The notes beneath the pieces are model-generated. The model saw only the letters and a list, made by a program, of their open reading frames with translations, did no database searches and was not told the DNA's origin. From Brevibacillus humidisoli (lineage in GTDB: Bacteria > Bacillota > Bacilli > Brevibacillales > Brevibacillaceae), in the NCBI RefSeq assembly GCF_020923435.1, contig NZ_CP087263.1, positions 2,933,970 to 2,997,969 on the forward strand: a DNA stretch of 64,000 nucleotides. Direction: 5' to 3'. Shown piece by piece: positions 1 to 64,000 of the stretch. Each line of letters opens with the position of its first letter. Within the stretch, counting starts at the first letter, position 1. The position numbers and the translations under genes are program-made.

Positions 1-1486
1 CGGGTTCTCTTTTATCCTGGATAAAAACGGAAAAGTCATTTATCACCCGAAAGTAAAAGCGGGGACGCCTGCTTCCTCATATCTGAGCCAGATAATGGCG
101 CAAAATGAGGGAACGTTTGACTATGTGGACCAGGGAGTAACGATCGGGGAAACCCTCCCGCAAGAGGGGGCTGAGCAAAATGAGGAAGGAGCGCAAACCA
201 AGCTGCAGGAATTAACGCAGCAGATCCAGATTAATGACGGCAGATCAAAACAAATGGTCTTTTTGACCAACGAATTGACCGGTTGGAAAATAGGCGGCAC
301 TTGGGTACCGTCAGAAAACGCTGCGGAATTGAATCAAATATTTATGATCACCGGGTTCGTCGTGATTGCTTCCTTGATCATCAGCGCAGGTATCATGTAT
401 TACATCATTCGTTCCATTACCCGACCGCTTGCTGTTCTGGTCGAGGCCGCAGACGAGGTAAGCAAAGGCGACCTGACCCGTCAAATAATCCTCTCCTCCA
501 AGGATGAATTCTCCAAACTGGCCGACAGTTTCAACAGGATGAGGACATCGCTGCGAGACGTCTTGCAGCAGGTCAAGCAGTCCTCCGCTCACATCGCAGT
601 CTCCTCCGATGACTTGGGGCAGGTCGTCCAAACGGTCTCTGCCTCTTCTGGCCAAGTATTTGATTCGGTACGAGAGATGGTGCAAGGGACGGAGAAACAG
701 GTCCAAGGTTCGCTGGAGACGAACAAAACAATGGAAGAGATGGCGATTGGTATCGGGCGAATTGCCGAATCGGCCAATACCGTGACCGAAACCGCCCATC
801 AGGCAACAGAAGAAGCACACAAGGGGAATACAGCCCTGCAAGATTCGATTAACCAGATGGGCCTCATCTCCCGATCGGTCAACGACTCTGCCCAGGTCAT
901 CAAAATGTTGGAAGACCGCTCCAAAGAGATCAATCAAATCATTGGTATCATCACGGATATTGCTTCCCAGACCAATCTGCTTGCCTTAAATGCGGCGATT
1001 GAAGCAGCGCGAGCAGGCGAACAAGGCAAAGGCTTCGCCGTGGTAGCCGACGAAGTGAGGAAACTGGCGGAGCAGTCCAGTACATCCGCTCACCAGATCG
1101 CAGACCTGATCCTGGAGATTCAGCAAGAGACAAACAGGGCAGGAGAGCTTGCCCGTGTCGGTACCCAAGAGGTGGAAAAAGGGCGCATCGTAGTGACAGA
1201 TGCTGGCGAGACGTTTGCCCGCATCCTGTCTGCTTCGCAAAAAGTCTCCGAAGAGATGGAGGACATCTCAGCAAGCGCTCAGCAGCTCTATGCCTCCTCA
1301 GAAGAGGTCACTTCCTCGGTGAACGAGATGAGCCATGTGGCAAAAGAAGTGGCGGCGGCTACAGAAGGGGTGACGCAAGTATCCACGGAGACCAAAGAAT
1401 TAGTGGAAAAAATGTCCCATTCGTTCCAGACGCTCACCGATATGGCGCAAAATCTGAATGAACTGGTTGGCCGATTTAAAATCTAA
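1..1486 (+). CDS. Methyl-accepting chemotaxis protein, 5' end outside window
   Basis: Membrane chemoreceptor that passes extracellular ligand signals to the CheA/CheW complex. The reading frame is open from base 2, so the internal ATG at 95 is not the real start and the N-terminus lies beyond the window. Visible in order: the end of a periplasmic-type sensor domain ([15 protein letters not shown], typical of dCACHE receptors), a membrane helix ([18 protein letters not shown]), a HAMP linker ([17 protein letters not shown]), and a full signalling coiled coil with the hairpin tip containing [18 protein letters not shown]. It ends in a normal C-terminus followed by a terminator. The ligand cannot be inferred. 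Family assignment is certain. Confidence 0.96.
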
Positions 1487-1500
1487 GCTGTGCAGATTGG

Positions 1501-1525
1501 GTCCCGCTTAAGCGGGGCCTTTTTT
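1501..1525 (+). terminator. Terminator of the chemoreceptor gene
   Basis: GC-rich hairpin (CCCGCTT/AAGCGGG) followed by a run of T, 15 bases after the receptor stop codon. Confidence 0.85.
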
Positions 1526-1623
1526 CCTTTCCAGAGGTCCTGCTGCTGGGAAGAATGGAATCGCATGCATTTCGCTCCCCTCTTGTTCGAATACTACAAG
1601 ATAATGGATAAGGAGGGATCATC

Positions 1624-3009
1624 TTGGCAGATCAACAGCGCTCCTCCGGGGCTCGCAATCCGCAACCGGATTTTATTCCGTACATCCCCCCGCACGAACG
1701 TCGACCGGAAATGACCTGGACAGCCTTTTTGTTGGGCGGCATCCTGGCGATCTTATTCGGTGCCGCCAATGCTTACCTGGGCTTGATCGTTGGGATGACC
1801 GTAAGTGCTTCTATTCCAGCCGCCGTTATTTCCATGGCGATTTTGCGAGGAATTCTACGCCGCAGCTCGATCCTGGAAAACAATATGGTGCAGACGATTA
1901 CCTCCGTCGGGGAGTCACTCGCAGCTGGTGTGATCTTTACACTGCCCGCCCTGTTTATCTGGAACCTGAATCCCAGTCTGTCGACCATCGCTGTCATCGC
2001 CTTGGCCGGAGGGATTCTCGGCGTGATCATGATGATCCCGCTGCGCAAAGCATTGATCGTCAACGACACAAAACCCTTCCCTATCCGGAGGATCGCCGGA
2101 GAAAAAGGAGGCGGGCTCGCCAGACTAGTCTTTAGCGGTTTGGGAGTCGGTGCTTTATTCAAGGTGATTGCCGATGGGGTCAAGGCGTTTCCGTCGGAGA
2201 TTGAGACTGCGATTCCCGGCTTCAAAAATGCCGCCATCGGAATGGATACACTGCCCTCACTCTTAGGGGTAGGGGTTATCATCGGACCGCGCATTGCCGG
2301 CTACATGCTGGCAGGCGCAGTGCTTGGCTGGCTCGGGCTCATACCATTGATCAGCTATTTCGGCTCGTTCGCGACGCAGCCGATCTTCCCCGCCACTGCG
2401 TCCATTGGCGATCTGGGCTTTTGGGATATCTGGAGCAACTACCTGCGCTATGTCGGTGCCGGTGCAGTCGCCTTCGGAGGAATCATCAGCCTGTTTAAAG
2501 CTTCTTCCACGATCCTCTCCTCCTTTCGAATCGCGGTAAAAGGGTTTGGTGCGGCCAGGGGTGGCGGCAATCAAGGCGTACTGCGTACAGAGCAGGACAT
2601 GGCGATGCCGTACATCGTCCTGCTCGTGCTGATTCTCATCTGGGTATTGGCCTTTACTCCCACCATCAATATCGGTATACCCGGAGCATTGCTGGTAATG
2701 TTGTTTGGCTTTTTCTTCGTCACCGTCTCATCACGCATCGTAGGGATTGTCGGCAGTTCTTCCAACCCGGTATCAGGCATGACCATTGCCGCCCTGATCA
2801 TCATCTCTTTGCTGCTCAAAATGCTTGCATTCAGTGGCGAATCCGGGATGATCGCTGCGATTACGATTGGAGCCGTCATCTGCATCGCGGCCGCAATGGC
2901 TGGCGATACGTCACAAGATTTGAAGACTGGCTTCTCCCTGATTGCTTTTCTGGTCGTCGCCGCCATTCTCTACTGGACCGCCGACACGTCTTTGGACAAA
3001 CCATCATGA
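1624..3009 (+). CDS. OPT-family oligopeptide transporter, apparently shortened
   Basis: Polytopic membrane protein of the oligopeptide transporter (OPT) superfamily, which imports peptides or metal chelates by proton coupling. The start is TTG with AAGGAGGG about 6 bases upstream. The N-terminal half is typical (WTAFLLGGILAILFGAANAYLGL, then GRISMxV-like helices, and later SSNPVSGMTIAALI and AGDTSQDLKTGF). The protein is 461 residues; bacterial members are usually above 600 (family knowledge). After DLKTGF the family normally continues with LVGATPRKQQ-like sequence, whereas here it jumps straight to a final helix and stops. I infer an in-frame deletion near 2935 that removed the last third. 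It may be non-functional. Confidence 0.8.
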   Translation: MADQQRSSGARNPQPDFIPYIPPHERRPEMTWTAFLLGGILAILFGAANAYLGLIVGMTVSASIPAAVISMAILRGILRRSSILENNMVQTITSVGESLAAGVIFTLPALFIWNLNPSLSTIAVIALAGGILGVIMMIPLRKALIVNDTKPFPIRRIAGEKGGGLARLVFSGLGVGALFKVIADGVKAFPSEIETAIPGFKNAAIGMDTLPSLLGVGVIIGPRIAGYMLAGAVLGWLGLIPLISYFGSFATQPIFPATASIGDLGFWDIWSNYLRYVGAGAVAFGGIISLFKASSTILSSFRIAVKGFGAARGGGNQGVLRTEQDMAMPYIVLLVLILIWVLAFTPTINIGIPGALLVMLFGFFFVTVSSRIVGIVGSSSNPVSGMTIAALIIISLLLKMLAFSGESGMIAAITIGAVICIAAAMAGDTSQDLKTGFSLIAFLVVAAILYWTADTSLDKPS

Positions 3010-3032
3010 GCATGACAAGACAGATACCGTGA

Positions 3033-3082
3033 ACCGGCTTGGCCCGCTCCCCGGAAAGGAGGTACGGCCAAGCCGGTTTTTC
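3033..3082. terminator. Terminator between converging genes
   Basis: Perfect 12-bp stem ACCGGCTTGGCC / GGCCAAGCCGGT with a T-run on the + side. It lies between the OPT gene and the oppositely oriented flavin-reductase-like gene. Confidence 0.85.
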
Positions 3083-3089
3083 ACTCATC

Positions 3090-3713
3090 TCACGTCTCGG
3101 CTCGGTACGACTTGCCCAACTCTTCCCCCAAGCCGAAGTAATGACGGAAGTTATAGATCAACGGGCTCCACGCTTGGGGGTTGATGTGACGCTCATTCAG
3201 CATAATGTCCTCGTGGGCATGTACATGCACGACCTCCGCCTCCACGATCGCAAAAAAGGCGTTGTGCTCGGGTACGCGGATGTTCATTACTTTTGCCTCC
3301 ATCTGCAAGGGACAATCACTGACACGATCAGGGAGTACATCGACCGATGGGACGGGGAGCAAGCCCGCTGCCGTAAATTTATCTTTTTCGTAGCGAAACC
3401 CGTTCTGACGTTTGGCCTCGGGAACGGGAGACTTTCCTGTCAGCGGCGCAAGTGATTCCACTGCTCTCCACAGCCCTGGATGCGGAACGTTTATCACGCA
3501 TTCCGGTCGGTGCTGCAGATTCTCGATCGCCTTCCCTCCTAATCCGATCCCCAGCACGATGCAGGAACCCAACGCCCACGACGAAGACAACGGCGATAGA
3601 TTGGTCGTCCCGTCTTCATTTGCCGTGCTTAGCATAATGACGGGTGTGCCATAGTATAAAATGCTAGGGTGAATCGTTCGGCTTGCTTTGCATTGTTCAA
3701 CTTGATCAGGCAT
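3090..3713 (-). CDS. Flavin-reductase-like (flavoredoxin-type) FMN-binding protein
   Basis: 207-residue protein of the flavin reductase-like domain superfamily, which binds FMN and usually acts as a flavin or substrate reductase in the cytosol. Visible family features: TPVIMLSTANEDGTTNLSPLSSSWALG near the N-terminus, followed by a conserved split-barrel core (ENLQHRPECVINVP) and a C-terminal region HYFGLGEELG. The start was set at the ATG at 3713 because GGAGG lies 8 bases upstream; the open frame extends about 100 codons further but that part is low-complexity and lacks family similarity. Substrate unknown. Confidence 0.82.
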   Translation of the reverse strand: MPDQVEQCKASRTIHPSILYYGTPVIMLSTANEDGTTNLSPLSSSWALGSCIVLGIGLGGKAIENLQHRPECVINVPHPGLWRAVESLAPLTGKSPVPEAKRQNGFRYEKDKFTAAGLLPVPSVDVLPDRVSDCPLQMEAKVMNIRVPEHNAFFAIVEAEVVHVHAHEDIMLNERHINPQAWSPLIYNFRHYFGLGEELGKSYRAET

Positions 3714-3893
3714 CTCGCACTCCTCCAACTCTATGATCGCTTCGTTGCCCATTCTAACACCCTGATGTTTCAACCTACATCGAAATGTGGATGACTCATC
3801 TCTCTTCTTCCGAAACGATGGAGACCGTGTATATTCAGAGGCAACTGGCAAATAATACAAATGCTTTACTCTACCACTGCGGAGGAATCGAGA

Positions 3894-4512
3894 ATGAACC
3901 AAAACGTTTCGCCTCGGCGTCCAAGGGCTTTTCTGTCTACGCTGACAACCAACCATCTGCACCTGCGCAACCCTTGGGTAGTCTCTTTTTTTGCCTTCTC
4001 TTATCCCGGATTTGGCAATCTCATGCACCATCGCCATGGAAAGGCCTTGATCCTGATCTTATGGGAAGTCTTTATCAACCATCAGGCAAAGGTAAATCTG
4101 GGGATCATGTATTCGATGCAGGGTCATTTTGAAAAGGCAAAGCAAGTGCTGGATACCAGGTGGCTGATTCTTTATCTTGGCATTTATATGTTTGCGATCT
4201 GGGACAGCTATCGCTCTACTATCGACCTGAACAAACTCTATCTGCTGGCGGACCGAGAAGACGTGACGGTCCCCCCCGTGAATGTACTTTTCACATCTTC
4301 CGCAAGCCATTCATCACACTTTTGTTGGCAACTTCGCTCGCGGCACGCAAATCCTCGACATGCAATGGTTGTTGTATCTGCCTTCTATTTACTGTTTTAT
4401 CTTTTATGATGCTTATGTAAGTGCAACCGAATTAAACAAGCTGTTTGAAAAAGTACAGTCGCAATATCTGCGCAGGCAGTATCAAAATCAAAATTTTGAA
4501 TTGCCGTTGTAA
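3894..4512 (+). pseudogene. Two-repeat multi-spanning membrane protein, broken by internal deletion/frameshift
   Basis: The gene begins with ATG at 3894 (GGAGGA site) and reads one frame to about 4275, then continues in another frame to the stop at 4512. The first half (PGFGNLMHHRHGKALILILWEVFIN ... DTRWLILYLGIYMFAIWDSYRSTIDLNKLY) and second half (YFSHLPQAIHHTFVGNFARG ... IYCFIFYDAYVSATELNKLFE) are the two matching repeats of a Bacillales membrane-protein family of unknown role. The start of the second repeat, some 60 residues, is missing between them, and a run of seven C sits near the junction. I read this as a deletion whose length is not a multiple of three. Function lost or uncertain. 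Confidence 0.75.
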
Positions 4513-4528
4513 GCGGAGGAATGCAAGC

Positions 4529-4987
4529 ATGTATATTGTGGCGACGTTTGAACAATCGATCTTTTTGGAGTTGGCCCTCACAGCGATGGAACAGATCGGG
4601 CTAGGCAAAGATCAGATTCTGGCAGTACCCATGGACAAAAGGACTGAACCAAAGAAGGTGTTTGACACCATTCATCGCGCAGACGGGTTTAGTATGCTCG
4701 ATCTGGGTGCAATCTTAGGTACCGTTTTCATGCTACTGGGAGCGATATACGGGTATGAACTGAAATGGGGGCCGATCATCTGGGGGATCATCGGGGCGGT
4801 AGGTGGCATCTTGCTGGGGCTGCTGCTAAAACTGTTCATGGTTAAACAACGGCGCTACGGAACAAAAGGCATCACTTCTGAAGTTGTTATCCTGATTCGT
4901 TGTGAAGAATTTCAACAAAATATGATTGAGCAGCTCTTGTGGGAGAACCAGGCATTAGGGATTGCAACTCTTAGAGGGGAGAGATGA
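4529..4987 (+). CDS. Small membrane protein of unknown function
   Basis: 152 residues, ATG at 4529 with GCGGAGGA upstream, 16 bases after the stop of the broken membrane gene, so probably its operon partner. Layout: a soluble N-terminal segment of about 60 residues (MYIVATFEQSIFLELALTAME), two membrane helices (LGAILGTVFMLLGAIYG and IIWGIIGAVGGILLGLLL), then a short soluble tail with a ferredoxin-like alternation. The N- and C-terminal parts could pack as an ACT-like or permuted ferredoxin fold, but I do not recognise the family. No function proposed. Confidence 0.75.
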   Translation: MYIVATFEQSIFLELALTAMEQIGLGKDQILAVPMDKRTEPKKVFDTIHRADGFSMLDLGAILGTVFMLLGAIYGYELKWGPIIWGIIGAVGGILLGLLLKLFMVKQRRYGTKGITSEVVILIRCEEFQQNMIEQLLWENQALGIATLRGER

Positions 4988-5107
4988 CGGCAAGGTACCC
5001 GATCTCTGCACCCTCTCGACCGGGCCGGGTTTCAGAAGGTTTCGGAACAGACAAATGACATGATATGGCTTATACTAGAGAGATCAAAGGAAGGGAGAGA
5101 GAATGAG

Positions 5108-6192
5108 ATGGCACAGCTGCGAAATAAACTGGCCGCAGCCATAATCATACCTATGCTGCTTGCTGCGCCTGCACCTCTGCCAGCGTCCGCTGGAGCAGAA
5201 TCGGAGATTGTCATTACCCTTGACGGAAAGAGACTGCCGCTGCAGGGAGAAATACATAATGGACATACAATGGTCCCGCTCCGTTCACTCAGTGAGGTAC
5301 TCGGATTTCGTGTCACATGGGAACCAGCCGACAAACAGATTACCCTCCAATCTGATTCAAAGGTGATTCAATTACGGGTGGATGAACATCGGGTCAATGT
5401 GAATGACCATGACCTGTTCATGGAGACGGCCCCCGTGATGCAAGACGGAACGACGCTAATCCCGCTTCGCTTCGTCTCCAACCATCTAGGTATGGAGGTC
5501 AGTTGGGACGAAGCGACCAGATTCGTCCATCTGCAGCACAAGGAAGAAAATGACCTGACGTTGGTAACCAAAAAGAATCAGAAGAACTGGACAACGGATC
5601 GATTGCCATCCAGTACCCACAAATAGAGGGATTGGGCGATACGACGATTCAATCGACCATTAACGATCTTATCAAAACGAGAACACGCAAAGTAAAAGAG
5701 GCGTTCCTAACTGACAAAGCAGCAATGGACCAAGAGCTCGACCCAGCGTTGAAAAGCGCTAGTCGATACACCCTCGATCTCAATTATGAAGTAAAATACA
5801 ATCAGCATAATTGGCTCAGCATCGTCTTTTACGATTATGTCTACACTGGAGGGGCGCATGGGATCACGAATGCCTCTTCTTATACTTTTTCACTGACCGA
5901 CGGCAAGTTGTATGGGTTAAAGGATTTGTTTCGTGAAGGGACTTCTTATGTAGAAACAATCAATAGAGAGATCAAAAAACAAATCGAGCAGAAGGTGCAG
6001 GACGGCGAACTTTACTTGCTCTCCCCCTTTGCATCGATCGACGAAGATCAGGAATTCTACTTGACAGACGACGCTTTAGTCATTTACTTCCAGGTGTATG
6101 AATACACACCATATGCGGCCGGAATTCCCGAGTTCTCCATCCCTATGAAGCAGTTGAGCAACATGTTGCAGGTTGCTGTAAACGAGAGCTGA
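5108..6192 (+). pseudogene. Secreted copper-amine-oxidase-N / DUF3298 protein with frameshift
   Basis: Starts at ATG 5108 with a signal peptide (LAAAIIIPMLLAAPAPLPASA). Two copper amine oxidase N-terminal (stalk) repeats follow (TMVPLRSLSEVLGFRVTWE and TLIPLRFVSNHLGMEVSWD). The frame then ends at 5626. A second open frame, -1 relative to the first, carries SIAIQYPQIEGLGDTTIQS and YTGGAHG...., a DUF3298-type domain as in RsiV and PdaC, to 6192. The frames meet at CCAAAAAG (5568-5575), so one base in the A-run explains the break. In one piece the product would be about 360 residues, a secreted wall- or surface-associated protein. True mutation and sequencing error cannot be told apart here. Confidence 0.8.
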
Positions 6193-6221
6193 TTCACCCT
6201 TTTACCCGTTTCCATCACACC

Positions 6222-6257
6222 AAGCCCTCCGATCTTTCCCTTTGTCGGAGGGCTTTG
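6222..6257 (+). terminator. Terminator after the DUF3298 frame
   Basis: 11-bp stem AAGCCCTCCGA / TCGGAGGGCTT followed by a T-rich stretch. Confidence 0.8.
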
Positions 6258-6539
6258 ATCTATTTAAACGCCCGGATTTCCTGCTGATGTCGGCTGAGGA
6301 GATACCGGACGGTTTTTTATCGGCTGCAACCGCTGGCGTGCGGTTGATAGGAGATACCGTAGATCGACTGTACCTACATCATAACAGGCAAATATGTTCA
6401 AACAATGATAAAAGTATGAAATAATCAGATTGATTCATCCCATATCATGGAAAAAAATCAGCTAGTGTCAGGAAACAAGAGATGAGCATATACATGGAGG
6501 AAGTCAGCAGATTTCGTACGAATGGTGGGGAAACATGGA
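6258..6539. other. Intergenic stretch before tgl
   Basis: AT-rich with no convincing gene. An open frame here overlaps the terminator and has no ribosome site. A sporulation sigma promoter for tgl would be expected in this segment; CATATCATG near 6440 loosely resembles a sigma-E/K -10 element, but I cannot support it further. Confidence 0.3.
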
Positions 6540-7370
6540 ATGATACAACTTGGCGGGAATAATGTCCAGGCCGATTCCTTGCTGAAAGAGCAGCAATGGA
6601 CGGAAGCCCAGGTGGAAACGATCGAGAAGATGGCGGCAAGTAATGAAGTTTTCTCCTACCCAGACCAAACAGCCCTGCAGTTCGAACTGACACTGCGCCA
6701 ATACATTGTCCAAGCAGCGAAAGCTCTCAATGCCAGCGGCGTCTCATTTGCCACCTTCAAAAAGTCGCGTTGTAATGAGAAGTACTGGAACCTGACCGAT
6801 TTCGGCGGCTTTCGCATCCGTGACGGCGTCTTTCCATCTGACGGCATCCAGGATATCTATCGCAATGGACGTCTATATGCTTTTGAATGTGCGACCGCTA
6901 TGGTTATCGTGTATTATCGAGCCGTACTAGCCGCGATTAAGCTGCCTGACTTCAACCGATTGTTTGCCAACATGCTGCTCTACGACTGGCACTACGACCA
7001 GGACCTCGGCTTGTCCTCGCGAACCGGAACCGTCATGCTGCCAGGCGACGTGGTCTATTTCAAAAACCCGGACTATCACCCGGACACTCCCCAATGGCAG
7101 GGAGAAAACGCGATCGTGTTGAGCAACGGTCAATACTACGGACACGGGATCGGCATTACCGATGCAAGCCGGATGATCCGTGTACTAAACAGCCTGCGGA
7201 AACCAGATGCTGCCCGATCCGCTTATTTGACCGATACCGTCGCGCGACCCGGATTTGCCTATCTGCAGCAGTTTAAGCGAAATACACTTTCGTTCGATGC
7301 ATTTGCCAACCGACGGACTGGAGTTGACCGGCTGGCGGGGTGGATTGGTTCGAGGTATTACGAGGTGTAG
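6540..7370 (+). CDS. tgl: Protein-glutamine gamma-glutamyltransferase (spore-coat transglutaminase)
   Basis: Forms gamma-glutamyl-lysine cross-links in spore-coat proteins in the mother cell. The family signature AFECATAMVIVYYRA places the catalytic cysteine at residue 117, nearly the same as in Bacillus subtilis Tgl. Other conserved blocks are YDWHYDQDLG, GDVVYFKNPDYHP, WQGENAIVL and YGHGIGI. The ATG at 6540 is chosen because the start then aligns with the known family N-terminus and GTGGGG lies upstream; the frame opens 6 codons earlier. Length 276 residues against about 245 in B. subtilis, with the extra at the C-terminus. It is direct evidence for a sporulating host. Confidence 0.93.
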   Translation: MIQLGGNNVQADSLLKEQQWTEAQVETIEKMAASNEVFSYPDQTALQFELTLRQYIVQAAKALNASGVSFATFKKSRCNEKYWNLTDFGGFRIRDGVFPSDGIQDIYRNGRLYAFECATAMVIVYYRAVLAAIKLPDFNRLFANMLLYDWHYDQDLGLSSRTGTVMLPGDVVYFKNPDYHPDTPQWQGENAIVLSNGQYYGHGIGITDASRMIRVLNSLRKPDAARSAYLTDTVARPGFAYLQQFKRNTLSFDAFANRRTGVDRLAGWIGSRYYEV

Positions 7371-7446
7371 CGGATCTCTACAGGGGCCGCTTAGTGGTGT
7401 GCTCCCAGATTTCCCCTTCTTTATTGCCTGGTGATGATGTAACGCA

Positions 7447-7656
7447 GTGTCATTATTGACGCTGCTCTCGTTGAGCGGCCTCATGATCATTGAATTGGTC
7501 CGCCCCTACCTGAACGCACAGCTGCCATTGATCCTGCAGGAGAGCCACAACCTTGCGTCGATGGCCTAGATTCGGTTTACGGTTAGTGTTGTCGGCAACA
7601 TAATCGAAGCGATCTTGTGGGGGCTGATTCTGTTGGCGATTTTCGGCTGGCGGTGA
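7447..7656 (+). pseudogene. Decayed small membrane protein ORF with in-frame stop
   Basis: From GTG 7447 the frame reads a hydrophobic segment (SLLTLLSLSGLMIIELVRPY) and an amphipathic stretch ending LASMA, then TAG at 7567. The same frame continues with IRFTVSVVGNIIEAILWGLILLAIFGWR to TGA at 7654. The sequence on both sides of the stop looks like one roughly 69-residue membrane protein, so I infer a nonsense mutation. I do not recognise the family, and it could be chance. Confidence 0.4.
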
Positions 7657-7695
7657 TAAGGATCACCTTTACATATATTACCTCATAATTCCCTC

Positions 7696-7725
7696 TTGCA
7701 TTTCCTTATCCCAATATGCTACAAT
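7696..7725 (+). promoter_or_regulatory. Promoter of the tRNA-Ala gene
   Basis: TTGCAT (7696-7701), 18-base spacer, TACAAT (7720-7725), 38 bases before the tRNA. Confidence 0.7.
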
Positions 7726-7763
7726 CACTTTTGTCGGCAGTCAGGAGGCAGTCAAAACAATAC

Positions 7764-7839
7764 GGGGCATTAGCTCAGCTGGGAGAGCGCTACACTGGCA
7801 GTGTAGAGGTCAGCGGTTCGATCCCGCTATGCTCCACCA
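7764..7839 (+). tRNA. tRNA-Ala (anticodon GGC)
   Basis: 76-nt cloverleaf: acceptor GGGGCAT/ATGCTCC with one G-U pair, D-arm TAGCTCAGCTGGGAGAGC, anticodon stem CTACA/TGTAG with loop CTGGCAG (anticodon GGC, reads GCC/GCU), T-arm GCGGTTCGATCCCGC, and an encoded CCA end. Stand-alone gene with its own promoter and terminator. Confidence 0.97.
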
Positions 7840-7854
7840 TACTTAAAAAGGATT

Positions 7855-7886
7855 AGGACTGTTCAATATGAACAGTCCTTTTTTAT
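7855..7886 (+). terminator. Terminator of the tRNA gene
   Basis: 10-bp stem AGGACTGTTC / GAACAGTCCT, 5-nt loop, T6. Confidence 0.92.
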
Positions 7887-7893
7887 AACCTAC

Positions 7894-9252
7894 CTAATCT
7901 CTCCAACTCCTCCTAAAATAATATTGGTATACCAACAGGATCAAGGCATGAAGAATGGCAAGGACAAGAAAGATGTTGCTGTAAATAGCACCAGCCGAAT
8001 ACATATTGGCAGGATTCCAATGAGTGACTTGATCAAAATCAACCAGTTTTCCGTAAATTCCGGTTGCTATTCCCCCCGCAATAAAGTTCATCATGCTCAA
8101 GAGCCCCATTCCCACGCCACTCTGTTCCTTCGTTAGCGTTCTTGAGACCGAGTTAGACATTGCAATCATCATAAAGGTTTGCCCTACATTGCCAAGAATT
8201 AAAAAGATGGCAATGTATGCTGCAGCTATGCCGGTGAAAGTGGAAAGCAGGATAAAACAGCTGAATAATAGCCCAGAAGCTAGAAAAAACAAATAGGAGT
8301 TGCCTTTCGAGTCCGCGAGTTTTCCTCCTTTTCTGCCTAAAATGGCTGATGCTGCAGCGCCCGGGACAAGCGCAAACCCGATCCAACTGGCGGGAAGCAC
8401 GTTGACATGGGCTAACAGCAGCGGGCTTAGAAAATAAAGGGAGAAGCCGATCCCACTTATCAGGAAGGTGATGATCAATCCTAGGGTATAGGTCTTGTTT
8501 TTAAACAGCCCTGGCGGAAAGAAGGGGAAGGAAGTCAAATGTATTCTGGCGATGAACAACAGCAAACTGACCAATCCCCCCAAAGCGAACCATATCGTTT
8601 CATATGTTACGCTCAACAGCAATAAAGTCACCGCAGCAGCAAGTAAACTACCTCCTAACCAATCCATTTTTCCTGGAGATCCTTGATCATCCCCCAAATA
8701 GCGTCGATAAAAAGGAAGTGTGAGCAAGATGAAAAGAGGAATGCCAAACAACCATCTCCAGTGCATGACACTTAGTATCAATGCCGATAAGACAGGCCCG
8801 AGCGCACTGCCTAGAGCTAACCCAACGAATGCAGTACCCATAGCCGAGCCGCGGCGTTCAGGGGGAAAGTAGCGGAGCGGAATCAGCATAGCGCTGGCAG
8901 GAATACTTGCCGCTCCAACTGCCTGCATACATCTTCCCAAGAGGACCATCCAGAAGGTCTGAGCGGCCAAACCGAGCAACGAGCCGAGTGCAAAAAGAAT
9001 CACTCCAAACGTCAATAGATCTTTGAGTTTGTATCGGTCCGCCAGTTTTCCATAAACGACTGTGCCGATCCCATAAATCAGCGCGTATGCGGATGTCACC
9101 CAACTGACTTGAGCATTGTTAAGTAAAAATTCCTCGCTAATTTGCGGAAGGACTAGGTTAAACATCAGTACACTCATCGCGGACAAAGCCAATGTGAACA
9201 TGACGATGTACATCAGTTTCTCTCCGATTCGTTTCTGTAAAGCGGCATCCAT
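7894..9252 (-). CDS. MFS drug-efflux-type transporter (14-helix, TetL/QacA type)
   Basis: 452-residue major facilitator exporter. Family marks are the loop 2-3 motif GKLADRYKLKDL, motif C-like GLALGSALGPVLSA after helix 4, and WRWLFGIPLF. The length and internal LGGSLLAAAVTLLLLSV segment fit the 14-helix DHA2 group of proton-driven drug or tetracycline efflux pumps; the substrate is inferred only. Start ATG 9252 has AGGGAGGAAGAG upstream. The gene follows a TetR repressor gene (59-base gap) and an operator copy lies in that gap, so it is probably repressed and substrate-inducible. A close paralogue sits at 13562-14641. Confidence 0.88.
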   Translation of the reverse strand: MDAALQKRIGEKLMYIVMFTLALSAMSVLMFNLVLPQISEEFLLNNAQVSWVTSAYALIYGIGTVVYGKLADRYKLKDLLTFGVILFALGSLLGLAAQTFWMVLLGRCMQAVGAASIPASAMLIPLRYFPPERRGSAMGTAFVGLALGSALGPVLSALILSVMHWRWLFGIPLFILLTLPFYRRYLGDDQGSPGKMDWLGGSLLAAAVTLLLLSVTYETIWFALGGLVSLLLFIARIHLTSFPFFPPGLFKNKTYTLGLIITFLISGIGFSLYFLSPLLLAHVNVLPASWIGFALVPGAAASAILGRKGGKLADSKGNSYLFFLASGLLFSCFILLSTFTGIAAAYIAIFLILGNVGQTFMMIAMSNSVSRTLTKEQSGVGMGLLSMMNFIAGGIATGIYGKLVDFDQVTHWNPANMYSAGAIYSNIFLVLAILHALILLVYQYYFRRSWRD

Positions 9253-9273
9253 AAACTCTCTTCCTCCCTGTTA

Positions 9274-9295
9274 TGTCTGTCACTAATGACTGACA
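9274..9295. promoter_or_regulatory. Probable TetR-family operator, copy 1
   Basis: Inverted repeat TGTCTGTCA-N4-TGACTGACA just upstream of the MFS ribosome site. The same 22-base element recurs upstream of the TetR gene with one central base changed. Confidence 0.8.
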
Positions 9296-9311
9296 TATCG
9301 TTTGAAAATAA

Positions 9312-9902
9312 TCAGGGCAATAATGCCCTAGTGAAAATCTCCACTTCCTCTTCGATAAACCTATCGAATGAAATATTTTGTAGCATGGAATCTCCGTTCA
9401 TTCTGCCCATAGCCGCACCGTAATTCATATAAATGAACGCCAGGGCTTTCGTTTCCGGATCGGTCCGAATGATTTTCCCCATATTTTCCATTTGCTTAAA
9501 GTAATCGGTCAACAAAGTCTTCAATTGCTGCGGATGTTTATGTGTTTTTTCGCGAAACCCCGGGAGGTTGCCGCCGTCTTTCGCTGCAATCATGATTAAT
9601 TTTCGATTTTGGTACATGATTCGGTGATAGCTTTGGGTAATCATGAGTAGATCCGCGCGGAGATCCCATTGAATGTTTGACTCGAACAGGTTTTTCATTT
9701 CTTCAGCATAATGAAACCGATTAAAAGCCGACTCCAACAAGTTCTGCTTGCTTTTAAAATGTCTGAACAAAGTTTTTTCGCTATATCCGGCCTTCTCTGC
9801 AATCTGCTGCGTTGTTACTCCGTTGTAGCCACTTTCCGCCATGAGGTCGATAGCAGCAATCATAATCTTTTCGGAAGTGTCCATTTTTTTGTTCTCAAAC
9901 AT
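9312..9902 (-). CDS. TetR-family transcriptional repressor
   Basis: 196 residues. The N-terminal helix-turn-helix is typical (AAIDLMAESGYNGVTTQQIAEKAGYSEKTLFRHFKSKQNLL). The C-terminal ligand-binding region has no sequence signature beyond the family's helical pattern. Transcribed with the downstream MFS exporter. One operator palindrome lies 21 bases upstream of its start and another directly ahead of the exporter, which indicates autoregulation plus control of the pump. The inducer is presumably an exported compound. Confidence 0.92.
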   Translation of the reverse strand: MFENKKMDTSEKIMIAAIDLMAESGYNGVTTQQIAEKAGYSEKTLFRHFKSKQNLLESAFNRFHYAEEMKNLFESNIQWDLRADLLMITQSYHRIMYQNRKLIMIAAKDGGNLPGFREKTHKHPQQLKTLLTDYFKQMENMGKIIRTDPETKALAFIYMNYGAAMGRMNGDSMLQNISFDRFIEEEVEIFTRALLP

Positions 9903-9923
9903 GCAAAAACCCCAATCTTAAAA

Positions 9924-9945
9924 TGTCTGTCAGTAATGACTGACA
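9924..9945. promoter_or_regulatory. Probable TetR-family operator, copy 2
   Basis: TGTCTGTCA-N4-TGACTGACA in the promoter region of the TetR gene, matching the copy at 9274-9295 at 21 of 22 positions. Confidence 0.8.
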
Positions 9946-10104
9946 CAAATATAAATGACATTTTTCGTTTTGTCACATTGACACAACATACGGGCATTGC
10001 TATAAAAAAAGTGAGCAGCACTCTGATGCCCTGAGTGCTTACGGATCGTTTGCCCGATCCCCTCCGGTTGGAGCGCTATTTTTTTAGAGAGGTGAACAGA
10101 GACG

Positions 10105-11985
10105 ATGGAAAAGAAGCAGTTCCAAGCCGAATCCAAGCGGCTGTTGGAAATGATGGTCAACTCCATTTATTCACAAAAAGAAATCTTCCTGCGGGAGTTG
10201 ATCTCCAATGCCAGTGATGCCATCGACAAGATCTACTACAAGGCATTGACGGACAACAATCTGGTCTTTAACAAAGACAGCTACTACATCAAGGTGACTC
10301 CTGACAAGGATCAGCGGACATTGACGATTCGCGATACGGGTATCGGCATGACCAAGGAAGAGCTTGAGGAACATCTAGGGGTGATTGCCAAGAGCGGCTC
10401 GCTTGCTTTTAAAAAAGAAGTAGACGTGACGGACGGCCACAATCTGATCGGTCAGTTTGGTGTCGGCTTCTACTCTGCGTTTATGGTTGCCGATGTGGTG
10501 ACGGTGATCAGCAAATCCATTTACAGCGACCAAGCATACAAATGGGTGTCCGCTGGCGCTGACGGCTATACGATAGAGCCGTGTGAGAAAGAAACAGTGG
10601 GGACCGACATCATCCTGAAGATCAAAGAAAATGTGGAGGATGAAAGCTTCGATGAGTTTTTGGACGAATATCGCCTAAAAGCCATTATTAAAAAATACTC
10701 CGATTTTATCCGCTATCCAATCAAGATGGACATCACCACCTCACGATTGAAAGAAGGCAGTGACACCGAGTACGAGGAGTATCAGGAAGAACAGATCGTC
10801 AACAGCATGGTACCGATCTGGCGGAAAAATAAAAGCGAATTAACAGACGAAGATTACCACAAGTTTTATACGGAAAAACGCTACGGGTACGACAAGCCGC
10901 TCCAACATATCCATATCAACGCAGATGGAGCGATTGTCTACCAAGCCATCCTCTATATCCCGGAGACCATCCCGTTTGACTATTACTCCAAGGAATATGA
11001 AAAGGGACTAGAATTGTATGTGAATGGCGTGCTGATCATGAACAAGTGCGCCGAACTGCTCCCCGATCATTTTAGTTTTGTCAAAGGTATGGTAGATTCA
11101 GAAAGCTTGTCTCTCAACATTTCCAGGGAGATTTTGCAGCAAGACCGCCAATTGAAGCTGATCGCAAAGAACATTGCCAGCAAAATCAAAAGCCAACTGC
11201 AAAGCATGTTAAAGAATGATCGAGAAAAATACGAACAGTTCTACAACGCTTTTGGCAGACAATTAAAGTTTGGCGTCTACAACGATTTCGGCATGCATAA
11301 GGACGCTCTGCAAGACTTGCTGATGTTCTACTCCTCCATGGAGAAAAAGCTGGTTACGCTAGACGAATACGTATCGAGAATGCCAGAGGATCAAAAGTAC
11401 ATCTACTATGCTTCCGGGGAATCGGTGGAACGAATCAGCAAGTTGCCGCAGATCGAGCTCGTCACGGAAAAAGGCTATGAAATCCTCTATCTCACGGAGG
11501 ATATCGACGAGTTTGCGATCAAGATGCTGCAGAACTACAAAGAGAAAGAATTCCGGTCCGTATCCAGCGGCGACCTGGGCATTGACACAGATGAGGCTAA
11601 GAGCGATACCGATGCCGACGACAACGAGAACAAGACGCTGTTCGATTATATGACGAGCCAGTTGTCTGGAAAAGTGACAAAAGTAAAAGCCTCCAAAAGA
11701 TTGAAGACGCATCCCGTCTGTTTGTCCACTGAGGGTGAACTCACGATTGAGATGGAAAAGGTATTGAACTCGATGCCCAATGCATCCGGCGTGAAGGCGG
11801 ACAAGGTGTTGGAGATCAATGTTGATCACAGCGTATTTCGTTCGCTAAAAGAAGCGTTTGAAACAGACAAGGAGAAACTGAATCTGTACACCGCCCTGCT
11901 GTATAACCAAGCCTGCTTGATCGAAGGACTGCCGATCGAAGATCCTGTAGAATTTACCAACGATATCTGCAAAATCATGGTGTGA
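10105..11985 (+). CDS. htpG: Molecular chaperone HtpG (Hsp90)
   Basis: Cytosolic ATP-dependent chaperone of 626 residues, full length for the bacterial family. The N-terminal GHKL ATPase motifs are all present: [25 protein letters not shown] and [16 protein letters not shown]. The middle domain shows the catalytic-arginine region ([16 protein letters not shown]), and the C-terminal dimerisation domain includes [17 protein letters not shown] short acidic insertion ([17 protein letters not shown]) links middle and C-terminal parts. RBS GAGAGGTG precedes ATG 10105. Single-gene unit ended by its own terminator; no CIRCE element seen upstream. Confidence 0.97.
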
Positions 11986-11992
11986 CGATAAT

Positions 11993-12034
11993 GCCCTCCG
12001 ACCCTTGCCTGACAAGGTGGAGGGCAATCTTTTT
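11993..12034 (+). terminator. Terminator of htpG
   Basis: Stem GCCCTCC...ACCCTTG / CAAGGT..GGAGGGC followed by a T-rich run. Confidence 0.85.
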
Positions 12035-12114
12035 ATATTCGGCATGCTGCAGTCAACCACGCTTGTTTGTATTGGCTATAACACGAAAAGAGGGATTCTC
12101 TGCATCCCTTTGCC

Positions 12115-12454
12115 TTAACAAAGCACTTCAACCAAAAATCCCCCAGGCGCTTCAACATAAAAGGTATAACCATGTGAATGTACGGGTGGTTTTACATCAT
12201 ACCCATCCTCTTTTAAGCGCTGATTGATTTTGTTCACTTCCTCTTCACTCTTCTGGGGAAAGCCAATATGGAAGGTTTTTGGATACTTCACTTCGCTCCC
12301 TCTCATTAAGGTCAGTACAAAACCATCGTCATCAAACAGGACCGCAAAGCCATCTCCGCGCTGCGCTCCACACGTTAAACCAAAATAGGATTCAAAAGAA
12401 ATTCCGAGTAGCCGGGACATCCGGAACGGTTAAATTGAGATGATTCAGTTTCAT
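12115..12454 (-). pseudogene. VOC (glyoxalase-fold) family protein, frameshifted
   Basis: From ATG 12454 (GGGTGGG upstream) the frame reads MKLNHLNLTVPDVPATRNFF and hits TGA. The next frame continues exactly where the family should, with ESYFGLTCGAQRGDGFAVLFDDDGF, KTFHIGFPQ and FYVEAPGGFLVEVLC. A single extra T in the TTTT run near 12395-12400 restores one frame of about 112 residues, the usual size for single-domain vicinal oxygen chelate proteins. The substrate is not predictable. It could be genuine inactivation or a homopolymer sequencing error. Confidence 0.8.
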
Positions 12455-12515
12455 TATCCCACCCTTTTCTCACCTATTAGATAACAACAGGACTGGAGGC
12501 GATTCAAGCAAAGAA

Positions 12516-13424
12516 TCAGGAAGAAAGCGTCGCCAGAGCGTTCTCCCCGTCCAACGGATCGGCGTAGTATGCGATGATCGCCTCTCGGAACTTACGCGCG
12601 GCCAAAGATAGATAGCGCTTATCATGCCAGAAGATCTTGAAATCCCGCTTGCATACCGGATATTCGATGGGTATCGTCGTCAACTCGGACTTTGGATCTC
12701 TTCCGCAGCTTCCGATCAGCGCAATCCCCAGTCCAGCCTGAACCAGTTTGGCGACCGCAGACGGCTCGTCGACCCGGCAGATGAATTTAGGGGCGATGCC
12801 TGCTTCCCGGAAGAAAGCATCGTTCATGCGTTGGAAGACAAACTCTTCTTTGTAGCCGATAAAAGGCTCATCAGTGATTTCCTTCAGCGAAACGCTCTGC
12901 CGTCCGGCCAGCCGGTGCCCGGCAGAGACTGCGAGATACACATCCTCTCTCAGAACGGAAGCAGAACGAATCCACTGCCCTTCCAGAGGCATCGCGGAAA
13001 AGCAAAAGTCTACTTCTCCAGAGTCGATCAAACGGGTCATTTCTTCCGTCGGAGCTTGCGTGATCCGAATGTTCACGTCGGGATATCGGGACACAAAGGC
13101 GCCAAGCGGTTCCGTCAGCCGATCTAATGTCGGAGCGGCGAGATGAATGCTGCCGTGGTCCATGCCTGCCAGGTCGACCACCTCTCTTCTCCCCTCCTCC
13201 AGTAGGTTCAACGCTGCATTCACCTTGTCCAGGAACGCTTTTCCATACGTATTGAGACGGATCTGCCGTCCTTGCCGATCGAACAAGGGGACGCCCAGAT
13301 CCTCTTCCAATCTGGAAATCGTCTTACTCAGAGCAGGCTGTGCGATGCGAAGCTCCTGCGCGGCTCTGGTCATGTGCTCGTGCTTTGCGACCGTTCGAAA
13401 ATAATGAAGCTGAAGCAATTCCAT
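12516..13424 (-). CDS. LysR-family transcriptional regulator
   Basis: 302 residues. The N-terminal winged helix is textbook (LLQLHYFRTVAKHEHMTRAAQELRIAQPALSKTISRLEEDLGVPLFDR), followed by a periplasmic-binding-like effector domain (DFCFSAMPLEG, AVAKLVQAGLGIALIG). Divergent from the MFS gene at 13562, with 137 bases between them, so it most likely controls that transporter and itself. The effector is unknown. Confidence 0.93.
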   Translation of the reverse strand: MELLQLHYFRTVAKHEHMTRAAQELRIAQPALSKTISRLEEDLGVPLFDRQGRQIRLNTYGKAFLDKVNAALNLLEEGRREVVDLAGMDHGSIHLAAPTLDRLTEPLGAFVSRYPDVNIRITQAPTEEMTRLIDSGEVDFCFSAMPLEGQWIRSASVLREDVYLAVSAGHRLAGRQSVSLKEITDEPFIGYKEEFVFQRMNDAFFREAGIAPKFICRVDEPSAVAKLVQAGLGIALIGSCGRDPKSELTTIPIEYPVCKRDFKIFWHDKRYLSLAARKFREAIIAYYADPLDGENALATLSS

Positions 13425-13462
13425 CGCTGTCTGCCTCCATTCATATACTTAAAGGAATAAGC

Positions 13463-13480
13463 TATATTGAATAAGATATA
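13463..13480. promoter_or_regulatory. Possible LysR-type binding site
   Basis: AT-rich interrupted palindrome TATAT-N8-ATATA in the gap between the divergent LysR and MFS genes, in the position expected for a T-N11-A regulator box. Low sequence specificity makes this tentative. Confidence 0.4.
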
Positions 13481-13561
13481 TTTTTATTTATGTTATCACG
13501 ATTATAAAATAGAGGCTGCAAGGAAGACAATTGCTGCACTGGAAATTAGGAGGTTCTTACA

Positions 13562-14641
13562 ATGGATGATTCCATACCGCAACAGAACGGAGAAAAATTG
13601 ATTCTCGTTCTCGCCTTTACCCTCGCTGTCTCCTTCATGAGCGCGACGATGTTCAATATTGTATTGACCGAGATCCGTTCGGAGTTTCACTTAACCTTCG
13701 CGCAAGTTAGTTGGGTATCCACCGTCTATCTGTTGATCTACGCGATCGGAACGGTGCTGTACGGCAAATTGGCCGACAGCTTCAAGCTGAAAAATCTGGT
13801 TACATTCGGGCTTTGCTTTTTTGCCGCAGGTTCCCTCGTCGGATTGATCGCGCAAGCGTATTGGATGGTTTTATTGGGAAGAATCTTGCAGGCGTCGGGA
13901 GCCGCGGTCGTCCCGGCCATTGCTTCCATCATTCCTGTCCGCTATTTCCCGCCGGAAAGACGCGGACATGCGATCGGAATCTCGATGACCGGACTATCGA
14001 TCGGCAACGTGCTCGGTCCGGTCGTTGCCTCTGGCGTCGTAAGCATCCTTGATTGGAGATGGTTGTTCTGCATGCCTTTATTTACTTTATTCACGTTGAA
14101 TCAGCTTGACCCGGGGCTGGTCGGCTTCGTCATGGTACCGGCAGCGTTGGCGTCTGCGCTGTTGGGGAAGAAGGCGGGCAAGTGGGCCGATGCCAAAGGC
14201 AATTCCTTTCTCGTCTACACCTCTTTCATATTGCTGTTCGCTTGCTTTGTTTTCTTGTCGACGTTTGCAGGTGCTTCGCCATGGTTCGTAATGTGCTTCC
14301 TTGTGATCGGCATCGTCGGTCAGACATTCATGTTCATCGCTTTATCCAATACAATCTCGCAGACGCTACCGAAAGAGCAAGTCGGGATCGGGATGGGACT
14401 TCTTTCCATGTTGAACTTTCTGGCCGGCGCCATCTCCGCAAGCGTATACGGCAGGATCATTGATCTAGATACTGTGGCCCATTGGAATCCGATGAACACA
14501 AGCCCGGTAGCAACCGTCTATAGCAATCTGTACCTGGTTCTGGCAGTCGTGCCAGTTGTGATTGTATTGCTTTATTATTCAAGATTCGGAAAGCGTACTG
14601 CAGAGAAACTAGCAAAGCAAGCGATAACGAAGGAAATGTAG
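13562..14641 (+). CDS. MFS transporter missing an internal block of about 95 residues
   Basis: 359 residues, clearly paralogous to the 452-residue exporter at 7894-9252 over both ends (GKLADSFKLKNLVTFG, RYFPPERRGHAIGI, QTFMFIALSNTISQTLPKEQVGIGMGLLSMLNF, HWNPMN). After WRWLFCMPLFTLFTL it jumps directly to NQLDPGLVGFVMVPAAL, which aligns with a region roughly 95 residues further on in the paralogue. The reading frame is intact, so an in-frame deletion has removed about four membrane helices. The product is unlikely to work as an exporter, but it is still preceded by a good RBS (TTAGGAGG) and a regulator gene. Confidence 0.85.
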   Translation: MDDSIPQQNGEKLILVLAFTLAVSFMSATMFNIVLTEIRSEFHLTFAQVSWVSTVYLLIYAIGTVLYGKLADSFKLKNLVTFGLCFFAAGSLVGLIAQAYWMVLLGRILQASGAAVVPAIASIIPVRYFPPERRGHAIGISMTGLSIGNVLGPVVASGVVSILDWRWLFCMPLFTLFTLNQLDPGLVGFVMVPAALASALLGKKAGKWADAKGNSFLVYTSFILLFACFVFLSTFAGASPWFVMCFLVIGIVGQTFMFIALSNTISQTLPKEQVGIGMGLLSMLNFLAGAISASVYGRIIDLDTVAHWNPMNTSPVATVYSNLYLVLAVVPVVIVLLYYSRFGKRTAEKLAKQAITKEM

Positions 14642-14728
14642 CAGGTGCCGCGCCGCCAAGACGAATCGTAAAGGGAAGCCACGGGCAGCAGGCAATCAGG
14701 CATTTCGTGCTTATGAAAGAAATCTATG

Positions 14729-14757
14729 TTGACATGATCATCATAATGCAATACAAT
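14729..14757 (+). promoter_or_regulatory. Sigma-A promoter of the leuA leader
   Basis: TTGACA (14729-14734), 17-base spacer, TACAAT (14752-14757). Predicted transcript start near 14764. Confidence 0.85.
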
Positions 14758-14763
14758 TTCTAC

Positions 14764-15023
14764 TAATTTCATACCCAAATGTTACGATTAGAAGTAGTAG
14801 AAGTGAAGAGATCTTCCAGAGAGCCGTTGGTTGGTGTGAAACGGCAGTATCGCTCATTTCGAACTCGTCTATGAACAGCTGCCCGACAACGTAGGGTAAG
14901 CCGGAATTCCACCGTTACAAGGATAGATGGTGATGGCCATCGAATGAGCTCATTTCAATTGAAATGAAGTAGAGTGGTACCGCGGGGAATAACCTCGTCT
15001 CTAGATAGAGACGAGGTTTTTTT
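14764..15023 (+). ncRNA. T-box leader of leuA, leucine-type specifier
   Basis: tRNA-sensing transcription attenuator. The conserved T-box AGAGTGGTACCGCGG lies at 14971-14985, directly before a 12-bp terminator stem (AACCTCGTCTCT / AGAGACGAGGTT, 14991-15018) with T7. In the upstream stem I region GAACTCGTC (14861-14869) places CTC (14864-14866) in the specifier position, which decodes leucine and fits the gene downstream. Uncharged tRNA-Leu would pair with the leader and prevent termination. Confidence 0.92.
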
Positions 15024-15093
15024 GATTAAAGTCCGGGTTTAATCAGCCCCGCTTGACATATAGATATTCAGGTTTTCTGAGGAGGAAATGGAG

Positions 15094-16647
15094 ATGAAAC
15101 GTCATATACTCGTATTGGACACCACCTTGCGTGACGGAGAGCAGGTACCGGGTGCCAAACTGAATGTGCAACAGAAAGTAGAATTTGCACAGCAATTGAA
15201 GCGTCTGCAAGTGGATATGATTGAAGCCGGTTTCCCTGCCTCTTCTCAGGGCGATTTTCAAGCAGTGCAGGAGATTGCCCGCAGCGTAGGGGATGCTGTC
15301 TCGATTACCGCTCTCGCCCGTGCGGTGAAAAGCGACATCGACGCTGTCTATGAAAGCATCAAGATCGCACAAGATCCGTTTATTCATATCGTGCTCGGCA
15401 CCTCCAACATTCACGTGGACAAAAAGTTTAACCGGTCTAAGGAAGCGGTTCTGCAGATGGGTGTTGACGCGGTCAAATACGCTAAATCTCTGCTTCCCCG
15501 CGTGCAGTACTCTACGGAGGATGCTTCACGTTCGGAATTTGAGTATTTGTGGCAAACGATTGAAGCTGTCGTCAAAGCAGGGGCTACGATCATCAATGTA
15601 CCCGATACAGTCGGTTATGCGATACCGGAAGAGTTCGGCGATCTGATCCGCAGAATTAATGAACGCTTAAAAAATCTAAACGAGGACGTAATCTTGAGTG
15701 TTCACTGTCACAATGACCTCGGACTGGCAACGGCCAATACGCTCGCCGCAATAAAAAATGGAGCCGATAAAGTTGAGTGTACCATCAATGGATTAGGCGA
15801 ACGGGCCGGCAACACTTCACTGGAAGAAGTGGTGATGGGACTCAAAGTAAGGGAGAATTCTTACCACTGTTCGACAAAGATCAAGACGACTGAGTTAATG
15901 AGGACCTCCCGACTGCTCACCTATCTAACGGGACTGGATGTGCAGGTGAATAAAGCGATTACGGGTGAAAACGCCTTTGCACATTCTTCCGGAATCCATC
16001 AGGATGGACTGTTGAAGGATAAGCAGGTGTATGAGATTCTATCGCCAGAGGAGGTCGGGGCAGAAAGTATGGAACTGATTCTAACGGCACGCTCCGGCCG
16101 CCACGCCTTTAGAAATGCCGTTGAGAAAATTGGTTTTGAAACAAGCGATTCGGCTGATTTTGAGGCGTTGTTCGAAAAATTCCTTGCCCTTGCCGATGCG
16201 AAAAAAGAGGTCTATGATCACGATGTCTATTACCTCGTAGCCAATCACCGCACACATGAAGCGGCGAGCGGCCATCTGTACGAATTGATTTCTTTCCAAG
16301 TGGTAACCAATGATCTGTATCCGACAGCGACCGTCAAAATGAACAAAGGAACAGAAGTCTTTAAAGGCAGCGCGGTTGGCGACGGACCGATCGATGCCCT
16401 TTATAGCGTGATCAAATCATTGGTGGGTCTGGATGTCCAGTTGAAAGATTACAAAATCAACAGCTTGTCCAGAGGAAAAGAAGCCATTGGGCGTGTCAAT
16501 ATCCGTATTGAGCATCACGGCAAAACTTACGCTGGGCGAGCCATGGACACGGATATCATCAAAGCGAGCGCAATGGCTTTCCTGAATGGCATTAATGCCG
16601 CATTATTAGATACAGCAAACGAATGTCCAAATCCGTTGAAGCGGTAA
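15094..16647 (+). CDS. leuA: 2-isopropylmalate synthase
   Basis: Condenses acetyl-CoA with 2-ketoisovalerate, the first committed step of leucine synthesis. Motifs: LDTTLRDGEQVPG at the N-terminus (metal and substrate site), HCHNDLGLATANTLAAIKNGA with the catalytic HxH, GLGERAGNTSLEEVVMGL, and a C-terminal leucine-binding regulatory domain (FQVVTNDLYPTATVKM ... GRVNIRIEHHGKTYAGRAMDTDI). Two ATGs are available; 15094 is preferred because GGAGG at 15081-15085 is then 8 bases away, whereas it is only 2 from ATG 15088. About 517 residues, normal length. Stands alone here; other leu genes are not in the window. Confidence 0.96.
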   Translation: MKRHILVLDTTLRDGEQVPGAKLNVQQKVEFAQQLKRLQVDMIEAGFPASSQGDFQAVQEIARSVGDAVSITALARAVKSDIDAVYESIKIAQDPFIHIVLGTSNIHVDKKFNRSKEAVLQMGVDAVKYAKSLLPRVQYSTEDASRSEFEYLWQTIEAVVKAGATIINVPDTVGYAIPEEFGDLIRRINERLKNLNEDVILSVHCHNDLGLATANTLAAIKNGADKVECTINGLGERAGNTSLEEVVMGLKVRENSYHCSTKIKTTELMRTSRLLTYLTGLDVQVNKAITGENAFAHSSGIHQDGLLKDKQVYEILSPEEVGAESMELILTARSGRHAFRNAVEKIGFETSDSADFEALFEKFLALADAKKEVYDHDVYYLVANHRTHEAASGHLYELISFQVVTNDLYPTATVKMNKGTEVFKGSAVGDGPIDALYSVIKSLVGLDVQLKDYKINSLSRGKEAIGRVNIRIEHHGKTYAGRAMDTDIIKASAMAFLNGINAALLDTANECPNPLKR

Positions 16648-16723
16648 AAGTTAGAAGTACGGTTGAGATGATCGGATGACGCAATCAGCCAAGGGCTTGT
16701 CTTACGTATACAATAGAACATAC

Positions 16724-16761
16724 TGTTGCTTGCACCGACCAAATTCGTGGTGCAAGCAACA
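16724..16761. repeat. 13-bp inverted repeat downstream of leuA
   Basis: TGTTGCTTGCACC / GGTGCAAGCAACA with a 12-base loop. No T-run on either side. It may act as a weak terminator or an mRNA end-stabiliser for leuA. Confidence 0.6.
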
Positions 16762-16900
16762 ACTTTGGGAGAGCGTTTGCCTTCCTATTCTCTACATTTT
16801 TTTATGACCCCCACATTTGGATTTACAGAGTGCCGTTGACAAGGAAAAGTCTAAGCATTAGAATGAGTTTGAATTCTGGCATTGTCTAAAAATTCATATC

Positions 16901-17085
16901 CGGAATAGGTGCATGATAAAACGCTTGCCGTTTTATCGGCTTAATTGGGAAGCCGGTTCGAATCCGGCACGGACCCGCCACTGTGTTGGGTATCAGCATG
17001 ATGTGCTGACAACTTTCAGGAAAACCACTGGGCTTGTGCCTGGGAAGGTCTGAAAGGGATGCCCTCAGTCAGGAGACCAGCCTAT
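16901..17085 (+). ncRNA. Cobalamin (B12) riboswitch
   Basis: Contains the conserved elements in order: AGGTGCATGATAAAACGC, GGGAAGCCGGTTCGAATCCGGC, the ACCCGCCACTGT core (16974-16984), CAGGAAAACCACTG, and the B12-box AGTCAGGAGACCAGCC (17067-17082). A hairpin terminator follows at 17215-17256, so regulation is probably by premature termination when adenosylcobalamin is bound. It controls the five-gene ABC transporter operon downstream. Confidence 0.95.
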
Positions 17086-17214
17086 TTTACGATCACTGTT
17101 GACCTACGGGATATTAGGGAAGGTGGTTGGTATGCTGATGACCATTTGGATGGACAAACACCTGATGTGAGTCCTCTCTCCATAACAGGTCTTGTTTCGC
17201 ATGTGGTTTGACCA

Positions 17215-17256
17215 AGCATTTCTGACCTCTTACACCTGGCAGGAATGCTTTTTTTG
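17215..17256 (+). terminator. Expression-platform terminator of the B12 leader
   Basis: Hairpin AGCATTTCTG / CAGGAATGCT followed by T7, between the riboswitch and the first ABC gene. Confidence 0.8.
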
Positions 17257-17285
17257 TTTGCAAAAAGGAAAAAGGAGAATTCGTA

Positions 17286-18863
17286 ATGAGAAAAAGCAGG
17301 AATACACAGCATGCATTCGTTACCTGGATAACTGCCTTCGTGTTGGTGCTGTCGTTGGTCGGATGCTCCACTCCGACGAAACAGACAATCGGGCAGGGCA
17401 GCAACCCAGAACCTTCAGCAGATCCGACTCCTGCCAAAACCTTGACGATGGCTTTCAGTTGGAAACCAGCTAGCCTGGACCCACATGGCAGTGATGGCTG
17501 GGAGGTCTTGCGGTCTGGTGCTGGGGAAACCTTGATCAAGCTAAATGAACAATTGAAGCCGACACCTTGGTTAGCCAAGGAGTGGAAACAAGAAGATGAA
17601 ACGACATGGATCGTAACGCTAGAGGAAAACGTCCATTTTCATAACGGAAAGAAAATGGATGCGCCCAGTGTGAAAAACTCCCTGCTGCGGTCCATGACGA
17701 ATGATCCAACCGTAAAGGATCTGCTGCAAGTAAAGTCAATCGAAGTACTGGCTGCGAATCAATTGAAAATCGTGACCGAGAAGCCAAACGCAGCCTTGAT
17801 CGCCCATTTGGCATCCCCCTCCGCTATCATTGTTGACACAGAAACGATTGATCAGAAGGACAGCTATCCTGCTCTGACAGGCCCTTTTCAATTCAAGCAA
17901 TTCAACGAAGACGAGTCGCTTGTCCTAGAGCGATATGAGGACTACTGGGGAGAAAAAGCACGCTTGTCAGAAGTGACGATTCGATTCATCGCTGATGGCA
18001 ATACGAGAGTCATGGCCCTGCAGTCAAGGGATGTCGATGCCGCGGTCGATATCCCGATTGACTCGATCGAACTCCTGAAGCAGGATCAAAACATCGACGT
18101 ATTAACCGCTCCCTCCCTGCGCACACACATGCTGATGTTTCATATGAAGTCTCCTTTTTTTGCAGAACTGGCTCATCGAAAAGTGGTCAACATGTCCATC
18201 CCCCGAGCAGAGATGGTCAACTCGATCATGAGAGGCGAAGCTGCGGAAGCGAACAGTCCCTTTCCAGACGTCCTGCCATTTGGCAAGATCCAAAAAGAGA
18301 GAGAAACACAGACGGTCGACCAATTGATGAAGCAAGGCGGCTGGGAGAAAAACAGAGAAGGTATCTGGGAAAAACAAGGGAAACCATTTGAAGTGAAACT
18401 GGTGACGTTTCCGCAACGGCCCGAATTAACGGTCATGGCGGAGATCATTCAAAATGAATTGTTGAAAGCGGGCATCCTGGTCCATATTCGGCAAGTAGAG
18501 AATATCGATGAAACTTTGGAAAAGGAAGATTGGGATCTGTCCATGTACAGCATGTTAACGGCCCACACCGGCGATCCGCAGTACTTTTTAAACATTTTCT
18601 ATCGCTCTACGAGCCTCTCCAATATGAGCCGCTACGTCTCGCCTGTTTTGGACAGCATGCTGGATCAGCTGAACCAAACAACCGATCAAGCGAAGCGCAA
18701 TCAATTGGCTGTAAACATCCAAAAGCAGATTCAGCAGGATCTCCCCCAAGCGTTTATCGTTCATCCCAACACGATTTTTGCAGTCAGACGTGGCGTGAAA
18801 GGCTTCACTCCCCATCCGGTTGAGTTTTACTACATCGATGCCCGCCTCGACGTGAATGAGTGA
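17286..18863 (+). CDS. Nickel/peptide-type ABC transporter substrate-binding lipoprotein, probably cobalt-related
   Basis: 525-residue extracytoplasmic receptor of the peptide/nickel (SBP family 5) group. Signal peptide with lipobox LSLVGC anchors it to the outer membrane face. Typical segments: MAFSWKPASLDPHGSDGWEVLRSGAGETL, WIVTLEENVHFHNGKKMDAPSVKNSL, LTGPFQFKQFNEDESLVLERYEDYWG and a C-terminal DPQYFLNIFYRS. RBS AAAGGAG precedes ATG 17286. It is the first gene of a five-gene operon controlled by a cobalamin riboswitch. B12 control suggests the ligand is cobalt, perhaps as a chelate, rather than peptide or nickel; this is inference. Confidence 0.88.
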   Translation: MRKSRNTQHAFVTWITAFVLVLSLVGCSTPTKQTIGQGSNPEPSADPTPAKTLTMAFSWKPASLDPHGSDGWEVLRSGAGETLIKLNEQLKPTPWLAKEWKQEDETTWIVTLEENVHFHNGKKMDAPSVKNSLLRSMTNDPTVKDLLQVKSIEVLAANQLKIVTEKPNAALIAHLASPSAIIVDTETIDQKDSYPALTGPFQFKQFNEDESLVLERYEDYWGEKARLSEVTIRFIADGNTRVMALQSRDVDAAVDIPIDSIELLKQDQNIDVLTAPSLRTHMLMFHMKSPFFAELAHRKVVNMSIPRAEMVNSIMRGEAAEANSPFPDVLPFGKIQKERETQTVDQLMKQGGWEKNREGIWEKQGKPFEVKLVTFPQRPELTVMAEIIQNELLKAGILVHIRQVENIDETLEKEDWDLSMYSMLTAHTGDPQYFLNIFYRSTSLSNMSRYVSPVLDSMLDQLNQTTDQAKRNQLAVNIQKQIQQDLPQAFIVHPNTIFAVRRGVKGFTPHPVEFYYIDARLDVNE

Positions 18864-19800
18864 GAGCGGGATGATTCACTTCTGGGCAAGGCATATCGCG
18901 CAGTTGCTATTTGTGATCGCTTTTGTCTCCAGCCTTACTTTTTTCTTGTTGCGGTTATCTCCCGGCGATCCCGCCTACCTTTTGCTCACAACGACTGGCG
19001 TTCCTGTGTCCGAAGATGCATTGGAGCACGTGCGCAAAGAATTGGGATTAACCGATTCGCTCGGCAGTCAATATGTACAGTGGATGACGGATGTGTTTAC
19101 CTGGCAATGGGGTACGTCTTACGTTTCTCGGGAACCTGTGTTGGAAGAACTGCTCAAACGGCTGCCGGCCACGATTGAACTAGCCGCGGCCGGACTGCTG
19201 GTGATGATGTCGGTCACGTTGGTTGTCGGGATCTCTACAGCGATTTACGCTCGTGGCTGGCTGGACCGCTTGGGCAGAGCGCTCGCTCTGTTAGGCTCTT
19301 CCCTGCCTTCCTTCTGGCTTGGCTTCTTGCTCATTTATGTCTGTTCCGTCCAGTACGGCTGGCTGCCCTCCATGGGGCGCGGCACCTGGAAACATCTCGT
19401 TTTGCCAGCTTTGACACTTGGGCTGGGATTGGGTACAGTGTACGCCCGCCTGTTGCGATCCAATATGTTGGCGATGATGAAACAACGTTTTGTCATTGCG
19501 TCAAAGGCACGGGGCTTTTCAAACAGCCGCATTTTTCTATCCCAAGTCTTCCGACATGCCATTCTGCCCATTGTGAATATGGCAGGGACGAGCTTCGCAT
19601 TTATGTTGGGCGGCAGTGTCATCGTGGAGTCGATCTTTTCCTGGCCAGGCATCGGGCAATACGTGATGAAGGCGATTTCGCTTCGGGATTATCCGGTCAT
19701 TCAAGGCTATGTGATTTTCGCTTCGATCTTATTCGTGATCATTCATCTAGTCGTTGATTTTATTTCTGTGCTTGTTGACCCGCGACTACGGGTTCGATAG
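18856..19800 (+). CDS. ABC transporter permease, NikB/DppB type
   Basis: 314-residue inner-membrane permease. Six helices; the N-terminal TFFLLRLSPGDPAYLL and the coupling-helix region ASKARGFSNSRIFLSQVFRHAILPIVN carry the EAA-type signature; GGSVIVESIFSWPGIGQYVMKAI is characteristic of the DppB/NikB family. The ATG overlaps the stop of the binding-protein gene (ATGAGTGA), which points to translational coupling. An alternative ATG lies 5 codons in. Confidence 0.93.
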   Translation: MSESGMIHFWARHIAQLLFVIAFVSSLTFFLLRLSPGDPAYLLLTTTGVPVSEDALEHVRKELGLTDSLGSQYVQWMTDVFTWQWGTSYVSREPVLEELLKRLPATIELAAAGLLVMMSVTLVVGISTAIYARGWLDRLGRALALLGSSLPSFWLGFLLIYVCSVQYGWLPSMGRGTWKHLVLPALTLGLGLGTVYARLLRSNMLAMMKQRFVIASKARGFSNSRIFLSQVFRHAILPIVNMAGTSFAFMLGGSVIVESIFSWPGIGQYVMKAISLRDYPVIQGYVIFASILFVIIHLVVDFISVLVDPRLRVR

Positions 19801-19818
19801 GAGGAGGTAACCCATTTC

Positions 19819-20661
19819 ATGCGTTTCATGAGCAACGACTTGGCTGGCATAGATAAGGGCTTTTTGACAGGCGTTGGCTTGCTTTTTCTGATCATGTTGA
19901 TCGGTGCTTTCGCGCCGTCGATTTCTCCGCACGATCCCTTGGCGATTCAACTGTCCAATCGGTTATCTCCTCCCTCCTGGGACTTCCCGTTTGGCACAGA
20001 TCACTTGGGACGCTGCGTGTTCTCCCGGATCTTGTACGGGATCCGAATCAGCGTGACGTCCGCGTTTTTGATCATGCTCCTCACCTTGCTGATTAGTCTT
20101 CCCATCGGGCTGATGACAGGGTTCCTGCGCGGACGTGCCGATCGTTTTTTGATGCGGATGATCGACAGTACCCTGGCGATTCCCGATATTGTGCTGACGA
20201 TCGCCATTGTCGGTCTTTTAGGGCCTAGTCTTGTACATCTGATTTTGGCTATCATCATGGTGCGCTGGGCGAGTTATGTTCGATTGATACGCAGCCTTGT
20301 GCAGAAAGTGTGCCAGGAAGAGTACATCCTGTCAGCGCGGATGGCGGGGAATTCGCGCCTGCGGATCATGTGGCGTTATATTCTTCCGCAAATTGCTTCG
20401 CCAATCGGCATTTTTGGGGCATTGGATATGGGCCGAATCGTCCTGATGATGGCCGGACTTTCTTTTTTGGGATTAGGCCCTCAGCCGCCTACGCCAGAAT
20501 GGGGGGTCATGCTGCATGACGCCACAGCATATTTTCAATTAGCTCCCCATGTGATGATTTTTCCGGGATTGGCCATTTTGCTCTTTGTTTTGTGCTGCCA
20601 ATTCATCAGTGAACGGTATCGAAAAAGCGAACCCGCCGATATCGCAAGAGGTGTGACATGA
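19819..20661 (+). CDS. ABC transporter permease, NikC/DppC type
   Basis: 280-residue second permease of the same importer. Conserved N-terminal SPHDPLAIQLSNRLSPPSWDFPFGTDHLGRCVFSRILYG and coupling loop SARMAGNSRLRIMWRYILPQ, then LSFLGLGPQPPTPEWGVML. Strong RBS AGGAGGAGG before the ATG. It forms the heterodimeric channel with the preceding permease. Confidence 0.94.
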   Translation: MRFMSNDLAGIDKGFLTGVGLLFLIMLIGAFAPSISPHDPLAIQLSNRLSPPSWDFPFGTDHLGRCVFSRILYGIRISVTSAFLIMLLTLLISLPIGLMTGFLRGRADRFLMRMIDSTLAIPDIVLTIAIVGLLGPSLVHLILAIIMVRWASYVRLIRSLVQKVCQEEYILSARMAGNSRLRIMWRYILPQIASPIGIFGALDMGRIVLMMAGLSFLGLGPQPPTPEWGVMLHDATAYFQLAPHVMIFPGLAILLFVLCCQFISERYRKSEPADIARGVT

Positions 20662-21380
20662 GGACCATGCCTCCATCTTTGTTGTGTGTTGAACAGTTGG
20701 AAATCTCCTGCCAGGAAGATGGAAAGTGGACGCCAATTGTCCAAGATGTTTCGTTTCAGTTGTATCCGGGAGAGATGGTCACACTTACTGGCCCCAGTGG
20801 GTGTGGGAAAAGCTTGACCGCACATGCCATCGTTGGATTGTTGGAAGCGGGATGGAGAGTGACCAATGGTCGTATCCGTTATCAGGATAAACAGATTCTC
20901 GATCTTGACAGCAGGGGCAGGCAGAAGCTTCGACGCGAAGAAATTGGCTTGCTGATACAGGATTCCTTACATGGGTTAAACCCTATTCAGACTGTCAAAA
21001 AGCAGATGGTAGAAACGCTCCTGCAACAGAAGAGAAAGATCAGCAAAAAAGAACGGGACATATACTTGCATTCGCTGTTGCTGCAGGTTGGCTTTCGCGA
21101 CCCTGCTTCTGTTTTGGCTTCCTATCCCTTTGAATTAAGCGGGGGGATGCGCCAACGCGTGTTGCTGGCGATGATGGTTAGTTTGCATCCCAAGATTCTC
21201 ATTGCGGATGAGCCGACAACCGCGCTGGATATGATCAATCGAGAAAAGGTTTTATCCCTTCTGAAAAGGCTGCAGCACGATTTGGGCTTGACGGTTTTGC
21301 TGATTTCCCACGACCAGCAAAGTGTGCAGAGGTTTGCCGATCGCATCATTCGAATGGAGCGAGGTGGAATGGTTCGATGA
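20658..21380 (+). CDS. ABC transporter ATP-binding protein, NikD/DppD type
   Basis: 240-residue ATPase with Walker A GPSGCGKS, signature LSGGMRQR, Walker B ILIADEP and switch ISHD. Start overlaps the preceding stop by four bases (ATGA). It is shorter than typical DppD (about 320) because it lacks the C-terminal oligopeptide/dipeptide extension; NikD-type proteins are of this shorter length, which supports a metal rather than peptide importer. Confidence 0.93.
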   Translation: MRTMPPSLLCVEQLEISCQEDGKWTPIVQDVSFQLYPGEMVTLTGPSGCGKSLTAHAIVGLLEAGWRVTNGRIRYQDKQILDLDSRGRQKLRREEIGLLIQDSLHGLNPIQTVKKQMVETLLQQKRKISKKERDIYLHSLLLQVGFRDPASVLASYPFELSGGMRQRVLLAMMVSLHPKILIADEPTTALDMINREKVLSLLKRLQHDLGLTVLLISHDQQSVQRFADRIIRMERGGMVR

Positions 21381-22222
21381 TTTTGCTAGAGCTGCGCAAC
21401 GTAACAAAAGAATATCCAGTACGTACAAGAAGACCGTGGTTTCGGTCACATCCGACTCTGCAAGCAGTCAAACAGGTAAACCTGGCGCTGAAAAAAGGTG
21501 AAAGCCTGGGGTTGGTGGGAGAAAGCGGGAGCGGGAAAAGTACGCTAGCCAAGCTGATCATGAACCTGGAACCTGTCACATCCGGCGAGATCCTTCTGGA
21601 TGGACAAGCGCTGACCAAAAGGCGCCTCAAGGAACGCCAGATTTACAAGCGGATGCAGCTGGTGCTGCAAGATTCCTCTGCTTCGCTCTATCCCAACATG
21701 CGCGTGGGTGAGCTTCTGGAAGAGCCGATTCGCAATTTTTTCCCCGAAGCAGCCAATTGGGAGGCACGCTGTAGAGAACTGCTGGATTTGGTAGAGCTTG
21801 ATCATTCCTTTTTAACCAGATATCCAGACCAATTAAGCGGGGGGCAGAAGCAACGCGTCTGCATGGCGAAAGCCCTCGCCGTGCATCCGGAGTTGATTAT
21901 CTTTGACGAATCGATCGCCAGCCTGGACCAACCAGCGCAAGCCTCGATCACCCGTATGCTCAAGCGCATCCAAGAAACAGAGCAGATCGCTTATCTGTTC
22001 ATCACGCATGATTTGCAATCTGCCCTGCAATTATGTGACCGCATCACGGTCATGTATCAAGGAGAACTCGTAGAAACGTTTATTCAGGGCGAGGTTCATC
22101 AACTCCGCCATCCCTATTCGCAGCTGCTGTTTCAAACTCTCGATCTTGTTTCGTCCGCCGGTGAACAAGAAGATGCGCGGCAGCCGCAGCCGGTTCACAT
22201 CGACGTGGCGGGGGTACGTTGA
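21377..22222 (+). CDS. ABC transporter ATP-binding protein, NikE/DppF type
   Basis: 281-residue second ATPase of the importer: Walker A GESGSGKST, signature LSGGQKQRVCMAKAL, Walker B LIIFDES (Ser in place of the usual Pro after the catalytic Glu), switch ITHD. Overlaps the preceding gene by four bases. Last gene of the B12-controlled operon; converges on the anti-sigma gene. Confidence 0.93.
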   Translation: MILLELRNVTKEYPVRTRRPWFRSHPTLQAVKQVNLALKKGESLGLVGESGSGKSTLAKLIMNLEPVTSGEILLDGQALTKRRLKERQIYKRMQLVLQDSSASLYPNMRVGELLEEPIRNFFPEAANWEARCRELLDLVELDHSFLTRYPDQLSGGQKQRVCMAKALAVHPELIIFDESIASLDQPAQASITRMLKRIQETEQIAYLFITHDLQSALQLCDRITVMYQGELVETFIQGEVHQLRHPYSQLLFQTLDLVSSAGEQEDARQPQPVHIDVAGVR

Positions 22223-22246
22223 AGTCGAAACGCGAATTGGAGCAGG

Positions 22247-22290
22247 AACGGAGCGGGAGCCCGAGGCTCCCCCGGACCAACCGCTCCGTT
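22247..22290. terminator. Hairpin between converging ABC and anti-sigma genes
   Basis: Outer stem AACGGAGCGG / CCGCTCCGTT with an inner stem GGGAGCC / GGCTCCC. A flanking TTGGAG/CTCCAA pair extends it. It lacks a clear T-run, so termination strength is uncertain. Confidence 0.6.
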
Positions 22291-22305
22291 CAACACTCCA
22301 ATCGG

Positions 22306-23247
22306 TTACTTCAGGTACGATTTGGCGATTTCGATCAAGCCCTCTTTGCTGATATCGTTGCCTACTTGGATATTGTATTGCAGATGCTGCTCAGTACCCG
22401 CAATCTCATGTACCCATACGATCCCTTTTCCCCCGCCTTCATATTCGGTGTACAGCATTTCGACTCCATTCACATCGATCTTTTCCGATTTCCAGTTCCA
22501 TTCATCGTGCGCATAGATCGTAGTTGGCTCATCAGATCTGGAGACAAAAACTTGGATCTCGCTCTCTCCTTTTTTGTATGTGCTCAGGATACGCCAATGA
22601 TCATCAGAGAGTTCCACCGGCATCATCGCGTACTCCTTGTTCGATTCCTCCGCCTGCTTCCGCAGCTTTTCTGCTGTCGCCGCTTGCTCTTTAGGAGTTA
22701 GAGGATTCACTTCCGTGACGGGATCAAAGGTGAGCCTAGCCCAAGTAAACTTGTAATCTTCTTTTAAACTGTCCATAATCGCAGCCGACTCATCCTTCAA
22801 TTTGCTCCGGAGGGCGGACGCATCGGTAAAGACTTCTGATTTGACTTCTGTCTCTAATTGGTGGTTGGGGTTGTTTGGAACGATGTAAAAGATCGCCGCT
22901 GAACCATCCTGCAGCAGCTCATCGGCCAATTGTGAGCTCATCGCCAAGCGATTCAGGTCTTCTTCTTGATATTGAGGCTGCTCCAACTCTTTCGATGGTT
23001 TTACCTCATACACCACTTCACCCTGCTGATTTTGCAACGACCCATATTTAAACATCGCAAAACCAGATGACACCGTCAACAGTACTCCCGCTACGACCAA
23101 CAGACCCACTTTGTTTTTCACAGTAAATCGCTCCTTTTTGTTTTGATTGGCATTTAGCTTCCTCATCACGCTTCCCGTCAAGTCAACTTCGGGAAGCTGT
23201 GCGTTATGAAAAAGTTCTTTCAAATCCTGGTCCTTGTCCAACACCAT
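22306..23247 (-). CDS. Anti-sigma factor-like single-pass membrane protein
   Basis: About 313 residues from ATG 23247 (AAGGGAG upstream). Short cytoplasmic N-terminus (DLKELFHNAQLPEVDLTGSVMRKL), one membrane helix (KVGLLVVAGVLLTVSSGFAMF), then a large extracytoplasmic domain with no recognised signature but resembling DUF4367-type domains (IYAHDEWNWKSEKIDVNGVEMLYTE). The start lies inside the end of the ECF sigma gene, the classic sigma/anti-sigma overlap. It presumably binds and inactivates that sigma factor until an envelope signal is sensed. Confidence 0.75.
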   Translation of the reverse strand: MVLDKDQDLKELFHNAQLPEVDLTGSVMRKLNANQNKKERFTVKNKVGLLVVAGVLLTVSSGFAMFKYGSLQNQQGEVVYEVKPSKELEQPQYQEEDLNRLAMSSQLADELLQDGSAAIFYIVPNNPNHQLETEVKSEVFTDASALRSKLKDESAAIMDSLKEDYKFTWARLTFDPVTEVNPLTPKEQAATAEKLRKQAEESNKEYAMMPVELSDDHWRILSTYKKGESEIQVFVSRSDEPTTIYAHDEWNWKSEKIDVNGVEMLYTEYEGGGKGIVWVHEIAGTEQHLQYNIQVGNDISKEGLIEIAKSYLK

Positions 23248-23791
23248 CCGCTCCCTTCGCTTGGAGATAGTACTTGCGGAACTTTGCAGCCGTACGCTCG
23301 TATTTTTTTCGCAGATTGGCGCTGCTTTGATGAAAGATGAGGCTGATTTCTTGATAACTCTTGCCCTCAACACAGCGTAAAATGATCAAATTCCGCTCTT
23401 CTGCTGACAATCGGGACATGGCCTGATGTACGAATTCATCGAAATAATTGGCTTCAATCTGCAGATCTACCTCTTTGTTTTCCTTCTCATCTCGATAGAA
23501 GAAGGGAAGATATTTCGCCAGTTTTCGCTTACGGATCAGATCAATACATTGATTGTAGGATATCTTGTACAACCAAGCGCCAAACGGGATATCCCGGTTA
23601 TACTTTTCCAGGTTGCGATATGCTTTCAGAAATACCTCTTGTGCGCAGTCCTCTGCTTCAGCGTAATCGCCAAGCATGTGGTAACAATACAGAAAGATTG
23701 ATTTTTGGTATTCTCGCACGATATGCTCGAACTTCTCGGTATCACCACTCAGTACGTCAGCAACGAGCTGACGTAGCTCAGTATCATCCAC
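23204..23791 (-). CDS. ECF-type RNA polymerase sigma factor
   Basis: 195-residue sigma-70 family factor with region 2 (FEHIVREYQKSIFLYCYHMLGDYAEAEDCAQEVFLKAYRNLEKY, then FGAWLYKISYNQCIDLIRKRK) and region 4 (LSAEERNLIILRCVEGKSYQEISLIFHQSSANLRKKYERTAAKFRK). The start is taken as GTG 23791, because AAAGGGGTGAT lies just upstream and the product then begins with the common (M)DDTELRQLV; the open frame continues upstream without a better site. Paired and overlapping with the anti-sigma gene. Target regulon unknown. Confidence 0.9.
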   Translation of the reverse strand: MDDTELRQLVADVLSGDTEKFEHIVREYQKSIFLYCYHMLGDYAEAEDCAQEVFLKAYRNLEKYNRDIPFGAWLYKISYNQCIDLIRKRKLAKYLPFFYRDEKENKEVDLQIEANYFDEFVHQAMSRLSAEERNLIILRCVEGKSYQEISLIFHQSSANLRKKYERTAAKFRKYYLQAKGADGVGQGPGFERTFS

Positions 23792-23886
23792 TCCTATCAC
23801 CCCTTTCATCCTATACAACGAATCAACTACACCGAAACGTGACAGGAAAAAAACAGATTTATTCATCGTACACCAAAAACACAACA

Positions 23887-23911
23887 AAGGACACGCATGA
23901 TGCGTGTCCTT
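23887..23911 (-). terminator. Hairpin after the M28 peptidase gene
   Basis: Perfect 12-bp inverted repeat AAGGACACGCAT / ATGCGTGTCCTT with a one-base centre. A third partial copy (CGCGTGTCCTT) follows at 23912. Confidence 0.65.
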
Positions 23912-23948
23912 CGCGTGTCCTTCATGTGCAGGCAAAGCTTACCCGCAG

Positions 23949-25334
23949 TTACTCCAGTTCTCTTTCTTCAAAATGATAATCCACTTCTTTAGGCGCCACC
24001 TTGGCCTTGCCTAACGCCGGAGTATCAGGGCGGGCCGCCTGATATACGGCCGCCCCAACAATGTGGGATACCTCTGTTAATTTGTCCAAACTAATCTTGT
24101 CTATGGTGTCTTCCGGAGAATGATACCATGGTTCTACCGGCGCGTGGATGAATAGTGCAGCAGGTATCCCCACCTCAGTAAATGGAACATGATCGCTGCG
24201 TCCTTCCATCCCATAAGGAGTAGCTTCACCTGTTTCCGATAGACGGGCGCCCGCTGCTGCTCCCAGATCGGTGACGATGTTTTTCTCCCCGTCAGCCGTG
24301 TACATGATTAAGGGACCGGCATCCTTGCTGCCAACCATATCCATTTGGAACATGCCCACCGTGCGCTCGTAATCCTCTTCCGTCATTCTCTCCACGTATT
24401 CATACGACCCCAACAGCCCATTTTCCTCTGCCCCAAAGGTGACAAACCGAATATCGGTATCAGTCGGAGCATTGGCAAACACACGTGCCAACTCAAGAAC
24501 GGTCGCTGTGCCTGACGCATCGTCATTTGCTCCCGGCGCTCCCTCTACGGAATCATGATGAGCACCAACCAGTATCAGTTCCCCGGTCGACTTTTGGGTC
24601 GCCTTTTTGGTGGCCACTACGTTATGGGACATCGCTTTGTCTGTCGCCGCTCCCTCCACAATCAGGGTGGCGGTAACGGTCTCACCAGCATCCAAGCGGG
24701 TTTTCAGAGCTTCCCCTTGCTCGTTGGTGATGGCTAGCGACGGAACATACCCATCATCGGGACCACCCAGCGTTCCATTCATCACACCGTCAGCATTGTT
24801 GTAAATAATCACAGCAGAAGCTCCTGCCGCAGCAGCGTTTAAGATCTTGGTTGCGAAGGTATAGCTGCCGCGTTTGATCAGGGCGATCTTTCCTGTAACA
24901 TCCTTTCCTTCAAAATCACTCTCGGCTCCTAACCCACAATAAATTAACTCCCCCGTTACCGTTCCATTGACGCCATATTGGAAGCTGCTTGGAGCGGGAT
25001 CAAACGTTATGCCGTCGACATGCAATTCCAACTGGTCAGGCTCTGTATAGGTGTATATCTCAAACTCTTGTACATCTGTATCATAACCATATGATTCAAA
25101 TTCTCGTTTGATATACTCCACCGCCCGATCCTCAGCCGGAGTGCCGGCAACTCGTGGAGTCTTTGAAAGTTCAGCAATGTGATTGTAAATGTTCTCTACC
25201 TTAATCCGTTTGACAATCTTGTTATCAAACGCCTGGTCTGATGTAAGATTTTTTTCCGGTGCCGCCCATACCGCGGCAGTACTGAAACAAAGGCTAGCGG
25301 TAAGCAAAAGTGATAGAAGTGCTTTTCTTCTCAT
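23949..25334 (-). CDS. Secreted M28-family aminopeptidase with PA domain (YwaD-like)
   Basis: Extracellular zinc aminopeptidase of 461 residues from ATG 25334 (GAGGGG upstream). Signal peptide ALLSLLLTASLCFSTAAVWA. A protease-associated insert follows (GTVTGELIYCG ... GKIALIKRGSYTFATKILNAAAAGASAVIIYNN). The di-zinc catalytic domain shows all ligands in context: VGAHHDS, GANDDASG, FGAEENGLLGS, QMDMVG and EPWYHSPEDT. The general base is one of the two glutamates in AEEN. Closest described relative is B. subtilis YwaD (PhoX-independent aminopeptidase); likely scavenges peptides. Confidence 0.92.
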   Translation of the reverse strand: MRRKALLSLLLTASLCFSTAAVWAAPEKNLTSDQAFDNKIVKRIKVENIYNHIAELSKTPRVAGTPAEDRAVEYIKREFESYGYDTDVQEFEIYTYTEPDQLELHVDGITFDPAPSSFQYGVNGTVTGELIYCGLGAESDFEGKDVTGKIALIKRGSYTFATKILNAAAAGASAVIIYNNADGVMNGTLGGPDDGYVPSLAITNEQGEALKTRLDAGETVTATLIVEGAATDKAMSHNVVATKKATQKSTGELILVGAHHDSVEGAPGANDDASGTATVLELARVFANAPTDTDIRFVTFGAEENGLLGSYEYVERMTEEDYERTVGMFQMDMVGSKDAGPLIMYTADGEKNIVTDLGAAAGARLSETGEATPYGMEGRSDHVPFTEVGIPAALFIHAPVEPWYHSPEDTIDKISLDKLTEVSHIVGAAVYQAARPDTPALGKAKVAPKEVDYHFEERELE

Positions 25335-25879
25335 CGTGATCCCCTCGCTTTTCCACAAAATTGAAACTGCTCACAAAAAATAGTAAAAGAAATTCAACAA
25401 CTTGTCCATTTTTAATTTTCGATATATTTTGATAATTAATGACAACAGCACACTATGTATGTTTGAAAAGAAGAGATGATAGGGATGAAAAGCGTCTTGG
25501 CTGGTGTTGCCAGAGGAGCCATGGGAGTGTAGAACCGAGCAATACCGATAAAACAGTTGTCTTCCGCACCAGAACAGCGAGCAAGTAGACCAGTACGAAA
25601 AAGAGGTATGGATACAGAAGAAAAAAGCTGTCCATATCGCTTTTTATGACGGATTGTTTACTGTTTGCTGATAGAGGTACTGCCAAGACACAATCAACAA
25701 GATAAAAGAGAGGAACAGAAATCAACTCTTTCCCATCCGTTCCTCTCATTGTAAATGTCTCAACCATTCGGTTCAGTGAACAATAGCATGGCGGAAGGCA
25801 GCCAATTGTTGCTGAATTGCTGTTTCCATAGCATGTTGCCGAGATCAGTCAACTTTTTTAATCATCGTATGAACCAGCA
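25335..25879. other. Intergenic stretch, no supported gene
   Basis: A 104-codon minus-strand frame (25453-25767) encodes a hydrophobic segment (FFLLYPYLFFVLVYLLAVLV) but has no ribosome site and no family I recognise. It could be a small membrane protein or chance. The rest is AT-rich with no clear signals. Confidence 0.3.
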
Positions 25880-26557
25880 TCAAATGTCAGGAGCGCCAAT
25901 CGCTTTTCTCAGCCGATTGACAAGCTCAATCACCATTCCTTCTGTGGCAGGTGCATCCAACGACTGGCTGTGGTCATTGAGCAGATAACCGGCTGCCCGC
26001 AGTTCATCGTGTGCTTGTTGAGCCCAGTGCCGGTTGTCAGCAGGCGGTGCTGGCACTTGCGTAGCCAACAAGCCGGTCAGATAATCCCGAACAATCGATT
26101 GTCCATAATCCGCCGATGGCGCCCACTTGCCGCCGAGGGCTTCCACCGTCTCGGCCGTCCCTCGCAAGAAGGAGAAATGACGCGGATCGACAATCGGTCC
26201 GGTAACCTCGACGCCAGCGTATAGAGCTAGGTGCTGCATATGTGCCAACACTCCGGTCTCATCATCGGGAAACCTGGCATGTGCATTCGGATCGCTGCTG
26301 CTGCCTCCCTCAGTCGTTTTTAAACCACACCAGTTGTGGAACGAACGGTCCACCACACCCCCAAATCGCCCAAAGGCTGTTTCCTTGGCCGATTGGGCGT
26401 AGGCAACCTCCGGCCGAATGCCGATGTCGGTGCCCAGCCTCCAGTAAATCGCAGCCACCTCAATGAACGCTTGAGCTGCACTTCTGCTTTGCGCCCACTG
26501 CCGGGCCTGCTCCACCGTTGCCAGAGCGGGTCCGGCAATTGCTGTCCCCGTAGACAT
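25880..26557 (-). CDS. Glucosaminidase-domain protein (peptidoglycan hydrolase-like)
   Basis: 225 residues with an endo-beta-N-acetylglucosaminidase-type (glycoside hydrolase 73-like) domain: DIGIRPEVAYAQSAKETAFGRFGGVVDRSFHNWCGLKT. The glutamate in AKETAFG is at the position of the catalytic acid. A C-terminal segment DAPATEGMVIELVNRL could be a small helical module. No signal peptide is visible, as in phage-type or spore-associated homologues. ATG 26557 is chosen over the upstream GTG because AAGGGGTG then has normal spacing. Confidence 0.78.
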   Translation of the reverse strand: MSTGTAIAGPALATVEQARQWAQSRSAAQAFIEVAAIYWRLGTDIGIRPEVAYAQSAKETAFGRFGGVVDRSFHNWCGLKTTEGGSSSDPNAHARFPDDETGVLAHMQHLALYAGVEVTGPIVDPRHFSFLRGTAETVEALGGKWAPSADYGQSIVRDYLTGLLATQVPAPPADNRHWAQQAHDELRAAGYLLNDHSQSLDAPATEGMVIELVNRLRKAIGAPDI

Positions 26558-26678
26558 CTGCCTCACCCCTTATGATGAACATATCTATCAGCCGATCGGC
26601 TACTTCCATCCTATGCGGGGAAATCTTGCTTGACCACGGGTTAGAGGCTCACTTTGTACAAACGACAGCCAACCACTG

Positions 26679-27470
26679 TTAAGACGAGATGATCTGCAGC
26701 CCAAAATGCTGTTTCAACAGCTCTTTGAACCTCCCGTGATCGATTTTCTCCTTTGCAACGGTTCCATCCCTCCATTGGGTAAATGAGCTGTTTGTCACGG
26801 TTACACTTCCCCCATCTGTCAGTCTTGTGGCCAACGGATGTTTGTTAAAGGGAGATTCTTGGTGTTCAACAATGATTGTTTGAACGGCATTACATTCCGA
26901 TACATCGGTGATAACCTGTTTAGAATCAAAAGCATATCCTATCTTCCAATCCGTATCCTTATGTTTCAGTTTCATTTCCAGAACATAGTCTCCATGTTCG
27001 CCCTTCCCTTTTATGATCCGGAAGTCTCCATTGCTGGAGGCAACGGTTTCCCCGCTTAAAGGGACAGGTTTTAAGGGCAGATTCCCACCAAAACCCGTAT
27101 CGACTACATACGTCTGTTCTTCGTGAGTAAGCAGAATGGTGACATGGGTTCTGCCAACTGTGTGATAAGCTTGCAGATCATGCTGGTAAACGCGTCCACG
27201 TGTTAGGACTGCATCGAACCCGTTTTCCAGCAAGAAAAGGTAGAGAATAGCGTTTAACTCATAGCATAGTCCACCTTCGTTTTTAACAAGTATTTTGTCT
27301 ATTAAGCTTTCTTTGGTAATCGCACGCGTTCTTTTCTCTATGATGCATAGATTTTCAAAAGGAATCGCCTTGGCCGTTTTTTCAAGCACGTTTTCCAAGT
27401 CATCAAACGTAATCGGTTCGTCTTGCGGCAGACCGATTCTCTCGCGAAATAAAGCATTCAACTTACTCAT
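26679..27470 (-). CDS. nat: Arylamine N-acetyltransferase
   Basis: Transfers acetyl from acetyl-CoA to arylamines, hydrazines or related amines through a cysteine intermediate. The triad is complete: Cys69 in EGGLCYELN, His109 in GRTHVTIL and Asp124 in YVVDTGFGGN. 263 residues, normal length. Start ATG 27470 has an AGGCAGGATGA region upstream. Neighbours give no pathway; the role is probably detoxification. Confidence 0.94.
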   Translation of the reverse strand: MSKLNALFRERIGLPQDEPITFDDLENVLEKTAKAIPFENLCIIEKRTRAITKESLIDKILVKNEGGLCYELNAILYLFLLENGFDAVLTRGRVYQHDLQAYHTVGRTHVTILLTHEEQTYVVDTGFGGNLPLKPVPLSGETVASSNGDFRIIKGKGEHGDYVLEMKLKHKDTDWKIGYAFDSKQVITDVSECNAVQTIIVEHQESPFNKHPLATRLTDGGSVTVTNSSFTQWRDGTVAKEKIDHGRFKELLKQHFGLQIISS

Positions 27471-27526
27471 TCATCCTGCCTCCTAACAATATGTTTTTCA
27501 AGTGACAACTCCTATCGCTGAGGCGA

Positions 27527-28507
27527 TTATTCCCTCACCGCATGATCAGAAATGGTACCGTATGATGGTCTCTCATCGGAGATGCGCGCCTCTGCTTTTT
27601 TTCGTCCCAAACGATTTGTTCCTATCACCCCTGCTATTATCAGCGCCGAACCGATGAGATGATACCCCATGATCTCTTCTCCGAGTAACATCGCCCCAGC
27701 CGCGATCGAGACGACTGTGGACAGATTGCTGAACACACTCATTTTGGAAGCCTCTATTTTGGACAAGGTGTAATTTGCCGTCAGCGCTGTGACCAGTGAA
27801 GCCATCAGCCCAAGGTAGAGGATCGACACGATAAAGGTGCCGCTTGCCAGCGGTGCAACAAAATGATCAAGCGTGTCTGCGGTCACATGATCGGTGAGCG
27901 ATATAACCAGAAACGTGACGAACCCGATGCCCAGCATCAAGTATGTGATTTCCATGGGACGGTAAGTTCTCAGGAGCGACCGGGCCAAAACGCTGTATCC
28001 GGCAATCGCCAGGCACGATAAGAACAACAGAAAGACTCCCGTCATGTTCGGCAAATCGATGCCGCTTCCCTTCATCAGAAAGATAAACACAACACCGAAT
28101 ATCGAGAGCAGAATCGACAGCATCTGCGGGACGGTTATCGATTCTCTCAAAAATATGAAAGCAAGCAAGGTGGTCAAGACCGGTGTGAAGGCGTACAAGA
28201 TCCCTCCCTCTGAAGAGGTGGCGTGCTGCAGCCCAATCGTTTGCAGCATGAAGAATCCGAGCGGGTACATCGTTGCCAGCAGAAACGCTTTATATAATGG
28301 TTTGCCACGGTAGTTTAATGAGACACGACCGAGCAGAACCGGGATCGACATGACCACGAACGAAACAGCAAAGCGGTACGTGAGCGTGTCAATCGGCTGG
28401 GCATGTTCGAGCGCCATTTTGGTAAACAAAAAAGAAAATCCGATAATCGCTGCGTTCAACACTGCAGATAGATAAGCAAGTGTCAGTCCTTTTGGGTTGA
28501 TGATCAT
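27527..28507 (-). CDS. EamA/DMT-family transporter
   Basis: About 326 residues, ten predicted helices in two EamA repeats (AAIIGFSFLFTKMALEHAQPIDTLTYRFAVSF and ALTANYTLSKIEASKMSVFSNLSTVVSIAAGAMLLGE). Members export amino acids or other metabolites. It is divergent from a MocR-type regulator gene at 28671, a pairing that suggests the regulator senses an amine or amino acid that this protein exports. ATG 28507 preferred (AGAGGTG upstream). Confidence 0.9.
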   Translation of the reverse strand: MIINPKGLTLAYLSAVLNAAIIGFSFLFTKMALEHAQPIDTLTYRFAVSFVVMSIPVLLGRVSLNYRGKPLYKAFLLATMYPLGFFMLQTIGLQHATSSEGGILYAFTPVLTTLLAFIFLRESITVPQMLSILLSIFGVVFIFLMKGSGIDLPNMTGVFLLFLSCLAIAGYSVLARSLLRTYRPMEITYLMLGIGFVTFLVISLTDHVTADTLDHFVAPLASGTFIVSILYLGLMASLVTALTANYTLSKIEASKMSVFSNLSTVVSIAAGAMLLGEEIMGYHLIGSALIIAGVIGTNRLGRKKAEARISDERPSYGTISDHAVRE

Positions 28508-28610
28508 GTCCACCTCTCTTCAATCGTCGGGATTGTCGTTCGCGAACATTTCCCCGTTACTTGAACTGTACGACTATATGCAGAGCGGAACAATCTCGTT
28601 TTATGAAAAG

Positions 28611-28643
28611 TGTATCGATACAGTTGGCCGCCTCTTATATAAT
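28611..28643. promoter_or_regulatory. Palindrome overlapping the mocR promoter
   Basis: Perfect 12-bp palindrome TGTATCGATACA (28611-28622) in the divergent EamA/MocR gap. It covers the -35 position of a promoter whose TATAAT lies at 28638-28643 on the + strand, so it is a good candidate operator. Confidence 0.6.
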
Positions 28644-28670
28644 GATCAGAGAACATGAGGAGGGAGCGGC

Positions 28671-30026
28671 GTGAAAAAATACTTATCCATCCTTTCCGAC
28701 CTGGAACAAAAAATCCAGGAAGGGCAATACCGTGCGGGTCAAAAGCTGCCTTCTGTACGCAACGCTGCCAAGTCTTACAGATGCAGCATCAGTACGATCA
28801 TCCGGGCATACGCGGAACTGGAGAAGCGCCACGCCATATATTCGATAGCACAAAGCGGTTATTACGTGGTCGAAAAACAAGGAGAGCCGCCAGTTAGGCA
28901 AACAGGCAGCATGATCGATTTTTCTTCGGCCTCGCCAGATGTAAACGTGTTTCCCTATTTGGACTTCCAGCATTGTTTGAACAAGGCGATCGACACCTAC
29001 AAATATCAGCTGTTTACCTATGGTGATGCGACAGGGCTGGAACAGCTGCGCCATACGCTTGTTACTCATTTGGCCGGCGATCAAGTGTTTACAAAAGCGG
29101 AGCGAGTCGTGATTACGTCGAGCGTACAGCAGTCGTTGGAAATACTGGCGAAAATGCCGTTTCCAAACGGCAAATCGGTCATCTTGGTCGAACAGCCCAG
29201 CTACGATATTTATTTGCGTTTTCTTGAGGCTGAGGGCATACCTGTGTGCGGAATCGCCCGTTCCACGACAGGGATTGATTTGCAGGAATTGGAGGAAAAG
29301 TTCAAACACGGCAGAATTAAATTTTTTTACACCATGTCGAGGTACCACAACCCGCTGGGCACCTCGTATAGCGAGGAAGAACGGAAAGCGATCGCACGTT
29401 TGGCAAGCAAGTACAACGTGTACATCGTGGAGGATGATTATATGGCCGATCTGGGCGAAGAACGGAGTTTTGATCCCATATATGCGTACAGCAGAACGTC
29501 GCACGTCGTATATCTGAAAAGCTTCTCTAAGATCATCTTCCCCGGCTTGCGTTTGGGCGCCGCCGTGTTGCCGGAACCATTGTTGGAAACCTTTTACGCA
29601 TACAAACGATACGTCGACACCTCTCTGTTATCCCAAGCCGCTCTCGACGTGTACATCAAAAATGGCATGTACGAGCGGCACAAGCGTAAAATAAGCAGAC
29701 AATACGCAAAACGAATGCGAGCTCTGCATGAGGCCGTACAGCGGCATAACGATGCCAGTTTGATCGAAATATCGGGTGTCAGCTCCGGTGTGTATATGCC
29801 GTTCATGCTGCCGCCGACAGTTAACCTGGAGCGCCTGACCAAGCGGCTTGCAGAGAGGCAGGTCACCGTTGTATCCGGAAAGCAGTTCTATTTATCGGAT
29901 TACCTGGAGCGGGAGAAGTTTTTGCGGATCAGTATTTCACGGGCGCAGCCGGAGCAAATCGAGCAGGGAGTAAAGGTGATCGTGGAGGAAGTGAAGCGGA
30001 GCAGGTCGTTTTCCAGTCCTGATTGA
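28671..30026 (+). CDS. MocR-family regulator (GntR helix-turn-helix plus aminotransferase-like domain)
   Basis: 451 residues. The N-terminal GntR winged helix (LEQKIQEGQYRAGQKLPSVRNAAKSYRCSISTIIRAYAELEKRHAIYS) joins through a linker to a fold-type I aminotransferase domain. It has the PLP-binding lysine context LKSFSKIIFPGLRLGAAV, the aspartate region IVEDDYMADL, and YHNPLGTSYSEEERKAIA. Such proteins are PLP-dependent transcription regulators rather than enzymes. GTG start with GGAGGGAGCG upstream. Divergent from the EamA exporter, its likely target. Confidence 0.93.
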   Translation: MKKYLSILSDLEQKIQEGQYRAGQKLPSVRNAAKSYRCSISTIIRAYAELEKRHAIYSIAQSGYYVVEKQGEPPVRQTGSMIDFSSASPDVNVFPYLDFQHCLNKAIDTYKYQLFTYGDATGLEQLRHTLVTHLAGDQVFTKAERVVITSSVQQSLEILAKMPFPNGKSVILVEQPSYDIYLRFLEAEGIPVCGIARSTTGIDLQELEEKFKHGRIKFFYTMSRYHNPLGTSYSEEERKAIARLASKYNVYIVEDDYMADLGEERSFDPIYAYSRTSHVVYLKSFSKIIFPGLRLGAAVLPEPLLETFYAYKRYVDTSLLSQAALDVYIKNGMYERHKRKISRQYAKRMRALHEAVQRHNDASLIEISGVSSGVYMPFMLPPTVNLERLTKRLAERQVTVVSGKQFYLSDYLEREKFLRISISRAQPEQIEQGVKVIVEEVKRSRSFSSPD

Positions 30027-30077
30027 AAAAGCCTCTTCCAACCGGAAGAGGCCCCTCCTTTTCGCTTATTCACTGCT

Positions 30078-30896
30078 TTATTTTTCACAAGCCAAGCCGT
30101 CCCCATCCCGATCCAGGCGATGCGGATCGCTCTTTGGCCCGACTGCCGCCTCATAGAAGGCCTGCGCTTCCTCATGGGACGAGAAGTCACTGCAATCACG
30201 ATCCGGTCCGGATGGATCATAGCGCAAACGTGCTCTGTCCGCATCCCCCTGCTGCTCTGCATCAGGTTTCGCGTCTCCTGATGTGGCGTTCTGCCCGTTC
30301 TGGAGCCCTGTTCTCGCTCCTGCGATTTCCGCATGATAGCCATCTTCCTGTGCGTAATTTTCGATCGACCAGATCCCGACGGCAGCTTCCTGCGCCTGCT
30401 TTTGCAGCTCCCGGTATTTGTCTACGTATTTTACATTTGGCACGTATACATAAGCGACTCGGGCCAAGCCTTGCTGCAGCAGCATCTCTTGCACGGGCTC
30501 ACCATCCACATACACATAGTAAAGCAGCCTTCCATACTTGTCTGGTCCATTCGTCACATCCTGCTCAAGCTCTACGGTTTTGTCGGTCAGGATTTCCGTT
30601 ACGAATTCTTTTGCTTCTTTGCCAAACGGCTGTTGGCCGAGCCTGGGGTGATTGGTCTCTGGTGTATCGATCAATAGCAAGCGAACCGTCTCTTCTTTGC
30701 CATTGATCTCTACCTTGATCGTGTCGCCATCTACTACCTTGGTCACTATTGCAGCCAACCCGGCAGGACGAGTCTCTGTGCCACCAGTCGCCTCAGATCC
30801 TGCTTCCGATCGATACTCTGCTGCTGAACTACAGCCGATGAGAGTAATACAGACTGCGATGCCAATTACCCATCTCACCAAGTTTATGCGATTCAT
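30078..30896 (-). CDS. Lipoprotein thermonuclease with C-terminal Excalibur domain
   Basis: 272 residues. Signal peptide with lipobox ITLIGCSS. The staphylococcal-nuclease-like domain contains VVDGDTIKVEINGKEETVRLLLIDTPET, PFGKEAKEFVTEIL and DKYGRLLYYVYVDGEPVQEMLLQQGLARV, with the conserved Arg/Asp/Glu set of the active site. The C-terminus is an Excalibur calcium-binding motif (DCSDFSSHEEAQAFYE ... DRDGDGLACE). It probably degrades extracellular DNA or RNA on the cell surface. ATG 30896 chosen by the signal peptide and the GAGGTGGG site. Confidence 0.92.
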   Translation of the reverse strand: MNRINLVRWVIGIAVCITLIGCSSAAEYRSEAGSEATGGTETRPAGLAAIVTKVVDGDTIKVEINGKEETVRLLLIDTPETNHPRLGQQPFGKEAKEFVTEILTDKTVELEQDVTNGPDKYGRLLYYVYVDGEPVQEMLLQQGLARVAYVYVPNVKYVDKYRELQKQAQEAAVGIWSIENYAQEDGYHAEIAGARTGLQNGQNATSGDAKPDAEQQGDADRARLRYDPSGPDRDCSDFSSHEEAQAFYEAAVGPKSDPHRLDRDGDGLACEK

Positions 30897-31035
30897 GCTG
30901 AGTCCCACCTCTTCTCTTTCCCCACTTCTGTCATGTATCATGTGGTCCGCTAAAAACGTGCTCTTCTGCTCGCAGATGTTCCTCTTTTACTCCTCTTCCG
31001 TCAAGGCCAAGTGCAGGCTCTCCTGTGAGCGGATA

Positions 31036-31554
31036 CTAGTCTCTGAGACCTTGCTCGTCTACCAGTACATTTCGAATATGTAGGTCGCCATGTACGACGG
31101 CCAATCTCGCATCAGCTTCGACGGGCTGCAGCGAAGCGAGGAACTGTGATAGACGTCTGTCTCGTGGCCACAGTCCATGTGCCATCATCTTTTCTATATT
31201 TGCCTCCAGTTTCGGCTTCTGCTTCGCCACATCCAGTCGCTGCAGCTGATCGCGAGCAACAACTGCTCTCTCAGCTTCCTCCACGGGAAAGTGGTGCAAT
31301 CTCTGCAGGAAAGCGGCGAGCGGCTCGACTGCCTACCGACGTTAAGCGGTCGTCAACCTGCCAGGCATCTCTCCCGATACCAAGGTGTATCCGGTAAACG
31401 GCCACGGGTAGTGCGGAGTTGGCCGACCTTTTCCGAACTCCGACAGTTCAACCGGTGCCAATCGCGGGAACTGATCTTCGATGAGCTGGAAGGCAAGTTT
31501 TTCAGATACCACTCGCTCCGGCGACCAAGGCTGTGTCACGGCTAACCCCTCCAT
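31036..31554 (-). pseudogene. Aminoglycoside phosphotransferase-like gene, multiply deleted
   Basis: Two minus-strand frames carry pieces of an APH-family kinase. 31554-31342 has the N-terminus (SEKLAFQLIEDQFPRLAPVELSEFGKG) running straight into PHYPWPFTGYTLVSGEMPGR, so the ATP-binding segment between them is gone. 31299-31036 has a helical part and the catalytic loop VVHGDLHIRNVLVDEQG, then stops before the DxD region. At least two deletions and one frame change are needed to explain this. Not functional. The original substrate is unknown; many family members do not act on antibiotics. Confidence 0.82.
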
Positions 31555-31592
31555 CGTATTCTGCCTATCGGTACCCCATGGTGCAACATGAG

Positions 31593-31618
31593 AAAAAACT
31601 GCCCTTATCAGGCAGTTT
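31593..31618. terminator. Terminator-like hairpin
   Basis: 8-bp stem AAACTGCC / GGCAGTTT with an A6 tract on the + side (T6 on the minus strand), between the phosphotransferase remnant and the germination-gene remnant. Confidence 0.55.
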
Positions 31619-31994
31619 AGTCAGGCGAATATAACATGCAACTATCTTTTTGCTTATGTCGTCGCCTTCACTCTTTTGAATGAAGCCGTTCCTTTTTTAG
31701 CGTGGAAAAACTCAGGGTGAGTCATATATAGCCAAAAAGCAACACTTTTGAAAACCAAAACAACGAAAGCCCTTCCTCTCTTTCATCCTTGCGGCTCCGA
31801 TGACCGCGCCAAGTGAATCGGAAAACAAAAGAGGATCGAATTCATTCAAAGAGACAGTTAATTATAGCACACCTTTATGGTGCTGTCTAATTTTTTCCGT
31901 TACCGATCACCCATCTCCTCACGAACGCCAGTATTAAAGCCAACTCATTCCCTCTCATGGAATGAAAGCCGCACGGTACATTTTTCGATTAGCA
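31619..31994. other. Intergenic stretch with no recognisable content
   Basis: AT-rich, no open frame with a ribosome site, no repeats noticed. Probably eroded DNA flanking two gene remnants. Confidence 0.3.
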
Positions 31995-32311
31995 ATGGAC
32001 CCGTATGGTAACGCGTTGGAGACATTCCAGAATTGTTCCGATCTGCAGCAGAGGAGCTTGCCCGGATTCAAACCGATCTGGTCTATTTTGCTCATCTTGT
32101 AGGGAAGGACGAGTTTGAGCGGGATGTCCTCACACCTCTCTCCAATGTAAAAGCGAACGAAGTGGAGCAGTTGCTTGCACGCAGTCACTATACAGAGGTG
32201 TTTGACAGCAGAGAGTTGGTCCAAGGAATATTGGACGGCAAGGCGGCTATCTTCCACAACAATCGGGTCTGGCTTGTTGACGTGTACGGCCCTCGGTCCC
32301 GCAACATTTAA
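31995..32311 (+). pseudogene. GerA-type spore germinant-receptor A subunit, N-terminal remnant
   Basis: One frame from 31995 reads NALETFQNCSDLQ, matching the start of the GerA soluble domain. After a frame change around 32045-32070 the other frame reads TDLVYFAHLVGKDEFERDVLTPL and LVQGILDGKAAIFHNNRVWLVDVYGPRSRNI, matching the DGLVDK...PL and LLSGD/RSI parts of that domain. The gene stops at 32311, where a further ~350 residues with membrane helices would be expected. A truncated, frameshifted relic. Confidence 0.6.
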
Positions 32312-32530
32312 CCCACAGAGACAGAAACAGTGATAAATCGGCAACAGGAGTATTTCCCATTCAGCAATCGGGGAAATACATCATTAGAACTTCCCATCTC
32401 ATCGCTAAGCGGTAAGGTCAGCCGCTCTTTCCAATGTTCGTAACAATTTTGACAAGATTTCCCCCTATTTTTTCACCTTAATCCTCCAAAATTTTGTTAC
32501 GCTATAGTGTGGTCAAGGAGGCATACCTGT

Positions 32531-32734
32531 ATGAAGGTCATCCTGCGTGTTGATGCCAGCATTGGAGTGGAGCTAGAAAGAGAGATAATTTTTCATGGCA
32601 TCACCAAGTTTGTTGTCCTGCCGAGTGAAAATGATCAAATTGACTTTGTATTCTATGCACTAACACAACAACAGCGAAATGTAATCCATCAATTGTTAAA
32701 AAGTCACAGTTACCTTATGACGTTTGCCAAATAA
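32531..32734 (+). CDS. Small conserved-looking protein of unknown function
   Basis: 67 residues from ATG 32531, with AAGGAGG 8 bases upstream and a possible terminator after it. Sequence begins MKVILRVDASIGVELEREIIF and is mixed alpha/beta without membrane segments or metal motifs. I do not recognise it. The clean ribosome site and terminator are the reason to call it real. Confidence 0.6.
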   Translation: MKVILRVDASIGVELEREIIFHGITKFVVLPSENDQIDFVFYALTQQQRNVIHQLLKSHSYLMTFAK

Positions 32735-32754
32735 GATCATGCCGCATCATTTTC

Positions 32755-32785
32755 ACCCCCCTTTTTGATAGGGGGCTTTCTTGTA
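32755..32785 (+). terminator. Possible terminator after the 67-residue gene
   Basis: C6/G5 stem with a T-rich loop and a short T-run after it; weak. Confidence 0.4.
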
Positions 32786-32887
32786 GCTTCTGTCCCTTGT
32801 ACCTTGATCCGCAGCAAGCTGTGCTGAAACGGATCTGCTGACCATAGCGTAAAAGAAATAACAAACATGATTTGGAGGTTGCAATCA

Positions 32888-33511
32888 TTGTGGAAGAAAG
32901 CGTTCTCTCTCGTTTCTCTCGCTCTGCTGATCATCTCTGCCGCCGGCTGTCAGTCTGAATATGGAACGAATCCTGCTGTTGCCTACGTCTCCGCAAGTCC
33001 GGACAGTACGTATGAGAAAACATTTAAAGAATTGCACCTAGGAACACTCTTCGACTATACATTGGAACTGCCGTACGCCGACAGCAGTTGGGTCAGAATC
33101 TGGGTGGAAGGATACAGGGAGGGGAAACTGGTGGAGCAGTCTCCCTTGGCTGAACTCTCCTACGGCAACAGCCCCAACCAATCTGAAACAGGCCAGATGG
33201 GCTGGGGAATCATCAAGGCTGCCGAGGATAAGGAGATGTTCTTGCTCTACGCACATGGAATCACTATGGCCCCCGTTCAACCAGCAGATATTCTCAGTGG
33301 TGAAGGCGTCAGCAACTGGGATTACGCCATCGGTGACGAAAAAATCAGCTTGCAATCAGGGGAGACAAAGCTGCTCGCTGTCTACCGTGAAGCGGAGAAT
33401 CAGCTCCATACCTACGATCTCACGAAAGAAGAGGAGATCAAGCAGATGATCCAGGAAGACAAGACGGTTCTTTTACTCAAGATAAAGGTTGAGAAAAGAG
33501 GGGACAACTGA
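32888..33511 (+). CDS. Lipoprotein of unknown function
   Basis: 207 residues. Signal peptide with lipobox ISAAGCQS, then a single globular domain (LFDYTLELPYADSSWVRIWVEGYREGKLVEQSPLAELSYG) without a named family that I can place. The start is taken as TTG 32888 because GGAGG lies 9 bases upstream; the ATG at 32867 overlaps that ribosome site. Located on the outer face of the membrane. Confidence 0.72.
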   Translation: MWKKAFSLVSLALLIISAAGCQSEYGTNPAVAYVSASPDSTYEKTFKELHLGTLFDYTLELPYADSSWVRIWVEGYREGKLVEQSPLAELSYGNSPNQSETGQMGWGIIKAAEDKEMFLLYAHGITMAPVQPADILSGEGVSNWDYAIGDEKISLQSGETKLLAVYREAENQLHTYDLTKEEEIKQMIQEDKTVLLLKIKVEKRGDN

Positions 33512-33561
33512 TCGTTATTCTCTGTCATGCTGGTTCATTTGGTTGCCCCTTTCCTGCAAGC

Positions 33562-34761
33562 TTACGCCGCCGCAGCCACCTGCCGCTTCACCCTGTTCAG
33601 GTAGAGCAAGAATGCGAGCAGCAAAAGTCCCTGCACCATGATCGCGGCGGAAACCGACAACCCCAGGTAGACCACCACATAGTAGAAACCGGAACCGACC
33701 ATCATCAGGAAGTTTTCGACAAAGTTTTGGACCGCGATCGTCTTGCCGGAACCGATCATCCGCTTTCCTTCCTCTTGCAACACCGTATTCATCGGTACGA
33801 TAAACACTCCGCCGAGAAAGCCGACGGCCAGCAGGAAAAGTACAGCGATGCTGGTCAGATGGAAGTGCGGAAACAGCAGAATCAAGACCATCATCCCAAA
33901 CCCGTAGATGACAGAACGGTAAAAGCGGCTCAGCGGAATCATCCGGGTCGACAGAAACGCACCAGCAATAATGCCAAGAGAGGTGGTGGCCAGGATGAGG
34001 GAGACGGAGAAGTCCTTGGGATCAAAGCCTAGCGAGATGGGAATCCAGGCCAGGACCGCTATCCGCAGCACCGCCGAACTCATCCAGAAAGCCCCCGTTC
34101 CAATCAGACAGAACTTCGTCGCTGGTTCTCGGAACAACTGCTGGAGATGATCGACGAAATTCCATGCCTCTCTTCCATAACGGATCGACGAGTCCCCGCC
34201 GATCCGCGGAATGAAAAAGGTCATCAACACAGACAAGAGATACAGCGCCAAACAGATCAGGGAAGAAGTGATCGCCGGCGTCATCGCCGCTATTGCACCG
34301 CCACCGCCGATACCAGTCAGGATGGCGATGATCGTGTACGCTTCGATGCGGGCGTTGGCATGAAACAATTCGTCTTCGTTCCCGGTCAATTCAGGCAGAA
34401 TCCCGTACTTGGCAGGCGAGTAGACGACCGCCCCCACACCTACGGTGAAATAGCACAACATCAGCAGCAGAATGTTGCTCTGATCGATCAAGATCAGCAA
34501 CAGCACCCCCAGCACTTTGATCAGGTTGCCGATCACCAGAACCAGTGTCTTCGGGTATTTATCGGCAAACGGTCCGACTACCGGTGCCAGGACGAGATAA
34601 GGCAGGAAAAAAGCGATGGAGACGAGTGCCAGTGCCGCTGGAGAAAAACCGTTATCGGTCAGCAGGTTGGCGATGACAAACAAGATCATGTTGTCGGCAA
34701 AAGCAGACAGAAACTGGGTGATATAAAGGGCGGGCAATGGCTTAAGCCGTAGTTGGCGCAT
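33562..34761 (-). CDS. lplT: Lysophospholipid transporter LplT (MFS)
   Basis: 399-residue major-facilitator flippase that brings 2-acyl-lysophospholipids to the inner leaflet for re-acylation. Recognisable by LPALYITQFLSAFADNMILFVIANLL at the N-terminus, PFADKYPKTLVLVIGNLIKV, VYSPAKYGILPELTG and FLGGVFIVPMNTVLQEEG. Overlaps the 3' end of aas by 20 bases, the same partner as in Gram-negative bacteria, so the two form an operon and a pathway. Confidence 0.92.
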   Translation of the reverse strand: MRQLRLKPLPALYITQFLSAFADNMILFVIANLLTDNGFSPAALALVSIAFFLPYLVLAPVVGPFADKYPKTLVLVIGNLIKVLGVLLLILIDQSNILLLMLCYFTVGVGAVVYSPAKYGILPELTGNEDELFHANARIEAYTIIAILTGIGGGGAIAAMTPAITSSLICLALYLLSVLMTFFIPRIGGDSSIRYGREAWNFVDHLQQLFREPATKFCLIGTGAFWMSSAVLRIAVLAWIPISLGFDPKDFSVSLILATTSLGIIAGAFLSTRMIPLSRFYRSVIYGFGMMVLILLFPHFHLTSIAVLFLLAVGFLGGVFIVPMNTVLQEEGKRMIGSGKTIAVQNFVENFLMMVGSGFYYVVVYLGLSVSAAIMVQGLLLLAFLLYLNRVKRQVAAAA

Positions 34762-36871
34762 GTGCTTGGTCTCCTCTCTCCGCCATCTGTTTTAGGCTGA
34801 CATAATCGGTTTTTCCACTTCCCAAGAGGGGCAGTTGGGGAACGACCCGGATCGACTGCGGCTGCAGCAAGGGAGAGTATCCGTTTTCTGTGATATAGCG
34901 CCGCAGAGCAACCAGTTGGGCGGCAGGATCAGTGGTGTAGAGAATGATTCGCTCTCCCTTGCGTCGATCACTAATCGCAACAGCCGCGAATTCAGAATGA
35001 CCATAACACTGAACCGCCAGTTCCTCTACCAGATTGAGCGAGATCATCTCTCCGCCGATTTTGGCAAACCGTTTCAGCCGCGACTGGATCGTCACGTATC
35101 CATCGTGATCCGTCTCAACCAGATCACCTGTTTGGTACCATTCTTCAACGGGGATGAACCCTTTGCCGTGCATCAGATAACCTTTCATCACATTGGGACC
35201 GCGTACGACCAGGTGGCCGCCCGCCGCAATCCCCTCAACCGGCTCCAACCGATGCTCAATGCCAGGAAGAAGACGTCCCACTGTTCCCTGTCGATTGCAA
35301 AGCGGCGTATTCAGCGAGAGAATCGGTGAAGTCTCCGTCGCTCCATACCCTTCAAAAATGCGGACGCCAAACTTCTCCTGCCACAGTTGGCGAACATCCT
35401 CCTTCAGCTTTTCAGCCCCTGCAAACACATACCGCAACGAGTAAAAGTTGTAGGAATGCGCATGTTTGCCATAACCAGCCAGGAAAGTGGAGGTTCCAAA
35501 CATGATGGTCACATTTTGGTCGTAGCAGAGCTCTGCAATCACTTTATAGTGAAGCGGACTCGGATACAGGTAGACAGGAACACCGGTCAAGATCGGCAAA
35601 AACGTACCGGCCGTCAGTCCAAAGCTGTGAAACATCGGCAGCGCGTTGAAGATTTTGTCGCGGGACGTAAAGTCAATCACGCTGCGAACTTGCTGGATAT
35701 TGGCATAGAGATTCTGGTGGGTCAACACCACACCTTTCGGCTTGCTCTCGCTGCCGGAAGTGAATAGTATCAGTTCGTTGTTCTTGGCCTTGGACTGTTT
35801 TCCGATCAGATAGAGACCAAGCCCCGTCAGTTTATCCCCCAGCGTGACGCTCTCACGGATATCTTCCAGATAGATGATCGAGACTTTCTCCTGCAGTCCG
35901 GCGATCAAGGACTCCAGCTTCCCTTTCTCGACGAATACCCGGGAGGTGAGAATGGTGTAGATTCCAGCCGTCTCACAGCAGTCCAGCAGTGTTCGTACAC
36001 CGAGCGAGAAGTTCAGGATAGCCGGCGTCTTGCCGATTCGGAACAGAGAAAACAACAGCGTTGCATGACCGATTGAGGTAGGCAGCAGTACGCCTACGTT
36101 CTGGTTGGCGGGCAGCAGTGGATTCAGTTTTCTACCCAGTACATAGCTGGCGATCAGCAGCTTACGGTAAGTCACGGCAGTAGTGAGATCCTTGCAGATC
36201 TCCAGATTGGCCCCGTGCATCCTGGCCGCCTGCAGCGCCTCGTTAAACAGATTGACTCCCGTCTTCATCCGGGCCTGGAACAGCTCCTGCTGCATGATCC
36301 GCAGGATGAAGTCGCTGGCCTCTGCCTTCTGCTCCCTCATCGAGCGGTTGGGGTCCCTCTGCAGCGTAAACGGTGAACCGACGGCTACGGTCACCTGGGG
36401 GAACCAGGACTGCCTCACTTTATCTTTCAGATAGGAAAAAACGGATCGTTCCAGACCGAGAATCGTTACCGGATAGACAGTGACGCCAGTCCGCATCGCA
36501 ATATAGCCGACACCACTGTAAATCTTCATCAGTCCGCCTGTCGTCGTGATCCGTCCCTCCGGGAAAATCACCAGCGATTCTCCCTCCTTGACCACACGCA
36601 GCATCCTTCTCATCGAATACGGGTTGAGTGGATCCACCGTGATGTGTTTGCGATAGCGGAGCAGAAAGGCGAACCGCTTGGCGATGTCCGTATTGGCGAC
36701 GAATGTCGCTGACTTGGGCAGGTAGGCTGACAGCAAAACAGCGTCCAGCAGCGACACATGGTTGGGGATGATCAACGCAGGTTGGGAGAAATCGATTTTC
36801 TCCAATCCCTGCAGACGTACGCAAAACATCAACTTGCACAACAGTCTTACGAAGGCATGTAAGATAAACAT
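34742..36871 (-). CDS. aas: Bifunctional acyltransferase / acyl-ACP synthetase Aas
   Basis: About 709 residues. The N-terminal PlsC-type acyltransferase has NHVSLLDAVLL (HX4D) and FPEGRITTTGG. A C-terminal AMP-forming acyl-activating domain has LFTSGSESKPKGVVLTHQN (ATP loop), YGATETSP and YQTGDLVETDHDGYVTIQSRLKRFAKIGGEMIS. Together they activate free fatty acids and re-acylate lysophospholipids at the membrane, working with LplT encoded just downstream. ATG 36871 is preferred (AAAGGTG upstream) over the GTG four codons earlier. Confidence 0.93.
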   Translation of the reverse strand: MFILHAFVRLLCKLMFCVRLQGLEKIDFSQPALIIPNHVSLLDAVLLSAYLPKSATFVANTDIAKRFAFLLRYRKHITVDPLNPYSMRRMLRVVKEGESLVIFPEGRITTTGGLMKIYSGVGYIAMRTGVTVYPVTILGLERSVFSYLKDKVRQSWFPQVTVAVGSPFTLQRDPNRSMREQKAEASDFILRIMQQELFQARMKTGVNLFNEALQAARMHGANLEICKDLTTAVTYRKLLIASYVLGRKLNPLLPANQNVGVLLPTSIGHATLLFSLFRIGKTPAILNFSLGVRTLLDCCETAGIYTILTSRVFVEKGKLESLIAGLQEKVSIIYLEDIRESVTLGDKLTGLGLYLIGKQSKAKNNELILFTSGSESKPKGVVLTHQNLYANIQQVRSVIDFTSRDKIFNALPMFHSFGLTAGTFLPILTGVPVYLYPSPLHYKVIAELCYDQNVTIMFGTSTFLAGYGKHAHSYNFYSLRYVFAGAEKLKEDVRQLWQEKFGVRIFEGYGATETSPILSLNTPLCNRQGTVGRLLPGIEHRLEPVEGIAAGGHLVVRGPNVMKGYLMHGKGFIPVEEWYQTGDLVETDHDGYVTIQSRLKRFAKIGGEMISLNLVEELAVQCYGHSEFAAVAISDRRKGERIILYTTDPAAQLVALRRYITENGYSPLLQPQSIRVVPQLPLLGSGKTDYVSLKQMAERGDQAHAPTTA

Positions 36872-36946
36872 ATAAGACCACACCTTTTCCTTCAGAATGA
36901 TGAGCTTTGTTAGTTACCATTCTAAGGCGTGGCCGTTTTTTAAAAA

Positions 36947-36966
36947 GTACCAACTTTTTTTGGTAC
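36947..36966. promoter_or_regulatory. GTACCAA...TTGGTAC inverted repeat upstream of aas
   Basis: 7-bp inverted repeat with a 6-base centre, about 75 bases before aas. GTAC cores recall FapR operators of lipid genes, but on the minus strand it is also followed by T5 and could be the terminator of the upstream SDR gene. Both readings stay open. Confidence 0.45.
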
Positions 36967-36995
36967 CTGGTCATAACATGATGTAACAATGGCAA

Positions 36996-37026
36996 CGCCC
37001 CCTATCCCATGCTTGATTAGGGGGCG
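36996..37026 (-). terminator. Hairpin after the SDR gene
   Basis: 9-bp stem CGCCCCCTA / TAGGGGGCG on either strand, 80 bases beyond the SDR stop codon, poor T-run. Confidence 0.5.
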
Positions 37027-37105
37027 CGCATTTCCAACCGCAAAAAGCTAGATTTCCTGTGGGAACCGATCAACTTTTGTCGTAAAATGGGAGCAATTAG
37101 GCGCC

Positions 37106-37840
37106 TCAGATAAACATCCCGCCATCTACGACGATATTCTGCCCCGTCACAAACCCGGCGTGCGCTATCAACGAATAGGCTGCTTCGGCTACATCCTCCG
37201 GGGTAGCGACCCGTCCGAGCGGGGTTCCGCTGGCCAACCGTTTGACGTGCTCCTCTTGTCCGGCAACCCAGCGGGTATCGACTATGCCCGGTGAGATGCT
37301 GTTTACCCGCACATCGGGAGCCAGCACCCGAGCCAGCGATTTCGTTACGCTGATCGCAGCTGCTTTGGACGCGGCATACGCAATCGAGCTGCCCAGTCCG
37401 GTCATCCCGGCCACCGACGCAATATTGACGATGCAGCCTTTTTGCTTCTGCAGTTCTTGAGCCGCTGCCCGACAACAGTGGAACATCCCTTTTACATTGA
37501 CACTCATCACGCGATCCCAGTGCTCGTCATGCAGCCCCTCCAGATCGCGGTGCTCAACAAAATCAGTCACTCCCGCGTTGTTGACCAGGATATCCAGCCT
37601 TCCGAATTGTTGTATGGTGGCCTGAACCATGTTGCGCACAGCTGCGTCGTCAGCGACGTTCGCCTGGTAGAGCAAACCTTCTACTCCCCATTGTCTGATC
37701 TGCTCTACGGTCTGTATCGCTTCCTCTGCGGAGCGGGAATAGTTGACGGTGACATGCACCCCTTCACGTGCCAGACGCAGGGCAATCGCCCGGCCAATTC
37801 CGGTTGCTGAACCGGTGATCAAAGCAACTTTATCTCTCAC
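37106..37840 (-). CDS. FabG-like short-chain dehydrogenase/reductase
   Basis: 244 residues from GTG 37840 (GAGGAG upstream). NAD(P)-binding motif TGSATGIGRAIA, NNAG, catalytic Ser in IASVAGMTGLGSS and the YAASK Tyr/Lys pair, and PGIVDT. Most like 3-oxoacyl-ACP reductases, but isolated from other fab genes; substrate undetermined. Divergent from the alcohol dehydrogenase gene at 38127. Confidence 0.9.
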   Translation of the reverse strand: MRDKVALITGSATGIGRAIALRLAREGVHVTVNYSRSAEEAIQTVEQIRQWGVEGLLYQANVADDAAVRNMVQATIQQFGRLDILVNNAGVTDFVEHRDLEGLHDEHWDRVMSVNVKGMFHCCRAAAQELQKQKGCIVNIASVAGMTGLGSSIAYAASKAAAISVTKSLARVLAPDVRVNSISPGIVDTRWVAGQEEHVKRLASGTPLGRVATPEDVAEAAYSLIAHAGFVTGQNIVVDGGMFI

Positions 37841-38126
37841 AATAGGCTCACTCCTCTTTGGCTTCAGATGGTACATGCAGATCCATTTACACTATCACAC
37901 AGATCGTTGCTGTTTGGTATATCCAATCGCACAACGTCAACTTTTCCTTACGTCACAACGATTCTGTCACCGCTTATTTCGGCTGGCAGGGCAGACAACG
38001 ACAGCGGGACGTCTGGAACAGCGAGTCATGCAACCTCTTTTTTTTCACATACAGATAGGATCAGCCATACTGATCTTTTGCTATTTCAGTAGAGAAATGG
38101 AACCAGTGAAAGGGAGTGCTTTAATT

Positions 38127-39305
38127 ATGGGTACATATTCTGTGTTTCGCATGCCGGAAACGGTCCTGTACGGTAGGGATTCGTTCGACCAAGTAGGCGT
38201 GCAGGCAGCGCGATGGGCAAAAAAAGCGCTTGTGATCAGCGACCAGGTGATGGACAGTTTGGGGGTTGTCCGTCGTTGTTACAAGCTGCTTGCCGACGCC
38301 GGCTTATCCTACGCCTCTTACTTGCAGGTGGATTCGGAACCGACAGACATTCATGTGCGAGAATCGTTGGATGTATGCTTGCGCGAGAAATGCAAGGTGA
38401 TCATCACGATCGGTGGGGGGAGCTGTATCGATGCCGGCAAAGCGGTGGCACTGCTTGCTACAAACGGTGGATATATCGGAGATTATACAGGAGGAAAAAC
38501 ACCGGTCCTGCACGGCTCGCTCCCTCTGATTGCTGTCCCGACGACAGCAGGCACAGGATCAGAGGTGACGGACGTGACCGTCATAACCAATACCGCGGAG
38601 CATGTGAAGATGATGATCAAGCATCCATTCCTCCTGCCGACAGCAGCGATTGTAGACCCTGTTCTCACGCTCACTTCACCTCCCCATGTGACCGCTGCAA
38701 CCGGTATCGATGCGTTGTGCCACGCGATGGAGGCGTATCTCTCCCGCCGTGCCCAACCGATGACCGATATGCTCGCATTATCCGCGATTGATCTGATTTG
38801 CCGAAATATTCGAAAGGCATACAACGACGGAACAGACCTGGAGGCACGGGAGCAGATGGCCCTGGCAGCGATGAAAGCTGGTGCGGCCTTCTCCAATGCC
38901 TCGGTCTGCCTGGTGCACGGCATGTCTCGGCCGATCGGAGCGCTGTTCCACGTTCCCCACGGTGTATCCAATGCGATGCTTTTGCCCGCTGTACTGGAGT
39001 ACAGCAAAGACGCTTGTACATCACGGCTCGCTGAGATCGCTCGCAGGATCGACAGGAGGTTGGGAGACGATCCTGACGTGGAAGCCGCGGAAGAGACCGT
39101 CAAGCAGGTCAAATTGCTATGTGCTGATCTGCAAATCCCCAACATGAAAAACTGGGGCATTGACCGGAACAGACTGGACCAGGTCGTTGCGAAGATGGTT
39201 GCTGATGCCATCGCAAGCGGAAGTCCGGCCAATAACCCCAAAGTACCCACTGAAACCGAGATTGCGGAATTGTACGGGATCTGCTACGACTACAGCTTCA
39301 CATGA
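38127..39305 (+). CDS. Iron-containing alcohol dehydrogenase
   Basis: 392-residue NAD(P)-dependent group III alcohol dehydrogenase. GGGSCIDAGKAVALLATN and PTTAGTGSEVT bind the nucleotide. Metal ligands fall in the context TGIDALCHAMEAYLS, VHGMSRPIGALFHVPHGVSNAML. ATG 38127 with AGGGAG upstream; the open frame extends further upstream but that segment is unrelated. Substrate could be a short alcohol, lactaldehyde or a hydroxyacid. Confidence 0.93.
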   Translation: MGTYSVFRMPETVLYGRDSFDQVGVQAARWAKKALVISDQVMDSLGVVRRCYKLLADAGLSYASYLQVDSEPTDIHVRESLDVCLREKCKVIITIGGGSCIDAGKAVALLATNGGYIGDYTGGKTPVLHGSLPLIAVPTTAGTGSEVTDVTVITNTAEHVKMMIKHPFLLPTAAIVDPVLTLTSPPHVTAATGIDALCHAMEAYLSRRAQPMTDMLALSAIDLICRNIRKAYNDGTDLEAREQMALAAMKAGAAFSNASVCLVHGMSRPIGALFHVPHGVSNAMLLPAVLEYSKDACTSRLAEIARRIDRRLGDDPDVEAAEETVKQVKLLCADLQIPNMKNWGIDRNRLDQVVAKMVADAIASGSPANNPKVPTETEIAELYGICYDYSFT

Positions 39306-39361
39306 GCACAGAACTGACCTGCTCAGCTGATGCAGGAGCCCTTTTCCATGCAGCTATTTCG

Positions 39362-40171
39362 CTACTCCTGCTCCACCCGCGGTCTGGTCGGATCACAGTC
39401 TGGTGGCGTCAACTCTGTTACGTGGGCCAGATTGATCAGGTAATAGCACTCTTCCCGCGCCATGTGATCGGGCATGAGCGGGGAGAGAGTACCTAGCACC
39501 GTATCTGTTAGTTCCATCTCTTCGATCTCGTGCAGGAACTTGGTGAACAACGCGATTTCCAACTCTACCTGATGATTGAATCGAGACAGAGCGGGAAACT
39601 GCTCCAGATGAGTGCGGAGATAACCGGCCAACTCGACCGCTTTGAGGTAAAGCTGCTCAAACGACCGGGTGTATTCCCTGCTTTTCTCCTTCAGTTGATG
39701 CTCGACGAGGTCCAGCGATGACGTGATGCTCCCGGCATGACCCGCCGCATCAGGCAGCCAGAGCAGGTGGTAGTGCACGGGATGACAGGGCGCAGGCGCT
39801 TCACCTTTGCACAAACATTGCAAGATCCTCACATACTCCTCCAGCTCGTTTACCATGTGATTGATAAAGGTAGGGGGCAAACTGATCGCGATTTCACCTA
39901 CGAGATGACGCCGCAGCAGGTGCAGTTTAAAACTGCGGAACTCGATCGTATAATGCTGCGCCTGCTCGGTCAACTTCGTCAGCTCGTCACCGGAAAGCTC
40001 CAGCCTCGCTTTTTCCAACAGCAAGTCGTACACTTGTTTGAAGTACTCTGCCCGTTTCCACTCTTCAGTTTCTGTCGGCGCCAGGCCTTGCAGGATAAAA
40101 CGGGCATGATCCCCCATGATTTGCAGCCAAAAGCGATGTTCAAACAAGGCTGCTTGGTCAAATCCACTCAT
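39362..40171 (-). CDS. DUF2935 two-repeat helical metal-binding protein
   Basis: 269 residues. Two tandem ferritin-like helical repeats, each opening with a histidine/glutamate pair: ALFEHRFWLQIMGDHARFI and LDLVEHQLKEKSREYTRSFEQLY, with a later HEIEEMEL. The DUF2935 family is structurally related to ferritin-like proteins and is common in spore formers; function unknown. ATG 40171 with GGGAGGAGA upstream. Confidence 0.88.
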   Translation of the reverse strand: MSGFDQAALFEHRFWLQIMGDHARFILQGLAPTETEEWKRAEYFKQVYDLLLEKARLELSGDELTKLTEQAQHYTIEFRSFKLHLLRRHLVGEIAISLPPTFINHMVNELEEYVRILQCLCKGEAPAPCHPVHYHLLWLPDAAGHAGSITSSLDLVEHQLKEKSREYTRSFEQLYLKAVELAGYLRTHLEQFPALSRFNHQVELEIALFTKFLHEIEEMELTDTVLGTLSPLMPDHMAREECYYLINLAHVTELTPPDCDPTRPRVEQE

Positions 40172-40314
40172 ATTCAAGCGATCTCCTCCCTTTTTCACGA
40201 TTAGCATATGAGCATCTGCCTAATCGCGTGAAGGAACGAGTAAACCCTATTTGTATCGAACCAAAAGACTCCCCCGAACGTTCTCGGCCAGTCTATTCAA
40301 CAGCCACTGGGTCG

Positions 40315-41169
40315 CTAGCGATCTCTCCTCCTCTGTTTTTTAGGCCAACGATGTGGTTCAACATGCCTCAGCATCGCAAGGAATACGACGCCCCATTGAT
40401 CCTCGTTCAAAGAGCAAATCGGTGCATCGCGCTCCCTCCCGACATCCCTGAGCACATGTTTTAGTTGAGGAGGTGTAAATACACCGTTGAGCGCTTCATA
40501 AATCGGCAGCTCCGGACACCTCAATCCATATTCGGCCAATGCCACAAATCGACTGTGGTGATGGCTCGCCACGAGTGGACTGCTTCTCCTCCGCACACGC
40601 AATATGGCCGAGTCTACACGGGGCGGGGGAGAGAAATGGCTGCGGCCAACCACCCTGATCAACTTCATTTCAAACCAGATTCTCCATTTGAGAATGCGAG
40701 GGTTGATGATCGAATTGGCAGTGAAGCGCTTGGCCGCTCCATATTCGATCATCAGCACGGCTCGTTGAATGGCCGAAGACGGGGGATAAAGCAGTTTTTC
40801 CAGAATCGGCGTGGTGATGGAATAAGGAATACTGGCGACAACACTGAACGGATCTCTTGGCAGGCTTGTTTTGAGAATATCTCGTTCGATGACCTTGATA
40901 TTTCGGTACCCTTCCGCCTTTTTCCGGAGCACTTCTACAAAAACCGGATCGTACTCAACAGCCAGAACGTGTTTTGCTCGCTCCGCCAGGCTCAGCGTGA
41001 ACGCCCCTTTGCCAGCTCCAATTTCCAAAACGGTATCGGCAGACGTAATCCCCGCCAACTGGATCATCTCCTGGATCACCCGTTTGTTGTGCAGCAGATG
41101 CTGGCCGGAAAAATTAGGCCCTTCTAAGCCCTTTCGCGCCTTTCTATGACGTTTATCTTGTCTATTCAT
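40315..41169 (-). CDS. erm: Erm-type 23S rRNA adenine N6-methyltransferase
   Basis: 284 residues. Methylates A2058 of 23S rRNA using SAM, which blocks macrolide, lincosamide and streptogramin B binding. Motif I is EIGAGKGAFTLSLAE (residues 49-63), acidic VEYDP follows, and catalytic motif IV is SIPYSITTPIL (113-123). Most Erm proteins have Asn at the first position of motif IV, here Ser. Basic C-terminal tail (RWPKKQRRRDR) as in the ErmD-type clade. Strong RBS GGAGGAG. The 5' leader holds two short ORFs and an attenuator hairpin, so expression is probably drug-inducible. Confidence 0.88.
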   Translation of the reverse strand: MNRQDKRHRKARKGLEGPNFSGQHLLHNKRVIQEMIQLAGITSADTVLEIGAGKGAFTLSLAERAKHVLAVEYDPVFVEVLRKKAEGYRNIKVIERDILKTSLPRDPFSVVASIPYSITTPILEKLLYPPSSAIQRAVLMIEYGAAKRFTANSIINPRILKWRIWFEMKLIRVVGRSHFSPPPRVDSAILRVRRRSSPLVASHHHSRFVALAEYGLRCPELPIYEALNGVFTPPQLKHVLRDVGRERDAPICSLNEDQWGVVFLAMLRHVEPHRWPKKQRRRDR

Positions 41170-41196
41170 GTCGCTCCTCCGTTACGTAAAAAATGA

Positions 41197-41224
41197 AAAC
41201 GCACAGGCGCCTGCCTGTGCGTTT
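41197..41224 (-). terminator. Attenuator hairpin in the erm leader
   Basis: Perfect 12-bp stem AAACGCACAGGC / GCCTGTGCGTTT with a 4-base loop, followed on the minus strand by TTCATTTTTT, ending 28 bases before the erm start. Flanking CCGGTTACG / CGTAACGG can extend the pairing into the erm ribosome site. Confidence 0.75.
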
Positions 41225-41275
41225 CGTAACCGGAAGAGGAGATCAACAGAGTGCGGAAGAATCACTTGTTGCAGA

Positions 41276-41320
41276 TCAACCGTAAACAAACCAAACCTTG
41301 CACAACTGGTTATGTTGCAT
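41276..41320 (-). CDS. Possible erm leader peptide 2
   Basis: 14-codon ORF MQHNQLCKVWFVYG, beginning in the second copy of a 22-bp tandem repeat. No strong ribosome site of its own. Erm leaders often encode short ribosome-stalling peptides; stalling here is inference. Confidence 0.4.
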   Translation of the reverse strand: MQHNQLCKVWFVYG

Positions 41321-41345
41321 GAGACAACTGGTTATGCGGCATGCC
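41302..41345. repeat. Tandem 22-bp duplication in the erm leader
   Basis: Two adjacent copies sharing ACAACTGGTTATG and GCATG (41302-41323 and 41324-41345). Each copy supplies an ATG-CAT-AAC-CAG-TTG stretch on the minus strand, so the start of a leader peptide has been duplicated. Confidence 0.85.
41310..41342 (-). CDS. Possible erm leader peptide 1
   Basis: 10-codon ORF MPHNQLSHAT with AAGGTGAT upstream at good spacing. Overlaps leader ORF 2 in another frame. Confidence 0.45.
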   Translation of the reverse strand: MPHNQLSHAT

Positions 41346-41472
41346 ACGATCACCTTGTTATCCTTTCGACCAAAAAGGATTGACCGAATGAATGACACAC
41401 AGCATGAGCGCCAGTCGCTTCCCATCAGGTTTGGTTATTCACTTGCTGCTGCTTTTCTCTATTGACGTCATC

Positions 41473-41520
41473 GCAGGAAACCTTGACAAGCCGTCATCCT
41501 GACGGCGCAACGTTTCCCGC
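41473..41520 (-). other. Nested RNA hairpin upstream of the erm leader
   Basis: Outer stem GCGGGAAAC / GTTTCCTGC (one G-U) around inner stem GCCGTC / GACGGC on the minus strand. It lies between the candidate RNA at 41570-41753 and the erm leader; part of the structured stretch but with no named family. Confidence 0.5.
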
Positions 41521-41569
41521 GTACTTTTGCCCCGTATCTCGTTATCAAACGTAGACTTTTCGATAGCAC

Positions 41570-41753
41570 AAAAAAAGAGGGCAGACTGGGCCCTCCCGCT
41601 TATTCGCGTATAACGAAACAGGGTTACATGTAAATGGGCAGACCAATCCCGATTATTCTGCACACAGGCAGAGCCTTTGTACATATGAACATTTAGATGT
41701 ACAAAGTTCTCAATCGGGCTGAATGCACACGTAACCCTCCATCCTTTAAAAGT
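41570..41753 (-). ncRNA. Candidate free-standing structured RNA, about 184 nt
   Basis: A complete transcription unit without an ORF: promoter at 41760-41788 and a terminator at 41570-41596 (GAGGGC / GCCCTC, T7). Between them are three nested helices: 41620-41627 with 41731-41738 (8 bp), 41648-41654 with 41712-41718 (7 bp) and 41675-41684 with 41697-41706 (10 bp). They form a rod with a 12/20-nt internal bubble. Size and shape are compatible with a 6S-like or other regulatory RNA; I recognise no family sequence. It could also be a distal upstream part of erm regulation. Confidence 0.6.
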
Positions 41754-41759
41754 AACTTG

Positions 41760-41788
41760 ATTTTACCACAGACACCTTCTCTTTACAA
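41760..41788 (-). promoter_or_regulatory. Promoter of the candidate RNA
   Basis: On the minus strand TTGTAA (41788-41783), 17-base spacer, TAAAAT (41765-41760). Predicted start near 41753. Confidence 0.7.
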
Positions 41789-41840
41789 TCGCAAGCGAAG
41801 GGGCCAGGGATGACGACGCGGGCAGGATTTTGCCTGTTCC

Positions 41841-42479
41841 CTACAGCATCTTTTTCTGCTTGGCAATCGAAGCGGCTTCTTTGCTCGTTTTCGCCCCCAT
41901 TTTTTTCAGAATCCGGTTGATGTGATTTTTGATCGTCCGCTTGGCAATATGCAGCCGCTTCTCAATCTCTGATTGGGTATATCCATCGTGGATCAACTGC
42001 AGGATTTCTTTTTCAGCCGGAGAGAGCAGCTTCTGGTTCTCTTCCTGCTTCAAGCGCAAGAATTCATGGCGCAGTGCGGCAGCAGCTGTCGGGTGGATCG
42101 CCGATTGCTGATGGTAGGCGGCGCGGACGGCAGCCGGTATCTCTTTATAATCCAGCTTGCTAATGTAGTTGACCACTCCCGCCGAAAACGATTCGACGAT
42201 AATCTCCTCCCGGGTCAGTGAGGTGAGCATAATGATTTTGCAATCTGCCTGGAGATCGACCAATTGATGAGCAAGGTCAATTCCGTCCAGATTGTTTTCG
42301 GTCAGGTTGATATCCAATAAGACGATGTCCACCACCTGCTGTTGGAAGAGCTGCACGGCCTCTTCTCTCGTCTCGGCTGTGCCTGCTATCGTCAAGTCCG
42401 GTTCTTTGGACAAATAGTCTACCAATCCTTTTCGCCAGATGGCATCATCTTCTACGATCAGGATGCGGATCTTAGCCAC
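41841..42479 (-). CDS. LuxR/NarL-type response regulator
   Basis: 212 residues. Receiver domain with acidic pair EDD (10-12), phosphorylated Asp56 in VLLDIN and Lys in SKLDYKEIP. The C-terminal LuxR-type helix-turn-helix is LLSPAEKEILQLIHDGYTQSEIEKRLHIAKRTIKNHINRILKKM. Four bases downstream of the histidine kinase gene, so a co-expressed two-component pair. The regulated genes are unknown. Confidence 0.95.
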   Translation of the reverse strand: MAKIRILIVEDDAIWRKGLVDYLSKEPDLTIAGTAETREEAVQLFQQQVVDIVLLDINLTENNLDGIDLAHQLVDLQADCKIIMLTSLTREEIIVESFSAGVVNYISKLDYKEIPAAVRAAYHQQSAIHPTAAAALRHEFLRLKQEENQKLLSPAEKEILQLIHDGYTQSEIEKRLHIAKRTIKNHINRILKKMGAKTSKEAASIAKQKKML

Positions 42480-42483
42480 ACTA

Positions 42484-43869
42484 TCACTCCTCTCTGGGGC
42501 TCTTCTCTACTACTAGCTTGCTCGGAAAGTAGAGATAAACTGTCGTTCCCTGCTCCTTGACACTCTGAATCTCAAGCATCCCCTGATGCTTCTGCATCAC
42601 GTTATAGCAATAGGAAAGCCCCAGACCATAATTTTGCCCATTTTTTTTGGTCGTAAAGAACGGATCCAGGACGTTTCCCAGATTTTCCTTGGAGATGCCG
42701 ACACCGGTATCGGCTACCGATACGACCAGATGCTTCTTGGAACGGTATAGAGAAACGGTCAGCACGCCTCCCTGATGCATCGCCTCGATGGCGTTTTGAC
42801 ACAGATTGGCGATCACTTCACGCAGATGGACCGGGTCCCCTTTGATCCAGGCCTTCTCGTCCAGATGGGGGCGCACTTCGATCTGCTTTTTTTCGACGTA
42901 CGGCCGCACATCCTGCAGGACACGAGTGACCACTTCATGCAGAGGGACGATATCCTCTTTGAGTACAATGTCCTGGATCTGTCCCTGGATCCGGTTCACC
43001 ATGTTCATGATGTTTTGGGTGGACTGCAGCAGAACCGTCATATCTTCGTTCATCTCGTTCCGCTTCTCATCGGACGCGTAGGACTGAATCCGATCGGCAT
43101 ACAGGTTGATTTTGCCCAATTCGTTTTTGATCGTATGGTTGAGGATCGACGCTCCAGATGTCATCGCCCGCAGTGTACTGTCCAAACGTCGCTTTTCGAT
43201 CCTCAGCTTGACGCCAAGCAGTCCGTATTTGACGCTGATCGCCAAAAACAGGATAAACTGCAGCGAAACGATGACAATGTTGTAACGCCAAGCGTCGTAC
43301 TGATCGAAAATCCGCATCACATAAATAGAGATGAAGACGAACAACAGCGGAAGAATAGCCAGAACATTATTGATGAACCGGCTTTTCTTAACCATTGGGT
43401 CCCGTTCCGTCCAATACAGGTATATCAGCAACACACACGTACAGAGAAAATAGGGCGTAACCCACATGACCATGATCCAGTAATCGAATTGAAGCACCGG
43501 GTAAATCGGTGTAATCACCAGCATTAACAGCGGTGGCAGAAGTGCCGCATACTGGATGATCATCTTCACTCGATTCGGCATAAAGTCACAGGAATGTACG
43601 GCAAACATCAAAAAAGTGTAGGGAAGCCCGATCTGACAGATAAACGATGATACGCTGCTGACAAAGAGCATCCCCGGATTGAGCAGCGGATACTGTTGAA
43701 CATACCCCTGCAGCAGCGGATACAACTCTTCGTCGATAACAGCAGCAAAATAACCTAATCCTCCGATAAAGGCTGTTGCACTAGCCCAGCGGGTAGAAAG
43801 CCGTCTCGGGTCGGTGAAGAGCAGCAGCAGTCCAAAAGCCCAGATCGCTATCAAAACGGTTATGATCAC
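42484..43869 (-). CDS. Membrane sensor histidine kinase
   Basis: 461 residues. About seven membrane helices in the first 220 residues form the sensor, followed by a dimerisation helix with phospho-acceptor His245 in ILNHTIKNELGKI. The ATPase domain has LCQNAIEAM (N box), VADTGVGIS (G1), and GLGLSYCYNVMQKH (G2). The HTIKNE context resembles kinases of the HATPase/SpoOB-like group, although the partner is LuxR-type. No extracellular domain of size, so a membrane or lipid signal is plausible. Confidence 0.92.
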   Translation of the reverse strand: MIITVLIAIWAFGLLLLFTDPRRLSTRWASATAFIGGLGYFAAVIDEELYPLLQGYVQQYPLLNPGMLFVSSVSSFICQIGLPYTFLMFAVHSCDFMPNRVKMIIQYAALLPPLLMLVITPIYPVLQFDYWIMVMWVTPYFLCTCVLLIYLYWTERDPMVKKSRFINNVLAILPLLFVFISIYVMRIFDQYDAWRYNIVIVSLQFILFLAISVKYGLLGVKLRIEKRRLDSTLRAMTSGASILNHTIKNELGKINLYADRIQSYASDEKRNEMNEDMTVLLQSTQNIMNMVNRIQGQIQDIVLKEDIVPLHEVVTRVLQDVRPYVEKKQIEVRPHLDEKAWIKGDPVHLREVIANLCQNAIEAMHQGGVLTVSLYRSKKHLVVSVADTGVGISKENLGNVLDPFFTTKKNGQNYGLGLSYCYNVMQKHQGMLEIQSVKEQGTTVYLYFPSKLVVEKSPREE

Positions 43870-44094
43870 GGTGTAAAACTCCTACTCACATAGTTGGTCG
43901 CTCCGACGAAAACAAGATCAGTACGATCCTGCCTGAGTCGGTGGCGGCAGATGTCTTCAGTCACACATCCATTATAACAGAGAAGAATCGTATCTTTTTG
44001 AAAATCGGTTTTCTGAGGAAATAGTCGTTTAACCGTTTCATTACCGATCATTTGAGCATCAACTGTACAAACAGAGGGAAAGGAGAGGGCAACG

Positions 44095-44442
44095 TTGAGC
44101 GATACACACAGCCATGATGTCACATTTGTCCAATTCACTGACATACCTGGCCATATACATTCCTATCGGACCAGAACGACAATCAATGACGGACACAGGC
44201 ACAGGATGAGGGGACGGACGTCACCCCCCTATGGAAGAGGGGCGCGTCACGTTCATTATTATGAGGGGACCACGTCGTTTGACGACGGTCATGTTCATTA
44301 TTACAGAGGGTGGACGGGGCCGCCGATTCCGCTGCCCGGTGGCGGCCACTACCATGAGTTTTCCGGTCAAACCACCTTTAACGATGGACACATCCATTAT
44401 TACCGGGGGAGAACAGGAGAAGACTACCGGCCAGGAACCTAA
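44095..44442 (+). CDS. Histidine-rich repeat protein, YmaF-like
   Basis: 115 residues with six copies of a His-x-His unit spaced about 15-20 residues apart: GHIHSYRT, GHRHRMRG, RHVHYYEG, GHVHYYRG, GHYHEFSG, GHIHYYRG. The layout matches the B. subtilis YmaF family, function unknown and found in spore formers. The repeats could bind metal ions. TTG start with AAGGAGAGGG upstream. Confidence 0.85.
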   Translation: MSDTHSHDVTFVQFTDIPGHIHSYRTRTTINDGHRHRMRGRTSPPYGRGARHVHYYEGTTSFDDGHVHYYRGWTGPPIPLPGGGHYHEFSGQTTFNDGHIHYYRGRTGEDYRPGT

Positions 44443-44464
44443 ACCTTTGTATGGACGTGTATGG

Positions 44465-45166
44465 TTACGCCAGGTCCATCAGCATAAACTCCGCCCCTGC
44501 GGTGGTGGCAAGATGCAGTTGGGAGCGTTCATCGATTCGTGCTGAGTCACCCGTGGACAGTTGGTGTTCACCATCCAACTGCAGGTCGCCCGAGATCACA
44601 AACAAATAGATCTTGCGTCCTTCCTCCTGCTGGTGGGTCAGCTCGCGCCCCGCTTCCAGCCGGGACAGATAGACAGTTAGGTCCTGATGAATGGAGAGCG
44701 CCTCCCCGTTGGGCCGACCGGACACTACAGGAAACAGACAGTTTGTCTGCTGCTCTTTGGTGAATTCCTTTTGCTCCCAAGATGGCGTCAGTCCTTTTTG
44801 ATTGGGCAGAAACCAGATTTGCAGCAGATGAAGCGGAGTATCCTCGGAAGGGTTGTACTCGGAGTGATAAATGCCGTTCCCCGCTGTCATCCGCTGTACT
44901 TCTCCCGGGCGAATGATGCCGGTATTGCCGATACTGTCCTTGTGTTCCAGCACGCCCTCTATGACGTAGGTCATAATCTCCATGTCGCGATGAGGATGCA
45001 TGCCAAACCCGGTGCCCGGTTGGATCACATCGTCGTTGAACACTCGTAGCGGCCCGAACTGCAGATTATTCGGGTCGTAATACTCGGCAAAGGAAAAACT
45101 GAAGCGGGATTTCAACCACCCGTGATCAGTGAGAAAACGCTGGTCTGATGGAATGATCTGGATCAT
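44465..45166 (-). CDS. Pirin-family protein (YhhW-like)
   Basis: 233 residues, two cupin barrels. Metal-site residues are visible in GFGMHPHRDMEIMTYVIEGVLEHKDS and the later GNGIYHSEYNPSED. Related proteins act as quercetin 2,3-dioxygenases or as metal-sensing regulators. ATG 45166 is chosen with AGAGGTGA upstream; a GTG lies four codons earlier. Single gene. Confidence 0.93.
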   Translation of the reverse strand: MIQIIPSDQRFLTDHGWLKSRFSFSFAEYYDPNNLQFGPLRVFNDDVIQPGTGFGMHPHRDMEIMTYVIEGVLEHKDSIGNTGIIRPGEVQRMTAGNGIYHSEYNPSEDTPLHLLQIWFLPNQKGLTPSWEQKEFTKEQQTNCLFPVVSGRPNGEALSIHQDLTVYLSRLEAGRELTHQQEEGRKIYLFVISGDLQLDGEHQLSTGDSARIDERSQLHLATTAGAEFMLMDLA

Positions 45167-45424
45167 GATGAAAATCACCTCTGTCTGTCGGCACCCTGAT
45201 CAGGTGCACGACTTGTTTTACACTTACTTTTTGTAAGTTACAAACATCATATCCTCCTTTCTCCCACCTGTCAAGGCCGGATGCGGTGTGCACACAGGCG
45301 TGCTGGCATAGGGGCGCTCTCTCTGGTACAATACGATCAATGGTGATCTCAGTTTGGACTTTATCTGAATCGATCACTTGATACGATGGGTGGGCGAGGG
45401 ACTATATAGAAGGAAGGTAGATGT

Positions 45425-46729
45425 TTGCACCGCTTACTGGATTATCTGTTTCATCTGAAGGGTAACGAAACCACTGTGAGACGAGAACTGCTTGCCGGTA
45501 CTGTCTCCTTTTTTACGATGGTCTACATCGTCGTAGTCAATTCATCCATATTGGCTGACGCCGGGATCCCGCTGGAAGCTGGCATTGTTGCGACGGTGCT
45601 GGCTTCGGTGACCGGCTGTCTCCTGATGGCTGTGTGGGCAAACCGACCGCTCTTGTTGGTACCCGGAATGGGGATCAATGCCCTGTTTGCCTACACGTTG
45701 GTCCATTCCATGGGATTGAGCTGGCAGGAGGCGTTGGCTGCCGTTTTCACTGCGGGTATCGTCTTTGCAGTCGTATCGTTTACCCCTTTAGCTCATGTGA
45801 TTTCGTCGGCAATTCCACGCTCGCTGAAAGAGGCAATCACAGCTGGCATCGGGCTGTTCCTCGCTTTTATCGGGCTGCAAAAAGGCGGGGTGATCATCCT
45901 CGACCAGGAAACCTTTGTCGCACTGGGGCCTCTCTCCAGCCCGCAGATTCTGCTGACGATCTTCACCCTGCTTCTCACGTTGGTTCTTTTCCTGCGGCAA
46001 GTGCCGGGCAGCTTCCTGATCAGTATCGCAGCTGGTACACTGTTGACTGCCTTGGCCGGACAAATCGATACCGACGGGTTGAATCAATCAAGCAGCTTTT
46101 CTCTTGCTTCGTATGACTCCGTGTTCGCCGCTCTGAGCTTTGAGAGAGTCGGTTCCGTTACCTTCTGGATCGCCGCTTTCTCGATTGCCCTGGTTGTGAT
46201 CTTTGAAAGTATCGGAGTGATCCACAGCCAGCTCCAACTGCTGGGGAAACCGGAATCACTGTCGGCTGCGATGCGGGCAAGTGCTGTCTCTGTGATCACC
46301 TGCGGATTGTGGGGTACAAGCCCCACCGTATCGGCAGCTGAAAGTGTGGCCGGCATTTCGGCAGGCGGCAAAACCGGGTTGACGTCACTTACAACGGGCC
46401 TGCTGTTTCTGCTCTCTTTGCTGCTGCTCCCTGTCGTCACCTTGATTCCGGAAAGCGCGATCGCTCCCGTTCTGGTCGTCGTCGGTGGATTGATGATGCA
46501 GGGCGTAAGACATCTTCCTTTTGACGATCTGTCCGAGTGGTTTCCCGCTTTTTTAACCATTGCGCTGATTCCGCTCACATACAGTATCGTCGACGGGATG
46601 GGCTTCGGCTTTGTTGCCTATCCGCTGCTGAAATGGCTGCTTGGAAAAGGGCGGGACGTGTCGGTACCGCTGTACGTCATTGCCGGTTTGTTTGTGGTCT
46701 ATTTTGGGCTTCAGGCTGTAGGGGTTTAG
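45425..46729 (+). CDS. NCS2-family purine permease (AzgA/PbuG-like)
   Basis: 434-residue proton-coupled importer of adenine, guanine or hypoxanthine. Signature segments: GTVSFFTMVYIVVVNSSILADAGIP, PGMGINALFAYTLV, SLKEAITAGIGLFLAFIGLQ, FESIGVIHSQ and GTSPTVSAAESVAGIS. TTG start with AAGGAAGG upstream. No purine riboswitch core visible in the leader. Confidence 0.93.
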   Translation: MHRLLDYLFHLKGNETTVRRELLAGTVSFFTMVYIVVVNSSILADAGIPLEAGIVATVLASVTGCLLMAVWANRPLLLVPGMGINALFAYTLVHSMGLSWQEALAAVFTAGIVFAVVSFTPLAHVISSAIPRSLKEAITAGIGLFLAFIGLQKGGVIILDQETFVALGPLSSPQILLTIFTLLLTLVLFLRQVPGSFLISIAAGTLLTALAGQIDTDGLNQSSSFSLASYDSVFAALSFERVGSVTFWIAAFSIALVVIFESIGVIHSQLQLLGKPESLSAAMRASAVSVITCGLWGTSPTVSAAESVAGISAGGKTGLTSLTTGLLFLLSLLLLPVVTLIPESAIAPVLVVVGGLMMQGVRHLPFDDLSEWFPAFLTIALIPLTYSIVDGMGFGFVAYPLLKWLLGKGRDVSVPLYVIAGLFVVYFGLQAVGV

Positions 46730-46797
46730 GTTGCGAATGGTTTCAGGCAGTAATGACCATGCATTTTAAGTGTCATGCGTATTCCCGCATAAGGACG

Positions 46798-46840
46798 ACA
46801 AAAACTCTCGTATAACAGAGGTGGATACGGGAGTTTTTGT
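46798..46840. terminator. Bidirectional-type terminator after the purine permease
   Basis: Stem CAAAAACTC-T-CGTAT / ATACG-G-GAGTTTTTG with T5. Confidence 0.85.
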
Positions 46841-47048
46841 ATGCTGGCATGCATCACTGATCTACTCCTTGGCAGGTTTCTCCCTCCTATGATTGCGAAA
46901 TCGTTCTTGGACTGTCGTGGCCCGAAATCATCCCTCTTTCCGCAAAAAAACTGGTCAAATGCGTGACAGATAGCAAACGATAAGAAATGTCGTGCTGGAA
47001 AAAGTTATAGGATATAGAAAAACCTTAGAAGATGAGGAGAAAGTGAAA
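46841..47048. other. Intergenic stretch
   Basis: No gene or recognisable element apart from the upstream region of the SRPBCC gene. Confidence 0.3.
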
Positions 47049-47525
47049 ATGTCAAATGCAAACCCAAAGAGGATAGACTCAGCAAAAAGAATCATCAAGG
47101 CGCCCGCATCAAGCATTTATCAAGCCTTTTTGAACCCGGAGTCGCTGGTTTTATGGCTTCCGCCGGAAGGGATGGAGGGAAGAATCGATGACTTTCAGGC
47201 TTGGGAAGGCGGAACCTATCGCATGACGCTCACCTATGTCGGTTCTGATCAAATGGTCGGCAAAACATCAGAGAACTCTGACGTCGTTCAAGGAAAATTT
47301 CTGGAATTGAGTGAGGACAAGCGGATCGTACAGCAAATCCAATTCGTGTCTGAAGACCCGGCATTCGCCGGCAAGATGATCATGACCTGGAATCTGCACG
47401 CGGTTCCGGAGGGCACCGAAGTTTCGATCATTTGTGAGGATGTGCCTGAAGGGATTCGGCAGGATGAGCATGAAGAGGGGATGAGCTCCACCCTGGCCAA
47501 TCTTGCCGTCTTTCTCGAGGGCTGA
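47049..47525 (+). CDS. SRPBCC (AHSA1-like) domain protein
   Basis: 158 residues of the START/Bet v1-like superfamily: RIIKAPASSIYQAFLNPESLVLWLPPEGMEG, GGTYRMTLTY, GKFLELSEDKRIVQQIQF and a closing helix GMSSTLANLAVFLEG. A hydrophobic-cavity protein; ligand unknown, and commonly annotated as a polyketide-cyclase-like or AHSA1 protein. ATG 47049 with GAGGAG upstream. Confidence 0.88.
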   Translation: MSNANPKRIDSAKRIIKAPASSIYQAFLNPESLVLWLPPEGMEGRIDDFQAWEGGTYRMTLTYVGSDQMVGKTSENSDVVQGKFLELSEDKRIVQQIQFVSEDPAFAGKMIMTWNLHAVPEGTEVSIICEDVPEGIRQDEHEEGMSSTLANLAVFLEG

Positions 47526-47751
47526 TTCAGTGTGCCTCTTATCGAACATATGAATCGTTTTCGTTAATATGTGAGCAACAGCCGTTCTCATGCTCTGAAG
47601 CTCGGTGAGGAATCAACTGCGAAAGACTAAATCTCTGCTGTGTTTATAAAAACCTTCTCTCAGCGCTTACCCTAACGCTAAAAGAAGGCCTATGATTGAT
47701 ATGTTGATTGATAAGTTGCTCTGAACTCTGCTTGCCAAAACAAGGATTCCA

Positions 47752-48297
47752 TCAACCGATCAACCGCCCAATAGCATGAGCCAGATACAACACCGGCAGT
47801 GCCAGCAGTGCATAAGGAAGCGATCCCTTTAGGCTCTGTGGCTGCAGGTGTTGTTCTCCGCGAAGACGGCGGTACATGTACCACGTGTACGGCAGAAGCA
47901 CCGTAACAGCTGTCACGACACCGGGCGTATACCCATGAAACAGCACACTTTGGCCAACATGAGTAAACACATTGGCCGTCATAACTGTGAGACAAACTAG
48001 AAAGTATTGCATTCCTCCGCCCATCGTAAGGGAGCGGGCAGCAAGGTAACTGGATGATAAGATAAACACGAAGATGACCCCTACAGCTATCGCAAACTGA
48101 ACCGTCGTCATGCTCGCCGATGCCAGAATCAACGGGGCTAGCAAACTGCTGCCAACGAGTGACTGCAGCTCATCCAGGTTGGCCTGCATCCACCACTCAA
48201 ACGTGATCACTTCTTCTGCATCGTGAATTAAAAAGATGACTGGAAACAACCAGATCAGTTGTTTCAATGAAAGCTTGTTATCCAGGTATGACAGCAT
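47752..48297 (-). CDS. HXXEE-domain membrane protein
   Basis: 181 residues, about five membrane helices. The name-giving HDAEE motif is at residues 25-29 in FLIHDAEEVITFEWW. Family function unknown. Its ATG follows the stop of the nucleosidase-glutaredoxin gene by two bases, suggesting translational coupling with no RBS of its own. Confidence 0.82.
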   Translation of the reverse strand: MLSYLDNKLSLKQLIWLFPVIFLIHDAEEVITFEWWMQANLDELQSLVGSSLLAPLILASASMTTVQFAIAVGVIFVFILSSSYLAARSLTMGGGMQYFLVCLTVMTANVFTHVGQSVLFHGYTPGVVTAVTVLLPYTWYMYRRLRGEQHLQPQSLKGSLPYALLALPVLYLAHAIGRLIG

Positions 48298-48299
48298 GC

Positions 48300-49250
48300 T
48301 TAGGTATCCGTCCGATCCACACCACGCAGCAATTGCTCCAGTTCGGCGGGGTTGTATCCCTTTACCGCCTTATCGCCAACCGCGGTCACTGGTACACCAA
48401 GAAAACCAAACCGTTCCACTTCTTCACGATATTCCTGCCGCTCCATCACATCGCGGACCTCATAGGCAATACCTTGTTCCTGGAGGTATTGCTTCACCAT
48501 CTCGCAGTCCACACAGCCTTTCGTGGAGTATACAATCACCGGGGCCGCCTGTGGCTTCATCTGATCCAGCATCCCCGTAACGATGGCAAACGAACGCTGG
48601 GAGGCCAATTGGGTAAACTCAGCAAAGTTGACGTGAGCGGAACCGTCAGCTTTATCCGACATCGAGCGGACAATGACAAACGGTACCCCGTTCATTGCGC
48701 AAACCTGGGCAACAGCTGCTCCCTCCATCTCCGTACAGGATGCGGCAAACTGCTTGTACAGTTGGTTTACTTTCTCCCGATCTGCGAGAAACTGATCGCC
48801 GGAGAGAATACGCCCCTCTAGGACACGGACCCCCTCCCCGACTGTCTTGCCGGCAGCGACGGCGAGACGGATCAGTTCGTCATCCGCTTCCCAGACCCAC
48901 TTCTCCTGGAAAGGAATCTCCCCTGGTTGGAAACCCAGTGCCGTCACATCCACATCATGCTGCAGACAGTCTGTAGAGACGACGATATCGCCGATGTTTA
49001 ACTCCGGGTGAACCGCTCCTGCCACACCGGTAAAAATAACACGATCCACCTGATACTGATCGACCAGTATCTGGGTGCAGACGCTGGCGTTTACTTTTCC
49101 CACACCTGACTTGCAAAGCACAACCGACTGACCTGCCAACTTCCCTTCATGGTACGTAATTCCGGCTTTCGTAGATGAGACCGTCTCCGTCATCGCGGTG
49201 TGATAGAGCGCGATCTCCTCGTCCATCGCGCCGATGATTCCGATGCGCAT
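48300..49250 (-). CDS. mtnN: MTA/SAH nucleosidase fused to a glutaredoxin domain
   Basis: 316 residues. Residues 1-228 are a complete 5'-methylthioadenosine/S-adenosylhomocysteine nucleosidase: GAMDEEI with Glu12, FTGVAGAVHPELNIGDIVVST, CTEMEGAA with Glu174/Glu176 and MSDKAD with Asp199. Residues 237-312 are a glutaredoxin-like domain with a CVDC redox pair (Cys246, Cys249) and the cis-proline segment FLGVPVTAVG. Nucleosidases are normally about 230 residues, so this is a genuine in-frame fusion. The enzyme recycles SAM by-products; the redox domain may link activity to thiol status. Followed directly by an HXXEE gene. Confidence 0.92.
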   Translation of the reverse strand: MRIGIIGAMDEEIALYHTAMTETVSSTKAGITYHEGKLAGQSVVLCKSGVGKVNASVCTQILVDQYQVDRVIFTGVAGAVHPELNIGDIVVSTDCLQHDVDVTALGFQPGEIPFQEKWVWEADDELIRLAVAAGKTVGEGVRVLEGRILSGDQFLADREKVNQLYKQFAASCTEMEGAAVAQVCAMNGVPFVIVRSMSDKADGSAHVNFAEFTQLASQRSFAIVTGMLDQMKPQAAPVIVYSTKGCVDCEMVKQYLQEQGIAYEVRDVMERQEYREEVERFGFLGVPVTAVGDKAVKGYNPAELEQLLRGVDRTDT

Positions 49251-49302
49251 GGCAATCCTCCTGTATCTGCAATCAGACTTGCGTTCTTCTTTTTATAAAG
49301 TG

Positions 49303-50310
49303 TTACGCTTGCGTACGCGTGCTCTCTCGATGTTCAATCCGATGCGGCAGTACCACAATATGCTGTTCCACCTGTTCGTTGTTCATGTACTTCGTCAGTA
49401 GGCGCATCGCGACCGCCCCGATGTCGTACATAGGCTGTACCACACTGGTTAGACGCGGCCGTACCATCTCGGCTAGTCTCACATTGTCAAACCCGATCAC
49501 TTCCACGTCCTCCGGCACGCGCAACCCGGCATCCTGGACAGCGTGAATCGCACCGATCGCCATCTCATCGCTGGCCGCAAACACAGCCGTGGGCGGCTGA
49601 GACAGCTTGAGGAAATCTTTCATCGCATTCAATCCTGAATTGTATTGGTAATTCCCTTTGGCGACCAGTTCTTCCTCATAGGGGATATCTGCGTCGGCAA
49701 GGGCCTGTTTAAAGCCTTCAAAACGAAGCAGTCCTCCAAGTGGATCGTTGAGCGGTCCGCTAATCATCGCGAGGCGGCGGTGACCGTCATCGATCAGCAG
49801 CCGGGTGGCGTCATACGCTGCTTGGAAGTGGTCAATCGTAACCGACGGCAGTACACTTTCCACATCCCGCGTAGCAGCCAGCACGACCGGGACCGAGGCT
49901 GTCGACAGCACCTGCAGATGGGCGTCTTTTACTTCCGCACCCATAAACAGCAGTCCGTCCACCTGCTTTTCAAGCAGCGTGTTGATTAACTGCAACTCTT
50001 TCTCCAGCCGTTGGTCAGAGTTGCACAAGATAATATTGTATTTGTACATGGTGGCGATATCTTCGATTCCCCGGGCGAGTTCGGAAAAGAACATACTGGA
50101 GATGTCCGGAATAATGACCCCGACCGTCGTTGTCTTTTTGCTGGCCAGACCTCTCGCCACGGCATTTGGGCGATACCCGAGACGCTCAATCGCGGCCAGT
50201 ACCTTTTTCCTTGTTGTCGGCTTTACATTAGGGTTGCCGTTGACGACACGGGAAACCGTGGCCATGGAGACGCCTGCTTCCCTGGCGACATCGTAGATAG
50301 TAATCGGCAT
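49303..50310 (-). CDS. ccpA: Catabolite control protein A (LacI family)
   Basis: 335 residues. LacI helix-turn-helix [61 protein letters not shown], then a periplasmic-binding-like core with [20 protein letters not shown]. It binds HPr-Ser-P and controls carbon-responsive genes at cre sites. Located just downstream of aroA, the same order as in B. subtilis, which supports CcpA over other LacI members. Confidence 0.93.
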
Positions 50311-50452
50311 CGTGAAACCACTCCTTCCACCATATTTTGGTTTTCATAATTGTTTTCATAAATGTATGGACATATCATACGACATACGTCCGTTTGATGC
50401 AATCGTTTTCTTCTATTTATTCTATGAAAAAACAGATCCGCTTATCCGATTA

Positions 50453-50490
50453 GAAAAACCGGCAATCCCGTTTATCCGGGACGCCGGTTT
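50453..50490 (-). terminator. Terminator between aroA and ccpA
   Basis: Stem AAACCGGC / GCCGGTTT with inner CCCG/CGGG and T5 on the minus strand, in the aroA-ccpA gap; ccpA may therefore also have its own promoter. Confidence 0.8.
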
Positions 50491-50558
50491 CTATTGATTG
50501 GCTGCCTGTGGATAGAGACGTGAAATACCGGTTCAGTGCGCCGGGTCCTCCGTCCTAC

Positions 50559-51653
50559 TTACTTGGCTGCCGTCGTTTCCTGTTTGTACAGCCCGGATGC
50601 GTACAACTCGTCGAGGATCTCATTGAATTGCGGAATCGTCACCTGCTGCTTGGCATCAGACAAGGCGACATCCGGATCAGGATGAACTTCAATCATCACG
50701 CCGTCAGAGCCTACCGCCAGTCCAGCCTTTGCCGTCGGCAGAAGCAGGTCGCGACGCCCCGTAGAGTGCGTTACGTCTACAAATACCGGCAGATGGGTCT
50801 CCTGTTTTAACAGCGGGACAGCGGAGATATCCAGCGTGTTGCGGGTTGCTTTCTCATACGTGCGAATCCCGCGCTCACAAAGCATCACCTGCGTGTTGCC
50901 TTCTGATACAATGTATTCTGCGGCATAGATGAACTCTTCAATCGTCGCCGACAAACCACGTTTCAGCAGCACAGGGTGGTTGACCCGGCCAGCCGCTTTG
51001 AGCAACTCAAAGTTCTGCATGTTGCGAGCACCGATCTGGATTACGTCGATGTATTGTGTCGCCAGTTCGATATCGTTCGGGCTGACGATTTCACTAATCG
51101 TAACCAGGTTGAACTCGTCTCCGATCCGCTTCAGGATCTCAAGCCCTTCCACACCCAACCCTTGGAAGTCATAGGGAGAGGTACGAGGTTTGAATGCGCC
51201 GCCGCGCAGGACACGCAGTCCCTGTTTTGCGTGATTTTCCGCAACCAGCCGCACCTGTTCATAGCTTTCAACGGAACATGGCCCGGCGATCAACACAGGT
51301 GCAGAACCGCCAAAGGCGACTCCTTTTACATGGATAACCGTATCTTCCAATTGTTTTTTGCGGCTGACCAGCAGTACTTTCTTATTATCGTCCTTCTGCA
51401 GATCAAGCGAGGCCTTGAAGATCTGCTTGAACAGATAACGTACCGTGTCATCCGTGAACGGTCCCTTGTTATGTTCCACCAATAGATTGAGCATTTCACG
51501 CTCGCGCTCGGGGTCGAAGCGGTTGATCCCTTGTTTCAACTTCTCCTTGCCCAGTTCTTGAACGAGCTCTGCCCGTTGACTGACCAGTTCCAAAATCTTC
51601 AGATTAATCTCGTCCACTTGCTTGCGCAACGTTTCGATTTGTTCGTTGCTCAT
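50559..51653 (-). CDS. aroA: Bifunctional DAHP synthase / chorismate mutase
   Basis: 364 residues. The N-terminal AroQ-type chorismate mutase ([35 protein letters not shown]) is fused to a type I-beta DAHP synthase ([69 protein letters not shown]). It makes the first shikimate-pathway intermediate and is feedback-controlled through the mutase domain in relatives. This fusion is the B. subtilis AroA (AroG) type. ATG 51653 chosen by the GGTGGAG site. Confidence 0.95.
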
Positions 51654-51783
51654 CTTCTCCACCCCTTCTCGTACGGCTAATCTCTCTTTCGGCTACCCGA
51701 CAAGTTAGGGAATATTATAAAGGAACCCAAGTCGTTTGTCAGCATTTTAGCGCCAAAAAGCGCGAAAGTGTTTGTAAAGAAAT

Positions 51784-51797
51784 TTAAAGCGCTTTCA
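51784..51797. promoter_or_regulatory. Candidate cre (CcpA-binding) site
   Basis: TGAAAGCGCTTTAA on the minus strand, close to the optimal cre palindrome TGAAAGCGCTTTCA, in the gap between aroA and the divergent FtsA-like gene. ccpA itself is one gene beyond aroA. Confidence 0.65.
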
Positions 51798-51930
51798 TTT
51801 CTGAGGAGACAGACAACTGCTGCGCTTTTTCGACAGGATTCTTGGCAGCGAGAGCGAATACATACGAAGGAACGAAAAAATTGCCAGAACAACAGCAATG
51901 TTTTTGCAGATAAAAAGGAGTGACGGCAGC

Positions 51931-54108
51931 ATGTCGCACGATACACCAGATCAACATGCGATCTTTGCCTTGGATATCGGTACACGCAGCGTCGTCGGGC
52001 TGATCGTCGAGCCGGACAACGAGCAGTTTAACGTGATCGACTGTGAAATCCAGGAGCATGACGAACGCTCGATGCTGGATGGTCAGATTCACGATGTGGT
52101 GGCAGTGGCAAAGGTGATTGAACAAGTGAAGAACCGCTTCGCCGAAAAGCACGGCCCCCTGCGTAAAGTAGCGGTGGCCGCTGCCGGACGATCGCTGCGC
52201 ACACGACGCGTGCAGGTGGAGATGGAGATCACCCACCGAACCAGTTTGACGAGGGACGATATCCTGACCCTAGAGTTTACAGCTGTACAGGAGGCGCAAG
52301 CGGAACTGGCCAAAGAGTTGAATGAACAGGACACCACCCGCTATTACTGCGTTGGCTACAGCGTCGTCAACTACTATCTGGATGGTGAAGTGATCGGCAG
52401 TCTGGTCGATCAGCGGGGGGACAAGGCTAGTATTGACGTGATCGCCACCTTTTTGCCGCGTGTCGTAGTCGATTCGCTGCTGGCTGCCTTGAAGCGCTGC
52501 GACTTGGAGATGCAGGCCCTGACACTGGAACCGATCGCGGCGATCAACGTGCTGATCCCGGTCACCATGCGTCGCCTCAACATCGCCTTGGTAGACATCG
52601 GGGCCGGAACCTCCGACGTCGCCCTGACCGAAGAAGGCACGATTACCGCCTATGGCATGGTGCCTGTAGCCGGAGACGAAATCACAGACGGATTGATGAA
52701 TGCCTTTCTGCTTGATTTTTCGATCGCGGAAACGGTCAAGCGCAAGCTGATCCACGAGGAGACCATTCAGTTTCAAGATATTCTGGGGATCGAACATACC
52801 TTGTCACGGGAGGAGGTCGTGCAGGGGATTGAATCGGAGATTGACCGTCTGGCCGGCAAGATCGCTGAAAAAATCATGGAACTAAACGGGAAACCGCCAC
52901 AAGCGGTGATGCTGATCGGCGGCGGCAGTCTGACGCCTAAACTGCCGGAAAAGCTGGCCGCAAGCCTCAAACTGCCGGCCAATCGAGTCGCTGTCCGGGG
53001 AGCCGATGCCATCCAGCAGTTCATCGGCCATCATCCGCAGATCAGCGGTCCGGAGTTCGTCACACCAGTAGGCATCGCAGTAGCTGCCCGCAAACATCCA
53101 ATCAAATACATGACGGTGACTGTCAATGACAACCCGATCCGCATCTTCGATCTGCGCAAGGTAAGTGTCGGAGACTCCCTGTTGACCGCCGGACTGGATA
53201 TCCGCCGTCTGTACGGACGCCCTGGACTGGCCAAGACCGTCACGTTGAATGGACGAATGCGGATCATACCGGGCGGTCACGGTACCGCGCCGGCCATCCT
53301 GCAAAACGGAGAGCAGGTGGGATTGGACGCACCATTATCAGATGGTGATGTCATTACCGTTGTGCCCGGTCAGGATGGCGCAGAGGCAGAGGCATCGATT
53401 GCCCAGCTGCTCGACGAAGTGGATACTCTGGACCTGACGGCAAACGGCAAACCGGTCTCTCTGGCTCCGGTCGCTCTCGTCAACGGCCAGCCCTATCCGC
53501 TGGACGCTCCGTTAAGCGATCGCGATCAGATCGAGGTGCGTCTCCCGCGAACAGTGGGTGAAGCCTTGCAACAGACCGGTCTTGTTCCGGCTCCTGGCAG
53601 CATCGAAGAGACCCGCTACATCCAGGTCACCCTAAACGGGCAGAACTGCCGCATCCCGCAGACGCAGGTGAAGCTGACGTTGAATGGCAAACCGGCAACA
53701 GCAGCAGACCGCATCCGCACTGGAGACGACTTGTACTATGCGGTGGAGTCACTGCCCCTGCCGACGATCCAAGAGTTGTCACCTTCGGAAGACTGGAGCC
53801 ACCTGGCGATTCATGTGACGTTTAACGGACGGCCGGTATCAATACGCACCACCCAGCTCTCCATTACGATGGACGGCAAGCCGGTCAGCGAGGAGACCGT
53901 CGTCCATGATGGCGCCGTGATTGCGATCAACATCTCACCAAGCCCACCTCCTGTCTTTAACGATATCTTTCGCTATGTAGATGTGGAGTTGACGCCAAAC
54001 AGCAAAGAAGGACAGCTGCGACTGATGACGACGGTAAACAGTGAGCCTGCTTCCTTCCAAACTCCGATTAAGGATGGGGATGTTTTGGAGCTGTATTGGG
54101 AGTCGTAA
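51931..54108 (+). CDS. Long FtsA/PilM-like actin-fold protein with C-terminal beta-rich repeats
   Basis: 725 residues. Residues 1-400 form an FtsA/PilM-type actin-like ATPase: FALDIGTRSVVGLIVEP (phosphate 1), IALVDIGAGTSDVALTEEG (phosphate 2), AVMLIGGGSLTPKLPEKLA (adenosine). The remaining 320 residues consist of about four repeats of a small unit with (V/L)TLNG..., 'GxP' and 'L.DGD.I' (VTLNGRMRIIPGG, LDLTANGKPVSL, VTLNGQNCRIPQ, VTFNGRPVSIRT), which look like beta-grasp modules. No membrane-targeting helix as in true FtsA. Related long proteins occur in Bacillales as FtsA paralogues; role unknown, perhaps an envelope scaffold. Confidence 0.85.
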   Translation: MSHDTPDQHAIFALDIGTRSVVGLIVEPDNEQFNVIDCEIQEHDERSMLDGQIHDVVAVAKVIEQVKNRFAEKHGPLRKVAVAAAGRSLRTRRVQVEMEITHRTSLTRDDILTLEFTAVQEAQAELAKELNEQDTTRYYCVGYSVVNYYLDGEVIGSLVDQRGDKASIDVIATFLPRVVVDSLLAALKRCDLEMQALTLEPIAAINVLIPVTMRRLNIALVDIGAGTSDVALTEEGTITAYGMVPVAGDEITDGLMNAFLLDFSIAETVKRKLIHEETIQFQDILGIEHTLSREEVVQGIESEIDRLAGKIAEKIMELNGKPPQAVMLIGGGSLTPKLPEKLAASLKLPANRVAVRGADAIQQFIGHHPQISGPEFVTPVGIAVAARKHPIKYMTVTVNDNPIRIFDLRKVSVGDSLLTAGLDIRRLYGRPGLAKTVTLNGRMRIIPGGHGTAPAILQNGEQVGLDAPLSDGDVITVVPGQDGAEAEASIAQLLDEVDTLDLTANGKPVSLAPVALVNGQPYPLDAPLSDRDQIEVRLPRTVGEALQQTGLVPAPGSIEETRYIQVTLNGQNCRIPQTQVKLTLNGKPATAADRIRTGDDLYYAVESLPLPTIQELSPSEDWSHLAIHVTFNGRPVSIRTTQLSITMDGKPVSEETVVHDGAVIAINISPSPPPVFNDIFRYVDVELTPNSKEGQLRLMTTVNSEPASFQTPIKDGDVLELYWES

Positions 54109-54260
54109 TAGAATACGGAGGATGACGCTCTTTTCAGCTGATGTGAAGAGAGCGTTTTCTATTTCTCTCCCGCTACGTGTGGGATCGGCGACAAGCGAAA
54201 AGAAGGCGCCCCCTCCCATAATCGTTCTTTCCTTCGGGGACAGCCTTCTTAGCTTGGTTT

Positions 54261-54557
54261 TTACTGCTTTTGCTGTTCAAACAATTCATTGAACTCCTGC
54301 GCCATCTGCAGATCGAGATCGGTCAAGCCGCCGGCGTTCCAGGAGGACAAGCGAAGCGTGACCAGCTTGTAGTCGATCGCGATCAGCGGATGGTGGTCGT
54401 GCTGTTCGGACCGCTCCGCCACCTTGTTGACGAACGCGATTCCGTCCATAAACGCTTTAAAGCGGTACTTCCGCTCAATCCACTTCTCATCTGTGCGCAC
54501 CCAGCCAGCAGCAGTCGACAAACGCTCTTCAATCTGCTGGTCCGTCAATCGTTCCAT
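54261..54557 (-). CDS. phhB: 4a-hydroxytetrahydrobiopterin (pterin-4a-carbinolamine) dehydratase
   Basis: 98 residues, full length for the family. Active-site histidines are in SEQHDHHPLIAIDYKLV, followed by LRLSSWNAGGLTDLDLQMAQEFN. Recycles oxidised pterin cofactor. ATG 54557 with GAGGAGGGAG upstream. No aromatic amino-acid hydroxylase gene is in the window, so the partner reaction is unknown; it may serve in molybdopterin or folate-related chemistry. Confidence 0.93.
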   Translation of the reverse strand: MERLTDQQIEERLSTAAGWVRTDEKWIERKYRFKAFMDGIAFVNKVAERSEQHDHHPLIAIDYKLVTLRLSSWNAGGLTDLDLQMAQEFNELFEQQKQ

Positions 54558-54574
54558 CGCACTCCCTCCTCGCC

Positions 54575-54904
54575 TCAGGCTTGAACTGCTTCTGCAATCG
54601 CCTGTCTGGTAATCTTCCAGTGGGACGTATGCCATTTGACAGAGCCGTCTTCGAGCAAGAAAATCTGCGGTGATTCGTGTTTGATGCCGTAACGCTCGGC
54701 GATATCATTGGAGACGGGACGATCTTCCCGCACCAGAACGATCGCTGCGGGCAGCTCGTTTTCCTCCAGGAAGGCGGAAAATTCGTCGTGTGCTGACGTA
54801 CTGATCGGGCAAATCGTGCTGTGTTTGAACAGCAAGCGCTTGCCCGGCTGGTTGACAAACTGCTCCAGTTGTTCGACAGAATGAAGTTGCGTAAGTGACG
54901 CCAT
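54575..54904 (-). CDS. ytxJ: Bacillithiol-linked monothiol protein YtxJ
   Basis: 109 residues, thioredoxin-fold protein of the YtxJ/BrxC family: LLFKHSTICPISTSAHDEFSAFL with the single conserved cysteine in the TCPIS context, then HESPQIFLLEDGSVKWHTSHWKIT. Acts in debacillithiolation of proteins in relatives, so the host probably makes bacillithiol. ATG 54904 chosen by the GGGAGG site; the open frame extends upstream without similarity. Close behind is phhB (17 bases). Confidence 0.92.
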   Translation of the reverse strand: MASLTQLHSVEQLEQFVNQPGKRLLFKHSTICPISTSAHDEFSAFLEENELPAAIVLVREDRPVSNDIAERYGIKHESPQIFLLEDGSVKWHTSHWKITRQAIAEAVQA

Positions 54905-55098
54905 CGTGTGATCCTCCCTTTTCTCTATCATCCAGTTGCCATGAGTTGTTCCCTCTCTCACAGTATAAGAAAAAACTGGCGGTAAAACCAGCATGGGAAA
55001 CAACCTTTTCAGCAAACAGCAGGAAAAGGCATCAATCATGATCATCAGTTCAGGACTGCGCAAGACGACGGCTGCCTAAGCGAGAGGTGCCCAGCTTA

Positions 55099-55497
55099 CT
55101 AGCGGATCAACTGTGTCAAACGGCGGCGAATCTCGTTCATCCATTTCTGGTCGCCGACGGATTGGGCCAGCAAAAACATATCCAGCAGGTCATTTACTTT
55201 TTGTTCCACAGAATACGTAACTGCGGTTTCCTCACAGTGATCTGCTACCATCACCAGCAGATTGGAAAACTCGCAGATTTGTTCGAAGTCAATATCTTGA
55301 CGGCCTGGATTGCGTCCCAGGTCATTCATCAGTTGCTTTAAGTCATCCTTGATTTCTTCCACAACCTGCGAATGGGCACATGTCTCGTCTGAGCAGACAT
55401 GGACAGGCACATTTTGAATCTTTACGCTGTTGCGGTAGATCACGTTGCGAAGTCCAATTCCCATCTGACATCCACAACGGCTGCATTTCTTCAACAT
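55099..55497 (-). CDS. Zinc-ribbon protein of unknown function
   Basis: 132 residues. The N-terminus carries four cysteines in two pairs (KKCSRCGCQM and HVCSDETCAHS), the pattern of the YgiT/MqsA-type zinc domain, then an alpha-helical body. No toxin gene is adjacent, so an antitoxin role is not supported. GGGG-rich RBS at 55500-55510. Function unknown. Confidence 0.72.
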   Translation of the reverse strand: MLKKCSRCGCQMGIGLRNVIYRNSVKIQNVPVHVCSDETCAHSQVVEEIKDDLKQLMNDLGRNPGRQDIDFEQICEFSNLLVMVADHCEETAVTYSVEQKVNDLLDMFLLAQSVGDQKWMNEIRRRLTQLIR

Positions 55498-55625
55498 ACA
55501 AATCCCCTTTCTCAGTTTCCCCGCAATTCCACCTAACTAAGATTCGGGGCTGCACCATAAAATCCTGCCGTACAGGCGGTGGTACATGGTGGATGCGGTG
55601 CCAAGACTGAGAAGGGGGGGAAAGA

Positions 55626-55751
55626 GTGACCGGCATGGGCCACCCTGGCAAACACCTTGAACAGGGGATTGTCTGGCAAGGTGGTCGTGTTACGGAAAAA
55701 TGGCTGCACGACGCTTGGCTGAGGGAACAACAGGTAACGCCCGATAGATAA
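55626..55751 (+). CDS. 41-residue protein candidate
   Basis: GTG start at 55626 with AAGGGGGGGAAAGA upstream. The product (VTGMGHPGKHLEQGIVWQ, then an amphipathic segment TEKWLHDAWLREQQ) has a natural composition and ends 20 bases before a strong hairpin. I do not know a family. It may be a small conserved Bacillales protein. Confidence 0.5.
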   Translation: MTGMGHPGKHLEQGIVWQGGRVTEKWLHDAWLREQQVTPDR

Positions 55752-55771
55752 ACCGGTCTTAGACAGACAAA

Positions 55772-55800
55772 CCGCTCAGGGGGACACGCTCCCTGAGCGG
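55772..55800. terminator. 10-bp hairpin terminator
   Basis: CCGCTCAGGG / CCCTGAGCGG with a moderate T-rich tail, between converging small genes. Confidence 0.7.
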
Positions 55801-55858
55801 CTATCTTTTACTTGGCAATTGGCAAACAGGACGATATTCCCAACCCGTTTACCAACGG

Positions 55859-56101
55859 TCAGGTGTAAACCGCATTCACTTTTTCACACTTCGGACAGAC
55901 GGCTACTTTACCCGCTCTACCCGACTCGTCTTCCACCCTGTACCCGGTGATTCGGTCGGAAAAGCAAAACAAGCACTCGGTATTGAAGTCCATGTCGTAC
56001 TCCGCTTTCCAAACAATCGACTTGAAACCCTCGCCTACGCTGATCGTGATCGACAAGTGTTCATACGAGTCCGACTGTGACAGAGACAGATGCCTCCTCA
56101 T
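55859..56101 (-). CDS. Small cysteine-pair protein of unknown function
   Basis: 80 residues from ATG 56101 (AAAGGATG upstream); an alternative ATG at 55993 (GCGGAG upstream) would leave 44. Two Cys-x2-Cys pairs, ECLFCFS and VCPKCEK, 28 residues apart, suggest a zinc ribbon. No recognised family. Confidence 0.55.
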   Translation of the reverse strand: MRRHLSLSQSDSYEHLSITISVGEGFKSIVWKAEYDMDFNTECLFCFSDRITGYRVEDESGRAGKVAVCPKCEKVNAVYT

Positions 56102-56273
56102 AAAAATGTCATCCTTTCCTCAAGCTTTGTCATTTCGTATCCTCTAGCTTTTCCCTGTTTTCTGAATAATATTCATTGCAAAAATGGGCGAATGCCGTTC
56201 CTCCTCGTAATGCAGACCCATATGTTATGGATGTAAGCACAATAGACCTGGAGAACAGAGGAGGAGGAAAAAC

Positions 56274-56366
56274 ATGAGTAGCATTTTCAATGGTGATTTC
56301 GACGATTTCGTGATTGTGCTGGTGCTCTTCATCCTGTTGGTAATCGTCGGCGCCTCTGAAGACTAA
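56274..56366 (+). CDS. YjcZ-family sporulation mini-protein
   Basis: 30 residues from ATG 56274 with GAGGAGGAGG upstream: a short polar start (SSIFNGDFDDF) and one hydrophobic helix ending VIVGASED. This matches the YjcZ family of spore-associated micro-proteins, too short for most gene callers. Confidence 0.8.
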   Translation: MSSIFNGDFDDFVIVLVLFILLVIVGASED

Positions 56367-56534
56367 TGCCCTTGCCAGTTACCCAATAATCGCCCGGTAA
56401 TCCTACATTTTTAGGCGGAGCCATTGCTGCGCCTCCCGTTGCCTCGCCGCTTGTCATAGAAAAAAGTGGCACAAAGCACCTGACATGAACGTATATATGA
56501 AAAACCGAATCCTTTTTGGCGCGTTTCACGTTAC

Positions 56535-56563
56535 AAGCTGCTCACGATGAGCAGCTTTTTTTC
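56535..56563 (+). terminator. Terminator upstream of the M29 peptidase gene
   Basis: 10-bp stem AAGCTGCTCA / TGAGCAGCTT, T7. Confidence 0.85.
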
Positions 56564-56665
56564 TTTGCAAAAAATTTTTTGCCGAAAATCGCCCGACGGG
56601 TTCGATTTCTGCTTTATTTTGTGTACAATAGGATGGACGTATCAGAAAGCGAGGTATAACTTACG

Positions 56666-57778
56666 ATGAGAGATCCACGTGTAGAGACGCTTGCCGGAAA
56701 CCTGGTGAACTATTCCGTTCGTGTCCAGCCAGGAGAAAATGTGCTGATTTACGCGGTCGGTCAGGTACCTGACCTGGTCAAGGCCGTGATCCAAAAGGTA
56801 TACGAGGCAGGCGGGCAACCGTACGTCCAATTGATTGACCCTACCATTCAACGGGAACTCCTGCTGCAAGTAAACGAAGAGCAGCTTGCCGTGATGCGTG
56901 AAGCGGATGTCAGCTTTATGAAAAAAATGGACTGCTACATCGGGATTCGCGGTGGCGACAATATCAACGAGCTTGCCGACGTTCCAAGCGAGAGGATGAG
57001 CATGTACTCCCGCCTGCTGCAACGACCGGTGTTGGATGTGCGGGTACCAGAGACCAAATGGGTGATTCTCCGATATCCGAACTCCTCGATGGCACAGCTG
57101 GCCAACATGAGCACGGCGGCATTCGAGGATTTCTACTTCAACGTATGCAACCTGGACTACAGCAAAATGGCCCAAGCAATGGACAACCTGGTTTCGCTGA
57201 TGGAACAGACGGACAAAGTGCGGATCACTGGTCCGGGAACCGATCTCTCCTTTTCGATCAAGGGAATACCTGCGATTAAATGCGCCGGTCATTTCAACAT
57301 TCCCGATGGAGAGGTATTTACTGCTCCTGTAAAGCATTCCGTCAATGGGGTGATCAGCTACAATACACCTTCACCGTATCAAGGATTTACCTTTGAGAAT
57401 GTGCGACTAACGTTTAAGGACGGGAAAATTATCGAGGCAACGGCGAACAACACCGAACGAATCAACAAGATTTTTGACGAAGACGAAGGGGCACGCTACG
57501 TCGGCGAATTCGCAATCGGGGTCAACCCGTTCATTCAGAATCCGATGAAAGACATCTTGTTTGACGAAAAAATCGACGGTAGTTTCCACTTCACGCCTGG
57601 TCAGTGTTATGACGAAGCTCCCAACGGCAACAAATCGTCCGTGCATTGGGACCTCGTCTGCATCCAACGCGCAGAGTGGGGCGGCGGCGAAATTTACTTT
57701 GACGACCGCCTGATTCGCAAAGACGGGCGATTTGTCGTACCGGAGTTGGAATCGCTCAATCCGGAAAACTTGAAGTAA
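56666..57778 (+). CDS. M29-family aminopeptidase (AmpS/PepS type)
   Basis: 370-residue cytosolic metal-dependent aminopeptidase. Family features: LAGNLVNYSVRVQPGENVLIYAVG, ITGPGTDLSFSIKGI, HFNIPDGEVFTAPVKHSVNGVI with metal-binding Glu/His, and SSVHWDLVCIQR with a C-terminal His/Asp pair. Length normal. Promoter-like region and terminator flank it as a single gene. Confidence 0.93.
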   Translation: MRDPRVETLAGNLVNYSVRVQPGENVLIYAVGQVPDLVKAVIQKVYEAGGQPYVQLIDPTIQRELLLQVNEEQLAVMREADVSFMKKMDCYIGIRGGDNINELADVPSERMSMYSRLLQRPVLDVRVPETKWVILRYPNSSMAQLANMSTAAFEDFYFNVCNLDYSKMAQAMDNLVSLMEQTDKVRITGPGTDLSFSIKGIPAIKCAGHFNIPDGEVFTAPVKHSVNGVISYNTPSPYQGFTFENVRLTFKDGKIIEATANNTERINKIFDEDEGARYVGEFAIGVNPFIQNPMKDILFDEKIDGSFHFTPGQCYDEAPNGNKSSVHWDLVCIQRAEWGGGEIYFDDRLIRKDGRFVVPELESLNPENLK

Positions 57779-57804
57779 GATACCGCACGCAGGAAGTGAA
57801 TATG

Positions 57805-57875
57805 ATCCCCTCGGACCACAGGACACCGCGAGTCACGCGAAAGTTGCCCTGCACAAATCGTCTGAGGGGATTTAT
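57805..57875. terminator. Long-range hairpin after the aminopeptidase gene
   Basis: ATCCCCTC / GAGGGGAT enclosing CGCG/CGCG, followed by TTTAT; lies between converging genes. Confidence 0.6.
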
Positions 57876-57934
57876 ATTCGGGGTTGGCGGGGTTCTATAC
57901 TGCGGGGGTGTTCGTTTACCGCCTCATCGATTCG

Positions 57935-58471
57935 CTAAACCGTACTTTTGTAATAGAGAATGGTAGCATCCAATTCGCCATTTGCCGATCTGGCATAGCA
58001 GGGTATCCGTCCAGCCTGCGTAAAACCTATGGATGCGTACAGGTAGTTGGAAGGATCTCCTTCTCGTGTATCGAGAACGAGTAACGACCTCCCTTCCTGC
58101 TTTGCCCTTTCTTCAGCCTTTTGCATCAGGGTACGTCCAATACCTTTCCGTCGATAGTCAGGGTGTGTCATTAACTTTGCAATTTCCGCTCTATGGGTCC
58201 CATTCTGTTTCGTACATAAATGGATCTGTACACTCCCGACTAGTTGGTTGTCTATTCTGGCAACGAGCAGGATGACTCCGGGATTGAGTACATTTGTCCA
58301 ATAGTCTAAAGCATCAGAACGACTCATTGGCGGTAAAAATCCAATCGATGCGCCATCCTCTACCACCTGGACGAGAAGATCGGAAAGTACCTCCAGATGC
58401 TCTGCAACTGATGTCACTTGTTCAACTTTCACCTCACTGCCCAACACCATCACCTCATGTTCGTATCTCAC
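57935..58471 (-). CDS. GNAT-family acetyltransferase
   Basis: 178 residues with the acetyl-CoA site in the context AEIAKLMTHPDYRRKGIGRTLMQKAEERAKQEG and a following LVLDTREGDPSNYLYASIGFTQAGRIPCYA. Substrate unknown. Start set at GTG 58471 (GGAGATAG upstream); ATG 58450 is an alternative. Confidence 0.85.
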   Translation of the reverse strand: MRYEHEVMVLGSEVKVEQVTSVAEHLEVLSDLLVQVVEDGASIGFLPPMSRSDALDYWTNVLNPGVILLVARIDNQLVGSVQIHLCTKQNGTHRAEIAKLMTHPDYRRKGIGRTLMQKAEERAKQEGRSLLVLDTREGDPSNYLYASIGFTQAGRIPCYARSANGELDATILYYKSTV

Positions 58472-58727
58472 CTATCTCCATTAAACAGGAAGGGACACCT
58501 CTTAACAAGACCGAATGTCAGATAATCTTACATTATTTTTAAAGACATGGTTCTTATTCCCCTTGGATTACGTAGGAGCATCATGACCAGACATGGATGT
58601 AGGGAAAATCGGGTCATCTCTCCCTCTCATGGTCGCTTGCCTGCTTCCACTCGATAAATGGGCGTCCTTCTCCTGTTTATCCGCCATAAGATGATACATA
58701 CCTACTGCGTTGGGGGGATGGATTGTT

Positions 58728-59444
58728 TTGAAGCGTAAGAAATGGGCCAGCGTCGTACATCACAAGTATCCCGCGAAAAGCAGCCTTCACCCATACAATT
58801 TTTTTGTACCTCTGGTAGACCAGGTAAAAGACAGTGTCGTTTCGATTGTCACCGAAGGATCTTCAATCCCGTCCGATCTGAAGCAGTTTATCAACCAGTT
58901 GCTGGATAGCCAACCATTGAACGATTCGATGAAAGAACGCAGTTTTGGCACGGGATTTATATTTCATCCTCAGGGATACATTTTGACAAGTGAACACGTC
59001 ATCAACAAGTCGAAAAACGTCCTGGTCAAACTGTGGAATGGTCGCGTCTACCAAGCACAGCCCGTCGTTAGCGATTCCAATCGGGATTATGCGATTCTCA
59101 AAATCGATGCCGACCGCAAACTGCGTGCTTTGCCCCTAGGCAGTTCACGTACCACACAGGTAGGTGAGTGGGTGATTGGGATTGGTTCCCCTTTAGGATT
59201 AGAGAATTCTGTAACGGCAGGTATTATCAGCGCGAAAAACAGACGATTGCATGTCGCCAAACGCGTCTATGAGGAAGTTCTGCAGACAGATGCTGCGATT
59301 AACCCGGGAAACAGCGGTGGTCCATTGATCAATCTGCATGGAGAAGTGGTTGGGATGAATGCGTTTATCATCCAGTCCAGTCAATGTCTTGGCTTTGCGA
59401 TCGGGATCGACGCCCTAAAGCCGTATCTGCGTGATTTTTATTAA
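58728..59444 (+). CDS. HtrA-like (S1C) serine protease without PDZ or membrane anchor
   Basis: 238 residues from TTG 58728 (GGGGGGATGG upstream). Catalytic triad His90 in TSEHVINK, Asp120 in NRDYAILK and Ser196 in NPGNSGGPLIN, with IGSPLGLENSVTAGIISAKNR as in DegP/HtrA proteases. There is no signal peptide, no membrane helix and no PDZ domain, all of which HtrA-type proteases usually have, so it is probably cytoplasmic. Role unknown, possibly protein quality control. Confidence 0.88.
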   Translation: MKRKKWASVVHHKYPAKSSLHPYNFFVPLVDQVKDSVVSIVTEGSSIPSDLKQFINQLLDSQPLNDSMKERSFGTGFIFHPQGYILTSEHVINKSKNVLVKLWNGRVYQAQPVVSDSNRDYAILKIDADRKLRALPLGSSRTTQVGEWVIGIGSPLGLENSVTAGIISAKNRRLHVAKRVYEEVLQTDAAINPGNSGGPLINLHGEVVGMNAFIIQSSQCLGFAIGIDALKPYLRDFY

Positions 59445-59535
59445 CGTCGCCATCCGCTCCCAGCTCTCCTGGCTGGCACAAAGCAGGCCGGCCTGGTATG
59501 CCAGAAATGAATAGGGAGGTCGTTGCTTTCCACAC

Positions 59536-59582
59536 AAAAACGTACCCACTTTCTCCTAGGTGAAAAAGTGGGTACGTTTTTA
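59536..59582. terminator. Strong 17-bp terminator
   Basis: AAAAACGTACCCACTTT / AAAGTGGGTACGTTTTT, usable in both directions between the protease gene and the 53-residue gene. Confidence 0.92.
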
Positions 59583-59589
59583 TCCTGAT

Positions 59590-59751
59590 TTACCTTTCTT
59601 CCGCTCCCGGCTGGGTTGGCTGCTGGGCAAACGCAATCAGGTAGACAGGCTGCCCTTCCTGATTGAGACGGATTTCCGCCTGCTGCAGATCTTTTAACTG
59701 CTCAGGTGTCAGCTGCGCAATAGGCAGATGACCCAGCTCATGTTCAGGCAT
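59590..59751 (-). CDS. 53-residue protein of unknown function
   Basis: ATG 59751 with GGGAGGGA upstream. Begins MPEHELGHLPIAQLTPEQLK and has a central helix (DLQQAEIRLNQEG) followed by a short hydrophobic strand (PVYLIAFAQQ). Codon pattern and RBS look genuine; no family recognised. Confidence 0.65.
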   Translation of the reverse strand: MPEHELGHLPIAQLTPEQLKDLQQAEIRLNQEGQPVYLIAFAQQPTQPGAEER

Positions 59752-59884
59752 CATCTTCCCTCCCGTTTATCTACAGTAAGGTCAACCCTTATCCTAGGCT
59801 GTCCAACGCCAAGGCGGTCTATAACGGTATCTTCGTTTCCTTATGTATCCGGATGGAACCGATGGGTCAATCGGAATCACTGCG

Positions 59885-60166
59885 TTACGCTACCTGCTGC
59901 AGGGCTTTCACGATAGCTGCACAGGAACGCTTGCAAAAAAGAATCGGCATCTGTCGCTCTTTCGCCTGGTTCTTGATCGTCTTGGCCAGATTGTGATTGA
60001 CAAAATCGGTAAGGACCAGAATCATTTGGACGCCGCTTGGAATCTTGAGGCCGGTTTGTGAGCTTTTTCGTCCTGTAACGTGGTAAATCTGCTCAAATCC
60101 CTTTTCCTGCAGGACATGTACGATATTGCCAAGCCGGTCGCCACCGATTACGAGTATGGCTGACAT
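59885..60166 (-). CDS. DUF2325 protein
   Basis: 93 residues: SAILVIGGDRLGNIVHVLQEKGFEQIYHVTGRK, LVLTDFVNHNLAKTIKNQAKERQMPILFCKRSC. DUF2325 proteins are small Rossmann-like proteins of unknown function, often next to metal or stress genes. Its upstream region contains two near-consensus Fur boxes shared with the divergent encapsulin operon, so it may be iron-controlled and related to it. Confidence 0.88.
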   Translation of the reverse strand: MSAILVIGGDRLGNIVHVLQEKGFEQIYHVTGRKSSQTGLKIPSGVQMILVLTDFVNHNLAKTIKNQAKERQMPILFCKRSCAAIVKALQQVA

Positions 60167-60196
60167 CTTGCCTCCTCCTTTATCTAACCTTTCAAT

Positions 60197-60233
60197 TGAT
60201 AATAAATATCATTCTTATTGATAAATATTATCA
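60197..60233. promoter_or_regulatory. Tandem Fur boxes between DUF2325 gene and IMEF-encapsulin operon
   Basis: TGATAATAAATATCA (60197-60211) and TGATAAATATTATCA (60219-60233), each one mismatch from the 7-1-7 consensus TGATAATnATTATCA, one in 22-base phase with the other. Confidence 0.8.
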
Positions 60234-60377
60234 TTCCCAATTGGCTTTGGCAATACTCTTTCTTGATAAGATGGAGATGTTGGCACACACTAGGAAAGAG
60301 ACGGATATCTGCTTGCCCGGTATGTTTTGCCAACGGTATAATAGAGTGAAATCGAGATTCCCGAGGAGGTGGGCAGT

Positions 60378-60986
60378 ATGGAGGAATTTCCGCAACTACG
60401 ATCCATATTTGAACGGACCAAAGATGGCATCGGCAAGTTTATGTCGATGTTGCAGCCCATCATCGACAACGCGCAGGATGAGCACACCCGGCTGTACTAT
60501 CACCACATCTATGAAGAAGAAGAGCAGCGACTAGACCGTTTAAATGAACTGATTCCACATCTCAATTCGATCATCAGCGAAGGCAAGGCTGCACAACTAA
60601 GCAATCGCGAGTTGTCCCGCTTACTCTCCGACATTAATCTGGAACGATTCGGCCTGCACAACTTCCGTGAACACCTGGAACTTGCCATGTACGAATTCAC
60701 AGGTGAAGAAGATCGTGAATGGCTCAGTCAAATGCGCGACAATACCCAAGCTGACTATCTGACGGTAAAAGAGGTGATGGCTGGGTTGACCGAGAGAGTT
60801 GCAGATGTGAAAGTGGGCAATCTGGTTGATCACGATGAAGGACACAGTATTCATCAGGTAGACCATCTCCAGGCATCGGCTGGTGCGCTCAAAGATACCG
60901 GGAGCCATTCATCACCTCAACAGGTGGTAGAGGTATCCAAACCAGGCAAAAAAGGTTTGACCGTAGGCAGTCTGCGACTTACATAG
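60378..60986 (+). CDS. IMEF encapsulin cargo, ferritin-like iron-mineralising protein
   Basis: 202 residues from ATG 60378 (GAGGAGG upstream). Residues 1-140 are a helical ferritin-like domain: YYHHIYEEEEQRLDRLNELIPHL with adjacent Glu/His metal ligands, and NFREHLELAMYEFTGEEDREWL. A histidine-rich linker (DHDEGHSIHQVDH) leads to the C-terminal tag LTVGSLRL, matching the TVGSL targeting peptide of IMEF cargo described for Firmicute encapsulins. Directly upstream of the encapsulin shell gene (98-base gap). Oxidises and mineralises iron inside the shell. Fur-box control. Confidence 0.93.
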   Translation: MEEFPQLRSIFERTKDGIGKFMSMLQPIIDNAQDEHTRLYYHHIYEEEEQRLDRLNELIPHLNSIISEGKAAQLSNRELSRLLSDINLERFGLHNFREHLELAMYEFTGEEDREWLSQMRDNTQADYLTVKEVMAGLTERVADVKVGNLVDHDEGHSIHQVDHLQASAGALKDTGSHSSPQQVVEVSKPGKKGLTVGSLRLT

Positions 60987-61084
60987 CTAAGTTAGGGCAG
61001 CGAGTGGATTTCTTGATGGCACTGCTGGTGACTGCTCAAACGTTGCACATGGAAAAACCGTACAATGACCACAGGAGGAAAAGT

Positions 61085-61933
61085 ATGGACAAGCTGCGAA
61101 AATTTCCGGACTCTCCCCTTTCCAAAGAAGAGTGGGAGCAACTGGACGAAGCTGTTATTGAAATGGCGCGCCGTCAATTGGTCGGTCGTCGTTTTATCGA
61201 TATTTACGGACCACTAGGCGAGGGAGTTCAAACGGTAACAAACGATATCTACGAAGAGTCCCGCTTCGGCAACCTGAGTCTGCGCGGGGAATCGCTGGAA
61301 CTGACCCAGCCGAGCCGCAGAGTCAGTCTGACGATTCCGATTCTCTACAAGGATTTTATGCTCTACTGGCGTGACGTCTCACAAGCTCGTACCTTGGGGA
61401 TGCCGCTTGATCTCAGTGCAGCGGTCAACGCTGCAGCCGGCTCCGCCTTGATGGAGGATGATTTGATCCTCAACGGTTCTGATCCGTTTGAGCTGCCGGG
61501 TCTCATGAACGTCAAAGGACGGCTGACGCACATCAAAAGCGATTGGATGGAATCGGGCAACGCCTTTGCCGATATCGTGGAAGCCCGCAACAAATTGTTG
61601 AAGATGGGCCACAGCGGCCCCTATGCCTTGGTCGTATCGCCAGAGCTGTACTCGCTGCTGCACAGAGTCCACAAAGGGACCAATGTACTGGAGATCGAGC
61701 ACGTGCGCAGCCTGGTCACAGACGGGGTATACCAATCACCCGTCATTAAGGGTAAGGCAGGCGTACTGGTTGCCACCGGCCGTCACAATCTCGATCTGGC
61801 CATCGCTGAAGATTTTGACACGGCCTTCCTCGGCGACGAGCAGATGAACCACCTGTTCCGTGTATACGAGTGCGTGGTTCTGCGAATTAAGCGCCCCAGT
61901 GCGATTTGTACGTTGGAGGAAGCAGAGGGCTAA
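61085..61933 (+). CDS. Encapsulin shell protein (IMEF type, T=4 class)
   Basis: 282 residues, the length of the Quasibacillus thermotolerans shell protein, and HK97-fold. Strongly conserved blocks: ARRQLVGRRFIDIYGPLGEG, YKDFMLYWRDV, NAFADIVEARNKLLKMGHSGPYALVVSPELYSLLHRVHKGTNVLEIEHVR, HLFRVYECVVLRIKRPSAICTL. ATG 61085 has AGGAGGAAA upstream; the open frame extends 27 codons further without similarity. Self-assembles into a large nanocompartment that houses the preceding cargo protein. Confidence 0.95.
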   Translation: MDKLRKFPDSPLSKEEWEQLDEAVIEMARRQLVGRRFIDIYGPLGEGVQTVTNDIYEESRFGNLSLRGESLELTQPSRRVSLTIPILYKDFMLYWRDVSQARTLGMPLDLSAAVNAAAGSALMEDDLILNGSDPFELPGLMNVKGRLTHIKSDWMESGNAFADIVEARNKLLKMGHSGPYALVVSPELYSLLHRVHKGTNVLEIEHVRSLVTDGVYQSPVIKGKAGVLVATGRHNLDLAIAEDFDTAFLGDEQMNHLFRVYECVVLRIKRPSAICTLEEAEG

Positions 61934-62020
61934 TCACGGCAGGCTAATGACGTCGTGTTAATCACGGCAGTTAGTTTTGAACTTAGCTCAGTGGGAATAT
62001 CCTAACCGGTTATGGAATGA

Positions 62021-62058
62021 AAACAAGCGGCACGCCTTTCACGGCTTGCCGCTTGTTT
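62021..62058. terminator. Terminator after the encapsulin gene
   Basis: Stem AAACAAGCGGCA / TGCCGCTTGTTT, usable on both strands, between converging genes. Confidence 0.88.
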
Positions 62059-62085
62059 ATGTACCACTTTTTATGAAAAGAAGCG

Positions 62086-62556
62086 CTAAGCGATCCGTAC
62101 GACCTTTGTTTGCTCCCCGGATGGGAGGAATGGCAGATCAACGTGCTCTCTTGCCTGCTCCAGTCCCACATCCTGAACCAGTATCTGCACCTCTTCCTGA
62201 AACGGAGGCGTACAACTACCCTCGTTCAACTCACACAGACGCTTAAGATGACGCAGGCGCTCTGCCAGCTTTTGTTCCCGCATCCACTCGTTTTGCAGCT
62301 CGCATACATTCACGTGCCTGGCATCGGCGATCATGCCAATCTCGTTGACGTGTACGATCAAGCGCTGCCCCTCTTCGGTGACAAAGCCGATCGAACAAAA
62401 CTGGGAAGCTGCCATTTCCAAACGCGTAATCACCGCATTCCGGTACTCCTCTCCGGAACGAAGGCGAAGCATGCCAGCCTCTACCGCACCGCCCACTTTT
62501 CGCTCATTGGCAATCACCGTATACATATCTGTGTAACCGTCGATCTGGTACCGCAT
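62086..62556 (-). CDS. 156-residue protein of unknown function, Fur-box controlled
   Basis: Soluble protein (MRYQIDGYTDMYTVIANERKV ... LEMAASQFCSIGFVTEEGQRLIVHVNEIGMIAD) followed by a charged helical C-terminal half (EQKLAERLRHLKRLCELNEG). No recognised domain, no membrane segment and no encapsulin targeting tag. Fur-like boxes at 62605-62655 lie upstream. Its 3' end faces the encapsulin gene. A role in the same iron system is inference from position and regulation. GTACACAGGAGGGCG carries its ribosome site. Confidence 0.65.
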   Translation of the reverse strand: MRYQIDGYTDMYTVIANERKVGGAVEAGMLRLRSGEEYRNAVITRLEMAASQFCSIGFVTEEGQRLIVHVNEIGMIADARHVNVCELQNEWMREQKLAERLRHLKRLCELNEGSCTPPFQEEVQILVQDVGLEQAREHVDLPFLPSGEQTKVVRIA

Positions 62557-62604
62557 AACGCCCTCCTGTGTACAGCGAAGATCAGTTCACATGATCAAGC
62601 GAAA

Positions 62605-62655
62605 TGATACTCATTATCATTATCTGCAACCATCGTATAATGAAAATCATTATCT
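62605..62655. promoter_or_regulatory. Fur boxes upstream of the 156-residue gene
   Basis: TGATACTCATTATCA (62605-62619, one mismatch from the 7-1-7 consensus) and TGAAAATCATTATCT (62641-62655, two mismatches). Confidence 0.75.
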
Positions 62656-62884
62656 GTCAATATCAAGCTCACAGCAAGGAGTGTTGTTTCTGCATGAGTT
62701 TATCGTTAGTTTATCCAGACATACTCTTTTCTAACAAACCTCTTTTGGCTCTCGTTTACCCTATGCAGTTGCCCAGCAAAAGGTGAAAAATCGTCAAGAC
62801 TCGACCCAATTTTCCGAATTTACTGTTTTCACGTGAAACAAAAAGTCAACCAAGTACCTGATTGACCTGATCATATGAAAATGC

Positions 62885-62912
62885 CCAGCAAGCCACAAGC
62901 GCTGCTGGACAC
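62885..62912 (-). terminator. Possible terminator after the aminotransferase gene
   Basis: CCAGCA / TGCTGG stem with TTTT on the minus strand; short and imperfect. Confidence 0.45.
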
Positions 62913-62916
62913 CCTC

Positions 62917-64000
62917 CTATCGTCCTGCTGAAAACAGTTCCAATCTGGCGATTCGCTGGACAGCCTCGACCAATCGCTGCTCCGATGTCAACAATGCTAC
63001 CCGAACGTAGTTTTCACCATGCTCACCGAATCCAATGCCCGGTGCTACCACAACGTGTGCCTTTTCCAGCAGCAGATCAGCAAACGCGGCTGACCCCATC
63101 TTGTCCGGCACCGGCAGCCAGGCAAAGAAAGAACCTTGCGAAGGCGACGCCTGCCAGCCGATCTGTCGCAAGCTGTCAAACAACGCATTGCGACGACTTT
63201 CATAGGTTTCGACCAGTTGGCGTACGCACTCCTGTGTATCGGTCATCGCCCGTACTGCCGCCATCTGTACAGCACCAAACAAACTGACAAAATAGTGATC
63301 CTGGAGCAGGTTCATCATGCGAACCAACTCCCGGTTGCCAACCATTGCACCGACACGCCATCCTGCCATGTTGTAAGTTTTGGACAGTGTGTAGAACTCC
63401 ACCCCTACCTCTTTGGCGCCAGGGGTCTGCAGAAAGCTAACCGGCTTCTTGCCGTCGTAACTGATCGCACCATAGGCGAAATCGTGACATACGACGATCT
63501 CATGGCGCCGTGCAAAGCGGACTGTTTCCTCGAAAAACTGGATAGGGGCAGTAACCGCAGTTGGATTGTTCGGGTAGTTGAGGAACATCAATCTTGCCCT
63601 CTCCAGATCTGCCGGCGTCAGCTCACCGTAGCCGGGGAGAAACTGGTTCTCTTCCCGCAGCGGCATCATCACCATGCGCCCGCCGGATATTGCCACGCCC
63701 GACCAGTAGTCTGGATATCCCGGATCGGGCACCAATGCCACATCACCGGGGTCAAGCAACACCTGACAAATCTCGACAAGCCCGGTTTTGCTCCCAAACA
63801 AGATGGCGACCTCTTCTTCCGGATCGAGATCCACATCGAATTCCTGCTTGTACCAGTGGGCAACTGCTTCTTTCAGTTCCCGTCTGCCCTGGAACGGCGG
63901 ATACTTGTGATGCATGGGATCGGCAGCCTGTCTCTGCAATTCTTCCACAATATGCGGGGGAGTCGGCAAGTCAGGATTCCCCTGCCCGAGGTTGATAATG
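62917..64000 (-). CDS. Class I/II aminotransferase, 5' end outside window
   Basis: PLP-dependent aminotransferase. The frame is open to the window edge (INLGQGNPDLPTPP at its start), so the true start is not seen. Catalytic lysine context FYTLSKTYNMAGWRVGAMVGN, NYPNNPTAVTAPIQFF and the substrate arginine region ENYVRVALL. Closest to the MtnE/DapL/PatA-like branch of the class; the reaction (methionine salvage, diaminopimelate or other) cannot be decided from this part. Confidence 0.9.
   Translation of the reverse strand, partial: IINLGQGNPDLPTPPHIVEELQRQAADPMHHKYPPFQGRRELKEAVAHWYKQEFDVDLDPEEEVAILFGSKTGLVEICQVLLDPGDVALVPDPGYPDYWSGVAISGGRMVMMPLREENQFLPGYGELTPADLERARLMFLNYPNNPTAVTAPIQFFEETVRFARRHEIVVCHDFAYGAISYDGKKPVSFLQTPGAKEVGVEFYTLSKTYNMAGWRVGAMVGNRELVRMMNLLQDHYFVSLFGAVQMAAVRAMTDTQECVRQLVETYESRRNALFDSLRQIGWQASPSQGSFFAWLPVPDKMGSAAFADLLLEKAHVVVAPGIGFGEHGENYVRVALLTSEQRLVEAVQRIARLELFSAGR

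Follow-up and report, generated by a model that had tools for sequence, protein, structure and literature searches.

A predicted ermD/ermK-type attenuator in the erm leader of Brevibacillus humidisoli and its RNA relatives upstream of other resistance genes

Introduction

What is the structured RNA encoded at positions 41570–41788 of the window, the 64,000-nucleotide stretch of Brevibacillus humidisoli contig NZ_CP087263.1 analysed here? An earlier note, made from the letters of the window, had described an orphan RNA of 6S-like size and shape, with a promoter and a terminator of its own and no convincing open reading frame. Comparison with related loci indicates that this RNA is the 5′ part of an erm leader of about 590 nt and is neither an orphan nor 6S-like. 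We propose, with a probability of roughly 0.88, that the element forms that 5′ part and is an attenuator of the ermD/ermK type, controlling transcription through the ribosome. The element in the window is new; its kind, the ermD/K-type attenuators, is already known.

Results

The leader and its gene comprise the following features, all on the minus strand.

41760–41788, minus: promoter, with −35 TTGTAA at 41788–41783, a 17-nt spacer and −10 TAAAAT at 41765–41760
41735–41740, minus: Shine-Dalgarno GGAGGG of the upstream open reading frame (uORF), from the sequence and the 18-leader alignment, within or adjoining the P0 5′ strand
41693–41728, minus: uORF, GTG...TAA, encoding MHSARLRTLYI (11 aa), Arg-Leu-Arg codons at 41716–41708
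41621–41737, minus: helix P0, GGGTTACGTG (41737–41728) with CATGTAACCC (41630–41621), from the minimum free energy (MFE) fold and permutations
41641–41721, minus: helix P1, in the Arg-Leu-Arg codon region, core 41718–41712 with 41654–41648 and beyond
41675–41706, minus: helix P2, CTTTGTACAT (41706–41697) with ATGTACAAAG (41684–41675)
41657–41672, minus: hairpin P3, TCTGC/GCAGA, loop CTGTGT
41569–41597, minus: terminator T2 (that of the earlier note), GGAGGGC-CCAGTCT-GCCCTCT and a T run
41196–41225, minus: terminator-like hairpin T3, 13 bp with a T-rich tail, just ahead of the erm ribosome-binding site
41176–41180, minus: erm Shine-Dalgarno GGAGG, from the sequence
40315–41169, minus: erm, a 284-aa 23S rRNA adenine methyltransferase (NF000499, 232.1 bits; cut-off 212)

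Much of the original description stands. The 185-nt minus strand folds with an MFE of −66.4 kcal/mol against a shuffle mean of −46.9 (z = −4.3; 1 of 200 shuffles equal), so that a structured RNA is upheld, and the terminator hairpin GGAGGGC/GCCCTCT is followed by its T run (41597–41575). The promoter TTGTAA-N17-TAAAAT is present at 41788–41760; by itself this motif occurs at chance level (2.1 expected, 2 found), and its position is supported because the relatives are enriched for promoters at the same place, with a match of 10 of 12 bases upstream of 46 of 108 homologous loci as compared with 45 of 1080 shuffles. The absence of a convincing open reading frame does not hold: an 11-codon uORF with a Shine-Dalgarno sequence lies at 41728–41693, and in the predicted fold helix P0 conceals its start region. 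Nor is the RNA an orphan, since the leader runs on toward erm, with a second, stronger hairpin at 41225–41196, and a homologous RNA precedes erm, in the same orientation, in a same-genus genome (G001) and at 17 further erm loci.

The uORF came to light on comparing the window with two other genomes: G001, in which a partial match precedes a same-strand erm gene by some 240 nt, and G003. A nucleotide search for copies returned one strong copy in the window's own genome and the partial match in G001 only; a plasmid search gave no match, and a peptide-pattern search for Erm in the genome contigs found none. By protein search, 24 of 398 Bacilli genomes carry erm, at 25 loci in all; we divided their leaders by inspection into 18 of type 1, which are long and window-like, and 7 of type 2, which are shorter and end in ...F(F)IRLR or similar. 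In the type 2 leaders (L008, L009, L025, L029, L031, L032 and L035) uORFs such as ...FFIRLR* are directly followed by a terminator-like hairpin; the examples in G005 and G006 are from the window's taxonomic family. The leader in G003 (L015 / L055) looks intact, and its erm frame begins only at query residue 77, so that erm appears truncated there. Homologues of the window uORF read MHSVRLRFPALNE in G001, MDYMRLRSLTLNK in G003 and MTHSMRLRFPTLNR upstream of Bacillus glycinifermentans erm, and a short uORF preceded by a Shine-Dalgarno sequence and containing a +X+ motif is found at all 25 erm loci.

Are the helices maintained by selection for pairing? We compared, for the 18 type 1 erm loci, the pairing energy of strands from the same locus with that of strands from different loci. 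For P0 the mean was −17.8 kcal/mol for own strands and −11.6 for non-own strands (0 of 20000 permutations equal), for P1 −13.3 and −11.5 (3 of 20000), and for P2 −11.3 and −7.3 (0 of 20000). These permutation tests ignore the relatedness of the loci, and 24 non-partner segment pairs serve as the control: among all 28 pairings of eight segments, only the predicted partners P0, P1, P2 and P3 with T3 reach 0 of 3000 permutations, whereas the best non-partner pair reaches 39 of 3000. Alignment of the 155-nt leaders with MAFFT and RNAalifold missed most helices because the uORF lengths differ, and the own versus non-own tests and a trimmed alignment were used instead. Doubly changed cells number 14 in the 18-row alignment as compared with 4.9 in shuffles. 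In the larger A3 alignment, which was fitted to the covariance model R1 described below, 95 distinct rows show double changes in 19 of 22 pairs, with 117 cells as compared with 31 after shuffling; P2 shows them in 8 of 8 pairs. Thus the check for compensating changes in relatives, which the earlier note had called for, finds the helices conserved through compensatory change.

The terminators are likewise placed consistently. T2 lies 117–134 nt past the RxR codon at 14 of the 18 type 1 loci and about 310 nt past it in L021 and L033, and our mechanical finder detected no T2 in L023 and L027. The same finder detected a T3 hairpin near erm at 13 of the 18. The window T3 begins 491 nt past the RxR codon, as compared with 239–418 nt in the 12 other loci with T3, and the T2–T3 stretch is therefore longer than in most relatives; the T-run of the window T3 is interrupted (TTTTCATTTTTT).

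The P3 strand at 41671–41661 (CTGCCTGTGTG) is complementary to the T3 5′ arm at 41221–41211 (CGCACAGGCAG). At the 18 loci the P3 strand pairs with its own pre-erm region at −17.4 kcal/mol and with non-own regions at −14.8 (0 of 20000 permutations), and at 16 of these loci, all but L023 and L027, the P3–T3 duplex is better than at least 95% of 300 shuffles. For example, the window pair CTGCCTGTGTG/CGCACAGGCAG is replaced by the compensated pairs CTGCTTGTG/CACAAGCAG in G001 and CTACCTGTGTG/CACACAGGTAG in L019. A putative antiterminator formed by the T1 3′ arm and the T2 5′ arm was rejected, as it showed no locus-specific pairing (4960 of 20000 permutations, 18 loci, in a test whose mechanical rule took the T3 of L027 as T2).

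How widely is this RNA distributed? We built a covariance model, R1, of P1, P2 and P3, and it matches 116 places in 102 of the 398 Bacilli genomes, a count that includes its 18 training loci; the E-values are rough because the calibration was short. The window, a training member, matches by construction (41636–41723, minus, 72 bits). The downstream gene was taken as the first large same-strand open reading frame, clustered by blastp and named from one representative per cluster by NCBIfam and Pfam. By this assignment the 116 hits precede HflX (27), Msr-type ABC-F (23), Mph(B)-like kinase (22), same-strand Erm (19, one of them the truncated gene of G003), Mef-like (9), RlmA(II)-like methyltransferase (6) and Lmr(B)-like (5) genes, one other MFS pump, which follows a second copy in the window genome, and two short-chain dehydrogenases; two were given no class (a short fragment and a contig end). 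The two short-chain dehydrogenase loci (L217 and L233) are weak R1 matches that carry no +X+ uORF and are possibly decayed or chance matches. Twenty R1 examples searched against Rfam 15 gave no match except a tRNA.

Further scans extend this distribution. In a phylum-wide scan at E ≤ 0.001, R1 matched 17 of 398 genomes, ten of which lie outside the class, and among 80 loci from a 17-base pattern scan R1 was present in 45 (46 matches). Examples of R1 include Brevibacillus laterosporus mph, Anoxybacillus rlmA and Rossellomorea hflX. The B. glycinifermentans erm leader matches R1 at 91.9 bits and the window over 57 nt at 81% identity (E 1e-10), and the licheniformis-group erm leader is thus itself a member of the family. 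The second copy in the window genome (G000:C1:1839516–1839602, plus strand; L170 201–287; 50.4 bits) has the uORF MAFFRVRLNLGAAN, precedes an MFS pump distantly resembling Tet(A/B/C), and shows a compensated change between its P3 strand and a downstream hairpin (TGCCTGCGT/CCGCAGGCT).

Of the 116 R1 loci, 108 were analysed as homologous RNAs, the other 8 being erm loci from the protein search. A +X+ uORF is in register in 92 of these 108, as compared with 586 of 5400 random positions, by a looser count that does not demand a Shine-Dalgarno sequence; the strict count is 71 of 108. A terminator-like hairpin follows 81 of 108, and none of 216 shuffles. Pairing of P3 with downstream sequence also extends beyond erm: across 70 non-redundant non-Erm loci 0 of 5000 permutations equal it, and by class the figures are 0 for Mph, 1 for ABC-F and 48 for HflX of 5000. 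Own strands gave no gain over non-own strands in the Mef, RlmA and Lmr-like classes (n = 7, 5 and 5; 3330, 4233 and 1121 of 5000). P3–T3 pairing is also missing from several ABC-F leaders belonging to family f4. RNA and gene class are linked, since the nearest RNA from another genus controls the same gene class for 44 of 95 RNAs as compared with a shuffled mean of 17. Yet leaders that are almost the same can stand before unrelated genes (mph and mef at 98% identity, ABC-F and rlmA at 95%), which suggests that the leader, the regulator itself, is occasionally exchanged between genes. By homology and predicted structure, many Gram-positive bacteria carry this RNA switch ahead of ribosome-drug resistance genes of at least six further kinds.

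Other regulators lie elsewhere in the window. A two-component pair sits just upstream of the leader (41841–43869, minus), consisting of a histidine kinase and a NarL/MadR-like regulator whose score does not reach the MadR cut-off; the window also holds an Rfam BsrC small RNA (31750–31836, plus, 69.8 bits), a T-box leader (14775–15005, plus) and a cobalamin riboswitch (16890–17099, plus).

Discussion

Which known system does the window leader resemble? The closest parallel is ermD/ermK (erm(J)) of Bacillus, which shares with it an Arg-Leu-Arg uORF, two terminators, a similar leader plan and erm downstream. The erm(K) leader has two adjacent Rho-independent terminators (PMC4335068), and ermK attenuation with two terminators is also described in PMC5418344. 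In the window we find an adjacent erm gene, a uORF with a Shine-Dalgarno sequence and Arg-Leu-Arg, two terminators, and homology to the licheniformis-group RNA. The uORF shares its stall motif with the ErmD/ErmK leader peptides, quoted as MTHSMRLRFPTLNQ (PMC4335068), and it shares with ErmDL a Ser two residues ahead of the first Arg. Ribosomes stall on ErmDL at Arg6-Leu7-Arg8 with erythromycin and telithromycin, and ErmDL Ser4 matters for erythromycin (PMC8298421). The window leader differs in its GTG start, its peptide tail TLYI in place of FPTLNQ, its longer T2–T3 gap, and the lack of a U tract right after the rod.

The wider family also has described counterparts. The motif uORFC-6-1 comprises 51 examples in Bacillales, mainly before hflX, with an Arg-Leu-Arg uORF (Brewer 2021, PMC8632094). 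Like the R1 family, 27 of whose 116 hits precede hflX, it has structure inside and after that uORF, and, to judge by the published description, the two are probably the same RNA; the R1 family adds six further gene classes. The Listeria rli80-hflXr leader resembles the window RNA by description, with a 14-aa RLR uORF, a premature terminator and ribosome-dependent induction established by experiment (PMC6310831), although it controls hflXr rather than erm. The mef(E)/mel attenuator has the leader peptide MTASMRLR, one terminator and macrolide induction, and its authors report that the mef(E) and erm(K) leaders are not homologous as RNAs (PMC4335068); in contrast, Bacilli mef-like genes with MTAS/MTHS-RLR leaders match R1. 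Finally, the B. subtilis tlrB/yxjB leader has a +X+ uORF upstream of rlmA(II) and two levels of repression (PMC6851288), but it differs in its C-terminal RYR and its leader plan, and is nearer to the seven type 2 erm leaders. In a literature search for which most subscription papers were beyond reach, we found none joining these gene classes under one RNA and no description of the P3–T3 pairing, although comparable alternative pairings may appear in the papers on ermK. Both the breadth of the family and the P3–T3 pairing look new.

What we demonstrate directly is the anatomy of the leader, the conservation and covariation of that anatomy, and its linkage to erm. Stalling at Arg-Leu-Arg and attenuation are known from published work on relatives (PMC8298421, PMC4335068), and by analogy with them we infer every step of the following mechanism in this organism, the disabling of T2 and T3 included. 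Without drug, the uORF would be translated to its end, the rod of P0, P1, P2 and P3 would form, and RNA polymerase would halt at T2 or else at T3. A ribosome whose exit tunnel holds a macrolide or ketolide would stall at Arg-Leu-Arg with Leu in the P site, covering the P1 5′ strand and part of P2, and P0 too if its footprint reaches the Shine-Dalgarno sequence. The freed 3′ strands could then compete for the T2 5′ arm, while the P3 loop and strand could seize the T3 5′ arm. With T2 and T3 disabled, polymerase would read into erm, and Erm would methylate 23S rRNA.

Does simple folding bear this out? At equilibrium, a ribosome block of −14 to +16 leaves T2 intact (0.98 both free and stalled) and T3 formed. 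A block of −25 to +16 lowers T2 to 0.14 in the window, and among 16 loci only the window, L011, L024 and L033 pass from above 0.9 to below 0.7 under it. The models are thus equivocal, backing T2 antitermination only where the ribosome's footprint extends over the Shine-Dalgarno sequence as well. For the window, P3 alone has an energy of −5.9 kcal/mol, T3 −21.7 and the duplex of P3 with the T3 arm −19.8; T3 is favoured at equilibrium, so that P3 could act only during transcription, before the T3 3′ arm exists. The predicted P3–T3 pairing could either help or hinder expression. More tentatively, and at somewhat less than even odds, we suggest that the uORF, the three-way-junction rod and the tandem terminators form a portable cassette, a sensor of drugs that block the ribosome, which has passed between resistance genes of at least seven unrelated classes. 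In this view the strand conserved best, that in P3, is an antiterminator and takes hold of the 5′ arm of the terminator nearest the gene, which in the window lies 451 nt downstream. If so, capture of the distant T3 arm by P3 would let one stalled ribosome license passage hundreds of nucleotides away.

Could the RNA act in another way? It is unlikely that control is mainly translational, as in ermC, with the leader hiding the erm start site and stalling unmasking it. T3 does adjoin the erm Shine-Dalgarno sequence, the P0 3′ strand weakly prefers its own pre-erm region (39 of 3000 permutations), and vmlR and tlrB use both levels (PMC9226507, PMC6851288), but two T-tract hairpins at conserved places point to transcription. 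We see a slim chance that the RNA is an independent small RNA, 6S-like or trans-regulatory, which ends at T2 while erm is transcribed from another promoter. Its own promoter, strong terminator and compact fold would suit such a molecule, and a terminated leader could act in trans, a short rli80 transcript being present in Listeria (PMC6310831). Yet the window RNA contains a uORF with a stall motif, the minus strand between T2 and erm has no promoter-like match, and erm follows on the same strand after 19 of 116 R1 hits, another resistance gene following most of the others. The likeness to 6S RNA was not borne out: no Rfam 15 family, 6S included, matches the window RNA at its gathering score, and a covariance-model search at E ≤ 10 returned chance matches only, none of them to 6S. 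Indeed, the comparative evidence places the RNA within the erm leader, the outcome that the earlier note had set against its own reading.

The chance is slimmer still that the leader is a ligand-binding riboswitch that senses a drug or metabolite directly. A three-way junction with a core (GGCTCTGC...AGAGTAAACGGGA) conserved in many species would be in keeping with one, but pairing with T3 explains the conservation of the P3 strand, and the uORF codons together with pairing explain that of the P1 and P2 strands. Moreover, the related rli80 loses induction in cells expressing ErmC (PMC6310831), which points to ribosomes.

On the attenuator reading, a supposed orphan RNA becomes a predicted control through which drugs would induce an intrinsic erm gene. 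One conserved leader ties together erm, mph, hflX, msr-type ABC-F, mef, rlmA(II)-like and lmrB-like genes, and its automatic annotation could allow the prediction of inducible resistance to which plain gene lists are blind. How a single stalled ribosome could control two terminators finds a concrete answer, open to testing, in the covarying P3–T3 pairing. It is this broad, exchangeable family with its covarying long-range pairing that deserves specialist attention.

Follow-up and report, generated by a model that had tools for sequence, protein, structure and literature searches.

An IMEF encapsulin locus of Brevibacillus humidisoli with Fur-marked companion genes

IMEF encapsulins have been described as the largest known protein-based iron stores (PMC8346489), and the closest described relative of the locus reported here is the system of Quasibacillus thermotolerans (family 1, T=4; PMC6668986). 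In the parts of that paper on which we draw, the Quasibacillus system has the same cargo family, targeting peptide and cargo-shell order and provides the closest solved shell; the published reconstitution comprised cargo and shell only, and neither of the two further genes considered below, U156 and DUF2325, is named. How cells recover the stored iron is openly stated to be unknown (PMC11202242, PMC7762939), and a 2024 review notes that encapsulin iron release still awaits demonstration and that some factor not so far recognized may be lacking (PMC11202242). Storage genes, moreover, are not controllable by direct repression at high iron (PMC7762939). In the excerpts of the literature that we searched, a set leaving aside the 2017 Nature Microbiology IMEF survey and a 2022 review, no encapsulin release factor resembling U156 is named.

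The IMEF pair and its surroundings

The locus lies near one end of the window, i.e., the whole stretch of 64,000 nucleotides that was analyzed, and contains the following features:

59885-60166, minus strand: DUF2325 gene, 93 aa, divergent from the cargo gene (PF10087, E 1.9e-15)
60197-60211: predicted Fur box 1, TGATAATAAATATCA, 1 mismatch, immediately 3' of the DUF2325 -10 element, in a block kept in relatives
60219-60233: predicted Fur box 2, TGATAAATATTATCA, 1 mismatch, overlapping the DUF2325 -10 element, in a conserved block, surviving loss of cargo and shell
60225-60253, minus strand: predicted DUF2325 promoter, TTGCCA-17-TAATAT (TTGTCA in most relatives)
60313-60342, plus strand: predicted cargo/shell promoter, TTGCCC-18-TATAAT, apart from the Fur boxes
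60378-60986, plus strand: IMEF ferritin-like cargo gene, ATG start, 202 aa (TIGR04536, PF24309, PDB 6n63)
60954-60983, plus strand: C-terminal targeting peptide of the cargo, GLTVGSLRLT, read from the sequence, motif kept in the cargo alignment
61085-61933, plus strand: encapsulin shell gene, 282 aa, T=4 type by similarity (NF041155, PDB 6nj8)
62023-62057: GC-rich hairpin where the shell and U156 genes converge, read from the sequence, probable two-way terminator
62086-62556, minus strand: U156, a 156-aa IMEF companion gene without a name, convergent with the shell gene (co-occurrence, models)
62605-62619: predicted Fur box immediately 3' of the U156 -10 element, 1 mismatch, conserved
62632-62660, minus strand: predicted U156 promoter, TTGACA-17-TACGAT
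62641-62655: predicted Fur box in the U156 promoter spacer, 2 mismatches, conserved
62917 onward, minus strand: aminotransferase gene, to the right of U156 and its Fur boxes

Profile searches assign the cargo to TIGR04536 (E 1.1e-79; 266.8 bits against a cut-off of 100) and to IMEF_Flp (PF24309, E 5.5e-57), it matches PDB 6n63 with an E value of 2e-39, and a TVGSL targeting peptide is present at its C-terminus. The adjoining family 1 shell is nearest to T=4 shells and matches NF041155 (E 8.8e-89); its closest solved structure is PDB 6nj8 (E 1e-123, both 282 aa), which we take to be the Quasibacillus T=4 shell. Judged by these similarities, positions 60378-61933 encode an IMEF cargo together with a family 1 encapsulin shell of the T=4 type, and so add one more ordinary example to a system already described. 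Systems of this kind mineralize iron within a 42 nm shell. The preliminary description of the locus had already recognized the pair, and the matches to TIGR04536, NF041155 and 6nj8 bear this out; the targeting motif that it read at the cargo end, LTVGSLRL, is also present but lacks the final T, the true end being KKGLTVGSLRLT. A degenerate DNA pattern for other tagged proteins in the genome was uninformative, its matches being no commoner than those in the reversed control.

Among relatives, the cargo takes unusual forms. At L103:5444-6025 and L116:6925-7492, the IMEF cargo appears as two genes, each half with its own targeting-peptide-like end, although that of L103 could instead be a cargo broken by one stop codon. 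Half-length (~105 aa) tagged cargos, scoring between the IMEF and EncB-type families, occur at L102:6350-6670, L109:6231-6545 and L119:6873-7205, where they still adjoin a shell gene and a diverged U156. The nearby htrA gene, intact in the window (58710-59444), is split in most Brevibacillus-type relatives (L065, L067, L068, L070, L072, L074, L076, L196 and others) by an insert of 2-3.4 kb carrying a serine recombinase (Resolvase/Recombinase) and, in L196, also an ATP-grasp gene. A core resembling GGTTCCCC(G/A)C is common to several pairs of junctions, and the insert could be an excisable gene-interrupting element.

As first described, the ferredoxin of the Quasibacillus system is missing from the window, and a search with a profile built from tagged IMEF ferredoxins recovered only untagged relatives in the genome (~49 bits or less). 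IMEF membership stands without this protein, which is an optional feature: across the 53 loci compared, ferredoxin is found in 25 and DUF2325 in 20, never together. This exclusivity is one of loci rather than genomes, because tagged ferredoxins also occur elsewhere in the genome. DUF2325 was therefore rejected as a ferredoxin replacement, since 18 genomes of the Brevibacillus-type genus g2 and genome G028 carry a tagged ferredoxin at another site (tag read directly in 11 of them). In many Brevibacillus-type genomes (L228-L238), the tagged ferredoxin (MRKQLTVGSLIPGR...) lies far from the IMEF locus and has no Fur box. Operon surveys would undercount IMEF ferredoxins, because many tagged copies are unlinked. 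The tagged ferredoxins of L107, L109, L117 and L118, three of which were scanned, score as Fer2 (PF00111) and not as Bfd-type (PF04324), against the published usage, in which they are termed Bfd homologues.

Association of U156 with the IMEF encapsulin

U156, initially described as an unknown protein, belongs to no family in Pfam, NCBIfam or PHROG, and its distribution follows that of the encapsulin. In the family sample, 33 of the 39 genomes have IMEF and all 33 carry U156, with no intact copy in the 6 IMEF-less genomes; among 398 Bacilli genomes, U156 is present in 50 of the 50 with IMEF, and intact U156 was never found without encapsulin. The genomes with a U156 match and no cargo match turned out to hold a diverged tagged cargo adjoining U156 (G051), a decayed U156 beside a decayed shell gene (G032) and a weak, unrelated match (G281). 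Within the 398-genome phylum sample, U156 was not found outside the class Bacilli.

The physical linkage is nearly as consistent. In 50 of the 53 named loci, shell and cargo lie within the flank of U156; in 2 they are 9-10 kb off; and in B. borstelensis, the one unlinked case, U156 is on another contig. The orientation of U156 varies, being convergent with the shell, divergent from the cargo or codirectional upstream of the cargo, and the association is kept throughout. On several occasions, U156 and the storage genes have disappeared jointly. L196 and L197 have neither cargo plus shell nor U156, probably through more than one deletion, because the aminotransferase that normally lies between them in this genus remains. 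The decayed IMEF loci L083:4680-5677 and L084:2264-2609 retain shell and U156 fragments, with the flanking aminotransferase intact. Given that related genomes are not independent samples, these co-losses and the spread over many families outweigh the raw counts. Relative to its nearest relative, U156 shows a dN of 0.09 and a dS of ~1.6, indicating strong purifying selection.

That most U156 copies are physically near the shell gene might be read as mere synteny, with U156 riding along while serving an unrelated role in iron starvation. This reading is largely refuted and highly improbable: the association survives changes of orientation, the B. borstelensis copy is unlinked, the co-losses extend across a retained gene, and DUF2325, htrA and the aminotransferases persist after the loss. 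Comparative genomics thus argues strongly that U156 is an obligate partner of the IMEF system, a conclusion that we regard as highly likely.

The arrangement reported in the preliminary description recurs in relatives, a point fixed beforehand as a refutation test, although the two extra genes, presented there as equal members, are not of equal standing: U156 appears to be an obligate companion, but DUF2325 is kept without encapsulin. A close type of DUF2325 stands beside the cargo across Brevibacillaceae as well as in Schinkia and Calidifontibacillus, and persists in four encapsulin-less relatives; its alignment revealed no targeting peptide. At L100:5229-6162, DUF2325 is directly upstream of U156 and codirectional with it at a distance of ~98 nt, and strong Fur boxes precede the two genes. 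DUF2325 is best regarded as a putatively Fur-controlled associate and not an obligate part. The link between DUF2325 and encapsulins may nevertheless be older, because a DUF2325 protein is listed as a possible secondary cargo of anammox encapsulins (PMC6934571).

Fur boxes and the promoters they mark

Fur boxes were defined as near-consensus 7-1-7 sites (consensus TGATAATNATTATCA), with mismatches counted against the consensus. The window contains 10 Fur-like sites with up to 3 mismatches, versus 2.6 expected. In the whole genome there are 14 sites with at most 1 mismatch, 3 of which are at the locus, and none in the reversed control; most of the 11 others adjoin siderophore-binding, siderophore-synthesis, iron-permease, flavodoxin or catalase genes (open reading frames judged by eye). 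Given this genome-wide rarity, the four Fur boxes initially noted, a tandem pair upstream of the cargo and a second cluster upstream of U156, are not chance matches, and it also holds that DUF2325 shares the first Fur region and the 156-residue gene brings the second.

The alignment of the DUF2325-cargo region from 13 loci resolves which promoter the tandem boxes accompany. A block of ~66 nt containing both boxes and the minus-strand TTGTCA-17-TAATAT is conserved; the cargo promoter, likewise conserved, lies at a variable distance of ~90-200 nt from the DUF2325 boxes and has no Fur box. At the U156 promoter, the spacer contains one box and the other follows the -10 element closely, in positions conserved in relatives. 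Fur boxes with up to 2 mismatches are found upstream of DUF2325 in 20/20 loci and upstream of U156 in 48/53, compared with ~1% for shuffled sequences. Among the 53 loci, a box upstream of the cargo is found in those sharing the region with a divergent DUF2325 and in four others, three of which have a divergent lipoprotein resembling a siderophore-binding protein (one confirmed as PF01497) and the fourth another gene; in lineages whose cargo gene shares its upstream region neither with DUF2325 nor with some other divergent iron gene, a Fur box is generally missing from the cargo. In G035, G011, G022 and G034, the storage genes have been lost and DUF2325 still has both boxes.

Collectively, comparative genomics indicates that the Fur boxes belong to the DUF2325 and U156 promoters and not to cargo and shell. 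Because the boxes are on these promoters and are retained at DUF2325 after storage loss, the accessory genes, rather than storage, are predicted to be induced by iron starvation; because they lie over the promoters and form a set shared with iron-uptake genes, these genes are predicted to be repressed when iron is abundant and expressed when it is scarce. Extrapolating from established Fur behavior, we consider it very probable that Fur represses U156 and DUF2325 in iron-rich cells. The tagged ferredoxin was not counted as a member of the Fur unit, since in most cases its box is shared with divergent U156, and unlinked copies have none.

The preliminary description had envisaged a single iron signal governing storage jointly with the two extra proteins. 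One way for this to work would be Fur activating the cargo gene from upstream as at pfeT in B. subtilis. Fur is able to activate (PMC9993123), and in every Brevibacillaceae locus boxes lie 84-255 nt upstream of the cargo. However, these boxes overlap the DUF2325 promoter, their spacing to the cargo varies, most other families lack a box at the cargo, and the boxes outlive the storage genes. With the cargo/shell promoter separate and devoid of a box, the proposal did not hold up, and we consider a single Fur signal improbable.

Candidate functions of U156

The AlphaFold models obtained for two distinct U156 query sequences are consistent with each other (pLDDT 87 and 89, pTM 0.78): residues 6-83 are predicted to form one helix plus a barrel of five to six strands, after which come two to three helices. 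In the alignment, cysteines are not conserved, one histidine is near-invariant, several polar residues are invariant, and neither end has a TVGSL-like motif. Three candidate identities were rejected: an electron carrier, for want of any conserved cysteine and with a single near-invariant histidine; an encapsulated cargo, for want of a targeting peptide; and an Hfq homologue at the level of sequence profiles, for want of a match (hhalign probability below 2%, the Hfq profile being shallow).

RNA is a frequent ligand of Sm-like barrels, so that U156 might have a regulatory function. U156 may be an Sm-like RNA-binding repressor that blocks translation of the cargo/shell mRNA in low iron, so that two successive negative steps make storage iron-induced, in the manner of Fur and RyhB acting on E. 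coli ferritins (PMC7762939). Hfq and Sm chains make up most of the structural matches listed for U156 (Foldseek E 0.04), and both models match them over residues 4-83 with Z scores of 5.9-7.2 across ~60 residues, although calpain entries score as high and Z values under 8 can reflect no more than a similar layout of elements. Such a repressor would also account for a cargo promoter without a Fur box although storage genes are usually iron-induced. Yet U156 has no sequence similarity to Hfq, the net charge of its barrel averages -1.7 versus +2 to +4 for Hfq, and the cargo leader is only ~30 nt long, with no conserved RNA element beyond the Shine-Dalgarno in the aligned DUF2325-cargo regions. 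We therefore regard an RNA repressor as unlikely.

The predicted Sm-like barrel with its helical tail, the invariant polar residues and the poorly conserved cysteines point to a factor that docks on proteins rather than to a redox carrier, and the mildly acidic barrel and missing targeting peptide favor one that works from the cytosolic side. A docking protein of this kind could be an adaptor passing shell or cargo to a protease, or an assembly blocker, so that dismantling of the compartment in starvation frees the iron. The co-occurrence and Fur evidence fit this equally well, and the fold, without redox residues, looks suited to protein docking; against it, no protease gene or known adaptor motif is consistently linked, and IMEF shells are very stable (86.6 C; PMC6668986). 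An adaptor or blocker thus appears somewhat less likely still than an RNA repressor.

The reading we prefer, on which we would place even odds, is that U156 is a cytosolic low-iron switch that acts on the shell to mobilize iron. With iron plentiful, U156 and DUF2325 would be kept silent by Fe-Fur, and iron would be stored by cargo and shell expressed from a Fur-independent promoter. Upon iron shortage, Fur would dissociate from the tandem boxes; U156 would then be produced alongside the siderophore uptake genes, bind the shell or cargo complex and promote mobilization of the mineral, in some lineages perhaps together with the targeting-peptide ferredoxin. That U156 acts on the shell, and that iron is released as a result, is what we infer, and the chance that U156 acts in iron release at all we put at slightly under even; low-iron induction fits storage shut-down as well as release, and the missing presumed electron donor, the targeting-peptide ferredoxin, counts against the release model here. 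The fullest form of the proposal, in which U156 is the missing dedicated control factor that is Fur-repressed, docks on the closed shell in starvation and triggers iron release, is more tentative. If true, the release trigger would belong to a functional class not yet demonstrated for any encapsulin protein. U156 offers a concrete candidate, knock-out target and pull-down bait for the question of iron recovery, and a practical part for engineered iron-loaded encapsulins.

Comparison with known systems places U156 apart from each of its nearest counterparts. Like U156, the ferredoxin of IMEF operons is a companion of the encapsulin, reported to co-purify with shells and proposed for iron release; however, it occurs in only part of the systems and has a TVGSL tag and a 2Fe-2S domain, whereas U156 has neither and is found in all systems sampled. 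With Hfq and Sm barrels, the modeled residues 6-83 appear to share the element order (helix then five strands) and overall shape, but U156 differs in lacking sequence similarity, in its acidic rather than basic barrel, in its long helical C-terminal part and in its obligate link to encapsulin. The logic possibly shared with the action of E. coli Fur-RyhB on ferritins is that a factor under Fur repression counteracts storage once iron is low; unlike the global small RNA RyhB, U156 is a protein encoded beside its presumed target. What is new is a third gene, unnamed, nearly universal and marked by Fur boxes, together with the finding that Fur marks accessory genes rather than storage: compared with the IMEF system of Quasibacillus thermotolerans, the present locus lacks the ferredoxin and adds U156 and DUF2325 under Fur boxes.
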